41,984 nt of DNA. Origin: a virus. Location: positions 1-41,984 of IMG/VR virus record IMGVR_UViG_3300037010_002266; one strand, 5' to 3'. Positions 1-41,984 of this stretch are shown in pieces (position 1 is the first letter of the stretch; each line of letters starts with the position of its first letter). The translations under genes and the position numbers were made by a program. The notes below the pieces were generated by a model. It was not told where the DNA came from and made no database searches. It saw nothing but the letters and a program-made list of their open reading frames with translations.

Positions 1-2441
1 AGCGGCAGGTGTTCGACCTGAGCGTGCTGACTTTCGGCGGAGCGGTGGCTTACAACAAGCCGAATTTTGATCTTCCGGCCCGGTCGATGTTTTCGCGAAG
101 CGTCTGGAGCGGCACCGCGCCTGGACGTATCCAGATCGACCACAATCTCCAATATCTGGTATCTACCCGCGTGTTTCCGCCCTTCGACTATCGGCAGAGG
201 GTAGCTACATCGTCTGTCTCTACTCAGATGAGCACATATGATACACACCTGAATGGTGACGATCCACAGAGCTGTACAAACTCTGGATATTGCGCATCGT
301 GGGTAAAGTATATTCCAATGACTGGGGGGCGCGGAGATATTGCTCTAATTCCCTTGTGGTACACTATTGAATTGTTCACAATGGGTGATTTGGTGAACTA
401 CCCTGCAGTCTCCGATAGGTTGGCGATTGAGGATAAGATGCTCATTGGAAATGCCAATGCTGCACTTACCATGACGCTACATTACCGCGATCTTGACAAT
501 AGTGCTTATCGAGATACTCCATCGGATGGACAACGGTATTACTTCAATTATCCTACTGATGCTACTACTCCTGCGTGGGGACACATAATCAGTATTCAAT
601 CTCGCCCTACGTTGCGAATGTTAGACACAAGTGAATCTACTGGTGGAGTAGCCGATGATAGAATCATCCCGATTTGCAGTTCCGATCCGTGCGATGGACG
701 GAGAAACGCTACGTCGACTTATCAAAAGGGCTGGACGGTAGACTCATATCACATAGGAAGTGCATTTGCAGTTCCGTACCTGTTGACTGGAGAGTACCGC
801 TATTTGATGGGTTTGCAGAGCGAAGCTTCATGGGTGGCAGGATTTACTTCAGAGATAGACTACCTGTACTATGGTACGAGAGGCTATGAGTGGGGCATCG
901 TGGCTCTCTATCAAAATACAAGAGGCGTAGCGTGGACGATACGGGAGATCTTCCTTGCAGCTGCGCTTAGTCCTGATGGCACACCAGAGAAGGCGTACTT
1001 TACGAACCTACTGAGGAACAATGAACAGTTCTACGAAGGTACATTCAATATGGCTGGTAATACTCCCGTAACGGGTGGATGCCTTGCTGCTTCGCAGTCG
1101 GGTACAAGTAATACAACATGGGGTCCCTCAAACTATATTGATAGTAATGGTGCTACTAGTGCTGGTAAACCCAATGGTGTGATTAGGGACTTTATTGGAA
1201 AATATCCGATTCGAACTCTGACTAGTGTAACGGTGAATGGGGCGGCGAAGACGTTTGGGGTGAAAGGGGTGGACAGTGGAAAGGATTGGTATTATCAGCC
1301 TGGGTCGATCTCGATATCGCAAGATCCAGCTGCCACTCCGCTTGCCTCAACGGACGTTCTTTATTGGGCGTATACCTATGATGCCAAGCCACAAACACCA
1401 TGGTGTTCTGGATGGGGAATATATGCGAAAGGGCTGGATAACCCGTTGCGTATTCCGTTCTTTTCCGACTCTCCAACATGGGACGCCGGATCGTTTATGG
1501 TTCACTACTGGGGCCTCGTTACTTCATGGATGGCTACAAGTGGAACAGTGACTAGTAGTAATGGGAAACCTATTTTCTCGGCATATAGAAATGAATTTGC
1601 AAAGTTCTTTGTTGGTGCAGCTACTCATCCACAAGCGAATCCGAAATGGTTGGACTCTTATGGTATCCCAATGAACGTGAAGTACAATCGCTTTGCGCGA
1701 GACTGGACAGAGTGGACAGGAATCTTCTCGAAGGCAACGACGCTGGATTCTGATATTACGAGCGGTGCTACGTCGATGGTGATCCCGCAAGTGGTGAACG
1801 CTGCGGACTACAGTACTCTGAGCATTGGCGATGGTGGAATGAGTAGCTCGAATCCGCAGATTCTTAAGGTAGACAACGAATGGGTGCTGGTCTGTGGCTA
1901 TAGTGCGAATAGCCCTACTGGGAAGACAACAATCACGCTTTGCGGGAGAGGTTTGTTTGGAACGACGGCCTCCGCTCACGTAGCTGGAGCTCCTGTTACT
2001 TATGATAGACAGATGTGGACCTATTATGGAAATGGGCACGAGTATACGAATCTCTATGCTTGCGTGCTGGCGATGATGGAGGACACAACTACGCCAAGTG
2101 GATCTGGAAGGAGGGCATGGGAATTGATAGCTGGCTCGATGTGGGGGATTTCGTCTAGGAATGGAGACCCGCAATGGATGTTTGTGCCACGGGAGCGCAT
2201 TACGAGTGTTCGAGCGAAGGCGGGCGTAGGCACGTTGTCGTTGCAATGGGTAGCACCAGATGGCGGGGAGTGTAAGTATGTAGCAGCCCCAACGATTGAC
2301 AGCTCGGATGATAGTATGGATACTAGTGATGGGGGAGGGGGCCGTAATCGTAGTGTCACAATGACGCTGGCTGCAGGAACCTACACCTATCGAATCTCTT
2401 GTGGAAGTGGACGAGTAGTCGGGACGGCGGTTGTCCGATAG
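1..2441 (+). CDS. Large secreted tail spike / polysaccharide-lyase-like protein, 3' part (partial)
   Basis: This is the 3' part of a gene whose 5' part lies at the other end of the window (41273-41984). The 12-base overlap joins them in phase into 1046 residues. The first in-frame GTG (position 9) is an internal valine, not a start. The central part is rich in aromatic residues and has the look of an alpha/alpha-toroid lyase (RGYEWGIVALYQ, then REIFLAAALSPDG). The C-terminal third has a beta-rich unit (DEWVLVCGY, then LCGRGLFGTTA) and a Ser/Gly-rich stretch before the end. With the N-terminal WPDGS motif, the layout recalls exo-rhamnogalacturonan-lyase-like proteins. The likely role is a receptor-binding spike that cuts host surface glycan. 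This rests on pattern only. The stop is followed at once by a TTAA-type motif and then the next tail gene. Confidence 0.8.
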   Translation, partial: RQVFDLSVLTFGGAVAYNKPNFDLPARSMFSRSVWSGTAPGRIQIDHNLQYLVSTRVFPPFDYRQRVATSSVSTQMSTYDTHLNGDDPQSCTNSGYCASWVKYIPMTGGRGDIALIPLWYTIELFTMGDLVNYPAVSDRLAIEDKMLIGNANAALTMTLHYRDLDNSAYRDTPSDGQRYYFNYPTDATTPAWGHIISIQSRPTLRMLDTSESTGGVADDRIIPICSSDPCDGRRNATSTYQKGWTVDSYHIGSAFAVPYLLTGEYRYLMGLQSEASWVAGFTSEIDYLYYGTRGYEWGIVALYQNTRGVAWTIREIFLAAALSPDGTPEKAYFTNLLRNNEQFYEGTFNMAGNTPVTGGCLAASQSGTSNTTWGPSNYIDSNGATSAGKPNGVIRDFIGKYPIRTLTSVTVNGAAKTFGVKGVDSGKDWYYQPGSISISQDPAATPLASTDVLYWAYTYDAKPQTPWCSGWGIYAKGLDNPLRIPFFSDSPTWDAGSFMVHYWGLVTSWMATSGTVTSSNGKPIFSAYRNEFAKFFVGAATHPQANPKWLDSYGIPMNVKYNRFARDWTEWTGIFSKATTLDSDITSGATSMVIPQVVNAADYSTLSIGDGGMSSSNPQILKVDNEWVLVCGYSANSPTGKTTITLCGRGLFGTTASAHVAGAPVTYDRQMWTYYGNGHEYTNLYACVLAMMEDTTTPSGSGRRAWELIAGSMWGISSRNGDPQWMFVPRERITSVRAKAGVGTLSLQWVAPDGGECKYVAAPTIDSSDDSMDTSDGGGGRNRSVTMTLAAGTYTYRISCGSGRVVGTAVVR

Positions 2442-2445
2442 GTGG

Positions 2446-2464
2446 TAGTTAATACGGTGTTAAA
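2446..2464 (+). promoter_or_regulatory. TAGTTAAT-N5-GTTAAA motif, copy a
   Basis: One of five copies of a 19-bp motif with two TTAA cores exactly 11 bp apart. This copy fills the gap between the tail-spike stop (2441) and the next start (2474). Its right end runs into the AGAGGT ribosome-binding site. It may be a protein-binding site or promoter element; the function is unknown. Confidence 0.5.
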
Positions 2465-2473
2465 GAGGTATTT

Positions 2474-4018
2474 ATGATCGTACCTGTATCCACAGTTGCA
2501 ACGCCTGGACTCATCAAAGATCTGCCTCCGCACCGTCTTCCTCTTGGCGCTTGGACCTCTGTTAAGAATATTCGATTTGGTGATGGGTTTGCCTCTGCTG
2601 GATACGCACAGCGAACTATCTTCAACCCTACTGAACTTCCTTTGTTTCTTTCTAGTGCCCGCGGTGACAATCTTCTATGGGTTATGGCATCTGCTAAAAA
2701 GGTCTTTGCATTTGATGAGATCTCTTTTAGCGATATTACCAGAGACTCCGGCCCCTATACTGGTGGCGAGTTTGACTTCTGGAATGGGAAGATGTTTAAT
2801 GGGTTCTATGTACTGAATAACGGAGTTGACGTTCCTCAGAGCTGGAATCTGATTGAAAAGTCTACGCTACTTGTAGACCTTCCCGCGTGGCAGCCCAATG
2901 TACGGGCTAAGGTTATCCGTCCTTTTGGAGCTTTTCTTATTGCCCTTGATGTGACTAAGTCCGTTAGAGATCAAAGACTTGTTAAATGGTCCCATTCCGC
3001 TGATCCCAATACACTTCCATCTTCCTGGGACGAGACGGATGCGTCTAAGGACGCGGGGGAAGTATCACTAGCTGAAGGAAAAGATGCCATGATGGATTGC
3101 CTTCCACTTCTTGCGTCTAACGTAGTGTATAGTGAGCTTCAAACATGGCGGATGGCCTATATCGGACCTCCAAATATTTTTGGTTTTTTCCTCGTTTTTC
3201 CGTCTTCTGGCATACTAGCTCAAGGCTGTGTTCAAGACTTTAAGAACTCGCACTTTGTTGTCACGCAGGATGATATAGTGGTCCACAATCTTAATACTAT
3301 TCAAAGTGTGGCAGATGCCTCCATCCGTCGTTGGTTCTTTAGTAACCTAGATGGAGATAACTACTTGATGACACGAGTAGTGAAACTTTTGGATGAGCGT
3401 GAGATGTGGGTTTGTTTTCCTACAAATGGCTCGGCTCTTACTCATGCTCTTGTCTGGAATTGGAACTATAATACCTGGTCTATCCAGGAATTGGGCGTGG
3501 CAAAGTGTGTAACAGATTCCTACTCCGCCCCATCTTCTACTCCCGATCCCTGGAGTACTAACGATTATACCTGGAATGGTGAAACAACACAAGTTTGGGG
3601 TGGCGGTTTCAAGGCATTTAAGTATACAGAGGCACTTCTTCTTGGTACAGAGGGGGCCATTTATCATATTGGAGATGGCAACGCTGGGACCGTCTCTGTG
3701 TCGCTTGAACGTACAGGAATTATTAATGTTGATCCAGAAGCGGTTGATGAGCTGTCATACAAACAAGTTCTAAGCCTACGCCCTTCTATATCCGCTCCAG
3801 AGGGGACGGTAATTCAAATCTCTGTTGGGCATCAGGATGCAGTAAGCCAGACTGTGATCTGGGATGATTCTGTTGCGTTTATGGTAGGGGCGGACATAGA
3901 GGTAGCTCTCAACGCAACGGGCCGTTACCTTGCCGTGAAGTTTGAATGGACAGCGGATAAGGATACAAAACTCTACGGCTTCTACCTAGACGTTGTTAAC
4001 CTGGGAGAGAGGTTATGA
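2474..4018 (+). CDS. Virion tail-hub / DNA-stabilisation-type protein
   Basis: 514 residues. The start is ATG with AGAGGT four bases upstream. The sequence is mostly short beta-type segments rich in Trp, Phe and Gly, and has no transmembrane helix. It begins with a TPGLIKDLPPH-like segment of the kind seen in podovirus proteins that plug or stabilise the tail channel (P22 gp10-like role). That assignment rests on gene position, size and composition, not on a confirmed family match. It lies between the tail-spike gene and a chain of tightly overlapping small virion genes; its stop overlaps the next ATG by 4 bases (ATGA). A receptor-binding or propeller-type tail protein is the main alternative. 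Confidence 0.8.
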   Translation: MIVPVSTVATPGLIKDLPPHRLPLGAWTSVKNIRFGDGFASAGYAQRTIFNPTELPLFLSSARGDNLLWVMASAKKVFAFDEISFSDITRDSGPYTGGEFDFWNGKMFNGFYVLNNGVDVPQSWNLIEKSTLLVDLPAWQPNVRAKVIRPFGAFLIALDVTKSVRDQRLVKWSHSADPNTLPSSWDETDASKDAGEVSLAEGKDAMMDCLPLLASNVVYSELQTWRMAYIGPPNIFGFFLVFPSSGILAQGCVQDFKNSHFVVTQDDIVVHNLNTIQSVADASIRRWFFSNLDGDNYLMTRVVKLLDEREMWVCFPTNGSALTHALVWNWNYNTWSIQELGVAKCVTDSYSAPSSTPDPWSTNDYTWNGETTQVWGGGFKAFKYTEALLLGTEGAIYHIGDGNAGTVSVSLERTGIINVDPEAVDELSYKQVLSLRPSISAPEGTVIQISVGHQDAVSQTVIWDDSVAFMVGADIEVALNATGRYLAVKFEWTADKDTKLYGFYLDVVNLGERL

Positions 4019-4266
4019 GCAATCAACTACTTCGACCGTTTCCACATCCTGATAGTGGGCAGGATCGTGTTGATAAGCTAACCGATCTTATACGTGAGCT
4101 TTGGGGGGCTGTCCAATACCTGCAGGAATCAATCATGGTTCCTCAGAAGGCTGCTCCGGTAAAGGTGCGAGAAGGACTCATCCGTTACGCGGATGGAGTG
4201 AATTGGAACCCAGGATCTGGAGCAGGGCTTTATCAGTATATCAGTGGTTCGTGGGTAAAATTATGA
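4015..4266 (+). CDS. Small virion-associated protein of unknown function
   Basis: 83 residues, translationally coupled to both neighbours by ATGA overlaps (4015-4018 and 4263-4266). An amphipathic, probably coiled-coil helix (about residues 17-42, RVDKLTDLIRELWGAVQYL) is followed by a short Gly/Tyr/Trp-rich beta end (GAGLYQYISGSWVKL). That end resembles the trimer-tip segments of small fibre proteins. I do not recognise a family. The position suggests a tail-tip or hub accessory. Confidence 0.7.
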   Translation: MSNQLLRPFPHPDSGQDRVDKLTDLIRELWGAVQYLQESIMVPQKAAPVKVREGLIRYADGVNWNPGSGAGLYQYISGSWVKL

Positions 4267-4703
4267 CTTTCATCATTATCCAACCTACGGCAGAGGAAGC
4301 CTGCCGAATGATGCCTTCCTTGAGGCCGTTTCTAGAAACCGCAATTGTGGAGTCCAAAGGAGAGCTTACTATTCAGGATGTGTTCAAGCTCGTTTTCACT
4401 CATAAGGCTAAGATATGGTTGGCCTTCGAGGAAACAAGTCACCAGCTCTATGGAGTTGCTATGACCGAAGATGTAGAATACCCACAATATAGTAATCTTC
4501 GGGTAACACTCCTTGGCGGGCGAGAGATGGCACAATGGCGGGATGAAATGGACGAGGCATTTTGTGGTTATGCCAAGGCACAGAATTTGCGCTTTATTGA
4601 GGTCGTAGGGAGGAAAGGATTTCAGCGTATGCTGGAAAACCTAGGGTATGAGTACGCATATACTATGCTCTTGAAGCAGGTGAAGGAGGTCTATTGTGGG
4701 TAA
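4263..4703 (+). CDS. GNAT-like virion/ejection-associated protein
   Basis: 146 residues, starting at the ATG that overlaps the previous stop. The C-terminal half (RFIEVVGRKGFQRMLENLGYEYAYTML) has the strand-helix-strand look of the acetyltransferase (GNAT) fold found in many phage genes just ahead of internal virion proteins; T7 gp13 is comparable in size and place. No clear acetyl-CoA P-loop (Q/RxxGxG/A) is visible, so catalysis is doubtful. It overlaps the next gene by 8 bases. It could act as a chaperone or as an ejected protein. Confidence 0.65.
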   Translation: MTFIIIQPTAEEACRMMPSLRPFLETAIVESKGELTIQDVFKLVFTHKAKIWLAFEETSHQLYGVAMTEDVEYPQYSNLRVTLLGGREMAQWRDEMDEAFCGYAKAQNLRFIEVVGRKGFQRMLENLGYEYAYTMLLKQVKEVYCG

Positions 4704-5508
4704 ATCCGCGGGAACGAATAGGACTGTTTCAACTACGAGTCCTCCGAGTTTTCAACAACCATATATTGATCAACTTCTGCATGATTCGCAGAATTTATAC
4801 CAGCAAGATGGGCCTCAATTCTACCCAGGTAGCACGGTAGCTGGACTAACAAATGGGCAGATACAGGCTAATAATCTGTTGACAGACAGGGCAGCACAGA
4901 ACACCCAGTTTCAGGACGACTGGATGATGCCAGCAGTGAAAACTGCCCTCACTGCTTATGATGTGGGGAATAATGCAGCTTTGGAAGGTGCGGCCAACGC
5001 CGCTATCCGCCCCATTATGCAACAGCTTAATGAACAAGTGTTGCCTGACCTTCGTTCTGGGGCAGTAGCGTCTGGCACTCTTGGTGGAACGCGCCAGGGT
5101 ATTGCAGAGGGTCAGGGTCTTGAACGAGCTGCTCGTGCTGCTTTGGACACAACATCCTCGATGTATGGTAACGCCTATCAACAGGGGCTAGGTTTGCTAA
5201 GTAATACAATTGGCCAAATGCCAGCTATTCAGTCTATGTCCTACCAGCCTGGACAGATCCTAGCTGGAATTGGAGATCAGCAGCGACAACTTGATCAGGC
5301 TAGGATCGATGAGGATGTTGCCAGATGGACCTATAATCAACAGCTTCCATACGTAAAGCTTGCTGAGTATGGAAACCAAATTGCTCGTCCCTTTGGCGGA
5401 CAATCTGAATCGGATGTCACAGCAACAGGCGGAGCTTCGCAGACTATTGGTGGAATTCTTTCTGGCCTTGGCTCTCTAATCGACTTGTGGAGGACTATTG
5501 GAGGTTAA
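4696..5508 (+). CDS. Internal virion / DNA-ejection protein (T7 gp14-like role)
   Basis: 270 residues. The start is GTG with GGAGGT five bases upstream. The N-terminus is polar (QQPYIDQLLHDSQNLYQQ) with a PQFYPGSTVAGLT segment typical of podovirus ejection proteins. The middle is rich in Ala and Gln helices, and the C-terminus ends in a Gly/Ile-rich hydrophobic segment (GGASQTIGGILSGLGSLIDLWRTIGG) able to insert in a membrane. It is the first of four genes leading to the giant ejection protein, which fits the usual three- or four-gene ejectosome order. The family assignment is by character and context. Confidence 0.75.
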   Translation: MGKSAGTNRTVSTTSPPSFQQPYIDQLLHDSQNLYQQDGPQFYPGSTVAGLTNGQIQANNLLTDRAAQNTQFQDDWMMPAVKTALTAYDVGNNAALEGAANAAIRPIMQQLNEQVLPDLRSGAVASGTLGGTRQGIAEGQGLERAARAALDTTSSMYGNAYQQGLGLLSNTIGQMPAIQSMSYQPGQILAGIGDQQRQLDQARIDEDVARWTYNQQLPYVKLAEYGNQIARPFGGQSESDVTATGGASQTIGGILSGLGSLIDLWRTIGG

Positions 5509-5511
5509 GTC

Positions 5512-6396
5512 ATGCTAGATCCAACAAACTATACATCTTTGCCTGACTGGTGGTCGCTGCTTTATGGAGACTACACCAATCCCTACTGGGCAGGTCAGTG
5601 GGATTCTGGGGGTGATGGAGGAAATGGGGTGCCGACGTTCTCGGTTACTGCGACTGGCCTTGCGGATAAGCCTCCGAATGAATATATCGACTATAGTTGG
5701 CTATTTCAGCCACCTGATAGTAATAGCTCTGGACCACCTACTACAAACGATCCTGGTAGCGGAGGAGCACCTGGACCCGGACCCGGAGAAACTTTGACAT
5801 TTCCTATAGATGTATGGGGACTGCCGATTAATGAATCGACTCCAGTGAGTCCAGATCCTTCAACAATTACTGGACCAGGACTGCTCCCTTCTACTTATGA
5901 TGATTGGCAGCCCACACCAGAAACACCCCCTGGTATGGACCCTACTCAAATACCATATGTGCCAGATGATGGAATTCCTACATTCTCAGTCACAACACAT
6001 AGTCCACAAGTACCGTATGTTCCAGATGATGGAATTCCTACGTTTCCGATCACAACGTATGCTCCACAAGTCCCTATCGGTTCTACCCTGCCGCCATTAC
6101 ATGATGTGACCTATATGCCGCGATTCTCACCAGACCCTACTTCGTTTACCACTCCAGGTAATACGCCGTCATCCCCACCAGCTGCAGGTAATGGGAGATC
6201 CCTTCCCTCTCTCCCCAATATCAATATTCCTGTGGGTAATGGTGCTCCAGGACCTGGTTTAATGGCTCCCGTTGTCGGAGATCCTAATCCAAAAAAGAGT
6301 CTTTTCACTGGAATCCCTAAACAAGCTGATATCCAGAGTCTCGCTGAAATCCTTGCCCCGATTTTGTTAGGAGGTTATAATGCTAAGTCGAAATAA
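5512..6396 (+). CDS. Proline-rich virion protein with tandem repeats
   Basis: 294 residues. The start is ATG after GGAGGTTAAGTC. The protein is strikingly rich in Pro, Gly, Thr and Ser and low in charge, with almost no predicted helix. Two exact-period 20-residue repeats with the core PYVPDDGIPTF occur near residues 145-190. It overlaps the next gene by 17 bases. It sits inside the ejection-protein cluster, so it may be a flexible virion component. No known domain is recognised. Confidence 0.65.
   Translation: MLDPTNYTSLPDWWSLLYGDYTNPYWAGQWDSGGDGGNGVPTFSVTATGLADKPPNEYIDYSWLFQPPDSNSSGPPTTNDPGSGGAPGPGPGETLTFPIDVWGLPINESTPVSPDPSTITGPGLLPSTYDDWQPTPETPPGMDPTQIPYVPDDGIPTFSVTTHSPQVPYVPDDGIPTFPITTYAPQVPIGSTLPPLHDVTYMPRFSPDPTSFTTPGNTPSSPPAAGNGRSLPSLPNINIPVGNGAPGPGLMAPVVGDPNPKKSLFTGIPKQADIQSLAEILAPILLGGYNAKSK
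5941..6080 (+). repeat. 60-bp tandem repeat in the Pro-rich gene
   Basis: About 2.3 copies of a 60-bp unit. The segment CCAGATGATGGAATTCCTAC recurs exactly 60 bases apart (from 5962 and from 6022). In protein it gives a PYVPDDGIPTF repeat. The copies differ mainly at third codon positions, so the protein repeat is under selection. Confidence 0.85.
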
Positions 6397-7720
6397 GCAA
6401 CAGTATCCTGCAACTGTACCGTGGAATCCTCAAAAACCTACTATAGCTATTCCCCAAATCCCAGGGCAACTTTCCCTTCCCCAAATCCCGATTTGGCAGC
6501 CTACAGTCCCTCCGATTGGTACAGTGGAGGGTCCGAATGAAGGATCTGGAGAGGGCCCAGCGCAGCCAACTGCACAGCCAACTGCACAGCCGGGAACTGT
6601 TCCAATATCTGTCCCAGGAAGTCCTGATGGACTTATGGCAAGACTTAAGGATCCCAGACTTGCCGGTTGGCTTATGGCAGTAGGTGCTGCTATGGGTCAG
6701 CCTCGTGCAGTTGGACAGACTGGGTGGGGACAAGCCTCACAGGCCTTGGCACAAGGCTATAACTACCTAGCAATGCAGAAGCAGCTTCAAGAGGCTCGAC
6801 AACGCCAGGCGTGGGAAGATCAGCTCAGGATTAATGCAGAAGCTCGTGCTAATTCTACAACACAAGCCCAGATTAACGCTACTAATGCTAATATTGCGCA
6901 AGGCTCTAGAAGTCTGGATCTTCGACAGGAAGCTCAGAATGCGGAGATTCTGGACAGGAAAGAGGAGCGCAAGCTTCGTAAGGAATACCAGGACAATACC
7001 TATAATCTTGGACTAAACGAGTTGATTTTGAAAAAGGATCAAATCGACAATGAGGTGGCACAGGCCGAAGCTCGACTCCAAGAGATGTCGACAGAGCGGA
7101 AAGATACGAAGGAGTATCGGGAAGCGCAGCTTGAACTGGAGCGGAAGAGGCTACAACAGGAAGTGCTATTTAATGCGGCCAAAATCCGCGCTACTAATGC
7201 AGAGGCTGGTCATCTTGACGCTTCTGCCTTGGAAGCTCAGGCAAGAGCTCAGGCGATTAAGGATGGCACCTATGGAAGAGGTGGTACTGCGGGCTACAAC
7301 GATCCAGCTATGATGGATGCCTACCACTACGCGAGTGCAGAAAACAACATTCGTGCGCAAGTTGAAAAAGAGCGCATGATGAATGGTCAGTCTCAAGAAT
7401 GGGCGGAGGCAGAGGTGCAGAAACGCATCGCTCCTATTAAGGCTGCATATGAGTCCGCCATTAATGTTCGAGATCAGCGAGTGTCTAAGACTCCTACCAG
7501 TCAATCTACTTCTAGTGCCCAGACTCAGGATACATCTAAACTTCCTACTATCCCAACCGCGAAAGGGGGCGATAATACTACAGATAAGGTTCCCGCTTCC
7601 CCTCCACCTGCGATCATTCGACAGCTCAAGCCGATGCAAACAGTAACTGGTCCTGACGGTTCTGTTTGGCAAAAGCAGGCCGACGGAAATATGAAAATGA
7701 TTCGCTCTCCTCAAAAATAG
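6380..7720 (+). CDS. Coiled-coil internal virion / ejection protein
   Basis: 446 residues. The ATG follows AGGAGGTTATA. The N-terminus is Pro/Gln-rich with QPTA repeats (about residues 60-73). A Gly/Ala segment (GWLMAVGAAMGQPRAVGQTGWGQ) follows, then a long highly charged alpha-helical/coiled-coil block (about residues 130-300, rich in Glu, Arg, Gln and Ala). The tail is low-complexity and ends in a small beta motif (TVTGPDGSVWQKQADGNMKMI). Its placement just before the giant ejection protein matches the second ejectosome subunit of podoviruses. No enzyme motif is visible. Confidence 0.7.
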   Translation: MLSRNKQQYPATVPWNPQKPTIAIPQIPGQLSLPQIPIWQPTVPPIGTVEGPNEGSGEGPAQPTAQPTAQPGTVPISVPGSPDGLMARLKDPRLAGWLMAVGAAMGQPRAVGQTGWGQASQALAQGYNYLAMQKQLQEARQRQAWEDQLRINAEARANSTTQAQINATNANIAQGSRSLDLRQEAQNAEILDRKEERKLRKEYQDNTYNLGLNELILKKDQIDNEVAQAEARLQEMSTERKDTKEYREAQLELERKRLQQEVLFNAAKIRATNAEAGHLDASALEAQARAQAIKDGTYGRGGTAGYNDPAMMDAYHYASAENNIRAQVEKERMMNGQSQEWAEAEVQKRIAPIKAAYESAINVRDQRVSKTPTSQSTSSAQTQDTSKLPTIPTAKGGDNTTDKVPASPPPAIIRQLKPMQTVTGPDGSVWQKQADGNMKMIRSPQK

Positions 7721-7732
7721 GAAGGATATAGA

Positions 7733-10700
7733 ATGAGTGGCTGGACTATCAATCCTCTCCAGACGGGACAGGAACTCGATGGCTGGACCCTTGGACCTGA
7801 TTCCTCCTCGCAATCTAATGCTACTAGAAAGTCGGGGTGGGAGATTAATCCTCTTCCCGCCCCTGCCTTTGGTCCACGAAAGCGAATCATTGATATCTCT
7901 TCAAGTATGCCTCGCGTCCAGCGGATCATAGATGCGTTTCAGACTGGGGTTGCTCAGAACGCACAGGCAATGGGCTCCTTCTTAGAGGCAAACACTCCAT
8001 TTAAGGACGCAGGGCAGTCACTTCGTGAAATTGCTGATAAGGACTACACAGCTCCTGTGATGAGTTTCACAGATTACCTTGCTGCATCAAAGCCCTCCGG
8101 TTTAGACCACGAGTCTGTAGCTAGTTGGCTCGGCAATCTTGCGGCAAATACTGGACAGTTTATAGCGGAAAACGTAGCTAACCAGATTCCTAATATTGCC
8201 GGAAACTACGCCTCCGCGGCGATGGGAGCTTTTGCTGGTGGTAAGGCTGGAGCAGTCGCCGGTCCGGAAGGGGCGGCGGTAGGTGGGACTCTTGGCTCTT
8301 TGGCTGGCATATATGGATACAATATGTTCCTCAATGCCGGGGCACATTATGCAGATTTAAGGGAAAGAGGGGTATCTCGAGAAGCAGCTAGAACTACCGC
8401 AGGATTTATTGGCGCTGCAAAAGCAGTCTTGGATTCAGCTCTTCCAGTAAAGTTGGGGGGAAGTCTTGCTGCAAAACTTGGGATGAATATTGCTTGGGTA
8501 CCCAAGGATGCGCTGAATAAAGCTCCAAACTTAGCCAAAGCTTTATTGTCTGGTTCTGTCATTGGAGGTGGAACGAATGCCGGTAAAGAGCTTCTAGATA
8601 TGCTAGGGGAGATGTACAATAAAGTCTACACTCCAGGCGAGGCTGTGGCTCGTGTTCTTAATTCTGGCGTAGCTGGTGCTATCGGCGGATCGTTTTTCTC
8701 TGGTGCTGAGTATGCTGCGGAAAGGGGACTTGAGAAAAATGCTCAGGAAGATCCTACAGGAGCTCCAGACCCGCGACTCACTGATCCTGGTGAGCCGGCA
8801 GAAGTTCCTCCTCCTTCTCCATCTATCTCACCAGCAGAAGCTCCCTCTGTCTCTGAGCTTCCTGGTGTTATCCGTCAGTCTTTGATGGAGCTTGGAGGTA
8901 CAAAGGCACTGTTTGATTCTTATACAGAGCCTGAAGTCAAAGGCATCCTCAATATGGGAAAGGGTGCTTCGGTTAAGCCGCTAGTTCGTGCAGGCCTACT
9001 TGAAGAGCATGATGGAAAATACTCCTTTACCAAGGTTGTAAACGGGGAAGGAACGCTCATGCAACATGAGAACTTCCCTGGGCTCTTTTATGAGGTATCG
9101 GAGGCAAAAGCCCCCACGCACTATATCTTTATGGACCCAAGTGTAAATCCCGAACCTCAACGTATTGATGTCCAGTGGGCAAATCCGCACTTGGGAACAG
9201 AGGATAAGTTCACCGTAAATGGGAAGTCTTTTGACTTCCTTGAGAATGCCGTGGACTATATCAAGGAAAGTGCTACGGAAGGCCTGAACTCTACTAATGA
9301 ACCGAGTATTCGAGGTGAGTTTACACCTGATGGGAAGCTCCGTGCGGGTCTTGATGTTGATAGCGCTAAGCAACCTTTTCGCAATTTGCTCAACACCACA
9401 GCTCCTGCACTAAGTGCTACAAAAGAAGCACTTCAAAACTCTATTGATGCAGTGAGATCCGTGCCTAATGGGCATGTCAACGTTTCGCTTTCTGCAAACG
9501 AGGACGGCACGCATACGCTCGTAGTTGAGGACAATGGTGTTGGAATGAGTCGGGAGCTTATTAGCAAGGCTTATTCTAGCATTGCTGAGCAGGGTGAGAA
9601 GTCTTCTAACCTTGAAAACAGTGGCGGCCTTGGTGTGGATATGGCAGCTATGCTCTCAGCAGGCCCTCTGAAGGTTACCACAACCACGAAGCTTGCAGAT
9701 GGCTCTTTCGAGAGGTCCACATTTTCTTCGACTCCTGATTCTCTCCTCAAATCTGGTGTGGAAGTCCAGACGGAGCATTTTCCAGCATCAGCGGACCTCC
9801 AAACTGGAACTAAGACCGAGGTTACGCTCCCAGAAAACTCACAGGTTTCGCAAGCGCATGATTTTTTAGATAAACTCAAGTTCTCCTCTAATCTTCCTGG
9901 AACAATCACAGTTAATCAGAAACCTTTTCCTGGGTCTAATGTATCTACGAATAATCACCAAGCTCGAGCTCCGTTTGTCGAAGGATCTCGGCTTTTTAGT
10001 CATGAGGTTCCTGGGATCGCGAACATAGATGTTTATGGCTCGAAAGAGAGAAATCAGGAGTCTGGTAGTGGTGTTCTCGATGTCCACGTTCTCGATAATG
10101 GGCTGTATCAATTTACTCAACACATTCCAGTAAAAGAGACATTAGGACTCCCGACATACCTCTCCTTCGACGTAAAGTCAAAAGTCAATCCTAGTGAGTT
10201 GAAAGAGTCCCCATTTAGCCCCAACAGAGAGTCTCTCAAAGAGCATATCACGGAGGCTCTGGAAAAGCTAGTAGATAAGAAGCTAATTAAACCAGGAGAG
10301 GAACAAGCTCGTAATCTTCTATCTCATACATATGAGAATCTACCTCCGGTTCCCGGCTCCGCTGTTCCGGGTCTAATGCACTCTGTTCTATTCGACGCAG
10401 GAAAGCGGCTTACACAAGAAGAACAGACAGCAATGCTCAAGAATCCGGCAGTTACCCAATTCACCAAAACTCTTGGTTGGGTGGTAAAGAGTATTAAGGA
10501 TAAACTGGTAAAGAACCCGGAGCTGTGGAGGCAGATTAGTAATACGGACTCCGTTCTTGGTGCGAATATTGAGCGCACTGGTATTCTACTCAGCGAAGAT
10601 GCTCTTGGGATCTGGCTACCGCGGCCTGGGTCTGATGGAAAGGCGACAGTCCTTATCAACCCCTTCTGGATGCTGGATAAGGGAAACGTTTTAGCTAAGT

Positions 10701-13700
10701 CAGATTACGGCTTTGAGCATCCTACCAAAGACTCGTCTTATATCTACACCTCCGATGATACTCGTGTCGATATACAGCGGCATGAGGATGGTAAATTCTA
10801 CCTGGAAGATAACAAAGCAGAAGAGCCAGTTGGGCCATTCAATACTCTACAAGAGGCCGAGGCAGCTGCTGTTAAACAGTACAACCTTGAAACCGAACCA
10901 ATAGTTCAACTCTCCCCGCACCAATACGTCGCTTCTGTTTGGGAGACCGTTCGCCACGAGATCCTACACGATATTTGGAATCAAAAAGATCACGGCCCAG
11001 ATTTTGCGCTTGGCTCTAACCTTTTGGCAGCAATGCTTGGGGAAGACTATAACAAATTTCAACAGGAAATAGAACATGCCCTCACAAAACGTAATGCGGA
11101 TGGTTCGCTTGAGGTTCATCCAGAGCTTGAAAGCGCGCTTCAAATCTACCGGGATTCCAGAGGAAGACCAGAAACTGAGAAAGACCTTCTTGGAGGAGAA
11201 AGAAGCGGCGTTGACGACGTTCCTCAATCACAAGGGAGCGACGGAAGCGGACAAGAAGGAGATGCTACAGACCTGGGACGACGCGGAAGAAGCGGTTATG
11301 ACTCAGCTACTACCACCACCGGAACCGAAATACCCGCAAGTGACCATTTTGCCACCAGCACAATAAAGAGCTTCAACCGGATGATGCGAAATGCTAGTCT
11401 GGATGTACAGAAAGAAGTGAGGGGTCACCTTGGGACCTTATACAAGCTGCTCAGGCACGCCTACTTTCTCACCCAACAAGTCGAGCAGAATCCTGATAAC
11501 CCATACGGCAAATCCTATATGAACTCTATGCGGGAGTGGGTTAAAGTCCGCACCGGAATTCTACTTGAAGCAGACAGCCTTAACCGCCAGTGGCATAAAT
11601 TCGGCCCAGAGGCGCTGAGGAATGTCTCTCAACTTGTTCGAGAGGTGTCAACTAAATCAGATAAGCTCGGACGTCGGTTATCCACGGATGAGGTTCTGGA
11701 GATAGCTAAGAAGTTCAATGGGAATACAGACCGTCTTATGGAGGTCTGGTCACAGATTGACCTCTCCATGCAACGCGCCCTACAGATGCTCTATGAGTCC
11801 TTGGTCCATGAGGCAGAGCGTACCTTTGGAATGGCAGCGCCACTTCGGATCTTTGAGATAGATAAGGAATTTGCCGATCTTCGCAACCGCAACTACTTCC
11901 CCGCTACGCGCTTTGGCAAATATGGGATTCGTGTAGTGGCCCAGGAAAACATGACGTGGAACGGGGAAAGTTTCAAGAAGGGGGAACCAATCCTCTTTGA
12001 GACTCGTGAGAGTGAACGTCAGGGGCTGCAACTCAAGGAAGCCATAGCTAAAGAGTTCAGCGGAAACAAGGTTAGCATTTCCGAACGCTATCTGTCCGAC
12101 GTAGAACACTCGTTTCTTAATATGCCGGAGTCCTTGGTAAGGTTGGTCGAAGACCGCCTAGGCTTGAATGAAGAGGATCTGGCGAAACTCAAGCAGCTCC
12201 AACATGAGCTTGCTCCAGGGCGGGGGTTTGTCAAGCACCTCATTAAGAGGAGGGGCATACTTGGCGCATCCCTTGACGTACCAAGGGTCTATAATGACTA
12301 CTATCGAAAACTCTCTGGCCACATCGCTAGAATAGAGACATCATATATGGCAGAGGAGGCTCTGGCCGGGGCCAAACAATGGGCAAATGAACATAATTCT
12401 GATTATAGAGCTCATTACTTTGCGGAGGCCTTAGAGACTCACTACAATGATATGAGGAACCCCGGAAACGAGTTTGGGTCCATTGCAGGAGCAATTTATA
12501 CGCTAGTATTTGGATTCAATCCCCTATCCGCCGTAGTGAATCTTACTCAGGTTCCAGTGTTCACATACCCGTATCTTGCTAAACGGGCGGGAGATATAAT
12601 TACAACCAAGGCCCTTGCTATCGCAATGAAGAAGGTTAGCTCGAGTATGAGACCTAACCTGTTCTCTGGGTCTCCGGAAGAGCGGAACAGTGTATACTCT
12701 GGCGAAGATCGGGCCATGTTCGACCGAGCCGTATCTGATAACTTCCTCACTGAAAGCATGGCGGGGGAAGTTGCGGCTATGGCTTCTGGTAACCTCCTCA
12801 CGAAGTACTTCGAGCATGGTCTTGCACTTAATCACTATACCCAGATGCTTCTGGGAAAGTCTGTCATCTTCCACCGGCTTTCGGAAGAGTTCAATCGACG
12901 TGTTACTTTTCAAGCTGCGCTTGAAGTTGGCCGGACTCTGGGCAATCGAGGCGATGCACTTTATGAATTCGCCAGGGAAGCTGTGGAAAAAACCCAGTTC
13001 GAGTATAGCTCCTGGAATCGTCCGCATATGATGAGGGGGAAGGCTTCCCTCCTCTTCATATTCAAGGCGTTTCTGCAAAACTTCCTCTATTTTGCCTCTA
13101 CCAACCAAGGCGGAGCCCGCTTTTGGCTCATGCTCACTGCACTCGGTGGCTTGAGAGGTATTCCCGGAGCTGATGATATCATGGATCTTCTTGAGCTTAC
13201 AGGAACGTGGGGAAAGAAGTTCCTCGGCCTAGAAAACCCGAGGGTGGATTTGAGGAAAATGGCCAATGACTTCACTGAGGCAGTGGGGCTCAATCCTGAC
13301 CTTGTGATGAATGGGTTGTCCAGGTACAGTTTTGGGCTTGCTGGACTTGCTCACCTGTTCGGCATTCCGTTTCCGTCCGCAGATTTCAGCTCTTCAATGC
13401 AGATTTCCCGAGTCATTCCAGGCATTAAGTCACTGAAAGGTACCCTTGAGGGAACCATGAAGTGGCCAGATGCTGTTGCCCAGGGTGTCGCGGATATCAC
13501 TGGAGCTGCTGGCACGATGGGATTGAACTTCACAAGGGCAGTTCTTGAGGACTCTCCAGCTAACGCGGGGAATTACTGGGCAATCTCTTCCGCCCTCCGA
13601 AACGTCGGTAAGGCGTTTGAAATGGCTACTACTGGTGCCTATCGTACGCCGGACGGTAGGAAGCTGGTGGATGTTGACTTAGCGAAGCCGGAACAAGTGG

Positions 13701-14056
13701 GGGAGATCTTTATGCAAGCCCTGGGAAAGAAGCCTACCAGAGTGTCCAAAATTCAGGATGCCAATGCTGCCATTCGTGAGCAGATGGCATTCTACTTTGC
13801 GTGGAGGGATACAATCTTTTCCCATTGGGCAGCAGCAATCGGAACCAAGGACTCGGAGGGGCAAGCCAAAGCGAGGAAGGAATATCGGCAGTTTGCCGAG
13901 ACTGCGCCGAAGCAATTTGTCCTTACCCCCGATCAAGTCTATCAGACGGTCTATAGTAGAGTTAGAGGTAGAAAGCTCCAGGAACTGGGCCTTCCCCCTC
14001 AAGAACAATTCCTGCAAATCTACCAAGACTATCAAAATTCTTTTGATCCTAAGTAG
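7733..14056 (+). CDS. Giant DNA-ejection protein with GHKL ATPase and HExxH motifs
   Basis: 2107 residues, ATG start after AGGATATAGA. Residues about 160-200 are Gly/Ala-rich (glycine-zipper-like), as in pore-forming ejection proteins. Residues 565-640 carry a full Bergerat ATP-binding signature: N-box E565 and N569 (KEALQNSIDAV), G1 box D600-M605 (DNGVGM) and G2 box G631-G634 (GGLG). HEILH at residues 1075-1079 matches a zinc-protease HExxH. Charged helices follow. FGFNPLSAVVNLTQ (about residue 1592) and the C-terminal helical region resemble large polyvalent/ejection proteins of podoviruses. It is probably packaged and injected. Function of the ATPase and protease parts is inferred from motifs only. 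The stop overlaps the end of the convergent primase-like gene by 8 bases. Confidence 0.88.
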   Translation: MSGWTINPLQTGQELDGWTLGPDSSSQSNATRKSGWEINPLPAPAFGPRKRIIDISSSMPRVQRIIDAFQTGVAQNAQAMGSFLEANTPFKDAGQSLREIADKDYTAPVMSFTDYLAASKPSGLDHESVASWLGNLAANTGQFIAENVANQIPNIAGNYASAAMGAFAGGKAGAVAGPEGAAVGGTLGSLAGIYGYNMFLNAGAHYADLRERGVSREAARTTAGFIGAAKAVLDSALPVKLGGSLAAKLGMNIAWVPKDALNKAPNLAKALLSGSVIGGGTNAGKELLDMLGEMYNKVYTPGEAVARVLNSGVAGAIGGSFFSGAEYAAERGLEKNAQEDPTGAPDPRLTDPGEPAEVPPPSPSISPAEAPSVSELPGVIRQSLMELGGTKALFDSYTEPEVKGILNMGKGASVKPLVRAGLLEEHDGKYSFTKVVNGEGTLMQHENFPGLFYEVSEAKAPTHYIFMDPSVNPEPQRIDVQWANPHLGTEDKFTVNGKSFDFLENAVDYIKESATEGLNSTNEPSIRGEFTPDGKLRAGLDVDSAKQPFRNLLNTTAPALSATKEALQNSIDAVRSVPNGHVNVSLSANEDGTHTLVVEDNGVGMSRELISKAYSSIAEQGEKSSNLENSGGLGVDMAAMLSAGPLKVTTTTKLADGSFERSTFSSTPDSLLKSGVEVQTEHFPASADLQTGTKTEVTLPENSQVSQAHDFLDKLKFSSNLPGTITVNQKPFPGSNVSTNNHQARAPFVEGSRLFSHEVPGIANIDVYGSKERNQESGSGVLDVHVLDNGLYQFTQHIPVKETLGLPTYLSFDVKSKVNPSELKESPFSPNRESLKEHITEALEKLVDKKLIKPGEEQARNLLSHTYENLPPVPGSAVPGLMHSVLFDAGKRLTQEEQTAMLKNPAVTQFTKTLGWVVKSIKDKLVKNPELWRQISNTDSVLGANIERTGILLSEDALGIWLPRPGSDGKATVLINPFWMLDKGNVLAKSDYGFEHPTKDSSYIYTSDDTRVDIQRHEDGKFYLEDNKAEEPVGPFNTLQEAEAAAVKQYNLETEPIVQLSPHQYVASVWETVRHEILHDIWNQKDHGPDFALGSNLLAAMLGEDYNKFQQEIEHALTKRNADGSLEVHPELESALQIYRDSRGRPETEKDLLGGERSGVDDVPQSQGSDGSGQEGDATDLGRRGRSGYDSATTTTGTEIPASDHFATSTIKSFNRMMRNASLDVQKEVRGHLGTLYKLLRHAYFLTQQVEQNPDNPYGKSYMNSMREWVKVRTGILLEADSLNRQWHKFGPEALRNVSQLVREVSTKSDKLGRRLSTDEVLEIAKKFNGNTDRLMEVWSQIDLSMQRALQMLYESLVHEAERTFGMAAPLRIFEIDKEFADLRNRNYFPATRFGKYGIRVVAQENMTWNGESFKKGEPILFETRESERQGLQLKEAIAKEFSGNKVSISERYLSDVEHSFLNMPESLVRLVEDRLGLNEEDLAKLKQLQHELAPGRGFVKHLIKRRGILGASLDVPRVYNDYYRKLSGHIARIETSYMAEEALAGAKQWANEHNSDYRAHYFAEALETHYNDMRNPGNEFGSIAGAIYTLVFGFNPLSAVVNLTQVPVFTYPYLAKRAGDIITTKALAIAMKKVSSSMRPNLFSGSPEERNSVYSGEDRAMFDRAVSDNFLTESMAGEVAAMASGNLLTKYFEHGLALNHYTQMLLGKSVIFHRLSEEFNRRVTFQAALEVGRTLGNRGDALYEFAREAVEKTQFEYSSWNRPHMMRGKASLLFIFKAFLQNFLYFASTNQGGARFWLMLTALGGLRGIPGADDIMDLLELTGTWGKKFLGLENPRVDLRKMANDFTEAVGLNPDLVMNGLSRYSFGLAGLAHLFGIPFPSADFSSSMQISRVIPGIKSLKGTLEGTMKWPDAVAQGVADITGAAGTMGLNFTRAVLEDSPANAGNYWAISSALRNVGKAFEMATTGAYRTPDGRKLVDVDLAKPEQVGEIFMQALGKKPTRVSKIQDANAAIREQMAFYFAWRDTIFSHWAAAIGTKDSEGQAKARKEYRQFAETAPKQFVLTPDQVYQTVYSRVRGRKLQELGLPPQEQFLQIYQDYQNSFDPK

Positions 14057-15251
14057 ACTCGCGGCCTGGTACAGCAATCCAAAGCGTCACGCCACTCTGT
14101 ACCTGTACTAGATACCCTGCCTCCACCGCAGAAGAGATGGATTCCGCAAATTCCTTGGATGACATTTTGTGAAAGAACATTTGATATAGCTCTGTACGGC
14201 GAATCTTCCCCCTCGAGCGGACTACGTTCAAGATGTCGCTAGCCTTTTCCATCTCAACGGAGGTGGACAAGGACTTGAATACCTTGGGGATATCGCTCTC
14301 GACTGTACCTAGAATCATTGCGGCGTCCTCTAGCTCCTTCTTTGTAATTTGCAAGTCCTCTCTTCTAGCTGCGGATAGTACCATTGCGAGCTTGTGGATG
14401 TGGGTCTGGGTCCGTGCGAAGTAACCAGAGATCCCAGTCCTCTGTGGGTCCCCTTCCTCTAGCTTATCACAATGCTTCTCGTACCAAGATTCGCCAAATT
14501 GGTATGCCTCCTCGGTTAGTCGAAATTCCCCCTTCAATTGTGATATTTCCTGTAGGTCATGGACGAGCTTAAGTTTCAGTGTCTCTAGCTGTGCAGGGAC
14601 AATGAGTCTCTGTGGATAAGCAATCCGTCGTTTCTTCTTATACCCGAACAGCCAGATACAGCGAGATGAGAACCCTCCGTCGATCAGTGCGCGGGGGAGG
14701 TTATCACTCAACCAGGCCGGCGTAGTACACCCGAGGATATTGAGCCATGGGTTAATGGCCTCTGACTTACCAGCACCCATAGTCCGCCGAGCGAAGTTGC
14801 CAATTCTCCCGTCCCATAAATCTACGAGGAGATCAAGGAAGTCTGTGTCCTCAAAGTTAATAAACGTGCCGAGCTCTGAGACAAAGAATGTCAGGCAACT
14901 CATTTGATGATAATCCCCGTTGTCAAAGGGGACAGCTTCACTTACCTCTGTAAGCTCTGCTATCAATGATTGCCACGTCAGGGAGTCGGGGCCAAAATGA
15001 ACCCCAGATATTTCTCGGAGAAAGTCCTGTCCAATATGAATGGTTGTGGACTTCGTTACAATACCAGGCGGGGCGATGAAGAGGATGTAGAAATTGGGAG
15101 TCCACTGGAAGTACCCCATGTTTATCCACGTCTTTCTCCTCAATGCTGCAGCTATGACACCTACACCAGTCCAGAAGTGGAAGTGCTCTGGAGCCTCGTT
15201 GAAGTGGTTGTAGTCAATGTAGTGCTTGAGCCAGTCATCGAGTAGCCTCAT
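14049..15251 (-). CDS. Primase/helicase-like ATPase (DUF3987-type)
   Basis: 400 residues. The start is ATG with AGAGGT upstream, overlapping the polymerase stop by 17 bases. The Walker A-like loop PPGIVTKST (residues 61-69) sits after a hydrophobic strand (FYILFIA). It has Thr where the usual Gly precedes the Lys. A Walker B-like strand FFVSELG follows near residue 122. The C-terminal 60 residues look like a winged helix. The layout fits the DUF3987-type replication ATPases common beside phage PolA genes. It is probably the replicative helicase/primase component, but no zinc finger or primase catalytic motif is present. It is the last gene of the leftward unit. Confidence 0.75.
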   Translation of the reverse strand: MRLLDDWLKHYIDYNHFNEAPEHFHFWTGVGVIAAALRRKTWINMGYFQWTPNFYILFIAPPGIVTKSTTIHIGQDFLREISGVHFGPDSLTWQSLIAELTEVSEAVPFDNGDYHQMSCLTFFVSELGTFINFEDTDFLDLLVDLWDGRIGNFARRTMGAGKSEAINPWLNILGCTTPAWLSDNLPRALIDGGFSSRCIWLFGYKKKRRIAYPQRLIVPAQLETLKLKLVHDLQEISQLKGEFRLTEEAYQFGESWYEKHCDKLEEGDPQRTGISGYFARTQTHIHKLAMVLSAARREDLQITKKELEDAAMILGTVESDIPKVFKSLSTSVEMEKASDILNVVRSRGKIRRTELYQMFFHKMSSKEFAESISSAVEAGYLVQVQSGVTLWIAVPGREST

Positions 15252-17634
15252 TCGTTACCTCTAGTGTAGATGGAGTAGTTAACGACATGTTAACGTGGTA
15301 CTTTTCCATATGCGCCCAATTAGTCACACCCACCTTGCAATCCGCAGGAATGATGAGGGGATCTTGATAAGGCACAACCACGTTGTTGAAGAAAGAGAAA
15401 ATAGTAGCTACGCTGTAGTGAAAAGCCTCCCTCCGAATCTGCGTTACCACAGAGTCGTGTACCTGCATGAGGAGCTGAACATTGTTGTCATGCGTCGCCT
15501 CATATCTATCGTAGATCTGGCGAAGCACCTTGTTAATGACAATTGCCACTGTGGATTGGGGTGTCCAGGCCAGAGCTTCTGGGAGAAGCCCCTCCGGTCG
15601 GTCGAAGTACATAATGCGGAAGCCGAACCGATTGCTCGTTGTCCGTGTGATTAGAAGCTGCTGTTCTACTCTTTTATGCCAGCGGTGTATGCCCGGATAT
15701 GCCTCGAACCATCGACGCTGCGCAACCTCTGCTTGATGACGAGTAATACCACAGTTCCTCGCCATCGTATTAGCAGACCCTCCATAATTTGTACCATGAA
15801 GGAACATCTTTGCTTTACGGTAAGGCATCCCGGTTACCTTCGTGCCGACCTCCTTGTAGATGTTCACCCCCTTGTTCAACATCTGTTTCAGCTCGTTCTC
15901 CTCGCTCTCCCAGACAACTACCCGCAAATCGGCCTTTGATAGGTCAAACTCTGCCAAGACATACCCAGGATCGGGAAGGAAAAGCTCCCGCACATTCGGC
16001 ATATCGGAGGGATAGGCATCCATGTCATCCTCTTCCATGTGCATCACATTCTGGAGATTTGTGCCATAACCCATAGGATTGGAGGAGGAATTGAAACGGA
16101 AAGTGATGGTGCCTACAGGGTTGTAGCTTGTATACAGGCGACCATCAGGTGTCTCGATGTCAACGAAATTAGATTTGACAAGGCGAAGTGACCTACTTTC
16201 TGCTAGCCTCTTGGTGACCGGGATGAGAAGTGGTTCCTTCTCCGCAATCTTAGCAAGTGCGCTGTCGTCAGTTGTAGGTGCCTTCGTCTTACGGTTGAGG
16301 ATAGCAGGAATCTTCAGATCAGTGTAGAATAGAGTGGACAACTGTTTGGGGCTGTTGGGATTAACCTTGTGCCCGAAGATCTTCTCGAGCTCCGACCACC
16401 GTTTCTGTATTGCAACGTCCAAGCGGAAACTCATGTCCGCCCGAAGCTCTGGGGCGCTGTTCACCCCACGAAGCATCATGTGTAGGATGGGCTCGAACAA
16501 GGACATCTCGAAGTCGAGCTGTTCTTGCAACACGCTCTGTGCAATAGCATTACGAAGGCTAGCCGCGACTTCCCAAGTGTATACGCAATCTTGGCAGTTG
16601 TAGTACCATAGATCACTGTCTCGCTGATAGCCTTCCCAGTTCTTGTAGTCATGCTTCCAATAGCGATAGAACTCGCAGTGGAGGGAAGCTAGATAGTCCA
16701 ATGACTTCGGCCGGCCGGGGAACAGAACCCCTTGCGCAATCATGGTGTCAAAGGACGGGATGACTTTGATACCCCACCGCCATGCAAGATAGAAAGAGTC
16801 ATACAACATATTTTGGTTGATGACCTTCCGCTTCTCAAACGCTCGGCGAATTGCTCCAATAACGGCTATTTCATCCGCTGCACTCCAATATGAACCACCC
16901 CTATCTATGGAAGTAATTGGGATGCACATAGCTTCGGTCTGGGATCGTCCAATACCTATGCACTTAATCTGACGACCACCAGTTTCGATGTCACAGACTA
17001 CCTCCTGGGGAAGGTCATTTAGATATTTCATGACTTCCGACAGCGTAGGCTGCAGGTGAAACTTCCAGTTCGGCATCCGGATCTCTCGGAAGTGTGACTC
17101 TTGTTCCGCCCGCCGAAGGTCCGCGATTGTGTCTACGCGGTCGGCGTACGAGCGTAGGACGAAAGAGGGATGGAATGTTGGGATGACCTTCGGACCCTCT
17201 ACCAGGGTGCAGGGCAAGATACTCCCCCGCCAATTTGTCACGCCGAATTCTCCAGTGAGTGCCCAAAGCGGTGTGTTGCCAAGGGCAATAATCACAGCTG
17301 GGTTGACTCGTCGTATAGCGGCCTCGAGATCACGGATGCCCTCCGTTACTTGAGGGGCAGCGTAACGGTCGTTGAATTTGGTAAGGGGAAGGATGCCTTC
17401 CTGTTTTGTCTTGATCCACACACTAATGTCGTTGAACTGTGGTCTGTAGTTACAGACATTGGTGATGTAGCACTGCTCGCGGAAGATGCCAGCCCCTCGA
17501 AGCATCCTATCAAGCTCCCACCCACAGGTTCCCACGAATGGTTTTCCATGTAGCTCTTCTTCTGCACCTGGGGCTTCCCCCACTATCATAATAGCCGCGT
17601 TGAGTGGTCCGGTTGGAAGGACTTTTTTAAGCAT
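15235..17634 (-). CDS. Uracil-DNA glycosylase / family A DNA polymerase fusion
   Basis: 799 residues. I place the start at the ATG at 17634, with GGGAGG four bases upstream; the frame is open a further 17 codons. Residues 1-180 match family 4-type uracil-DNA glycosylase (GEAPG 19-23, KPFVG 31-35, HPSF 155-158) but lack the N-terminal CxxC that helps bind the Fe-S cluster. A DEDDy 3'-5' exonuclease follows (DIETGG 215-220, then NQNMLYDSF and YYNCQDC). The polymerase has motif A D564-R571 (DLSKADLR), motif B K609-G618 (KMFLHGTNYG) and motif C H726-D727 (VHDS). It is the replicative polymerase. The glycosylase may remove or sense uracil during copying. The start overlaps the methyltransferase stop by 8 bases. 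Confidence 0.92.
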   Translation of the reverse strand: MLKKVLPTGPLNAAIMIVGEAPGAEEELHGKPFVGTCGWELDRMLRGAGIFREQCYITNVCNYRPQFNDISVWIKTKQEGILPLTKFNDRYAAPQVTEGIRDLEAAIRRVNPAVIIALGNTPLWALTGEFGVTNWRGSILPCTLVEGPKVIPTFHPSFVLRSYADRVDTIADLRRAEQESHFREIRMPNWKFHLQPTLSEVMKYLNDLPQEVVCDIETGGRQIKCIGIGRSQTEAMCIPITSIDRGGSYWSAADEIAVIGAIRRAFEKRKVINQNMLYDSFYLAWRWGIKVIPSFDTMIAQGVLFPGRPKSLDYLASLHCEFYRYWKHDYKNWEGYQRDSDLWYYNCQDCVYTWEVAASLRNAIAQSVLQEQLDFEMSLFEPILHMMLRGVNSAPELRADMSFRLDVAIQKRWSELEKIFGHKVNPNSPKQLSTLFYTDLKIPAILNRKTKAPTTDDSALAKIAEKEPLLIPVTKRLAESRSLRLVKSNFVDIETPDGRLYTSYNPVGTITFRFNSSSNPMGYGTNLQNVMHMEEDDMDAYPSDMPNVRELFLPDPGYVLAEFDLSKADLRVVVWESEENELKQMLNKGVNIYKEVGTKVTGMPYRKAKMFLHGTNYGGSANTMARNCGITRHQAEVAQRRWFEAYPGIHRWHKRVEQQLLITRTTSNRFGFRIMYFDRPEGLLPEALAWTPQSTVAIVINKVLRQIYDRYEATHDNNVQLLMQVHDSVVTQIRREAFHYSVATIFSFFNNVVVPYQDPLIIPADCKVGVTNWAHMEKYHVNMSLTTPSTLEVTNEATR
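15276..15294 (+). promoter_or_regulatory. TAGTTAAC-N5-GTTAAC motif, copy d
   Basis: A perfect-spacing copy lying inside the 3' end of the polymerase gene, about 25 bases upstream of the primase-like start on the other strand. Both TTAA cores are 11 bp apart. It is read on the + strand although the surrounding genes run leftward. Confidence 0.5.
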
Positions 17635-18889
17635 TGAGCCTCCCACTCGCGATAGCGAAAGCCGCCGGATCATTGTCAAAGCCAATGGCTCGGAGGTTGA
17701 GGGCCCTGGCAGCCTCGAACACTACCCCGCTTCCGCAAAAAGGGTCAAGGACTACACTACCTGGGATAACACTTCGCAGGAGCAAGTCTCGATAAAGATC
17801 CACGGGTTTTTGTGCTGCATGGATCTTATTCACAACCGCCGGATACACCAGCACATCGGAGTAGACGCCAGTCACCATCCGCTTCCCGCGATTGGCAAAT
17901 ATGATTGTCTCATAGTTGCGGCGTGGACCATAGTGTGGCTTTGGAGTATAGCCAGTGTTTTTCACCCAGACGAGAGGACGGTTCCACACTTCCCAGTCGT
18001 TGAGCTCGAGGATCTCCCTAATCTCTATCCAATGACTCAAATCGCAGAACATATAGAGGTGCGCTTGTTCCTTACACACTGCGGTTAGGGCGGTGATTGT
18101 GTTGGCGAGGAGGGACTCCGTTTCTTCCCATGAGTCGGAGTAGTTATGCGTCTCGATGACAGTCTCTACACCAAACTCTCCCGCATTAATCCCATAGGGA
18201 GGGTCGGTGATTACCACATCCACCGAGGCTGGAGTAACAAATTGCTTGATCCCCTCGACCGCATCTATATTCTCCAGTATGTGGGTGGAGGATACTGGCA
18301 CAATTTTCTTGGCCATCGCCGTGCGGAACTCGGTCTCAAGTATGCGAGTTAAGTTCTTCATTGCCTGGGCTTCGCTCGAGGCAGACGCTACCTCCGGTCG
18401 GTTCAGGTTTTCTGCAAGCAGTGTTCGATTCCGCACGACTGTGGGATTCAGGGTGGCACCTCCCCGCTCCCTAATCTCCTCCACCGTCTTCACGGCGGTC
18501 CAATTCGGGTCCGCCTCTTTTCGCATCTTGTGTAGCTCGGCGGTTGCCAGCGCTGTCTCCTTCCAGGATAGATCCACGCGGCGGAGGTTCTCCTCAAGCT
18601 CAATCTCCTTTGCCATAATGGGATCGATGTTCTCGAAGAGGGTATAGGGCATCATGCCTGGTGGCACCCCTGGGATGGCACGGCCTGTGGCGTGGAGCTG
18701 TTTGATTGCCCTCATTCGCCGTTCGCCGGCCATAAGTAAAAAGCCCCCATTTCCATCTTCGCGGACCACGGGGGGATGGAGGACACCGAATTGTGCAATG
18801 GACTCGGCGAGGTTGTCAATCTCCTTCTGATCAAAGACCTTTCGATGTCTGCCTTCTTCAATCGTTACCTGGGAAATTTGAGCGAGCAT
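17627..18889 (-). CDS. ParB-like nuclease domain / DNA methyltransferase fusion
   Basis: 420 residues. The start is ATG after GGAGAATCA. Residues 1-110 form a ParB/Sulfiredoxin N-terminal domain (GERRMRAIK at 55-63). Residues 200-420 are an amino-methyltransferase with catalytic DPPYGIN at 229-235 and the SAM-binding motif DPFCGSG at 382-388. This is motif IV before motif I, the beta-class order, for N4-cytosine or N6-adenine. No restriction partner is nearby, so it probably protects phage DNA from host nucleases or marks it for regulation. It sits between the SSB-like gene and the polymerase. The ParB part probably gives DNA binding rather than partitioning, since no ParA is present. Confidence 0.9.
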   Translation of the reverse strand: MLAQISQVTIEEGRHRKVFDQKEIDNLAESIAQFGVLHPPVVREDGNGGFLLMAGERRMRAIKQLHATGRAIPGVPPGMMPYTLFENIDPIMAKEIELEENLRRVDLSWKETALATAELHKMRKEADPNWTAVKTVEEIRERGGATLNPTVVRNRTLLAENLNRPEVASASSEAQAMKNLTRILETEFRTAMAKKIVPVSSTHILENIDAVEGIKQFVTPASVDVVITDPPYGINAGEFGVETVIETHNYSDSWEETESLLANTITALTAVCKEQAHLYMFCDLSHWIEIREILELNDWEVWNRPLVWVKNTGYTPKPHYGPRRNYETIIFANRGKRMVTGVYSDVLVYPAVVNKIHAAQKPVDLYRDLLLRSVIPGSVVLDPFCGSGVVFEAARALNLRAIGFDNDPAAFAIASGRLNA

Positions 18890-18913
18890 TGATTCTCCTA
18901 TCTGAACAGTGAT

Positions 18914-18936
18914 GGGGCCGATTTCCGCTCGGCCCC
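18914..18936 (-). other. Intercistronic hairpin without U-tract
   Basis: A perfect 8-bp GC-rich stem (GGGGCCGA / TCGGCCCC, 7-base loop) in the 66-base gap between the SSB-like stop and the methyltransferase start. No T run follows on either strand, so it is unlikely to be a simple terminator. RNA processing, mRNA protection or attenuation is possible. Confidence 0.55.
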
Positions 18937-18955
18937 AGGCGGCTATGTGCTCAAC

Positions 18956-19405
18956 TTACAGCTTCGCAACGTTCTTGACTTCGGCAAACACGTTGCCCTT
19001 ATCATCCTGGCGATGGGTCACCAGAATCCGTGCCACGTTGCCAACGAGCTGTCCAAAGTTCCAGGGCTTTCCCGGAGTGTTCTGACCAAACACTTCTCGA
19101 AGGCGGCCCAGTCCGACGTTCATACCCTTACCCATATCAAGGTTGCCATCGGGGGTCGTGTCAAGCCAAATGTCCTGCGAGACTCGCGACTGGTCCCGTC
19201 CAGTCACCTCCTTGATTCTCCCATCAGAATCCTCTGGAGCCCAAGTGAGCCGCAAGATGGCCCTCTCCTCTTGGTTCTTGGTCGTAATGGACCGAATCTC
19301 CATCTTCTCCACACGCGCGAGGTATTCGCCTTCGGGTACTGGAGTGGATTGCGTGGAGTTCGCATCCTCGAAAGTCGTTGCCAGCATCTTGTTCCAGTCA
19401 AACAT
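18956..19405 (-). CDS. Putative single-stranded DNA-binding protein (DUF669-like)
   Basis: 149 residues from the ATG at 19405. The frame is open further upstream, but that overlaps the ATPase gene. An N-terminal acidic region is followed by VPEGEYLARVEKMEI, then a strand-rich core (AILRLTW, DIWLDTTPDG) and GKPWNFGQLVGNVARILVTHRQD. This pattern matches small phage SSB-like/DUF669 proteins that sit beside a Sak4-type ATPase. No C-terminal acidic tip is present. Its likely job is covering ssDNA during replication and annealing, working with the ATPase immediately upstream. Confidence 0.75.
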   Translation of the reverse strand: MFDWNKMLATTFEDANSTQSTPVPEGEYLARVEKMEIRSITTKNQEERAILRLTWAPEDSDGRIKEVTGRDQSRVSQDIWLDTTPDGNLDMGKGMNVGLGRLREVFGQNTPGKPWNFGQLVGNVARILVTHRQDDKGNVFAEVKNVAKL

Positions 19406-19431
19406 TTTCTTGTTTCTCGCTTTCGTAAGTG

Positions 19432-20271
19432 TTACTTGTTTTGTCCCGATTGCCAGTTGACCGGGGGTTTTGTGCCAAGGACGCCACCCTTGGCTTTCCA
19501 CTGTTCCATCAGAGGCCCGAAGCTTGGCGGGAGCTTGGGTCGAATAGGGAGGAATGCTCCCTTCAGATCCACTCCGGCCTCTGCGGTTGACCAACTGAAC
19601 TCTGTGCCTTCCTTCTTTGCGAGGACCACGTCCCCGAAGTTGGGAGGGATCATTGGGGCGAGCTTGCGCCCCAATGTTGAAACCATAGTGCGGGAGGCTC
19701 CAGTGAGCTCGTCAATCTCCCGCTCAATGTGAGTCACGAGGACGAAGTGACAGAACGTTCCAGTGACAAGGGTGTCCACGAACTCCTGCACCATAGTCAT
19801 GCTCACGCCCCAATCGGGCTGTGTGAGCACGGGCTTGCCACCAGCCTTCAGCTTCCGGGCCATCTTGCTGATGCCCGTGAGCCCGTCTACCCAAAGAATC
19901 CGATCAGTTCCCCAGGTAGCTACGTCACCGAAGGATTTCCCGTGCTGGTCAACAAAGTTGTTGCAAAGCCCGAGGATATCAATGAACTGGGTGTACTCAT
20001 TTCCCGCAATCTGGTTCATCTTCTGGAGGGACTCGTTGCTCATTTGGTTAACGAGCTTCGCCGTCTGCATCAGGCCGGACCATGAATTGGCGGCGGGAGC
20101 GATGTAGCGGAAGTGGATCTTGTCCAGCACCTCTTGGCCAAGGACATCATAGCGTGGCTCGGTGAAGATGGCGAATACCTCGAGGCCTTGGTCAAGAAGG
20201 GTCTTGATGGAGGTAGTCTTTCCCGCCCCCGTTGTGCCCATGAGGAGGACCTTCCATCCAGGGAGACTCAT
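19432..20271 (-). CDS. AAA_24 / Sak4-like RecA-fold ATPase
   Basis: 279 residues. The start is ATG with GAGG upstream, overlapping the preceding stop by 4 bases (ATGA). Walker A is GTTGAGKTT (residues 12-20) and the Walker B-like strand is RILWVDGL (about residues 124-131); sensor-like FVLVTHIE follows near residue 187. Length and motif order fit phage AAA_24/Sak4 proteins, single-domain RecA-like ATPases that act with an SSB in strand annealing. The SSB-like gene lies directly downstream and two nucleases lie upstream, which supports a recombination/replication-repair role. A terminase-like or general P-loop role is less likely. Confidence 0.82.
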   Translation of the reverse strand: MSLPGWKVLLMGTTGAGKTTSIKTLLDQGLEVFAIFTEPRYDVLGQEVLDKIHFRYIAPAANSWSGLMQTAKLVNQMSNESLQKMNQIAGNEYTQFIDILGLCNNFVDQHGKSFGDVATWGTDRILWVDGLTGISKMARKLKAGGKPVLTQPDWGVSMTMVQEFVDTLVTGTFCHFVLVTHIEREIDELTGASRTMVSTLGRKLAPMIPPNFGDVVLAKKEGTEFSWSTAEAGVDLKGAFLPIRPKLPPSFGPLMEQWKAKGGVLGTKPPVNWQSGQNK

Positions 20272-20492
20272 TGATTGTCCTCCTCTTCTACGTAGGTCAT
20301 TCCCTTACGGAGAGTTCTATCCAAGGTTTCCAACTCCTGTAGCCGCGTGGTCCAATAGCCGACGGCTTTTCCGACTCGTGAGTCCAGGGCATCCTTAAGA
20401 TTACGTTCAATCTCGGCACGTCGGCTCATTATCGCATGATCGAGGTTTATCGATTCGTCAATTGTAAGTTCCGCAGTATATCGGATCTTCAT
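20268..20492 (-). CDS. Small coiled-coil protein, unknown
   Basis: 74 residues, coupled on both sides by ATGA overlaps (20268-20271 and 20489-20492). An N-terminal beta-type stretch (MKIRYTAELTIDESI) is followed by a long charged helix. No family is recognised. Its place between the zinc-ribbon protein and the ATPase suggests an accessory role in the recombination cassette. Confidence 0.7.
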   Translation of the reverse strand: MKIRYTAELTIDESINLDHAIMSRRAEIERNLKDALDSRVGKAVGYWTTRLQELETLDRTLRKGMTYVEEEDNQ

Positions 20493-20635
20493 TCCTCATC
20501 CTCCTCATCCTCATCCTCATCCTCATCATCGTTTTCTTCAAAATAAGTCCATGCTCCACAGATGCACTTATCAATCGGGTGTCTACACTCCTCGCAGAGT
20601 GGAAGATCGTCTTTTTTCTTTACTTGGTCAATCAC
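20489..20635 (-). CDS. 48-residue zinc-ribbon protein with poly-acidic tail
   Basis: A short gene running from GTG at 20635 to TGA at 20489. Four cysteines form CxxC (C14, C17) and CxC (C24, C26), a compact zinc-knuckle pattern. The C-terminal 17 residues are almost purely Glu/Asp, encoded by a (GAGGAT)n-like repeat. Its GTGA start overlaps the nuclease stop by 4 bases and its ATGA stop overlaps the next start, so it is held firmly in the coupled chain. The acidic tail could mimic DNA or contact the nuclease/ATPase neighbours; that is inference. Confidence 0.72.
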   Translation of the reverse strand: MIDQVKKKDDLPLCEECRHPIDKCICGAWTYFEENDDEDEDEDEEDEE

Positions 20636-21564
20636 AGTTCTTCCTCTTTCTCAAGTGGGTTCCAATTATTTGGCACAAACATACCAGCCTCGGGTGCGAG
20701 CCAGGGCTCGTAGTTTTGCACCTTGCAAAGCTCGGTGAAGGGGCACCCTCCGTAGGCTACGCAGGAGTCCCCGAGGTTCCAGTCCCAGATGCCAGACTCC
20801 CAGGCTCGGATCATCCTCTCGATGTCCCGAATGGTCTGCTCGTACCAGCGATCTATTCTCCACGCAGGGAGGGGTAACACGACCTCCGCGTGCTCAATCT
20901 CCGTGAGCTTCATGGCTGTGCCCCGCACAATGGTCCCGGAGACGGGAATTCCGTATTGCCGACAGGCCCAGACATACCCCGTGAGCTGTGCGCGGAGGGA
21001 CCACTTTGAAGCCCAGGTTTCTTGAAAGTACTTCGTGGTCTTCTCATCCACTGCGAAGAGCACGTCGTTGTACTTCCCGATCCAGTCCATGCGCCCGGCA
21101 TAGAGGATTGGGTCGCCGGACTCTGGGTGCTTGATCGGAAGATCAATGGCGAAAGAAAACTCCGCGAGGAGTTTCCCCTGCCACTCAGCCACCTGGACGT
21201 GATCCGTCCACATGGGCCAGCGGTCCAGGTAGCTAACAAAAGCCGCACTTGTGCGGTCCCAGGATTTGTGCCGGTGGCGATCGGTAACCTCGTGGTCACC
21301 ATAGGCTTTCCATAGGGCAATGAGTCCCTTTCGGGAGGACTCACGCTCACAGAAGCCTCGGTCCGCCCCCTTCCGCCGAAGGTCGTAGAAGGTTTTCCGT
21401 GCTACTTCCAGGCCCTTGGCAAAGGCCCCTCCCGCATTGAAGTGAGGATTGCGTCCGGCCGGGGCTATCCGCCGCATGTAGCTCAGGAAGAACTGCTGCG
21501 GGCAGGCACGGAATGTGTGGATCATCGAGCTGTCCAGGATGGTGGGGAAGGGAAAGGGTGTCAT
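20632..21564 (-). CDS. PD-(D/E)XK exonuclease, Cas4/AddB-like with Fe-S cysteines
   Basis: 310 residues. The start is ATG after GGAGAACTC, overlapping the exonuclease stop (ATGA). Nuclease motifs are GRMDW (D160), DEKT (D173, E174, K175) and QLTGYVW (Q193, Y197), the RecB/Cas4 order. Cysteines C21, C268, C274 and C280 give the one-plus-three spacing used for a 4Fe-4S cluster in Cas4 and AddB. The protein likely resects DNA ends for recombination or replication. It lies between a DnaQ-type exonuclease and the zinc-ribbon/ATPase genes. There is no cas1/cas2 or repeat array, so a CRISPR role is unlikely. Confidence 0.88.
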   Translation of the reverse strand: MTPFPFPTILDSSMIHTFRACPQQFFLSYMRRIAPAGRNPHFNAGGAFAKGLEVARKTFYDLRRKGADRGFCERESSRKGLIALWKAYGDHEVTDRHRHKSWDRTSAAFVSYLDRWPMWTDHVQVAEWQGKLLAEFSFAIDLPIKHPESGDPILYAGRMDWIGKYNDVLFAVDEKTTKYFQETWASKWSLRAQLTGYVWACRQYGIPVSGTIVRGTAMKLTEIEHAEVVLPLPAWRIDRWYEQTIRDIERMIRAWESGIWDWNLGDSCVAYGGCPFTELCKVQNYEPWLAPEAGMFVPNNWNPLEKEEEL

Positions 21565-22187
21565 GAGTTCTCCAGGATTGGGCGGATGAAGTCCTGGGAA
21601 TAGCTATCTGAAACCATGATCTTCCGCGCAAGTGCAATGGTCATCCTCACGTCGGCTAGGGCGTCATGGGCTCCATCCGTGGGAATGGCGTAGCGATGGC
21701 AGGTTTCTGTTAGCTTAAGCGATGGGGCGATCTCGCCGAGGCGAAGGGCGTCCCACGCGGCAAGCTGGAGCACATCCAGCGTTCGGTAGTGAGCGGGATA
21801 GAAGAGGCCAAAGTCTCGAAACGCAGCCCGGAGACGTGGGCTATCGAAGGCCTCGGTGTTGTAGCCTGCCAGCTGCGCTAGGTAATAGGTGCTTCCACGC
21901 TTGCTTTGCATAGGAATGGATGTGAAGGCCCTGATCCATGTAGCGAAGTCTGCGAGCACTATGGACAAGGGTTTGGCTTCGTTTTCCCACCTCTGCGGGT
22001 CGTAGTGGTTCACTTCCAGGGCCTTGGGCTCGGCCTGAGCTTCGTCAAACTTTATTAGGCTGTTGAATGAAGGGAGCTGTTCCTTCCAGTCTGGGAGGCT
22101 GACTGCTACTGCACTGAGCTGGATGAGTGGGGCGTCTGGGTCCAGCCCGCCCGTTTCCAGGTCGAAAAAGACAAGTGGCCGTGCCAT
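21561..22187 (-). CDS. DnaQ-like 3'-5' exonuclease (DEDDh)
   Basis: 208 residues from the ATG at 22187, which has GGAGG seven bases upstream; a GTG one codon earlier is also possible. Exo I is FFDLETGG (D9, E11), exo II lies around the LAGYNTEAFDSPRLR segment, and exo III ends in AHDALADV with the DEDDh-type His and Asp. Likely roles are proofreading, RNA/ssDNA end trimming or nucleotide salvage. The phage polymerase carries its own exonuclease, so this one probably serves the recombination cassette. Its start overlaps the previous stop (TGATG). Confidence 0.88.
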   Translation of the reverse strand: MARPLVFFDLETGGLDPDAPLIQLSAVAVSLPDWKEQLPSFNSLIKFDEAQAEPKALEVNHYDPQRWENEAKPLSIVLADFATWIRAFTSIPMQSKRGSTYYLAQLAGYNTEAFDSPRLRAAFRDFGLFYPAHYRTLDVLQLAAWDALRLGEIAPSLKLTETCHRYAIPTDGAHDALADVRMTIALARKIMVSDSYSQDFIRPILENS

Positions 22188-22411
22188 CACAGTTCCTCCA
22201 GGCTTGTCATCAAGTCCTTCATCTTCTCCGGGCTCAAAGTGCCGGGCTTCATCGCCTTGGACTTTACCTTGGATTCTTTGACCTTTGGTGCGGCCACGCG
22301 ACTGGTGCGTAGGAACTCAATGCAGCTCTGGAGAACGTCCAGTGGGATATCTTCCCCGGCCAGCACGCGTTGACGGATGCTGTTCACTTCTTCAAGAGTT
22401 AGATTACTCAT
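22187..22411 (-). CDS. Small helical protein, unknown
   Basis: 74 residues. The start is ATG with AAAGGAG upstream, overlapping the previous stop by 8 bases. The N-terminal half is helical (LTLEEVNSIRQRVLAGEDI, then LQSCIEFLRTSR), followed by a Lys-rich linker and a short helix. No family is recognised. A TTAA motif (copy e) sits about 40 bases upstream of its start. Confidence 0.7.
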   Translation of the reverse strand: MSNLTLEEVNSIRQRVLAGEDIPLDVLQSCIEFLRTSRVAAPKVKESKVKSKAMKPGTLSPEKMKDLMTSLEEL

Positions 22412-22757
22412 TTGTTTGCTCCTTTGGATCTGAGGTTGTGGAAGTAGTGATAGTTAACGCATCATTAACTACGACTTGTCCAGCAAGCCACTGTCGTAGC
22501 AGACCTGTGACAAGATTGGACAGCGCCCCATAGCTAGGACGCATTGTGATTGGATCAATGAGGCGAAGTTCCACACTGGCCGCAACGCTGGTGGGTAGGG
22601 ACAGTGTGACTTTCCTCGGTGGATCTTCTTTTGGTGGTCGGGCCATTGGTTCTCCCTCATCTTCTAGAATTATTACCCTGCCACAGTGACGGCAGTTTGA
22701 AACGCGGAGCTCCGTGATGTGGAGTCCTCCGCACTCACACACGATGTGCCAGGGCAT
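22404..22757 (-). CDS. Zinc-ribbon plus ribbon-helix-helix-like protein
   Basis: 117 residues. The ATG follows GGAGAGCTAA and directly abuts the preceding stop codon. A CxC...CxxC zinc ribbon (C8, C10, C22, C25) fills the first 30 residues. A basic segment (ARPPKEDPPRKVTLSLP) then leads into a helix pair (residues about 60-93) resembling ribbon-helix-helix DNA-binding proteins. It could be a small transcription regulator. The Thr/Ser-rich C-terminus is encoded over one of the TTAA motifs. The function is inferred from the small domains only. Confidence 0.68.
   Translation of the reverse strand: MPWHIVCECGGLHITELRVSNCRHCGRVIILEDEGEPMARPPKEDPPRKVTLSLPTSVAASVELRLIDPITMRPSYGALSNLVTGLLRQWLAGQVVVNDALTITTSTTSDPKEQTNE
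22451..22469 (+). promoter_or_regulatory. TAGTTAAC-N5-ATTAAC motif, copy e
   Basis: A copy with full inverted symmetry (TAGTTAA-N7-TTAACTA), lying within the 3' end of the zinc-ribbon gene and about 40 bases upstream of the next leftward start. Core spacing is the same as in the other copies. Confidence 0.5.
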
Positions 22758-23054
22758 TTAGCTCTCCAGAATGACCCCGGCGGCGGCAAGGGCGGCGCGA
22801 ACGTCGTCGTTTCCGAAGCCCTTGCTGAAGATCACCTCGTTGTCCTTAGTACGGACGACGATTTCGCTCAGATAAGTGGGGTCTCCGTTCAACTCTTGCT
22901 CCCGCCGCCGCCACATGTAGTATTGAAGGCGGAGGCGTTTCGCACTTTCCGGGCTCTTCATGTCAAGGGAGATGGTTCCCTTTGACAGGGCGGCTTCGCT
23001 GATGGCTGCCATAGCAGCTACGTCGTATTTTCGATTGACTTTCTCGTTGTTCAT
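22758..23054 (-). CDS. Unknown early protein, 98 aa
   Basis: 98 residues. The start is ATG with GAGGAAAGGA, a strong ribosome-binding site. The protein is an alpha/beta mix with a basic helix (SAKRLRLQYYMWRRREQEL) and a C-terminal segment (VIFSKGFGNDDVRAALAAAGVIL). No family is recognised. Its first 92 bases overlap the end of the preceding gene in another frame, which is unusually long for this operon. Confidence 0.75.
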   Translation of the reverse strand: MNNEKVNRKYDVAAMAAISEAALSKGTISLDMKSPESAKRLRLQYYMWRRREQELNGDPTYLSEIVVRTKDNEVIFSKGFGNDDVRAALAAAGVILES

Positions 23055-23208
23055 TCCTTTCCTCTTTCAAATATAAAAGCTCGATCAACCAATCAATGCT
23101 TCCCACTGTCAGGCCTAGATCCGGCGGCCCGTGGTAGAGCTCGATCTCCTCAAGCTCTAGCCAGGCCCGCACAAGTCGCCGAAGCCATGGATCATCTTCC
23201 TCAGGCAT
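22963..23208 (-). CDS. Small acidic protein, unknown, with long overlap
   Basis: 81 residues from the ATG at 23208, which overlaps the previous stop by 8 bases. The N-terminal part (PEEDDPWLRRLVRAWLELEEIELYHG, then SIDWLIELLYLKEE) is helical and protein-like. The last 27 residues, read through the next gene, are basic and low in quality. The coding part may have ended nearer 23050 originally. No family is recognised. The start is supported by coupling rather than by a strong ribosome-binding site. Confidence 0.55.
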   Translation of the reverse strand: MPEEDDPWLRRLVRAWLELEEIELYHGPPDLGLTVGSIDWLIELLYLKEERNEQRESQSKIRRSCYGSHQRSRPVKGNHLP

Positions 23209-23740
23209 AGCCCTGGCCACCGGCCTCATATTCTTCCTGGATGATTCCCGCTGCCTCGTCGGACATGGCGCCGAGGATGCGAGGGGGGAAGAATCCATCC
23301 GGGACGGGAGTCCAGTCTAGGGAACCGGGGAGCTTCCATTCCACGACTCGTGCCTCGAAGATTGCTCCTTCCGGCGGGTTTCCGTTGGAGGCGCGGACGG
23401 GCTTTTCGTAGGTACCACTGAGGCGGACAGGGATTGTGAAATGTCCGGCGTCGAGTTCCACGTCCATGTCTAGGTGGACAGTGTAGAGGCTGGTATTGAG
23501 GGCAGAGGGGATGGAGAAGGGAAGGCCGGGTGTGTATGCCTTGAACCAGAGGACGGCGGACAGGAGATCTGCGCGCTCTTGGGTGGTAGCGAGGGAGATT
23601 GCCTTTTGCAAATCGTTTTGCAGCAGCGCGCGGACGAACGCTGATTTGGGGGTTCGGCCGACGGTTAGGAAAAGCTCGACTTCTCCCCGCATGGAGGGCG
23701 GGAGAAGGTTGAACGGAAGGTTCTTTGGAAGGGAGGTCAT
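23201..23740 (-). CDS. Unknown early protein, 179 aa
   Basis: 179 residues, ATG start overlapping the previous stop (TAATG). The N-terminal half is helical (ELFLTVGRTPKSAFVRALLQNDLQKAISLA); the C-terminal half is beta-rich (VHLDMDVELDAGHFTIPVRLSGTYEKPV), ending in an acidic Gly/Tyr tail. No enzyme motif or transmembrane segment is seen. A long open frame of 183 codons in another leftward frame covers the same bases but is Arg/Pro-rich and shadow-like. Confidence 0.72.
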   Translation of the reverse strand: MTSLPKNLPFNLLPPSMRGEVELFLTVGRTPKSAFVRALLQNDLQKAISLATTQERADLLSAVLWFKAYTPGLPFSIPSALNTSLYTVHLDMDVELDAGHFTIPVRLSGTYEKPVRASNGNPPEGAIFEARVVEWKLPGSLDWTPVPDGFFPPRILGAMSDEAAGIIQEEYEAGGQGYA

Positions 23741-24225
23741 TACTGTACCTTCCCTTTATTGGAGAGGTAGGAACCAAGCGCTCTGGGAACCCTTTTCACT
23801 CCATCTGGACCCATGACTCGAATCTTTTCCAGAGGGACTCCGATTATCCCGGACAGGCTGATGAGTTCTTCGAGGGATGGCTCGTAGAGATCTGAATATT
23901 TAGCGGTTTCGGGGGCGGGTTCGGGTTCTGGGCCGGAAAGCTCTTCTAGGATGTTCCCCATGGCGAGTTTCAAGCAATTGATTGAACGATCAATCAGGTC
24001 ATCCACCATGCTATGGGCATCTGTGTGATGATACCCCTCTTTTGTGAGGAACAACCAATCCAATAGGGCCGTTAGCGCTTGCGGAATGGCTACCACCATA
24101 TTTGCGGCAATCTGGCTTCCGCAGATGGCTACCAGTGCTCCGTCTCCTGTTACGACCTTTATCCGGCCGTTTGTCTCGTTCTTTTCCACTCTCATGGAAA
24201 AGACCTGCTTTTCTTCAAATGGCAT
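23740..24225 (-). CDS. Unknown early protein, 161 aa
   Basis: 161 residues from the ATG at 24225 (AGAGACAAGAA upstream). The open frame extends to 24450, but that part is Pro/Arg/Gly-rich and covers hairpins, so I exclude it. The N-terminus is beta-rich (VFSMRVEKNETNGRIKVVTGDGALVAICG), then comes a helix pair (AANMVVAIPQALTALLDWLF) and a C-terminal helical part (PSLEELISLSGIIGVPLEKIRVMG). No family is recognised. Confidence 0.7.
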   Translation of the reverse strand: MPFEEKQVFSMRVEKNETNGRIKVVTGDGALVAICGSQIAANMVVAIPQALTALLDWLFLTKEGYHHTDAHSMVDDLIDRSINCLKLAMGNILEELSGPEPEPAPETAKYSDLYEPSLEELISLSGIIGVPLEKIRVMGPDGVKRVPRALGSYLSNKGKVQ

Positions 24226-24241
24226 TTCTTGTCTCTTTTCT

Positions 24242-24256
24242 CCGGGCTCTGCCCGG
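24242..24256. other. Hairpin, 6-bp stem
   Basis: CCGGGC / GCCCGG with a 3-base loop, 17 bases upstream of the 161-residue gene start. It is the downstream member of a three-hairpin leader at 24242-24346 and could influence ribosome access. Confidence 0.5.
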
Positions 24257-24281
24257 TCTTTGCAGGGGACCTGGGAAGTCT

Positions 24282-24330
24282 CCTTGGGTAGGGGATCGAG
24301 CCTTGGGTGACCCGATCCTCTACCCAAAGG
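24282..24330. other. Long imperfect hairpin in intergenic leader
   Basis: A 17/18-base stem (arms 24282-24298 and 24313-24330, one mismatch and one bulge) around a 14-base loop. It lies in the 157-base gap between the 32-residue membrane protein stop (24384) and the next start (24225). There is no U-tract, so it is more likely a leader structure or a protein-binding site than a terminator. The rest of this gap holds no gene that I can support. Confidence 0.6.
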
Positions 24331-24346
24331 GCGGTTATGAACCGCC
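24330..24346. other. Hairpin, perfect 7-bp stem
   Basis: GGCGGTT-ATG-AACCGCC, directly beside the long hairpin at 24282-24330. Confidence 0.5.
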
Positions 24347-24383
24347 ACCTTGGGGAGACACCCCCTTGCGGGGAGCTTGGTGC

Positions 24384-24482
24384 CTATTCCCCCCACCAGA
24401 TTTGGAGGAGGAGTAGGATGATTCCGAGGGCCAGCAGTGCGCCGGCCCAATCGATGAGGGTCTCTTTAGTCTTGGGACTCAT
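24384..24482 (-). CDS. 32-residue single-pass membrane protein
   Basis: A short gene from ATG at 24482 to TAG at 24384. A GGAGGAG ribosome-binding site lies seven bases upstream, inside the end of the preceding gene (17-base overlap). A polar N-terminus (MSPKTKETLIDW) is followed by one hydrophobic helix of about 16 residues (AGALLALGIILLLLQI) and WWGE. It could be a small membrane-active early protein such as a superinfection-exclusion or host-takeover peptide. The function is unknown. Confidence 0.6.
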   Translation of the reverse strand: MSPKTKETLIDWAGALLALGIILLLLQIWWGE

Positions 24483-24960
24483 TGGAGGGCTCCTCCTGGG
24501 CCATCGCTTCCTCAATGGTCATCTGGGGCGACGGCCCGTCGAAGGTTGAGGCAAGGCAGATTGCAATCGCCTTGTTGGAGGCGGAGAGCTGGAGTGTTCG
24601 CAATTGGTCGATGCGGCGCTGGATCTCCGCCACATGGCGGAGGGTAGTTTGCAGTTCCCCGAGCCGCTCGTAGCCACAAAGGAACTGTCGGTTGATGAAG
24701 GCCCCGGAGGGGGTGCGGAGGAATTGGGAGGACTTTCCCTCATTCCGCGGATTGGCGATGTCCACGGACACCTCGGTGTAGGTGCCATCGAGGGGCACTA
24801 TTTTGAGGGCGGGACGCCAGGTCTCGGGGTTTGAGGGGTGGTAGTGCGGGTTGACGGCGGGGGCGTCTTTGCGCCCCCCTATGATTGTTGTGGGGCGGGA
24901 GGGAACAGACGTTGGCGCTCCGAGAAGGTCCAGATCGTCGTCGGAGATAGGGGAGCTCAT
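24466..24960 (-). CDS. Unknown early protein, 164 aa
   Basis: 164 residues from the ATG at 24960, which follows GGGGAGGCTCT and overlaps the previous stop (ATGA). The open frame extends 13 codons further without a better site. An N-terminal disordered Ser/Pro/Asp-rich segment is followed by PSNPETWRPALKIVPLDGTYTEV and a helical C-terminal half (LGELQTTLRHVAEIQRRIDQL). No family is recognised. Confidence 0.72.
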   Translation of the reverse strand: MSSPISDDDLDLLGAPTSVPSRPTTIIGGRKDAPAVNPHYHPSNPETWRPALKIVPLDGTYTEVSVDIANPRNEGKSSQFLRTPSGAFINRQFLCGYERLGELQTTLRHVAEIQRRIDQLRTLQLSASNKAIAICLASTFDGPSPQMTIEEAMAQEEPSNESQD

Positions 24961-25478
24961 AGAGCCTCCCCGCAGATGGAGTTCGGGGACTGGAACCACT
25001 CTTTGAGTGGTGTCTCGGATAGAGACTCTTCTTCGGATGTGTTGATTGGTATAAGGTAGGCTATATATACGATAGCCTGGGGGAGGAATTGCTCAACTGT
25101 CGCCGCTCCGAAGGACTCTTTGATAAGGTCCACTATTTCATGGACTAGCGTGATGGGAATTACCTCTCTCGTCCATACCGTGTAGACAGGATTTTCCTGT
25201 CCGTAGCCCTTCCAGCGAATGATCGGAGTATGGGGAGGAAGCATGCCTGCCTGTATCGGCATTGCGCTCAGAACGAGCGCCCGGCGTCCATTGTAGGAGA
25301 GGATATACGGGAGATTCTTCCCCGTGATTGCGTGGCCGTAATCTACGCTTCCCTTGTCCGGGGAGGCGTACCGCCCGGCGATCTTGACGCGGGCTCCGTT
25401 GGCCTCCATAACTAAATTGGTTGACGTTACGAGGGATTCAATCGTCCCTTGAAGGGTTCTGAATGCTGATTGATTCAT
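24957..25478 (-). CDS. Unknown early protein, first gene after promoter PL2
   Basis: 173 residues. The ATG follows AGGAGACACC. It is the first gene of the second leftward transcript. The protein is mostly beta-type with GRYASPDKGSVDYGHAITG and a hydrophobic helix (TVEQFLPQAIVYIAYLIPI). No family is recognised. First-gene position after an early-type promoter suggests a host-takeover or regulatory role, which is inference. Confidence 0.72.
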   Translation of the reverse strand: MNQSAFRTLQGTIESLVTSTNLVMEANGARVKIAGRYASPDKGSVDYGHAITGKNLPYILSYNGRRALVLSAMPIQAGMLPPHTPIIRWKGYGQENPVYTVWTREVIPITLVHEIVDLIKESFGAATVEQFLPQAIVYIAYLIPINTSEEESLSETPLKEWFQSPNSICGEAL

Positions 25479-25537
25479 GGTGTCTCCTAAGTGGCCTTTG
25501 GCCGTGCCTGGTGGTGATCTTGTCCACCATTGATCCC

Positions 25538-25566
25538 ATCATATCACGGAATGAATAAAAATGCAA
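25538..25566 (-). promoter_or_regulatory. Leftward sigma70-like promoter PL2
   Basis: On the minus strand, TTGCAT (25566-25561), a 17-base spacer, then TATGAT (25543-25538). Transcription would start near 25531 and read the 25478-14049 gene block. Motif copy b lies 22 bases upstream of the -35. The -10 is followed by GGGATC, as at PL1. Confidence 0.65.
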
Positions 25567-25588
25567 TAGGTGCTTGATAAAAAAGTGG

Positions 25589-25607
25589 TAGTTAATGGAG
25601 TGTTAAC
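25589..25607 (+). promoter_or_regulatory. TAGTTAAT-N5-GTTAAC motif, copy b
   Basis: A copy of the 19-bp motif just upstream of promoter PL2, where an activator or upstream element would sit. It also forms the left edge of the large inverted-repeat region. Confidence 0.55.
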
Positions 25608-25619
25608 GACGTAGTGTCA

Positions 25620-26045
25620 ATCCATTTCCCCGTGTTCTCCGATTCAACCATTCCAACCGTGTCACGCGGTGTCGCTCCGCTATCCCTCCGTGAACACTCC
25701 GAAAACCCTCCGTGTTCTTCGATTTCGGCCGACCCCCCATACCCATGGCGAGGGGGAAGTGGTAAGCGGAAATGAAAGTGGTGGTTTATCTTATAAGGAA
25801 AAAAAAAAAATGAATAAATATACAAGCATATGTATAAGTATTCAACTCCCCTTAGTCATTAACTACCACCTTCATTTTTACTTAGACATTAACTACTACC
25901 TTCATTACTCACTACCACTTTTTCGGTCGGGGGTATGGGGGGGGTGGCAAAAATCGGAGAACATAGAGGGTTTTGGGAGGGATTTGGGAGATAACTCGGA
26001 GGAACACCGTAGGGAACATAGGGAATCGGGAACGTGGGAAATGGC
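25620..26045. other. Large imperfect inverted repeat around an AT-rich core: candidate replication origin
   Basis: The left arm (about 25620-25800), reverse-complemented, aligns with the right arm (about 25851-26045) over most of its length. Matching blocks include GGGTATGGGGGG, ATCGRAGAACAYRGAGGGTTTT and the outer GGGAAATGG. The core holds a run of 12 A (25799-25810) and AT-rich sequence. Repeats of TCGRAGAACAYNG occur in both arms (25628-25642 and 25706-25722 on minus; 25954-25970 and 26051-26064 on plus). No convincing gene is present; open frames here are Pro/Arg/Trp-rich shadows. Iteron-like repeats, AT core and dyad symmetry suggest an origin. A complex operator is the alternative. Confidence 0.55.
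25851..25906 (-). repeat. Two 26-bp direct repeats carrying TAGTTAAT
   Basis: 25851-25876 and 25881-25906 differ at only two of 26 positions and each holds ATTAACTAC (TAGTTAAT on minus). They lie in the core side of the inverted repeat. A degenerate third copy occurs in opposite orientation near 25770-25798. Confidence 0.75.
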
Positions 26046-26205
26046 GGGAACCGAAGAACATCCGCCTATGGCGGGCCGAACCCGTAGGACATAGGGATGG
26101 ATAGGACGCCGACCGGCGATGCCACCACGGGCCACCTACGGGCCGCGCGGGGCATCGTGGGGTGGCGTACCGCCGGACAGGATGGGCGGGAAGGCGGGCG
26201 GACAA
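26046..26205. other. Non-coding stretch downstream of terminator
   Basis: GC-rich sequence between the inverted repeat and the leftward terminator. I see no supported gene; open frames here lack ribosome-binding sites and have biased composition. One iteron-like AGAACA element (26051-26064) extends into it. Confidence 0.4.
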
Positions 26206-26207
26206 AG

Positions 26208-26241
26208 AAAAACCCCACCATGGTGGGTTGCCATGGTGGGG
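26208..26241 (-). terminator. Rho-independent terminator
   Basis: On the minus strand, a perfect 11-bp stem (CCCCACCATGG / CCATGGTGGGG, 7-base loop) is followed directly by five T. It lies 25 bases past the stop of the gene ending at 26267 and would end the PL1 transcript before the origin-like region. Confidence 0.85.
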
Positions 26242-26266
26242 TGGTGGGTTGCGGGACGCCGGACGG

Positions 26267-26473
26267 CTAGTTGCCGTCCACGATGGATTGGCCGTCCATG
26301 ATAGCCTTGACGGCCCGCACGATGCACGCTCGTTTGCGGGCGATTGGCCACAATTGATCGCTGTCACGGATCTCGGACATTTGGCTATCGAGGTCAAGGA
26401 CAGCCCGCAACAGCAGTTCCTTCAGGGCATGGGCGTCTTCGATCGAGAGGACGGCTTGAATTCTTACTTGCAT
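26267..26473 (-). CDS. Small early protein, 68 aa
   Basis: 68 residues from the ATG at 26473, which has a near-ideal AAAGGAGACAAT upstream; the longer open frame is Pro/Arg-rich leader. The protein is helical (SIEDAHALKELLLRAVLDLDSQM, then RKRACIVRAVKAIMDG). It is the second gene of the PL1 transcript, just before the terminator. No family is recognised; the size and helices would suit a small regulator or inhibitor, but nothing shows it. Confidence 0.75.
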   Translation of the reverse strand: MQVRIQAVLSIEDAHALKELLLRAVLDLDSQMSEIRDSDQLWPIARKRACIVRAVKAIMDGQSIVDGN

Positions 26474-26544
26474 ATTGTCTCCTTTGTCGTCCCTTGGCAT
26501 GACCCAGACCGCGCCGCGTGGAGGCGGGACGTATTGCGGCCCTA

Positions 26545-26563
26545 GGGCGGGATGGACCCGCCC
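26545..26563 (-). other. Intercistronic hairpin without U-tract
   Basis: A perfect 7-bp GC stem (GGGCGGG / CCCGCCC, 5-base loop) 11 bases past the stop of the gene ending at 26574 and 70 bases ahead of the next start. It is the same type of element as at 18914 and 24242-24346. Confidence 0.5.
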
Positions 26564-26573
26564 CGGTGACGGA

Positions 26574-27074
26574 CTAGAGTCCATCGATCATGTCGTCGCC
26601 CGTGGGGGCGACGGATTTGCCCTCGGTCTTGATCTTGGCCAAGGCAACTGCAACCGCCGGACGCGCTCGCAATGCGGAACGTTGTTCCTTGGACAGGCCC
26701 TTGACATAGGCCAGCACATCCTCGTAGTTCTTGGTCTGGCCCTTCTCCGCCCAGGCCATGACCATAGCGCGGGCCAGTTGCTCGATGGTGCCTTCTGCGG
26801 CAGGACCACCCTCGCGCTTGGAATTGAATTGCCCGGCCAATAGCTGGTCGGACACCTTCTGCCAAAGGCCTTCGGCCTCGTCAGGGCTGCCCGCCCCGGC
26901 GTAGCAGTCGCGGAGCTTTTGCTCCGCACCATGCAGCATCAAGCGATGTCGGATTTCATCCGAGCACCGAGAGACATCGAACGTTCGGATATTACCGTTT
27001 GAGAAGGTGAACGTGAGGACGCTACCTTCGACTTCTACAGCGGCTTTCGCCACGCGCTTCTTTTCGACTTCCAT
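26574..27074 (-). CDS. First leftward early protein, 166 aa, unknown
   Basis: 166 residues. The ATG follows AGGAGAAAATT. The N-terminus is beta-rich (KAAVEVEGSVLTFTFSNGNIRTFDV), the centre helical (EIRHRLMLHGAEQKLRDCYAG), and the C-terminus helical (LAYVKGLSKEQRSALRARPAVAVALAKIK) with an acidic end. It is the first gene from promoter PL1, which is flanked by twin inverted-repeat operators, so it is probably expressed very early and tightly controlled. No family is recognised with confidence. Confidence 0.78.
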   Translation of the reverse strand: MEVEKKRVAKAAVEVEGSVLTFTFSNGNIRTFDVSRCSDEIRHRLMLHGAEQKLRDCYAGAGSPDEAEGLWQKVSDQLLAGQFNSKREGGPAAEGTIEQLARAMVMAWAEKGQTKNYEDVLAYVKGLSKEQRSALRARPAVAVALAKIKTEGKSVAPTGDDMIDGL

Positions 27075-27143
27075 AATTTTCTCCTGTCAAGGATCTGCCG
27101 CCCGGCCCGCGATTCCCGCGTCGGCCATCCCGGCGACAATCCC

Positions 27144-27172
27144 ATCATGCGGCATCTGTTTGCGTGAGTCAA
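27144..27172 (-). promoter_or_regulatory. Leftward promoter PL1
   Basis: On the minus strand, TTGACT (27172-27167), a 17-base spacer, then CATGAT (27149-27144). It shares the 10-base string ATGATGGGAT with PL2. The -35 overlaps the end of the first operator, so binding there would block it. Confidence 0.6.
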
Positions 27173-27189
27173 CTAGGATTTTTCCTAGT
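27172..27189. promoter_or_regulatory. Operator-like inverted repeat 1
   Basis: ACTAGGA-TTTT-TCCTAGT, perfect 7-bp arms, overlapping the PL1 -35. The core TAGGATTTTTCCTA is repeated 44 bp away. Confidence 0.65.
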
Positions 27190-27217
27190 GAGCCACTTTT
27201 TCTAGTACCACGTCCCA

Positions 27218-27231
27218 TAGGATTTTTCCTA
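27218..27231. promoter_or_regulatory. Operator-like inverted repeat 2
   Basis: TAGGA-TTTT-TCCTA, identical in 14 bases to the core of repeat 1. Centre-to-centre spacing is 44 bp, about four helical turns, as in cooperative repressor sites. Confidence 0.65.
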
Positions 27232-27333
27232 GGATGGCTTGCCGGCCATTGGTGTCGGCCGACGGGACGGTGGGACGGTGAGACGCTGTGGTTAACGGTG
27301 CGTGAAGGACGTGGTTTTCCGGCCGGCGCGGTG

Positions 27334-27349
27334 CATCATATATATGATG
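27334..27349. other. 16-bp perfect AT-rich palindrome
   Basis: CATCATATATATGATG in the divergent control region, flanked by GTG and CAC. It may be a further regulator site. The rest of 27232-27461 holds no gene that I can support. Confidence 0.5.
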
Positions 27350-27467
27350 GCACGCCGCCCATCGCAATCGCCCTGGTCGAACTTGGGTATGCCACCCCTT
27401 GGGTGGTGGTGGCTTGGCCTTCTTTAATACCTCTCCCCCCGGTCGCATGAGTTTAGAATTAAGGTAG

Positions 27468-27489
27468 TAGTTAATCCCACTTAGTTAAC
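27468..27489 (+). promoter_or_regulatory. TAGTTAAT-N8-GTTAAC motif, variant copy f
   Basis: The same half-sites as the other copies but with an 8-base gap. It lies 24 bases upstream of the candidate rightward promoter, mirroring copy b at PL2. Confidence 0.45.
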
Positions 27490-27513
27490 ACAACTACAAG
27501 CTCAACCCGCCTG

Positions 27514-27541
27514 TTGACACAGTTAGGGCGTGTGGTAGGAT
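27514..27541 (+). promoter_or_regulatory. Rightward promoter PR for the late unit
   Basis: Consensus TTGACA (27514-27519), 16-base spacer, TAGGAT (27536-27541), 21 bases before the small-terminase start. The -10 is weak, so an activator at the upstream TTAA motif is plausible. Confidence 0.5.
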
Positions 27542-27562
27542 AGGGTAGAACGGGAGACTTGT

Positions 27563-28099
27563 ATGGGCACGACGCCCGCCGACGCACAGGCCATTTCGAG
27601 AATCAATCATCGCCATGAGGCGATTATTCTCTGGCTCCTCACGTACCCGGATCGGACGTTGGGAGACTGCGCGGCGTACTTCGGCTACACGCAGCCGTGG
27701 CTTAGCCGGATTATCCACACAGATATGTTCCAGGCAGCCTACCGAGCGAAGGCTGAGGAGCTCGGCACCGCGACAATCCACACGATTAAGGACAAGCTGA
27801 CTAACCTCGCAGCTATTACACTGGAGAAGGCGACGGAGCGTATTGAGTCAGGTGTGGCTTCGGAAAGGTTCCTCGGGGAAACAATGCGAGGGACGCTTAG
27901 TGCGCTTGGCTATGGATCGGCTCCCGCCCAGGTGGATGCGCGTTCACAGAATCTGCATGTGCATCTTGATGCGGAGACAATCATTGCGGCGCGGGAACGG
28001 GCAGCTCAAGCTCGGTCCGGGTCCACACCGCTGAAGGATGGGGTCATCACCACGAAGGCTACGCCTTTACCTGCGAGCGAAGAGGAGAACGCGGCATGA
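27563..28099 (+). CDS. Small terminase subunit
   Basis: 178 residues. The ATG follows GGGAGACTTGT. An N-terminal helix-turn-helix (residues about 20-55: HEAIILWLLTYPDRTLGDCAAYFGYTQPWLSRII) is followed by a long helical segment. That is the usual small-terminase plan, in which the HTH reads the packaging site. It overlaps the large terminase start by 4 bases (ATGA) and is first in the late unit. The Thr/Pro/Glu-rich tail may contact the large subunit. Confidence 0.85.
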   Translation: MGTTPADAQAISRINHRHEAIILWLLTYPDRTLGDCAAYFGYTQPWLSRIIHTDMFQAAYRAKAEELGTATIHTIKDKLTNLAAITLEKATERIESGVASERFLGETMRGTLSALGYGSAPAQVDARSQNLHVHLDAETIIAARERAAQARSGSTPLKDGVITTKATPLPASEEENAA

Positions 28100-29559
28100 G
28101 TCTTCAGCCGGTTGCGATCTCTGAGCTTGTCGAACTCGGTGCAGTTGACCCCATTCTTTTCTGTTCCTCATTCTTCCCCCGCACGTTCCGCCAATCGTTT
28201 GCTACCTTCCACCCGGACATCTGGAACCTTCTTGAAGACCGTTCACATAGGTACGTTGCGCTGGCCGTGTTTCGCGGGGGAGCAAAGACAACGATCCTTC
28301 GTACCTTCACCGCGAAGCGCATTGCCTACGGAACAAGCCATACGATCCTATTTGTCTCAGCGGCTCAGGAGCACTCGAAGAAATCCCTTGAGTGGCTTCG
28401 GCTGCAAGTCGAGACGAATCGACCATTCGCGCAGGCCTTTGGTCTCTCGAAAGGGAAGAAGTGGACGGATGAGTTGATTCAAGTTCGCTCTGAGATTCTT
28501 GGCTCGACGAGCACAGTGATCGCCCTGGGCATCACGGGGCAAACTCGAGGGATCAATGTTGCAGACTACCGACCGGACCTCATCGTGGTGGATGATCCCT
28601 GCGATGAGGAAAACACGGCTACTCCAGAGCAAAGACAGAAGATTAACGACTTGTTCTTTGGCGCGGTGGCAAAGACGCTGGCACCCTCTTCCGAGTGTCC
28701 GGATGCGAAGATGGTATTGCTTCAGACGGTGCTCAATGGAGAGGACCTGATCTCGCGGTGCCTGGTCGATCCGAGTTGGGCATCCCGCAGCTATAGTTGC
28801 TTTGATGAGAATGGACGGTCTACGTGGCCGGAGCGGTTCTCGACAGAGATGCTTCAGGAAGAGAAGGCTGCGCATATAAAGCGCGGGCAGCTTCCCTTGT
28901 GGCTTCGGGAGATGGAATGTAAAGTGGTCTCCTCTGAGACCTCCACGTTCCGCCCAGAATGGCTTAAGTATTGGGATATCTTGCCGGAGGGTATGGCAGT
29001 CTTTATTGCTATTGACCCTGTTCCGCCGCCCTCTGAGAGGGAACGGGCTACAGGTTGCAAGAACAAAGACTTCGAGGCAATTGCGGTGGTGGGGGCGTTT
29101 GGCGGGCAAAGATTTCTGCTTGATTACTCATTGTCTCGGGGGCACACCCCTGAGTGGACGGTGACAGAGTTCTTCCGCCTAGTGGACAAGTGGCACCCTC
29201 TCAAGGCAAAGATTGAGGGTGTGGCATATCAACGCACGCTGAAGTGGCTCTTGGAGCAGGAGATGAAGAAGCGGGGGCGGTTTATTCAAATCGACGCTGT
29301 GACGGATCGGCGGAAGAAGGCACACCGGATTACGCAGGCTTTTTCCGGCGTAGCCTCTAATGGAATGTTTGCCATTCATCAGACTCACCGGGAGTTCTAT
29401 GAGCAGTTTGTGTCCTATCCGAACGTGGCTCATGATGACCTACTCGATGCTGTAGCAATGGCTATGCCGGATGTGACGGAGGCGGTAGGGCTTCCTGCGC
29501 TCCTAGCAGGGGCGGAGATGATGGAAGGCCTGCCAGACTCATGGAGGGTCGCACCGTAA
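28096..29559 (+). CDS. Large terminase subunit (ATPase-nuclease)
   Basis: 487 residues. The Walker A-type loop is FRGGAKTT (about residues 59-66), with Ala before the Lys, as in several phage terminases. Walker B is LIVVDDP (about residues 160-166). The RNase H-like nuclease is seen in FIAIDP (about residue 300), the EGVAYQ segment and the final HDDLLDA motif near residue 450. It pumps DNA into the prohead and cuts it. The stop overlaps the portal start (TAATG). Confidence 0.95.
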   Translation: MSLQPVAISELVELGAVDPILFCSSFFPRTFRQSFATFHPDIWNLLEDRSHRYVALAVFRGGAKTTILRTFTAKRIAYGTSHTILFVSAAQEHSKKSLEWLRLQVETNRPFAQAFGLSKGKKWTDELIQVRSEILGSTSTVIALGITGQTRGINVADYRPDLIVVDDPCDEENTATPEQRQKINDLFFGAVAKTLAPSSECPDAKMVLLQTVLNGEDLISRCLVDPSWASRSYSCFDENGRSTWPERFSTEMLQEEKAAHIKRGQLPLWLREMECKVVSSETSTFRPEWLKYWDILPEGMAVFIAIDPVPPPSERERATGCKNKDFEAIAVVGAFGGQRFLLDYSLSRGHTPEWTVTEFFRLVDKWHPLKAKIEGVAYQRTLKWLLEQEMKKRGRFIQIDAVTDRRKKAHRITQAFSGVASNGMFAIHQTHREFYEQFVSYPNVAHDDLLDAVAMAMPDVTEAVGLPALLAGAEMMEGLPDSWRVAP

Positions 29560-31484
29560 TGCCACTGCATAAGGAACTTGTATATGGGTCAGATCAGCAT
29601 GGAAAGATTAGGGATGCAGTGCTTGCTCGGTATAGGATTAGTCGGAACAAGATGTCCCAGCGGCAACAGGCGTGGATAGAGGCAGAGGACCTCTATTTGA
29701 GCTATGTGCCGGAGAAGGATGAGGAGCAAGCTCGTAAGACGAAGCAGAAACAGGGAGAAATAACGTTCTCTCAAATTGTTATTCCGTATAGCTACGCTAC
29801 GTTGCTTGCCGCACATACTTATTGGTCCAGTGTGTTTCTTGGGCGGGACCCGGTTATACAGTTTACAGCACGGCATGGAGAGACGCACCAGAAGGTCCAG
29901 GCAGTTGAGGCTGTGATGGACTACCAAGTTCAGGTAGGGCGGATGATGATTCCCCTCTACCTGTGGTTGTTGGACACGGGTAAGTATGGGATAGGCGTAT
30001 TGGGACACTACTGGACAGAGGAGATAGCTACAATCTCCGAGATTCAGGATGTGCCAGAGACGCTCTTTGGGATCAAGACCGGGAAGTTAAAGAGGCAGTT
30101 AACATCACGTCAAATACGTGGTTATTGCGGGAATCGTCTCTTCAACGTCCGCCCCTACGACTTCTACCCGGATCCAAGGGTGTCTATCACTAACTTCCAG
30201 GATGGTGAGTTCTGTGCTCGTGTCGTGGAAGTAGGGTGGAATGCCCTGAAGAAGAGCTCGGAAGACTACTTCAACCTGGACGTGTTGAAGGATAGGATTC
30301 GGAGTGGTGAGTTGGTGCGGGTGGATGGGAGCCCACAGATTGAGCTGCCGGACTCCTACCTCGGTAGAGGGTATGGTTATGACGGGAAGACCACGGACAA
30401 TGTCCCAGTTATTGAGATGGTCTGGGATTTGATCCCAGAGGAGTGGGATCTAGGAGAGTCGAAGTATCCAGAGAAGTGGGTGATCTCCATCGCTGGGGAT
30501 GTGATAATTGGATGCCGCCCTCAGGGGATGCACCATAACCAGTTCCCGTATTCCATCCAGACTTATGAGATGGACGGCTATAGCCACACACTCCGCGGGA
30601 TGTTGGAAGTGATTTCCCCACTCGCCAAGACGCTGGACTGGTTGATGAACAGCCACATGTTCAATGTGAGGAAGAGCCTCAACGACCAGCTTGTAGTGGA
30701 CCCTTCAAGGATCGTTATGAAGGATCTGCTTGATGGAGGGCCGGGCAGGATGATCCGTCTCAACCCAATGGCCTATGGGACAGACCCAAGGGCTGCGATT
30801 TCTCAACTCCCCATTGTCGATGTGACGCGGCAGAACATCTCGGACGCGCAGATAATTATGGACATGATCCAGCGCACGGTAGGCGTCACTGATAATATCA
30901 TGGGGATGGTGAACTCCGGGGGAAGGAAAACGGCGACGGAGGTTAGAACCTCTACGTCCTTCGGTATGAACAGGCTCAAGACGTTCACTGAGTACAACAG
31001 CTCAATGGCTTGGTCTCCGCTCTCGCAAATGATGCTGCAAAATACGCAGCAATATTACGATGAGGCGAAGATGTTTAAGATCGCAGGGGATCTTATGCGA
31101 GGAGACCCGACGTTTCTCACTGTGAACCCAGATGACATTATGGGATTCTATGACTTTGTGCCGGTGGACGGGACAATGCCGATTGATCGATTCGCCCAAG
31201 CTAATTTGTGGAAAGAGATTCTAATGGGTCTGGCGCAGGCTCCGCAGATCGCTTCGCAGTATGATGTGGGTGGAATCTTCTCATGGATGGCACAACTAGC
31301 TGGGCTGAAGAATATTACCCAGTTTAAGATTGCGCCAGATCAAGCGGTTCAGCAAATGGCTCAGGCGGGAAACATTGTTCCTACCGGAGCCATTGGACCT
31401 ACAGGAGGACCTAGTGGAGTCAACGTCGCAAATGGAGCTGGAGGATCTCCAGCAGTACAAACGCGATCTGGTCTCACTATGTGA
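29559..31484 (+). CDS. Portal protein
   Basis: 641 residues from the ATG at 29559 (TAATG overlap, GGAGGG ten bases upstream); an ATG at 29541 is a weaker choice. The size, an N-terminal helical segment and the C-terminal domain with the TVGVTDNIMGMVNSGGRKTATEV segment match podovirus portals. The last part is Gln/Ala/Gly-rich. It forms the dodecameric ring at the capsid vertex and docks the terminase. Its 3' end overlaps the next gene by 71 bases. Confidence 0.92.
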   Translation: MPLHKELVYGSDQHGKIRDAVLARYRISRNKMSQRQQAWIEAEDLYLSYVPEKDEEQARKTKQKQGEITFSQIVIPYSYATLLAAHTYWSSVFLGRDPVIQFTARHGETHQKVQAVEAVMDYQVQVGRMMIPLYLWLLDTGKYGIGVLGHYWTEEIATISEIQDVPETLFGIKTGKLKRQLTSRQIRGYCGNRLFNVRPYDFYPDPRVSITNFQDGEFCARVVEVGWNALKKSSEDYFNLDVLKDRIRSGELVRVDGSPQIELPDSYLGRGYGYDGKTTDNVPVIEMVWDLIPEEWDLGESKYPEKWVISIAGDVIIGCRPQGMHHNQFPYSIQTYEMDGYSHTLRGMLEVISPLAKTLDWLMNSHMFNVRKSLNDQLVVDPSRIVMKDLLDGGPGRMIRLNPMAYGTDPRAAISQLPIVDVTRQNISDAQIIMDMIQRTVGVTDNIMGMVNSGGRKTATEVRTSTSFGMNRLKTFTEYNSSMAWSPLSQMMLQNTQQYYDEAKMFKIAGDLMRGDPTFLTVNPDDIMGFYDFVPVDGTMPIDRFAQANLWKEILMGLAQAPQIASQYDVGGIFSWMAQLAGLKNITQFKIAPDQAVQQMAQAGNIVPTGAIGPTGGPSGVNVANGAGGSPAVQTRSGLTM

Positions 31485-31737
31485 GCATCCAGGTTGGAAG
31501 AAGATTCAGGGGATGCTGGATCAGCAGAGCCGCCTGAGGCGGGTACAAGTTTTTCAGATCCAGCCAGCGGGGCTGGATGATGCGTTTAAGATTACGAGGC
31601 TGCAGGGTGAGGTTGCGGGTCTTCAGTTTGTAGCTTCGTTAGTGGACCTGCTAGTGCAGGACCTGACAACGGAGATTGAACAACGGCTGGAGCAAGAACG
31701 GGAGGTAAGTAATGGAACAGAATACGATGAGCACTGA
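31414..31737 (+). CDS. Small helical protein between portal and scaffold
   Basis: 107 residues from the GTG at 31414, which has a perfect GGAGG five bases upstream; an ATG at 31432 is the alternative. It is highly charged and helical (LRRVQVFQIQPAGLDDAFKITRLQGEVAGLQFV, then LTTEIEQRLEQEREV). It overlaps portal by 71 bases and scaffold by 26 bases. The place suggests a head-assembly helper. No family is recognised. Confidence 0.75.
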   Translation: MESTSQMELEDLQQYKRDLVSLCEHPGWKKIQGMLDQQSRLRRVQVFQIQPAGLDDAFKITRLQGEVAGLQFVASLVDLLVQDLTTEIEQRLEQEREVSNGTEYDEH

Positions 31738-32554
31738 AGTGGTTGCGGCAGATCCCGCGGCTACAGAAACAGAAGACTTTGCGGCATTGTTGGACGATTC
31801 GAGTAGTGATGATGGCAGTGAAAGCTCGCTAAGCGAAGATTCATCTAGCACAAGTTTGGAGGGGACGCCAGCACCCGTTGCTCCCGACAACGGTTCGGGG
31901 GGAGAGGCTTCGAGCGCGGTTCCTCCTGTCGCCGAGCCAGCGCCTCCCGTCCCTCCGACTCCGCCGGAGGCCGTACCGGTTGCGTCGTCTCCTACGCAGC
32001 CAAGTGCGGCCCCGGCGGAGATGACTGCCCAGGACTTGGGGCAGATGCGGGAGAACCTGGTTGCGGAGATCGCGTCCAAGTATGCGATGCCGGAAGAGGT
32101 GAAAGAAAAGTTTTTGATGAACCCGGAGCAGGTGCTGCCCACGATGGCAGCCAGGCTCTATGTGGATGTATATGAGGCGGTTCTGCAGACTGTTCAGGCA
32201 CAGATCCCCTCGTTTATGAATGTGCGTGAGCAGCAAGTGAGGATGTCTCAGCAAGCCGAGTCATCATTTTTCCAGCGATGGCCCGCGCTGAAAGATCCTA
32301 AGTACGCTAATGATATTGTAGCGATGGGCAGAGCTTATCGCCAACAAAATCCACAGGCGTCATTTGAGCAGGCTGTGGAAGCTGTTGGGGCAATGGTGTC
32401 AGTGGCTAAGGGAGTTCCCCTTCCCAGTCAGGCGCAGCCCTCGCAGTCTCCTCAAATTCGACCGCCAGTTCCGGTTGGTCCTGGGGCTTCCAGGGCATCG
32501 GTTCCAATGAGTCAACCCCAGAAAAACTTCTGGGAAGAAACATTTTCTGAATGA
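31712..32554 (+). CDS. Capsid scaffolding protein
   Basis: 280 residues. The ATG follows GGGAGGTAAGTA. The N-terminal 110 residues are Ser/Asp/Glu/Pro-rich and disordered; the C-terminal half is helical with a coiled-coil segment. It lies directly before the major capsid gene, the standard scaffold position. The C-terminal basic/hydrophobic helices probably bind the capsid protein. No protease domain is visible. Confidence 0.8.
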   Translation: MEQNTMSTEVVAADPAATETEDFAALLDDSSSDDGSESSLSEDSSSTSLEGTPAPVAPDNGSGGEASSAVPPVAEPAPPVPPTPPEAVPVASSPTQPSAAPAEMTAQDLGQMRENLVAEIASKYAMPEEVKEKFLMNPEQVLPTMAARLYVDVYEAVLQTVQAQIPSFMNVREQQVRMSQQAESSFFQRWPALKDPKYANDIVAMGRAYRQQNPQASFEQAVEAVGAMVSVAKGVPLPSQAQPSQSPQIRPPVPVGPGASRASVPMSQPQKNFWEETFSE

Positions 32555-32565
32555 GGTGAATTGTT

Positions 32566-33756
32566 ATGCCGGCCTTTGCAGGACTTCGTGGTACTGGTAG
32601 TTGGGGACCTGATGAACGTCCCAAGAATTTCCGGGAGGGTATCCTTTGGGCGCGGCCTAATGGGAGTGCCCCCTTGCTTGCCTTGACATCCAAGGCGAAA
32701 AGCCAATCGACTGACGACCCAGAGTTTGCTTGGTGGGAAGAGAGGTTGGAGCCCGTCCGTGTGCAGGTGAATTACACCACGGGCTACACTTCCTCGGACA
32801 ACACTATTGTGGTTGCAGAGGGCGGCCTGAAACTTATCCCTGGTGATGTGTTGCAGGTGGAAAAGACAGAGGACGCTGCGTACACGAATGAATTTGTCGA
32901 AGTGTCGAGCGTCACTAGCGACACGGTTATTGTAGTTAAGCGTGGAGTTGCAAACACTGCTGCCGCAGCGATTGCCAACTCTGTGTATCTGACGAAGCTC
33001 GGATCGTCATTTGAAGAAGGTGTCGGAGGCCCCTCTATTAGCTTCCGTAATCCGACAAAGCTAAGTAATTACTGCGAGATCTTCAAGACGAAGGTTGGTA
33101 TCACAGCTACGGCGGACAAGACCAGAGCGAGAACGGGTGACGCATGGAAGAATGATAAGAAGAGGCAGGCGTATTATCATTCTGTCTCGATTGAGATGGC
33201 CCTGCTGTTTGGCAAGGCCTATGAAACCACTGGTCCTAATGGACGGCCGAAGCGCTATACTGGTGGGCTTCGCTCGTTCCTGTCCACCAATGTTACTGTC
33301 TTTACTACGACGCCGACGGAAGATACTTTCCTCAACGCCGTCTATGGGGTGTTCAACTACAATACCGATAGTGGCGCGGGGGATGAGAGGATCGTGTTTG
33401 CCGGAAACGGATTCTTGAACAGCCTAAACAAACTCGCTAAAAACTCTCCGAGCACACGAATTAACTTCGACGGGCAGTTGGATGTGTATGGGATGAACCT
33501 ACAAAAGTGGATTCTTCCTCAAGGTACACTTGGTGTGAGGACGCATCCTCTCCTCAATAACCACGGCCGATATACCTACTCGGCGTTCATCATCGATCCT
33601 ACGAATCTTAAGTATCGCTACCTGCGAGACACGACATTCAAAGACAATACACAAGCTAATGACCAGGATGGGCGGGAAGGTATCTGGCTCACGGAGGCGG
33701 GGCTCGAAGTCAACTTCGAGTACACCATGGGCTACATCGGTAACTTCATCGTGTAG
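32566..33756 (+). CDS. Major capsid protein (SU10/DUF5309-type HK97 fold)
   Basis: 396 residues; a moderate ribosome-binding site (GAGGTG) lies upstream. The order of segments fits the SU10-like (DUF5309) capsid family: PEFAWWEERLEPVRVQVN, a beta domain, NYCEIFKTKVGITATADKTRARTGDAWKNDKKRQ, SIEMALLFGK with GGLRSFL, and a C-terminal WLTEAGLEV. This family makes the HK97-fold shell. It follows the scaffold by 11 bases and precedes a glycosyltransferase gene. Confidence 0.92.
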   Translation: MPAFAGLRGTGSWGPDERPKNFREGILWARPNGSAPLLALTSKAKSQSTDDPEFAWWEERLEPVRVQVNYTTGYTSSDNTIVVAEGGLKLIPGDVLQVEKTEDAAYTNEFVEVSSVTSDTVIVVKRGVANTAAAAIANSVYLTKLGSSFEEGVGGPSISFRNPTKLSNYCEIFKTKVGITATADKTRARTGDAWKNDKKRQAYYHSVSIEMALLFGKAYETTGPNGRPKRYTGGLRSFLSTNVTVFTTTPTEDTFLNAVYGVFNYNTDSGAGDERIVFAGNGFLNSLNKLAKNSPSTRINFDGQLDVYGMNLQKWILPQGTLGVRTHPLLNNHGRYTYSAFIIDPTNLKYRYLRDTTFKDNTQANDQDGREGIWLTEAGLEVNFEYTMGYIGNFIV

Positions 33757-33771
33757 AGAAGAAGAGGGGCT

Positions 33772-34428
33772 GTGGCTCAACTAGTTGTTGGAGTACTAAT
33801 TCCGAGTGGAGATTCGTGGAAGGCTAAGATGGGTATGTCCCTGCTTGGCATGACCATGCACTTCTATACGGTGAAGTATCTCCTCAACGGGTCACAGGCA
33901 CTTTTCTTTCACAATAAGCGGGGTAGCATTCTCCCGCAAATTCGTCAGAAGTTGGTGGAGGAGGCTCTTGCAAAGAAGCCTTCTCCCACCCACTTGTTGT
34001 TTGTAGACTCTGACCAGAGTTTCCCTCCAGATACCCTTCATCGAATGCTAGCTCACGATGCTCCAGTGGTTGCGTGTAATGTTGCGACGAAGTCTCCGAT
34101 ATCTGGGCCAACAGCAAAGCTGAAAGGGAAGAATGGAGGGGAACCTATTTCAGTTTACTCGAAGCCGACCAGCCCGGCCCTTGGAGAAGTGTGGCGGGTT
34201 GGGACGGGGATTATGCTTGTGAGGGCGGATGTTTTTCTGGACTTGCCGAAACCTTGGTTTAATGTTACTTGGCGTGAAGACATCCAGGACTTTGTTGGTG
34301 AGGATTGGTGGTTCTGCGAGCTATTGGAGAAAGCTGGGATTCCGATTCTGGTAGATCATAGACTGAGCCTAGAGATCGGCCATGTTGGAGATAAGGAATA
34401 CAAGCACGAGGATGTGAGGGAACGGTAA
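33772..34428 (+). CDS. GT2-like (GT-A fold) glycosyltransferase
   Basis: 218 residues, GTG start after GAGGGGCT. A Rossmann-like N-terminus is followed by HLLFVDSDQSFPPDTL near residue 77 (DxD motif for metal/nucleotide-sugar binding) and an acidic EDWWFCELLEKAGIP segment near 180, typical of family 2 transferases. It overlaps the next gene by 1 base. Placed between the capsid and neck genes, it may glycosylate a virion protein or alter the host surface. The substrate cannot be told. Confidence 0.82.
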   Translation: MAQLVVGVLIPSGDSWKAKMGMSLLGMTMHFYTVKYLLNGSQALFFHNKRGSILPQIRQKLVEEALAKKPSPTHLLFVDSDQSFPPDTLHRMLAHDAPVVACNVATKSPISGPTAKLKGKNGGEPISVYSKPTSPALGEVWRVGTGIMLVRADVFLDLPKPWFNVTWREDIQDFVGEDWWFCELLEKAGIPILVDHRLSLEIGHVGDKEYKHEDVRER

Positions 34429-35066
34429 TGGGAACGGGAAACTTCTTGTCAAACCCAATGGGGCAGAATTCGTATACGGGTGATCCGTATGCCCTTAATC
34501 CGAAACAGTATGCAAGTCCGCAAGGTACACAGTTTGCACTCCAGCAATTACAGAGGGTACTTGGACTTTCTCCCACACCATATGCTGTTGCTCCGACAGC
34601 TGGACCTTATTCAACCCCTGGTGCAATGGAGGTTCTTCCGGAGACGACAGCTCTTGATGGAACTCCATTGGGTGGCATGAATCTCGGTGCCGTGGCAAAT
34701 ATTTATGAGTCGTATCCTTCTGGTGTTGCAGACCAAGTGCTTCGTGATTCGACTCCGGCAAGGGTTTTAGCAGCTTCTCCACAGCAACAAGTCTCTACTC
34801 CTCAAGTGGCATCGTCGCAGGTAAGTAACACTGCGGCTTCAGCGGGAGCGCCGAATGGGTCTAGTACAAGCCCGAGCGGACTCCCGCTATCTTTTTCTGC
34901 TGACTTGCTGGGTAGGGCATTACCTGGAAACACTTCATCAATCCCGAATCCTGTTGCTCCGAAGGGATCAGCTTTTGTTCCCTCTAGTGGCCAGTCTCAG
35001 AATATGGGCATTGCGCAGCTTAATAGGATAATGCAATGGCTTGCTAGCCAAGGAGTGCGCCTGTGA
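34428..35066 (+). CDS. Low-complexity virion protein, unknown
   Basis: 212 residues, rich in Ser, Pro, Gly, Gln and Ala, with almost no charge. It overlaps the glycosyltransferase stop (TAATG) and the next GTG start by 4 bases. Only the C-terminal 25 residues (MGIAQLNRIMQWLASQGVRL) look helical. It is a possible capsid decoration, tail-linker or target of the neighbouring glycosyltransferase (many Ser/Thr). No family is recognised. Confidence 0.68.
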   Translation: MGTGNFLSNPMGQNSYTGDPYALNPKQYASPQGTQFALQQLQRVLGLSPTPYAVAPTAGPYSTPGAMEVLPETTALDGTPLGGMNLGAVANIYESYPSGVADQVLRDSTPARVLAASPQQQVSTPQVASSQVSNTAASAGAPNGSSTSPSGLPLSFSADLLGRALPGNTSSIPNPVAPKGSAFVPSSGQSQNMGIAQLNRIMQWLASQGVRL

Positions 35067-35680
35067 CTCGGCAAGAAGCAGTGACGTTGATTGAGGGGCG
35101 ATTGGGACAGCGCAATGGTCTATATCCGCGGATTGTCGCGGAGATTAGGGCGGCACAGGACTATTATGAGCGGCAGCCAGAACTTCCTTGGTTCCTACTA
35201 ACGAAGGAAGAGATCATTGCGTCTACGGCACTTGTGGATTTCCCTACGGGATTCCTCCGGGAGACGAATGAGGATACTGGCTTGTGGGTAAGGGTTAATG
35301 ATGTGCTGCTGCCATTGGGGAAGGATAATTACAGCACTTTGGCGAGGAGTGAAGATCTTCGCGGGACTGGTATTCCGCAGTTCTATTACACGGGCACTAT
35401 TGGATACGAGCTGTTTCCAGAGCCCGATCAACCATATTCACTGGATGCTGTGTTCTTTAAGAAGGATAACCCGTTGGATGATGACTTGTCCACCAATTTG
35501 TGGTTGACGTACGCCCCGGAGCTCATTGTCTCAAGGGCAGGTTTTCAGATGGCACGATACCTCCGTGCTCCAGATCTGGCGCAGATCTTCATGGCGGATC
35601 TGGCAGAAGCAACAAAGAGTCTGTATTATGGGGGCGTTGCTCGGGATATGGGCGGCCGCTCATTGGTAATGGGAGGTTGA
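35063..35680 (+). CDS. Head-tail adaptor protein
   Basis: 205 residues, GTG start. The N-terminal helix EAVTLIEGRLGQRNGLYPRIVAEIRAAQDYYE, the core ELPWFLLTKEEIIAS, then FPTGFLRE, and the C-terminal helices fit the phage adaptor family (P22 gp4-like) that binds below the portal. The stop is followed by ATG of the next gene after one base. This is a standard neck component and marks the head-to-tail boundary. Confidence 0.83.
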   Translation: MTRQEAVTLIEGRLGQRNGLYPRIVAEIRAAQDYYERQPELPWFLLTKEEIIASTALVDFPTGFLRETNEDTGLWVRVNDVLLPLGKDNYSTLARSEDLRGTGIPQFYYTGTIGYELFPEPDQPYSLDAVFFKKDNPLDDDLSTNLWLTYAPELIVSRAGFQMARYLRAPDLAQIFMADLAEATKSLYYGGVARDMGGRSLVMGG

Positions 35681-35681
35681 T

Positions 35682-36047
35682 ATGAGTCTTGAATCTAACG
35701 TTACTCAGATCTCTGATCTTAACGAGGCGTGGCCACTAAGCTCCGATCCTCGACACTACGGCGCCGACCACCTGCGAAATATTAAGATTGCGCTCAAGAG
35801 TCTATTGACAAATCCAGGGCAGTTAGGACAAAAGTTATATGCTGATGCCGAGGCTCCATCTGGTGTAACCATAGGTTCTACGAGTATCGGATTGGCGCAC
35901 ACACCTAGTCCAGCAGAAAGTCTGATCCTTGTGCGGAATGGAGTTGTTCTTAAATCCGGGCTTGATTTTACACTTGCTACGGCTACTATTACTTTGACAA
36001 CTGCTATTGTTGCTGATGAATGGTTCTTGGCATGGTATAGGTATTAG
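35682..36047 (+). CDS. Tail-fibre-associated protein
   Basis: 121 residues. The ATG follows GGAGGTTGAT. The N-terminal ISDLNEAWPLSSDPRHYGADHLRNIKIALK segment is a well-known opening of podovirus tail-fibre proteins that anchor to the tail. The rest is a small beta sandwich (SLILVRNGVVLKSGLDFTLATATITLTT). It is probably the tail-anchoring base for the fibre/collar protein encoded next. Confidence 0.8.
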   Translation: MSLESNVTQISDLNEAWPLSSDPRHYGADHLRNIKIALKSLLTNPGQLGQKLYADAEAPSGVTIGSTSIGLAHTPSPAESLILVRNGVVLKSGLDFTLATATITLTTAIVADEWFLAWYRY

Positions 36048-36057
36048 GAGGAGAGAG

Positions 36058-36930
36058 ATGAAGAAAAAACTTATTGCCGCCTTTTTCATGGGTGTATTGC
36101 TCGTGTTCGGGTATTTCCAGTCCGGCGGAAACATCCGCTACTTTCAGCTGTTTAGTGGTGATCGACAGGGAAATGGGACTAAGATTCAAATGATGACTGG
36201 CACCGTTTCCTCTGGTCATGTTGGTCAGTTCGATGCAAATGGAAACTTGATTGATAATGGAGAGCTGCGGTATTCACATATTACCTCAGATGATCGACAG
36301 GGTACTGGAGCTAAGATCCAAATGACTACGGGTACTGTTTCTCAAGGTCATGTTGGACAGTTTGACGCGAACGGAAATTTAGTTGATAATGGCAGTCTGC
36401 GGTATTCACACATCGTCTCGACTGATCGACAAGGAAGTGGTGTGCTGTTGCAAACTTCTTCAGGCTCTTTTACAAATGGTCATGTCCCGATGTACACGGC
36501 AGATGGGAGTTTGACTGATGGAGGAGTTACACCTACGCAATCAGGAATTCCAACAGGGGCTGTAATGTTTTTTAACCTGAGCTCTTGTCCATCTGGTTGG
36601 TCTGAGTTGATTTCTGCTCGCGGGCGGTATGTGGTGGGCTTGCCATCTGGTGGAACTTTGGCGGGTACGGTTGGTACGGCATTGAGTAATAATGAGAATC
36701 GCCCTGTGGGACAGCATACGCATACTGCTTCTGGTGCTAGTCATGACCACTATTATCAGATGCCAGTTAGCTATGTTGGTGTATCTTCAGGATCATCATA
36801 TAATGTGCCGACTGGGACTGGCTCAACAAATACAAGTGCCTCGGCTGTAAGTGTTACCGTTGACAACGCCGGCTCTGTAGCCGGAACTAACGCACCGTAC
36901 ATACAGCTTCTTACTTGCCAGAAGCAGTAG
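36058..36930 (+). CDS. Tail collar/fibre protein with N-terminal membrane or signal segment
   Basis: 290 residues from the ATG at 36058 (GGAGGAGAG upstream). Residues 1-20 (MKKKLIAAFFMGVLLVFGYF) look like a signal or membrane anchor, unusual for a tail protein. Three tandem repeats of 44 residues follow (HVGQFDANGNL, LRYSHI). Next comes a phage tail-collar-type domain (GAVMFFNLSSCPSGWSEL, GRYVVGLPSGG, His cluster QHTHTASGASHDHYY) ending NAPYIQLLTCQKQ. It is the likely receptor-binding tip; the His cluster probably binds metal inside the trimer. Confidence 0.82.
   Translation: MKKKLIAAFFMGVLLVFGYFQSGGNIRYFQLFSGDRQGNGTKIQMMTGTVSSGHVGQFDANGNLIDNGELRYSHITSDDRQGTGAKIQMTTGTVSQGHVGQFDANGNLVDNGSLRYSHIVSTDRQGSGVLLQTSSGSFTNGHVPMYTADGSLTDGGVTPTQSGIPTGAVMFFNLSSCPSGWSELISARGRYVVGLPSGGTLAGTVGTALSNNENRPVGQHTHTASGASHDHYYQMPVSYVGVSSGSSYNVPTGTGSTNTSASAVSVTVDNAGSVAGTNAPYIQLLTCQKQ
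36160..36510 (+). repeat. 132-bp tandem repeat in the collar gene
   Basis: The string GATCGACA recurs at 36160, 36292 and 36424, exactly 132 bp (44 codons) apart. The first two copies are close; the third is diverged and shorter. Confidence 0.85.
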
Positions 36931-36936
36931 AGGTAG

Positions 36937-36955
36937 TAGATAACACCACGTTAAC
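36937..36955 (+). promoter_or_regulatory. TAGATAAC-N5-GTTAAC motif, copy c
   Basis: A copy of the 19-bp motif in the gap between the collar gene and the endolysin, 16 bases ahead of the endolysin start. Its second half sits in the perfect palindrome ACCACGTTAACGTGGT (36945-36960), flanked by direct repeats GTAGATAA. Confidence 0.55.
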
Positions 36956-36970
36956 GTGGTAGATAATCCT

Positions 36971-37420
36971 ATGAAATTCTCCCCTCATTTTTCCGATCAC
37001 GAGTTTATGTGCCCCTGCGGATGCGGACAGGCAAAGATGGACCCGCGGCTTATTGATGCGGCAGAGTCCCTCCGTAGTCTTGTGTCGGAGAGGATGGGAA
37101 AGGACACTCCGTTGTATGTGACACGACGGAGTGGGACGGGGATCTATGTGGGTGGTTTTCGCTGCCCCAAGGGCAATAGTGAGGTTGGTGGGGCTCCACA
37201 AAGCCAGCATCTCTATGGTCGAGGTATGGATGTGTATGTGATTGGGTTAAGTGGGGACGACCTGTATAAGATCGCCTCTACGGTAGCCGCCTTTCATGGA
37301 TTCGGAGTTGCGAGGAACTGGATCCATCTGGATGTCAGACCGCAAGCTGGTCCGGTAAGGTGGCGATATGACGACTCGGGCAAAATAGTGCCTTGGAAAG
37401 AGGATGTTTATGAGAAATGA
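36971..37420 (+). CDS. Endolysin, M15-type peptidase
   Basis: 149 residues from the ATG at 36971; no strong ribosome-binding site is visible and a GTG at 36956 is the alternative. The zinc-site pattern SQHLYGRGMDVYV (His and Asp ligands) and WIHLDVRP (His ligand) fit M15A D-Ala-D-Ala carboxypeptidase/endolysins. CxCGCG near residue 14 is also typical. It cuts peptidoglycan crosslinks for lysis, with the membrane proteins just downstream. No signal peptide is present, so it needs a holin. Confidence 0.9.
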   Translation: MKFSPHFSDHEFMCPCGCGQAKMDPRLIDAAESLRSLVSERMGKDTPLYVTRRSGTGIYVGGFRCPKGNSEVGGAPQSQHLYGRGMDVYVIGLSGDDLYKIASTVAAFHGFGVARNWIHLDVRPQAGPVRWRYDDSGKIVPWKEDVYEK

Positions 37421-37814
37421 ATACTCGAATGTGAAACAAGTTCGTGAAGCCCTTGATATGATGAAGTCCTTGGGCTTGGTCCCTGACGCCATTTGTCTGC
37501 CTACGGCGGATTGCGAGCCCCCGTCGCAGTTGCCGAGGATGTCTACTGTTGATATCGACTTGGACAAAGAGGATGGAGATGGGAAGAAACGCTACGGTCT
37601 TCGCTTTGGGGAAAATGCGTATAACGTAGCGGGACTTCTCTTCGTGAAAGAGCGTACGGATCTTGGGACTGATCCTGAAGTGCGGTCCCTGTGGATTGTT
37701 CGTCAGATCAAGCCGGAGATTGATACTGTAGAAGAATTCCGCGCTTATGCGATGAGCCTACCGTGGTTTGCGGAGCCCTACCGCGAGGCGCTGAACAAAG
37801 TGTTTGGTAATTAG
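37410..37814 (+). CDS. Lysis-region protein, unknown
   Basis: 134 residues from the ATG at 37410 (AGAGG six bases upstream; an ATG at 37404 is also possible), overlapping the endolysin stop by 11 bases. It is soluble and alpha/beta in pattern (STVDIDLDKEDGDGKKRYGLRFGENAYNVAG), with no transmembrane segment. It lies between the endolysin and holin-like genes. No family is recognised. Confidence 0.72.
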   Translation: MRNEYSNVKQVREALDMMKSLGLVPDAICLPTADCEPPSQLPRMSTVDIDLDKEDGDGKKRYGLRFGENAYNVAGLLFVKERTDLGTDPEVRSLWIVRQIKPEIDTVEEFRAYAMSLPWFAEPYREALNKVFGN

Positions 37815-37827
37815 GAGGGAGAGGGCC

Positions 37828-38052
37828 ATGAAAAATCTCTTCTCCGCGATTCGGCATAACTACAAGTCAACACTTTCTGGGGTTGTGGTCTTATCTGCTC
37901 TTGCGTTGCACGTCTCGGTTAACCCGGCAGCGTTGCTTGATTCGTCTACACTGGCTGGATTCGCCACAGGTATTGGATTGCTTGTGGCTAAGGATGCGGA
38001 TAAATCCAATCTTCCCCAAGTCACGGTTAATCTTCCCAAGTCAGAGGAATAG
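37828..38052 (+). CDS. Holin-like small membrane protein
   Basis: 74 residues from the ATG at 37828 with GGAGGGAGAGGGCC upstream. Two hydrophobic segments (about residues 16-31, SGVVVLSALALHVSVN, and 40-55, TLAGFATGIGLLVAKD) are separated by a short loop, and the C-terminus is short and polar. Size, topology and place beside the endolysin suggest a two-pass holin. No sequence family is certain. Confidence 0.72.
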   Translation: MKNLFSAIRHNYKSTLSGVVVLSALALHVSVNPAALLDSSTLAGFATGIGLLVAKDADKSNLPQVTVNLPKSEE

Positions 38053-38054
38053 CT

Positions 38055-38387
38055 GTGTCTACCAACCAAGGAATAGCCTCGATGTGGCCACACTTAGTAC
38101 AAGTATCTCTAGCGGTGTCTCTTCCCCCTGCGGTTCTTTTCTTGCTCGAGATTTTGCAGTCTACGGATGGTCTAAGTATGTGGGCAGATCGAGGCGTCCT
38201 GGTTGTAGTAAGTTGGTCGTGTTGGGTACTTATTCGAGACCTGATGCGCCAGCTGAAGACTGAACGGGAACAGTATACTGAAAGTATTAAAGAGGTCAAC
38301 GAGACGTTGATATCTGTGATTCAAGAAAACAATACTGTTCTAACTAAAGTGTTGGACGGGCTTAATGCCAATGGGCACCGGAGGTAG
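38055..38387 (+). CDS. Membrane protein with coiled coil, holin/spanin-like
   Basis: 110 residues, GTG start two bases past the holin-like stop. Two hydrophobic segments (LVQVSLAVSLPPAVLFLLEIL; GVLVVVSWSCWVLI) are followed by a charged coiled coil (residues about 62-105). This fits a second holin/antiholin or an i-spanin-like role in opening the cell envelope. No lipobox or separate o-spanin is seen. Confidence 0.7.
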   Translation: MSTNQGIASMWPHLVQVSLAVSLPPAVLFLLEILQSTDGLSMWADRGVLVVVSWSCWVLIRDLMRQLKTEREQYTESIKEVNETLISVIQENNTVLTKVLDGLNANGHRR

Positions 38388-38391
38388 TGTG

Positions 38392-40176
38392 ATGAAGCTG
38401 AAAACTTTTATTTTTGCAAGTCTTTTCACAGGCTTCCTGGCCTTCGGACAAGTTATGATTACAGGCCCTATTAATACGGGACCTGGGAACGCCGGGTTTA
38501 ATGGGCGCGTCGAGGTGTGCGGGGCCGGGTTCATGGTCAATGGAGCTACTTCGTATGTTACTACCTGCCAGAATTTTAATGTGATAAACGGAGTGATGAA
38601 CGTGGTTGTGTACCCAACGGTGGCAAGTGGTACATCCTACCGCGTGAGGTTCATTTCCAATTATGGGCAGGTAACAACAGAGACTTGGGTTGTACCTGCT
38701 ACCCCTTCGGTGCAGAATCGAAGCTCTGTTGTCCAGCTTCCATCGGTTGAGTATCCTATGATTGCCCTAAGCCAGATATCTAAGAACGGGGCGACGAGTG
38801 GATACTGTATCAAATATGATGGCTCTCAGGTGGTGTGGGGACAGTGTGGTGAGATGCAAAGCTTTAACGGGAGGACTGGTGCGGTTATCCCGGCATCCGG
38901 CGACTACTCTTCGTTTTACGCGCAGCTTTCCCACTCCCACATCATCCTGGATATCTCGGGACTGCAAACAGCGCTGGATAATAAAGCTAGCCTAAGTCAT
39001 TCCCACGTCATCCCAGACATCTCCGGGCTACAAACAACGTTGGATAATAAAGCCAGTCTTAATCACAATCATAATGGTGTGTATGAGCCTGTAGATCCGA
39101 CAATCCTTCGAAGCTCAGCGGGACCGTATAACGACCCATCATGGATTGGGAGTCTGAGTTGGTCTAAGATTACTGGAACACCAAGTGGATTCATACCATC
39201 CGCACACGCTTCTAGTCATCTATCTACAGGATCTGATCCACTGCTTCTTACCACTTCCGAGCTGGCGACGGCGTCTAAAACCGGCTCGGGGACAAGGATT
39301 GTAACAGCGGGCGGGGTTCCGTCTAATGGCTGTGCTAAGTGGCTGAATGGGAACCTGGATACGACAGGCGTAGATTGCGGTGGGACTACGCAAAGTAATT
39401 ACTCTCAATCGTTCGTGAGTCAAAGTAGCGTAACGTTGTCGCATGGGCTTAATACGGTGAATGTCCTGGCAACCTGCTACGATGGATCGAACCAGCAGAT
39501 TGAGCCGAATAGTGTGACGGTAATTGATAGTAATAGTTTGTCTGTGGCTTTCGCTGTGCCGCAGACTGGGCGTTGCGTGGTCAATGGCACAGGTGGTTCA
39601 GGGGGATCTGGAACGGGGATTACCTCAATCAATTCACAGACTGGGACAAGCCAGACTCTTTCTGGGGGCGCATTTATAAGTATTGCGAGTGCCAGTAATA
39701 CTCATACAGTTTCAGTGGCAAATACACAAGGCAGTGGAACGAGGCTTGCGACAGTCAACGCGTCTCCGGCGGATGGGTGTGCGGCGTGGGCGAGCGGGAC
39801 GTTATCTAGCACTGGAGCTCCTTGTGGTACTGGTGGTGGTGGGTCAATGACGGCAGGTTCGGGGGTTGTTATTACCGGAAGTACTATTTCAGTAGATCCG
39901 GCTACGGTTCCCTCCTATCTGACAGGAACAGCCGCACTTTCATTCTCGACATTTTCTGGACTTGGTAACTGTGAGGAACAAAGTTTGACAGTAAACGGAG
40001 CTGTGATTGGAGATGCCGTAGCAATAGGCCTACCATCCACTTTTCCAACTGGGCTAGTTCAGGGTGCGGCGTGGGTTTCGACGGCCAACACGGTGACAAT
40101 CCGGTTGTGCCGCCTGGCCGGAACAAGCACGATCACATCGCAAACGTTTCGAGCTTGGGTGAATAAGGTTTTCTAG
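38392..40176 (+). CDS. Secreted-looking tail-fibre-like protein
   Basis: 594 residues from the ATG at 38392 (GGAGGTAGTGTG). The N-terminus MKLKTFIFASLFTGFLAFGQ is a classic export signal ending in A-F-G. A small beta domain follows (FNGRVEVCGAGF), then two 22-residue repeats (HSHIILDISGLQTALDNKAS), an HNHNGVYEP segment and a long Ser/Thr/Gly-rich body with two related cysteine-containing units (GSGTRIVTAGG, NGCAKW; GSGTRLATVNA, DGCAAW). The pattern is typical of fibre shafts. An export signal is unexpected for a tail part. It may have been captured from an acidobacterial surface-protein family. Confidence 0.8.
   Translation: MKLKTFIFASLFTGFLAFGQVMITGPINTGPGNAGFNGRVEVCGAGFMVNGATSYVTTCQNFNVINGVMNVVVYPTVASGTSYRVRFISNYGQVTTETWVVPATPSVQNRSSVVQLPSVEYPMIALSQISKNGATSGYCIKYDGSQVVWGQCGEMQSFNGRTGAVIPASGDYSSFYAQLSHSHIILDISGLQTALDNKASLSHSHVIPDISGLQTTLDNKASLNHNHNGVYEPVDPTILRSSAGPYNDPSWIGSLSWSKITGTPSGFIPSAHASSHLSTGSDPLLLTTSELATASKTGSGTRIVTAGGVPSNGCAKWLNGNLDTTGVDCGGTTQSNYSQSFVSQSSVTLSHGLNTVNVLATCYDGSNQQIEPNSVTVIDSNSLSVAFAVPQTGRCVVNGTGGSGGSGTGITSINSQTGTSQTLSGGAFISIASASNTHTVSVANTQGSGTRLATVNASPADGCAAWASGTLSSTGAPCGTGGGGSMTAGSGVVITGSTISVDPATVPSYLTGTAALSFSTFSGLGNCEEQSLTVNGAVIGDAVAIGLPSTFPTGLVQGAAWVSTANTVTIRLCRLAGTSTITSQTFRAWVNKVF
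38932..39063 (+). repeat. 66-bp tandem repeat in fibre gene
   Basis: Two copies at 38932-38997 and 38998-39063 encode the DISGLQT, LDNKAS repeat of a fibre shaft, with mostly synonymous differences. Confidence 0.8.
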
Positions 40177-40187
40177 GGAGCATGACC

Positions 40188-41270
40188 ATGAAACGGGTGA
40201 TCTCAACTATCTTTCTAGCGGCGGGCGTCATGCTCGCGCAGACTACAATCAACGGCTCGAGGTCAATCCTGGGCGATTTCGACGCCAGCGCCGCAAAGAC
40301 TACGAAGCCAGTTAAGACTGGTACAAGTGATCCTGCGAACTGCTCCGTGGGGGAGCTGTTCTACCGTACCGACACGGCGACGTTGAAGTACTGCTCGGCC
40401 GCCAACACCTGGACGGCTGTCAGTGTCTCATACACACTGCCTATTGCTAGTGGGAGTACACTCGGTGGCGTTAAGGTTGGCACTGGTCTGAGCATTGACG
40501 GCGGCGGGGTGTTGTCAACATCTGGCGGTGGTGGTGGGTCTACGTTCGATGCTCATGATACAAGTACGCTTTGGTTGCGAGAGGACTTCATCAACGGCGG
40601 CACGAGTACATCTTCGGCGAATGCTGGCGAGCTGGGGTGGTTCTTAACACTATTAGCCTCTGCGACAGTAAATCAGAATAATACAACCGTTGATGCGAGT
40701 CACCCAGGTGTACTTCTGTCACTCGCCCACGCATCAAATGCGAATAGCGGGGTATTGGCACAGATCCTGAACAGCGTCCACTATAACGCCATTAATAACA
40801 ACGACTGGTCTTGGACTGTTATTTTGAAGCTAGCCTCCACTAGTAATTCTCGAACGTGGGTTGGAATTGGGGGGCAGGCTGCGATTACTCCAGTGCGTTT
40901 CGTTGGGTTTCGCTATGACACAGCTTCAGGTTACGATGATGACCTTAAGAACGGGACCGGATCGTGGGTCTTCCAGATGTGCAATGCTGCAACGACTTGC
41001 GCTGATGGCTCTGGAACGCAGATCATGTTGGGAGTCGCTCCAACTACTGACTGGATCAAGCTTCAAATGGTAAAAGTAGGGACGCTCTATACCATCAAGG
41101 TGAATGGGACGACGGTTGCGACAGTGTGCCCGAGTGGATGCACAGCTACTGCGACGCTTCAAGATACGGCAAGCTATATCGGAAACCTTGGCCTCGGCTT
41201 CGAATCTGGTGGCTCTTTCACAACCTTTGTTGATTTCTTTGCAGCTACAATGACAGGACTAGTGAGGTAA
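40188..41270 (+). CDS. Secreted-looking tail-fibre protein with lectin-like C-terminus
   Basis: 360 residues from the ATG at 40188 (GGGAG upstream; an ATG at 40182 is too close to it). The N-terminus MKRVISTIFLAAGVMLAQ is an export signal of the Ala-Gln style common in Acidobacteriota. It is followed by the small domain CSVGELFYRTDTATLKYC, a GGG linker, and a C-terminal beta sandwich (about residues 120-360) with the look of a lectin/laminin-G-like jelly roll. It is a probable fibre or surface-binding protein. The stop is two bases from the next start. Confidence 0.78.
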   Translation: MKRVISTIFLAAGVMLAQTTINGSRSILGDFDASAAKTTKPVKTGTSDPANCSVGELFYRTDTATLKYCSAANTWTAVSVSYTLPIASGSTLGGVKVGTGLSIDGGGVLSTSGGGGGSTFDAHDTSTLWLREDFINGGTSTSSANAGELGWFLTLLASATVNQNNTTVDASHPGVLLSLAHASNANSGVLAQILNSVHYNAINNNDWSWTVILKLASTSNSRTWVGIGGQAAITPVRFVGFRYDTASGYDDDLKNGTGSWVFQMCNAATTCADGSGTQIMLGVAPTTDWIKLQMVKVGTLYTIKVNGTTVATVCPSGCTATATLQDTASYIGNLGLGFESGGSFTTFVDFFAATMTGLVR

Positions 41271-41272
41271 CC

Positions 41273-41984
41273 ATGCGGATCATTGTGTGTTTACTCATTG
41301 CGCTGTCTGCCTCGGCCATGAATAACGGTGTGATTATCTATGATGCCTCCGGCATCACACAGACGGGCCGCCCCGTGACGCTTTCGCACGTGTTCGCGCA
41401 AGGCGAGTTTCCTGCGAACTTTTATCCCAAGCCGCGAATTAGCGGCGTGGTTCCATCCGCGTGGCAGGTTGACGTCAAGAATACCTGGCCGGACGGGAGC
41501 GTGATGCTGGCTTTCGTCAGCTTCTCGGCGACTGTTGCGGGGAATGGTTCATCCGCCGTGGACTTTGTAAAAGATGCGAACCCCTGCCACCTCGGGAACC
41601 CGGCTGTCTGCCAAGCTGCTGCTCTTGACCAGTCTGGCATGGTGGGATTCGCTTCCGGGGCATGGGACTTTGTGCTGCAAGGTACAGCCAACAGCGTTAC
41701 CTACTCCGCGTCGGCGAAGACCATGTTGGGCGCCGGAGCCTGGACATACTGGCTGCGCGGCCCGGTGGTGACGAGGGTTCTGGTGGAAGATGTCTCCCGC
41801 CCGAATCCTGTCTACGACTTCGGCTGGCAGTGGGATGGAACCGCATGGCAGGCTCCATCCGCGGACACCTATAGGAGCGTCCACCCGATGTTCATGGTGA
41901 GCTTCTATCCTGGCTACACGGCTGGGGTCTACGCCGAGGTGATGGCGCAGAACGCCTGGACCTCCAGGCTCCAGCGGCAGGTGT
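41273..41984 (+). CDS. Large secreted tail spike / polysaccharide-lyase-like protein, 5' part (partial)
   Basis: 237 complete codons up to the window end. The last base is the first base of the next codon (TTC), which continues in phase at position 13 of the window after the 12-base overlap. The start is ATG directly after the previous gene. The N-terminus MRIIVCLLIALSASA is a textbook export signal (A-S-A cleavage). The next domain includes GRPVTLSHVFAQGEFP and NTWPDGSVMLAFVSF, resembling the N-terminal barrel of exo-rhamnogalacturonan lyase-type proteins. Joined length is 1046 residues. It is the likely host-glycan depolymerase. Confidence 0.82.
   Translation, partial: MRIIVCLLIALSASAMNNGVIIYDASGITQTGRPVTLSHVFAQGEFPANFYPKPRISGVVPSAWQVDVKNTWPDGSVMLAFVSFSATVAGNGSSAVDFVKDANPCHLGNPAVCQAAALDQSGMVGFASGAWDFVLQGTANSVTYSASAKTMLGAGAWTYWLRGPVVTRVLVEDVSRPNPVYDFGWQWDGTAWQAPSADTYRSVHPMFMVSFYPGYTAGVYAEVMAQNAWTSRLQRQV

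Follow-up and report, generated by a model that had tools for sequence, protein, structure and literature searches.

The window analysed here, a stretch of viral DNA of 41,984 nucleotides, contains an uninterrupted ORF with an ATG start that encodes a protein of 2,107 amino acids. The initial annotation read this protein as an ejection protein with a complete Bergerat-fold ATPase signature and a protease motif, and the locus raises the question of whether the two motifs belong to genuine domains and what a phage may do with both in one giant chain. The giant gene, its end regions, and its neighbors are as follows.

7733-14056, plus strand: giant ejection/polyvalent-type protein P0001 (2,107 aa), recognized from its ORF and from C-terminal PHROG matches to giant-protein and DarB-like families
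7733-9289, plus strand: N-terminal region (residues 1 to 519), Gly/Ala-rich at residues 139 to 340, with a weak match to a virion structural family
11495-13192, plus strand: C-terminal region (residues 1255 to 1820), common to giant phage proteins, including carriers of the ATPase-protease module
4696-5508, plus strand: gene of a DNA ejection protein family, upstream of the giant gene (phrog_4287, E = 1.9e-24)
5512-7720, plus strand: two genes between the ejection and giant genes, recognized as ORFs
14049-17685, minus strand: convergent primase/helicase-like and DNA polymerase genes (phrog_14296 and phrog_17)

The giant gene is located among virion genes as the last of the virion operon, behind the ejection-protein gene, and its convergent neighbor at 14049-15251 is primase/helicase-like according to PHROG. 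The primase/polymerase arrangement recurs in sister phages (L075 to L087; blastp to 15 to 16 loci), in which the giant gene holds the same position ahead of these convergent genes. The N-terminal region matched phrog_6958, a virion structural protein family, weakly at residues 139 to 340 (E = 1.1e-4), and a Pfam scan of residues 1 to 519 returned no domain. The C-terminal region is shared with the module carriers L059, L092, L093, and L096 (blastp), phrog_11358 matches residues 1375 to 2061 (E = 5.8e-46), and the DarB-like family phrog_10089 matches the C terminus (E = 4.3e-11). An LPD38 identity of the C terminus was rejected, with no Pfam match and an hhalign probability of 0.1 to the C-terminal region of L002. 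The ejection/polyvalent-like character first ascribed to the C terminus is thus borne out by its resemblance to giant DarB-like phage proteins. Its place as the last gene of the virion operon, after an ejection gene, makes delivery in the virion likely, and this position, together with the giant-protein relatives, suggests packaging in the particle and ejection alongside the DNA.

The domains and sites in the middle of the chain are all encoded on the plus strand.

9341-9937, plus strand: GHKL (Bergerat) ATPase N-domain, residues ~537 to 735 (Pfam, relatives, model, and Foldseek)
9938-10372, plus strand: middle/transducer-like domain, residues ~736 to 880, with an invariant R832
10430-11107, plus strand: predicted WLM/Wss1-like zincin metalloprotease domain, residues ~900 to 1125 (invariant H-E-H...H, profile, and model)
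10709-10894, plus strand: small beta-rich insert inside the zincin, residues ~993 to 1054 (alignment and model)
10955-10969, plus strand: HEILH, residues 1075 to 1079, within helix 1062-1082
10991-10993, plus strand: H1087, a conserved His and candidate third metal ligand

The ATPase belongs to the GHKL superfamily, possessing a Bergerat fold with the N box, DxGxG, and GxG lid boxes. All three boxes lie where the initial annotation had placed them (E565 and N569, DNGVGM at 600 to 605, and GGLG at 631 to 634), and the domain scores better than the curated Pfam cutoff against two families, HATPase_c_3 (E = 7.3e-9) and HATPase_c (E = 5.4e-8). HATPase_c_3 was found in each of 38 relatives, across which the conserved residues of the N-domain (E565, Q568, N569, D572, D600-N601-G602-G604, K623, G631-G632-G634, and G692-T693) are invariant or nearly so in the alignment. 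When the ATPase profile was compared with the PDB, the best match listed was HtpG (E = 8.6e-20), and 60 of the 60 matches listed were Hsp90s. Sequence scores were 73.9 bits for HtpG, 40 to 75 for rIIA, 25.5 for MutL, and 1.8 for GyrB; some rIIA proteins score as high as HtpG, and by these scores the ATPase is assigned to the Hsp90/rIIA type. A MutL or GyrB identity was rejected, the sequence scores being far below those of Hsp90 and rIIA. Of the Hsp90/MutL/MORC-type ATPase originally proposed, the Hsp90 part therefore stands, with rIIA added to it, while the MutL part falls by sequence; MORC was compared by fold only.

The AlphaFold2 model, built on a 38-sequence alignment, reached a pLDDT of 80; an earlier model from a three-sequence input (pLDDT of 44) was discarded. 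The model contains the Bergerat fold expected at residues 540 to 800, followed by a zincin-like topology with matching strand and helix order. The best PDB matches in Foldseek were TRAP1/Hsp90 (TRAP1, E = 1.2e-12, probability 1.00), HtpG was also matched, and MutL, MORC, and topo VI-B appeared lower among the fold matches. The global TM score of the alignments to Hsp90 was low (0.3), so that the domains are supported and their mutual arrangement is not. In the middle domain, R832 of the sequence SPFSPNRESLK is invariant in the 38 relatives and is a candidate Hsp90-like catalytic Arg; the alignment of this sequence to the HtpG loop LPLNVSREILQ is subthreshold (0.7 to 0.9 bits) and not significant by itself.

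No Hsp90 Pfam domain was found in the window protein or the 38 relatives, nor was an Hsp90 C-terminal dimerization domain recognized, its place being occupied by the zincin. That no such domain was recognized argues against a chaperone with quality control, in which the Hsp90-like part would refold proteins unfolded for tail passage and the protease would remove the failures. Such a role would suit Hsp90/TRAP1 as the nearest solved structure and the DnaJ-like domain present in one carrier (L095). However, the ATPase is just as near to rIIA, and WLM proteases are not known as general quality-control proteases, which makes this explanation improbable.

The nearness to rIIA raises another possibility, that the protein is a membrane or prophage-exclusion protector, made after infection and unpackaged, that gained a protease. 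The rIIA likeness is considerable: hhalign gave a probability of 98.8 to rIIA across the ATPase, RIIA PHROGs matched 16 of the 38 relatives, and the BFVD structural matches include many rIIA proteins. However, the alignment with rIIA is confined to the ATPase, an HExxH motif was found in none of four rIIA proteins scanned, and the giant gene sits in a virion operon. In addition, no rIIB-like gene was recognized beside the window gene, unlike at the examined rIIA loci; the two genes upstream (5512-6396 and 6380-7720) gave no family match in PHROG or Pfam, so a diverged rIIB may conceivably lie there. Taken together, we give an rIIA-like function little likelihood.

The HEILH motif was confirmed at residues 1075 to 1079. 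Pfam on the window protein alone gave no match supporting HEILH and no WLM, yet the motif is rescued because H-E-H...H is invariant among relatives: H1075, E1076, H1079, and H1087 are unchanged in the 38 aligned sequences, and HExxH with the downstream His was also invariant in a set of 26 sequences. The initial annotation had allowed for a helical HEILH with no third metal ligand; the motif does lie in a helix, and H1087 is a conserved candidate for that ligand. The zincin profile of the relatives matched the WLM protease SPCC1442.07c (E = 1.8e-5) and Wss1 (E = 1.3e-3) in the PDB, 8 of the 38 relatives match Pfam WLM, and 3 match YgjP. The downstream domain is accordingly predicted to be a WLM/Wss1-like zinc protease. 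Its insert lies between NPF and HEILH, is missing from the aligned relatives (alignment columns 900 to 960), and appears in the model as strands 482-517 and helix 520-530.

The two predicted enzymes occur together widely in uncultivated phages. HExxH was found 300 to 650 residues past a related ATPase in 25 of 30 sequence clusters, mostly from phage contigs (23 of the 28 viral clusters have the protease), and in 61 of 71 proteins with a related ATPase, where shuffling expects 1.0. Seven ATPases without HExxH that resemble other GHKL proteins (L049, L050, and L068 to L072) were left out of the module members. Among 38 aligned members that share 16% to 30% identity and include the window protein, neither enzyme shows any change in its catalytic residues. 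This invariance makes it very improbable that either enzyme has decayed into a pseudo-ATPase or pseudo-protease retained for structure, although one relative (L057) shows EEVAH where HExxH is expected. The two predicted folds, the completeness of both catalytic sites, and the close joint conservation of the domains mark residues ~530 to 1125 as a two-enzyme module, which, judged from the sequences compared, is recurrent and conserved rather than a one-off.

No full-module match was found among 50,697 phage records with five members as queries or among 72,556 plasmids with two; annotated phage and plasmid matches were limited to the ATPase region and comprised rIIA-like, topo VI-B, or unannotated fragments. 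Identity with a known defense system was rejected: PADLOC matched nothing in the window module, and its hits in some relatives, to TmtA/REase, were weak. Among the carriers are polyvalent giants that also contain LPD38, SNF2 helicase/methylase, ParB, or DnaJ domains, and the MAG carriers L011, L012, and L015 adjoin an SNF2-methylase gene that resembles DISARM/Zorya helicases, chiefly in its helicase part.

The length of the carriers bears on the main alternative, self-processing. In this view, the zincin would cleave its own giant chain or the partners ejected with it, freeing pieces at maturation or after ejection, and the ATPase would either act separately as an effector or trigger the cleavage. 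Polyvalent-protein zincins have been proposed to process their own polypeptide (PMC5512222), and the module lies mid-chain with long flanks on either side and occurs in chains of up to 5,952 aa. However, the module is also free-standing in proteins of 646 to 1,035 aa (L053, L011, and L051), which have little to release, and HExxH keeps a steady distance behind the ATPase. Moreover, the conserved third residue is His, as in the WLM type, whereas polyvalent zincins (the MPTase clades of Iyer et al.) coordinate Zn with Glu (PMC5512222). We consider self-processing rather unlikely.

The reading we prefer, which we hold to be about evenly balanced between right and wrong, is that of a protease gated by ATP that enters the cell by ejection and attacks proteins located on the entering DNA or close to it. 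The protein would be packaged in the virion and ejected together with the phage DNA, and its middle domain would supply the candidate catalytic Arg to the Hsp90/rIIA-type N-domain. By analogy with other Hsp90/GHKL proteins, ATP binding would close a dimer through the N-domains; the closed dimer may clamp or remodel a client protein or protein-DNA complex, and clamping would bring the C-terminally attached protease onto the client. The protease would thereby clip proteins that sit on this DNA or in its vicinity within the first minutes of infection, and possible targets include host nucleoid proteins, defense proteins, and trapped complexes. Such a DNA-protein setting fits because WLM/Wss1 and SprT proteases digest DNA-protein crosslinks and because the MAG carriers adjoin an SNF2-methylase gene. 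The action of the SPRTN protease on DNA-protein crosslinks is described in PMC5127644.

A broader and doubtful possibility is that the module represents a new class of energy-dependent protease, in which a clamp of the Hsp90/rIIA type, gated by ATP and permanently fused to a Wss1-like protease, is ejected with phage DNA, strips and digests DNA-bound host proteins, and is used across many phage lineages. ATP-dependent proteases are known to rely on AAA+ ring motors, and pairing a GHKL clamp with a metalloprotease would, if true, be a solution other than this. The module is a concrete candidate for the means by which giant proteins, once ejected, may shield incoming DNA.

No description of a GHKL or Hsp90-like ATPase with a zincin or WLM protease in phages was found in the open-licence literature. 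Compared with Hsp90 (HtpG and TRAP1), the module has the same GHKL boxes, finds its top PDB match there by both sequence and fold, and has a candidate middle-domain Arg loop in the corresponding place, with the window-HtpG loop alignment below significance; unlike Hsp90, it has a zincin where the C-terminal domain would be and forms one part of a giant phage chain. Phage rIIA, a lysis inhibitor and membrane protector, shares the GHKL subtype, an STK-like lid, and an SREEL-like Arg loop, whereas the scanned rIIA proteins have no zincin, and rIIB-like genes lie downstream of theirs. WLM/Wss1 and SprT/Spartan proteases share HExxH with a downstream His in an H-[DEGN]-x-x-F context, and the profile match to WLM proteases is significant, but the zincin of the module is attached to an Hsp90-like ATPase, and no ubiquitin-related parts were seen. 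The SprT-like metallopeptidases of jumbo phages are likewise zincins encoded by phages, and host proteins are their presumed targets, but no GHKL link is described for them, and the mentions of GHKL in that paper concern rIIA and topoisomerase only (PMC7824862). GHKL/Hsp90, WLM, and SprT domains go unmentioned in the 2017 survey of polyvalent proteins (Iyer et al., PMC5512222). Polyvalent proteins, including P1 DarB, likewise combine enzymes that are unrelated to each other within a single giant phage chain in a virion-gene context (PMC5512222); some module carriers have an LPD38 or SNF2-methylase part, and at its C terminus the window protein shows a match to a DarB-like family.

The ORF at 7733-14056 (+) in this virus record (G000, 41,984 bases) encodes a protein of 2107 aa. 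The initial annotation had proposed that this ejection protein combines a GHKL ATPase with an HEILH protease, and each of its motifs was located at the residue stated. The ATPase matches Pfam HATPase_c_3 (residues 561-653; E=7.3e-9), exceeding the curated cut-off. The zincin motif of the window protein taken alone had no Pfam match, and relatives were therefore examined. A small beta-rich insert within the zincin (window 10709-10894), with weak DUF5633 similarity nearby, is confined to the window protein among the relatives in one alignment.

A single protein query retrieved two loci, and alignments built from these two retrieved further loci in viral scans and a genome scan. Among 71 proteins with enough downstream sequence, 61 carry an HExxH motif 300 to 650 residues past DxGxG (1.0 in shuffled sequences), and 43 carry HExxH plus a His at close spacing (0.2 in shuffled sequences). 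When the ATPase regions are clustered at 50% identity, HExxH is present in 25 of the 30 clusters, including 23 of the 28 viral clusters. Although the alignment queries contained the zincin, many relatives (e.g., L041, L042, and L044) were admitted on the ATPase part alone, which indicates that the pairing is not merely a query artifact. The carriers range from free-standing proteins of 646 to 1035 aa (L053, L011, and L051) to one of 5952 aa (L032). In one relative (L057, ORF from nt 6162), EEVAH replaces HExxH while the ATPase is retained, and its protease is probably dead.

In an alignment of 38 members, including the window protein, to which the others are 16 to 30% identical, E565, D600, G602, G604, K623, G631, G634, G692, and R832 on the ATPase side and H1075, E1076, H1079, and H1087 on the zincin side are invariant. 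Q568, N569, D572, G632, and T693 are conserved in at least 90% of members. Members of the L004/L075-L087 family have a more distant third His, in a GHGxGF-like context. Sequence and prediction together show two intact enzymes within one conserved unit.

The 38-member profile matched HtpG best among PDB sequences (E=8.6e-20), and all 60 matches listed are Hsp90s. Direct scores were 74.5 bits for rIIA of phage V13, 73.9 for HtpG, 40 to 65 for other rIIA proteins, 25.5 for MutL, and 1.8 for GyrB, and the hhalign match to rIIA (probability, 98.8) was confined to the ATPase. These results assign the ATPase to the Hsp90/rIIA type, within which the two are not separable by sequence. In Hsp90, the Arg that contacts ATP lies in the loop that reads LPLNVSREILQ in HtpG. 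R832, within SPFSPNRESLK, is a lead for its counterpart, graded as such because HMMER aligns this stretch to the HtpG loop at just 0.7 to 0.9 bits.

A profile of the zincin regions of 26 relatives matched the WLM-domain metalloprotease SPCC1442.07c (E=1.8e-5) and Wss1 (E=1.3e-3), with NP...HELxH...HdxxF aligned. Of the 38 members, 8 have a Pfam WLM match and 3 a YgjP match.

An AlphaFold2 model of window residues 520-1170, built with 38 sequences, had a mean pLDDT of 80 and a pTM of 0.68. Foldseek retrieved TRAP1 as the best PDB match (E=1.2e-12), followed by HtpG, topoisomerase VI-B, MutL, GyrB, and MORC. Since TM-scores were ~0.3 across the whole model, the search supports the individual predicted domains and not their arrangement. 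Among viral models, the best match was the unnamed protein A0A516L4L2 (777 columns; E=1e-18), followed by many rIIA proteins. HEILH falls within a helix predicted with confidence (1062-1082), downstream of three strands (946-975), and H1087, the candidate third ligand, directly precedes the following helix (1089-1102), a predicted order as expected for a zincin.

The genomic context of the window protein is as follows.
Upstream of the giant gene: virion genes and a DNA-ejection-protein family gene (phrog_4287; E=1.9e-24)
Giant protein C terminus, residues 1363-2062: matches to giant phage families, one annotated as DarB-like antirestriction
Downstream, convergent: primase/helicase and DNA polymerase genes
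Elsewhere in the window: terminase, portal, and major head protein genes

Sister phages (L075-L087) carry a homolog at the same position, ahead of the same two replication genes. A gene at 17627-18889 (-) matches ParB-like and DNA methyltransferase families (phrog_67, 4715, and 3264) and apparently encodes a ParB-methyltransferase fusion. Bases 1-12 are identical to 41973-41984, and by coordinate arithmetic the frame still open where the window ends on the right (from 41273) runs in-frame into the ORF ending at 2441; the window may therefore represent a complete genome, some 41,972 bases long.

Among other carriers, L002 is a clear polyvalent protein with LPD38 and a helicase part, and a 4616-aa phage protein (L095:1304-15151) combines the module with DnaJ-like, Strawberry-notch helicase, and ParB_N domains. 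A 2803-aa phage protein (L033:7031-15439) carries the module and a NUDIX hydrolase domain. In Pseudomonadota/Myxococcota MAG contigs (L011, L012, and L015), a free-standing module adjoins a 1640- to 1770-aa SNF2-methylase gene; L013, of the same group, is cut off by the contig end. The two genes could be left over from a phage, or they could form a mobile or defense pair not described before.

The window protein would be packaged and ejected, ATP would drive N-domain dimer closure, as is general for the superfamily, and a client or DNA-bound protein may then be handed to the protease. The client may be a host protein, a defense protein, or the giant protein itself. Action tied to the entering DNA is favored because of the ejection/virion context, the polyvalent carriers (L002 and L095), and the SNF2-methylase neighbors in MAGs. 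The main rival is self-processing by the zincin, since this role has been proposed in print for polyvalent zincins (PMC5512222); however, the free-standing two-enzyme versions speak against it as the sole role.

The module-bearing protein is filed among polyvalent/ejected proteins. The main text of the polyvalent-protein survey of Iyer et al. 2017 (PMC5512222) mentions neither GHKL/Hsp90 nor WLM/SprT domains, and a jumbo-phage survey (PMC7824862) discusses GHKL for rIIA and topoisomerase only. No description of a GHKL/Hsp90-like ATPase-zincin pair was found in searches of the main text of open-access papers. In the polyvalent zincins that Iyer et al. (PMC5512222) describe, the third ligand is Glu, whereas that of the module zincin is, as read from the alignments, His, and the module zincin therefore appears to belong to another lineage.
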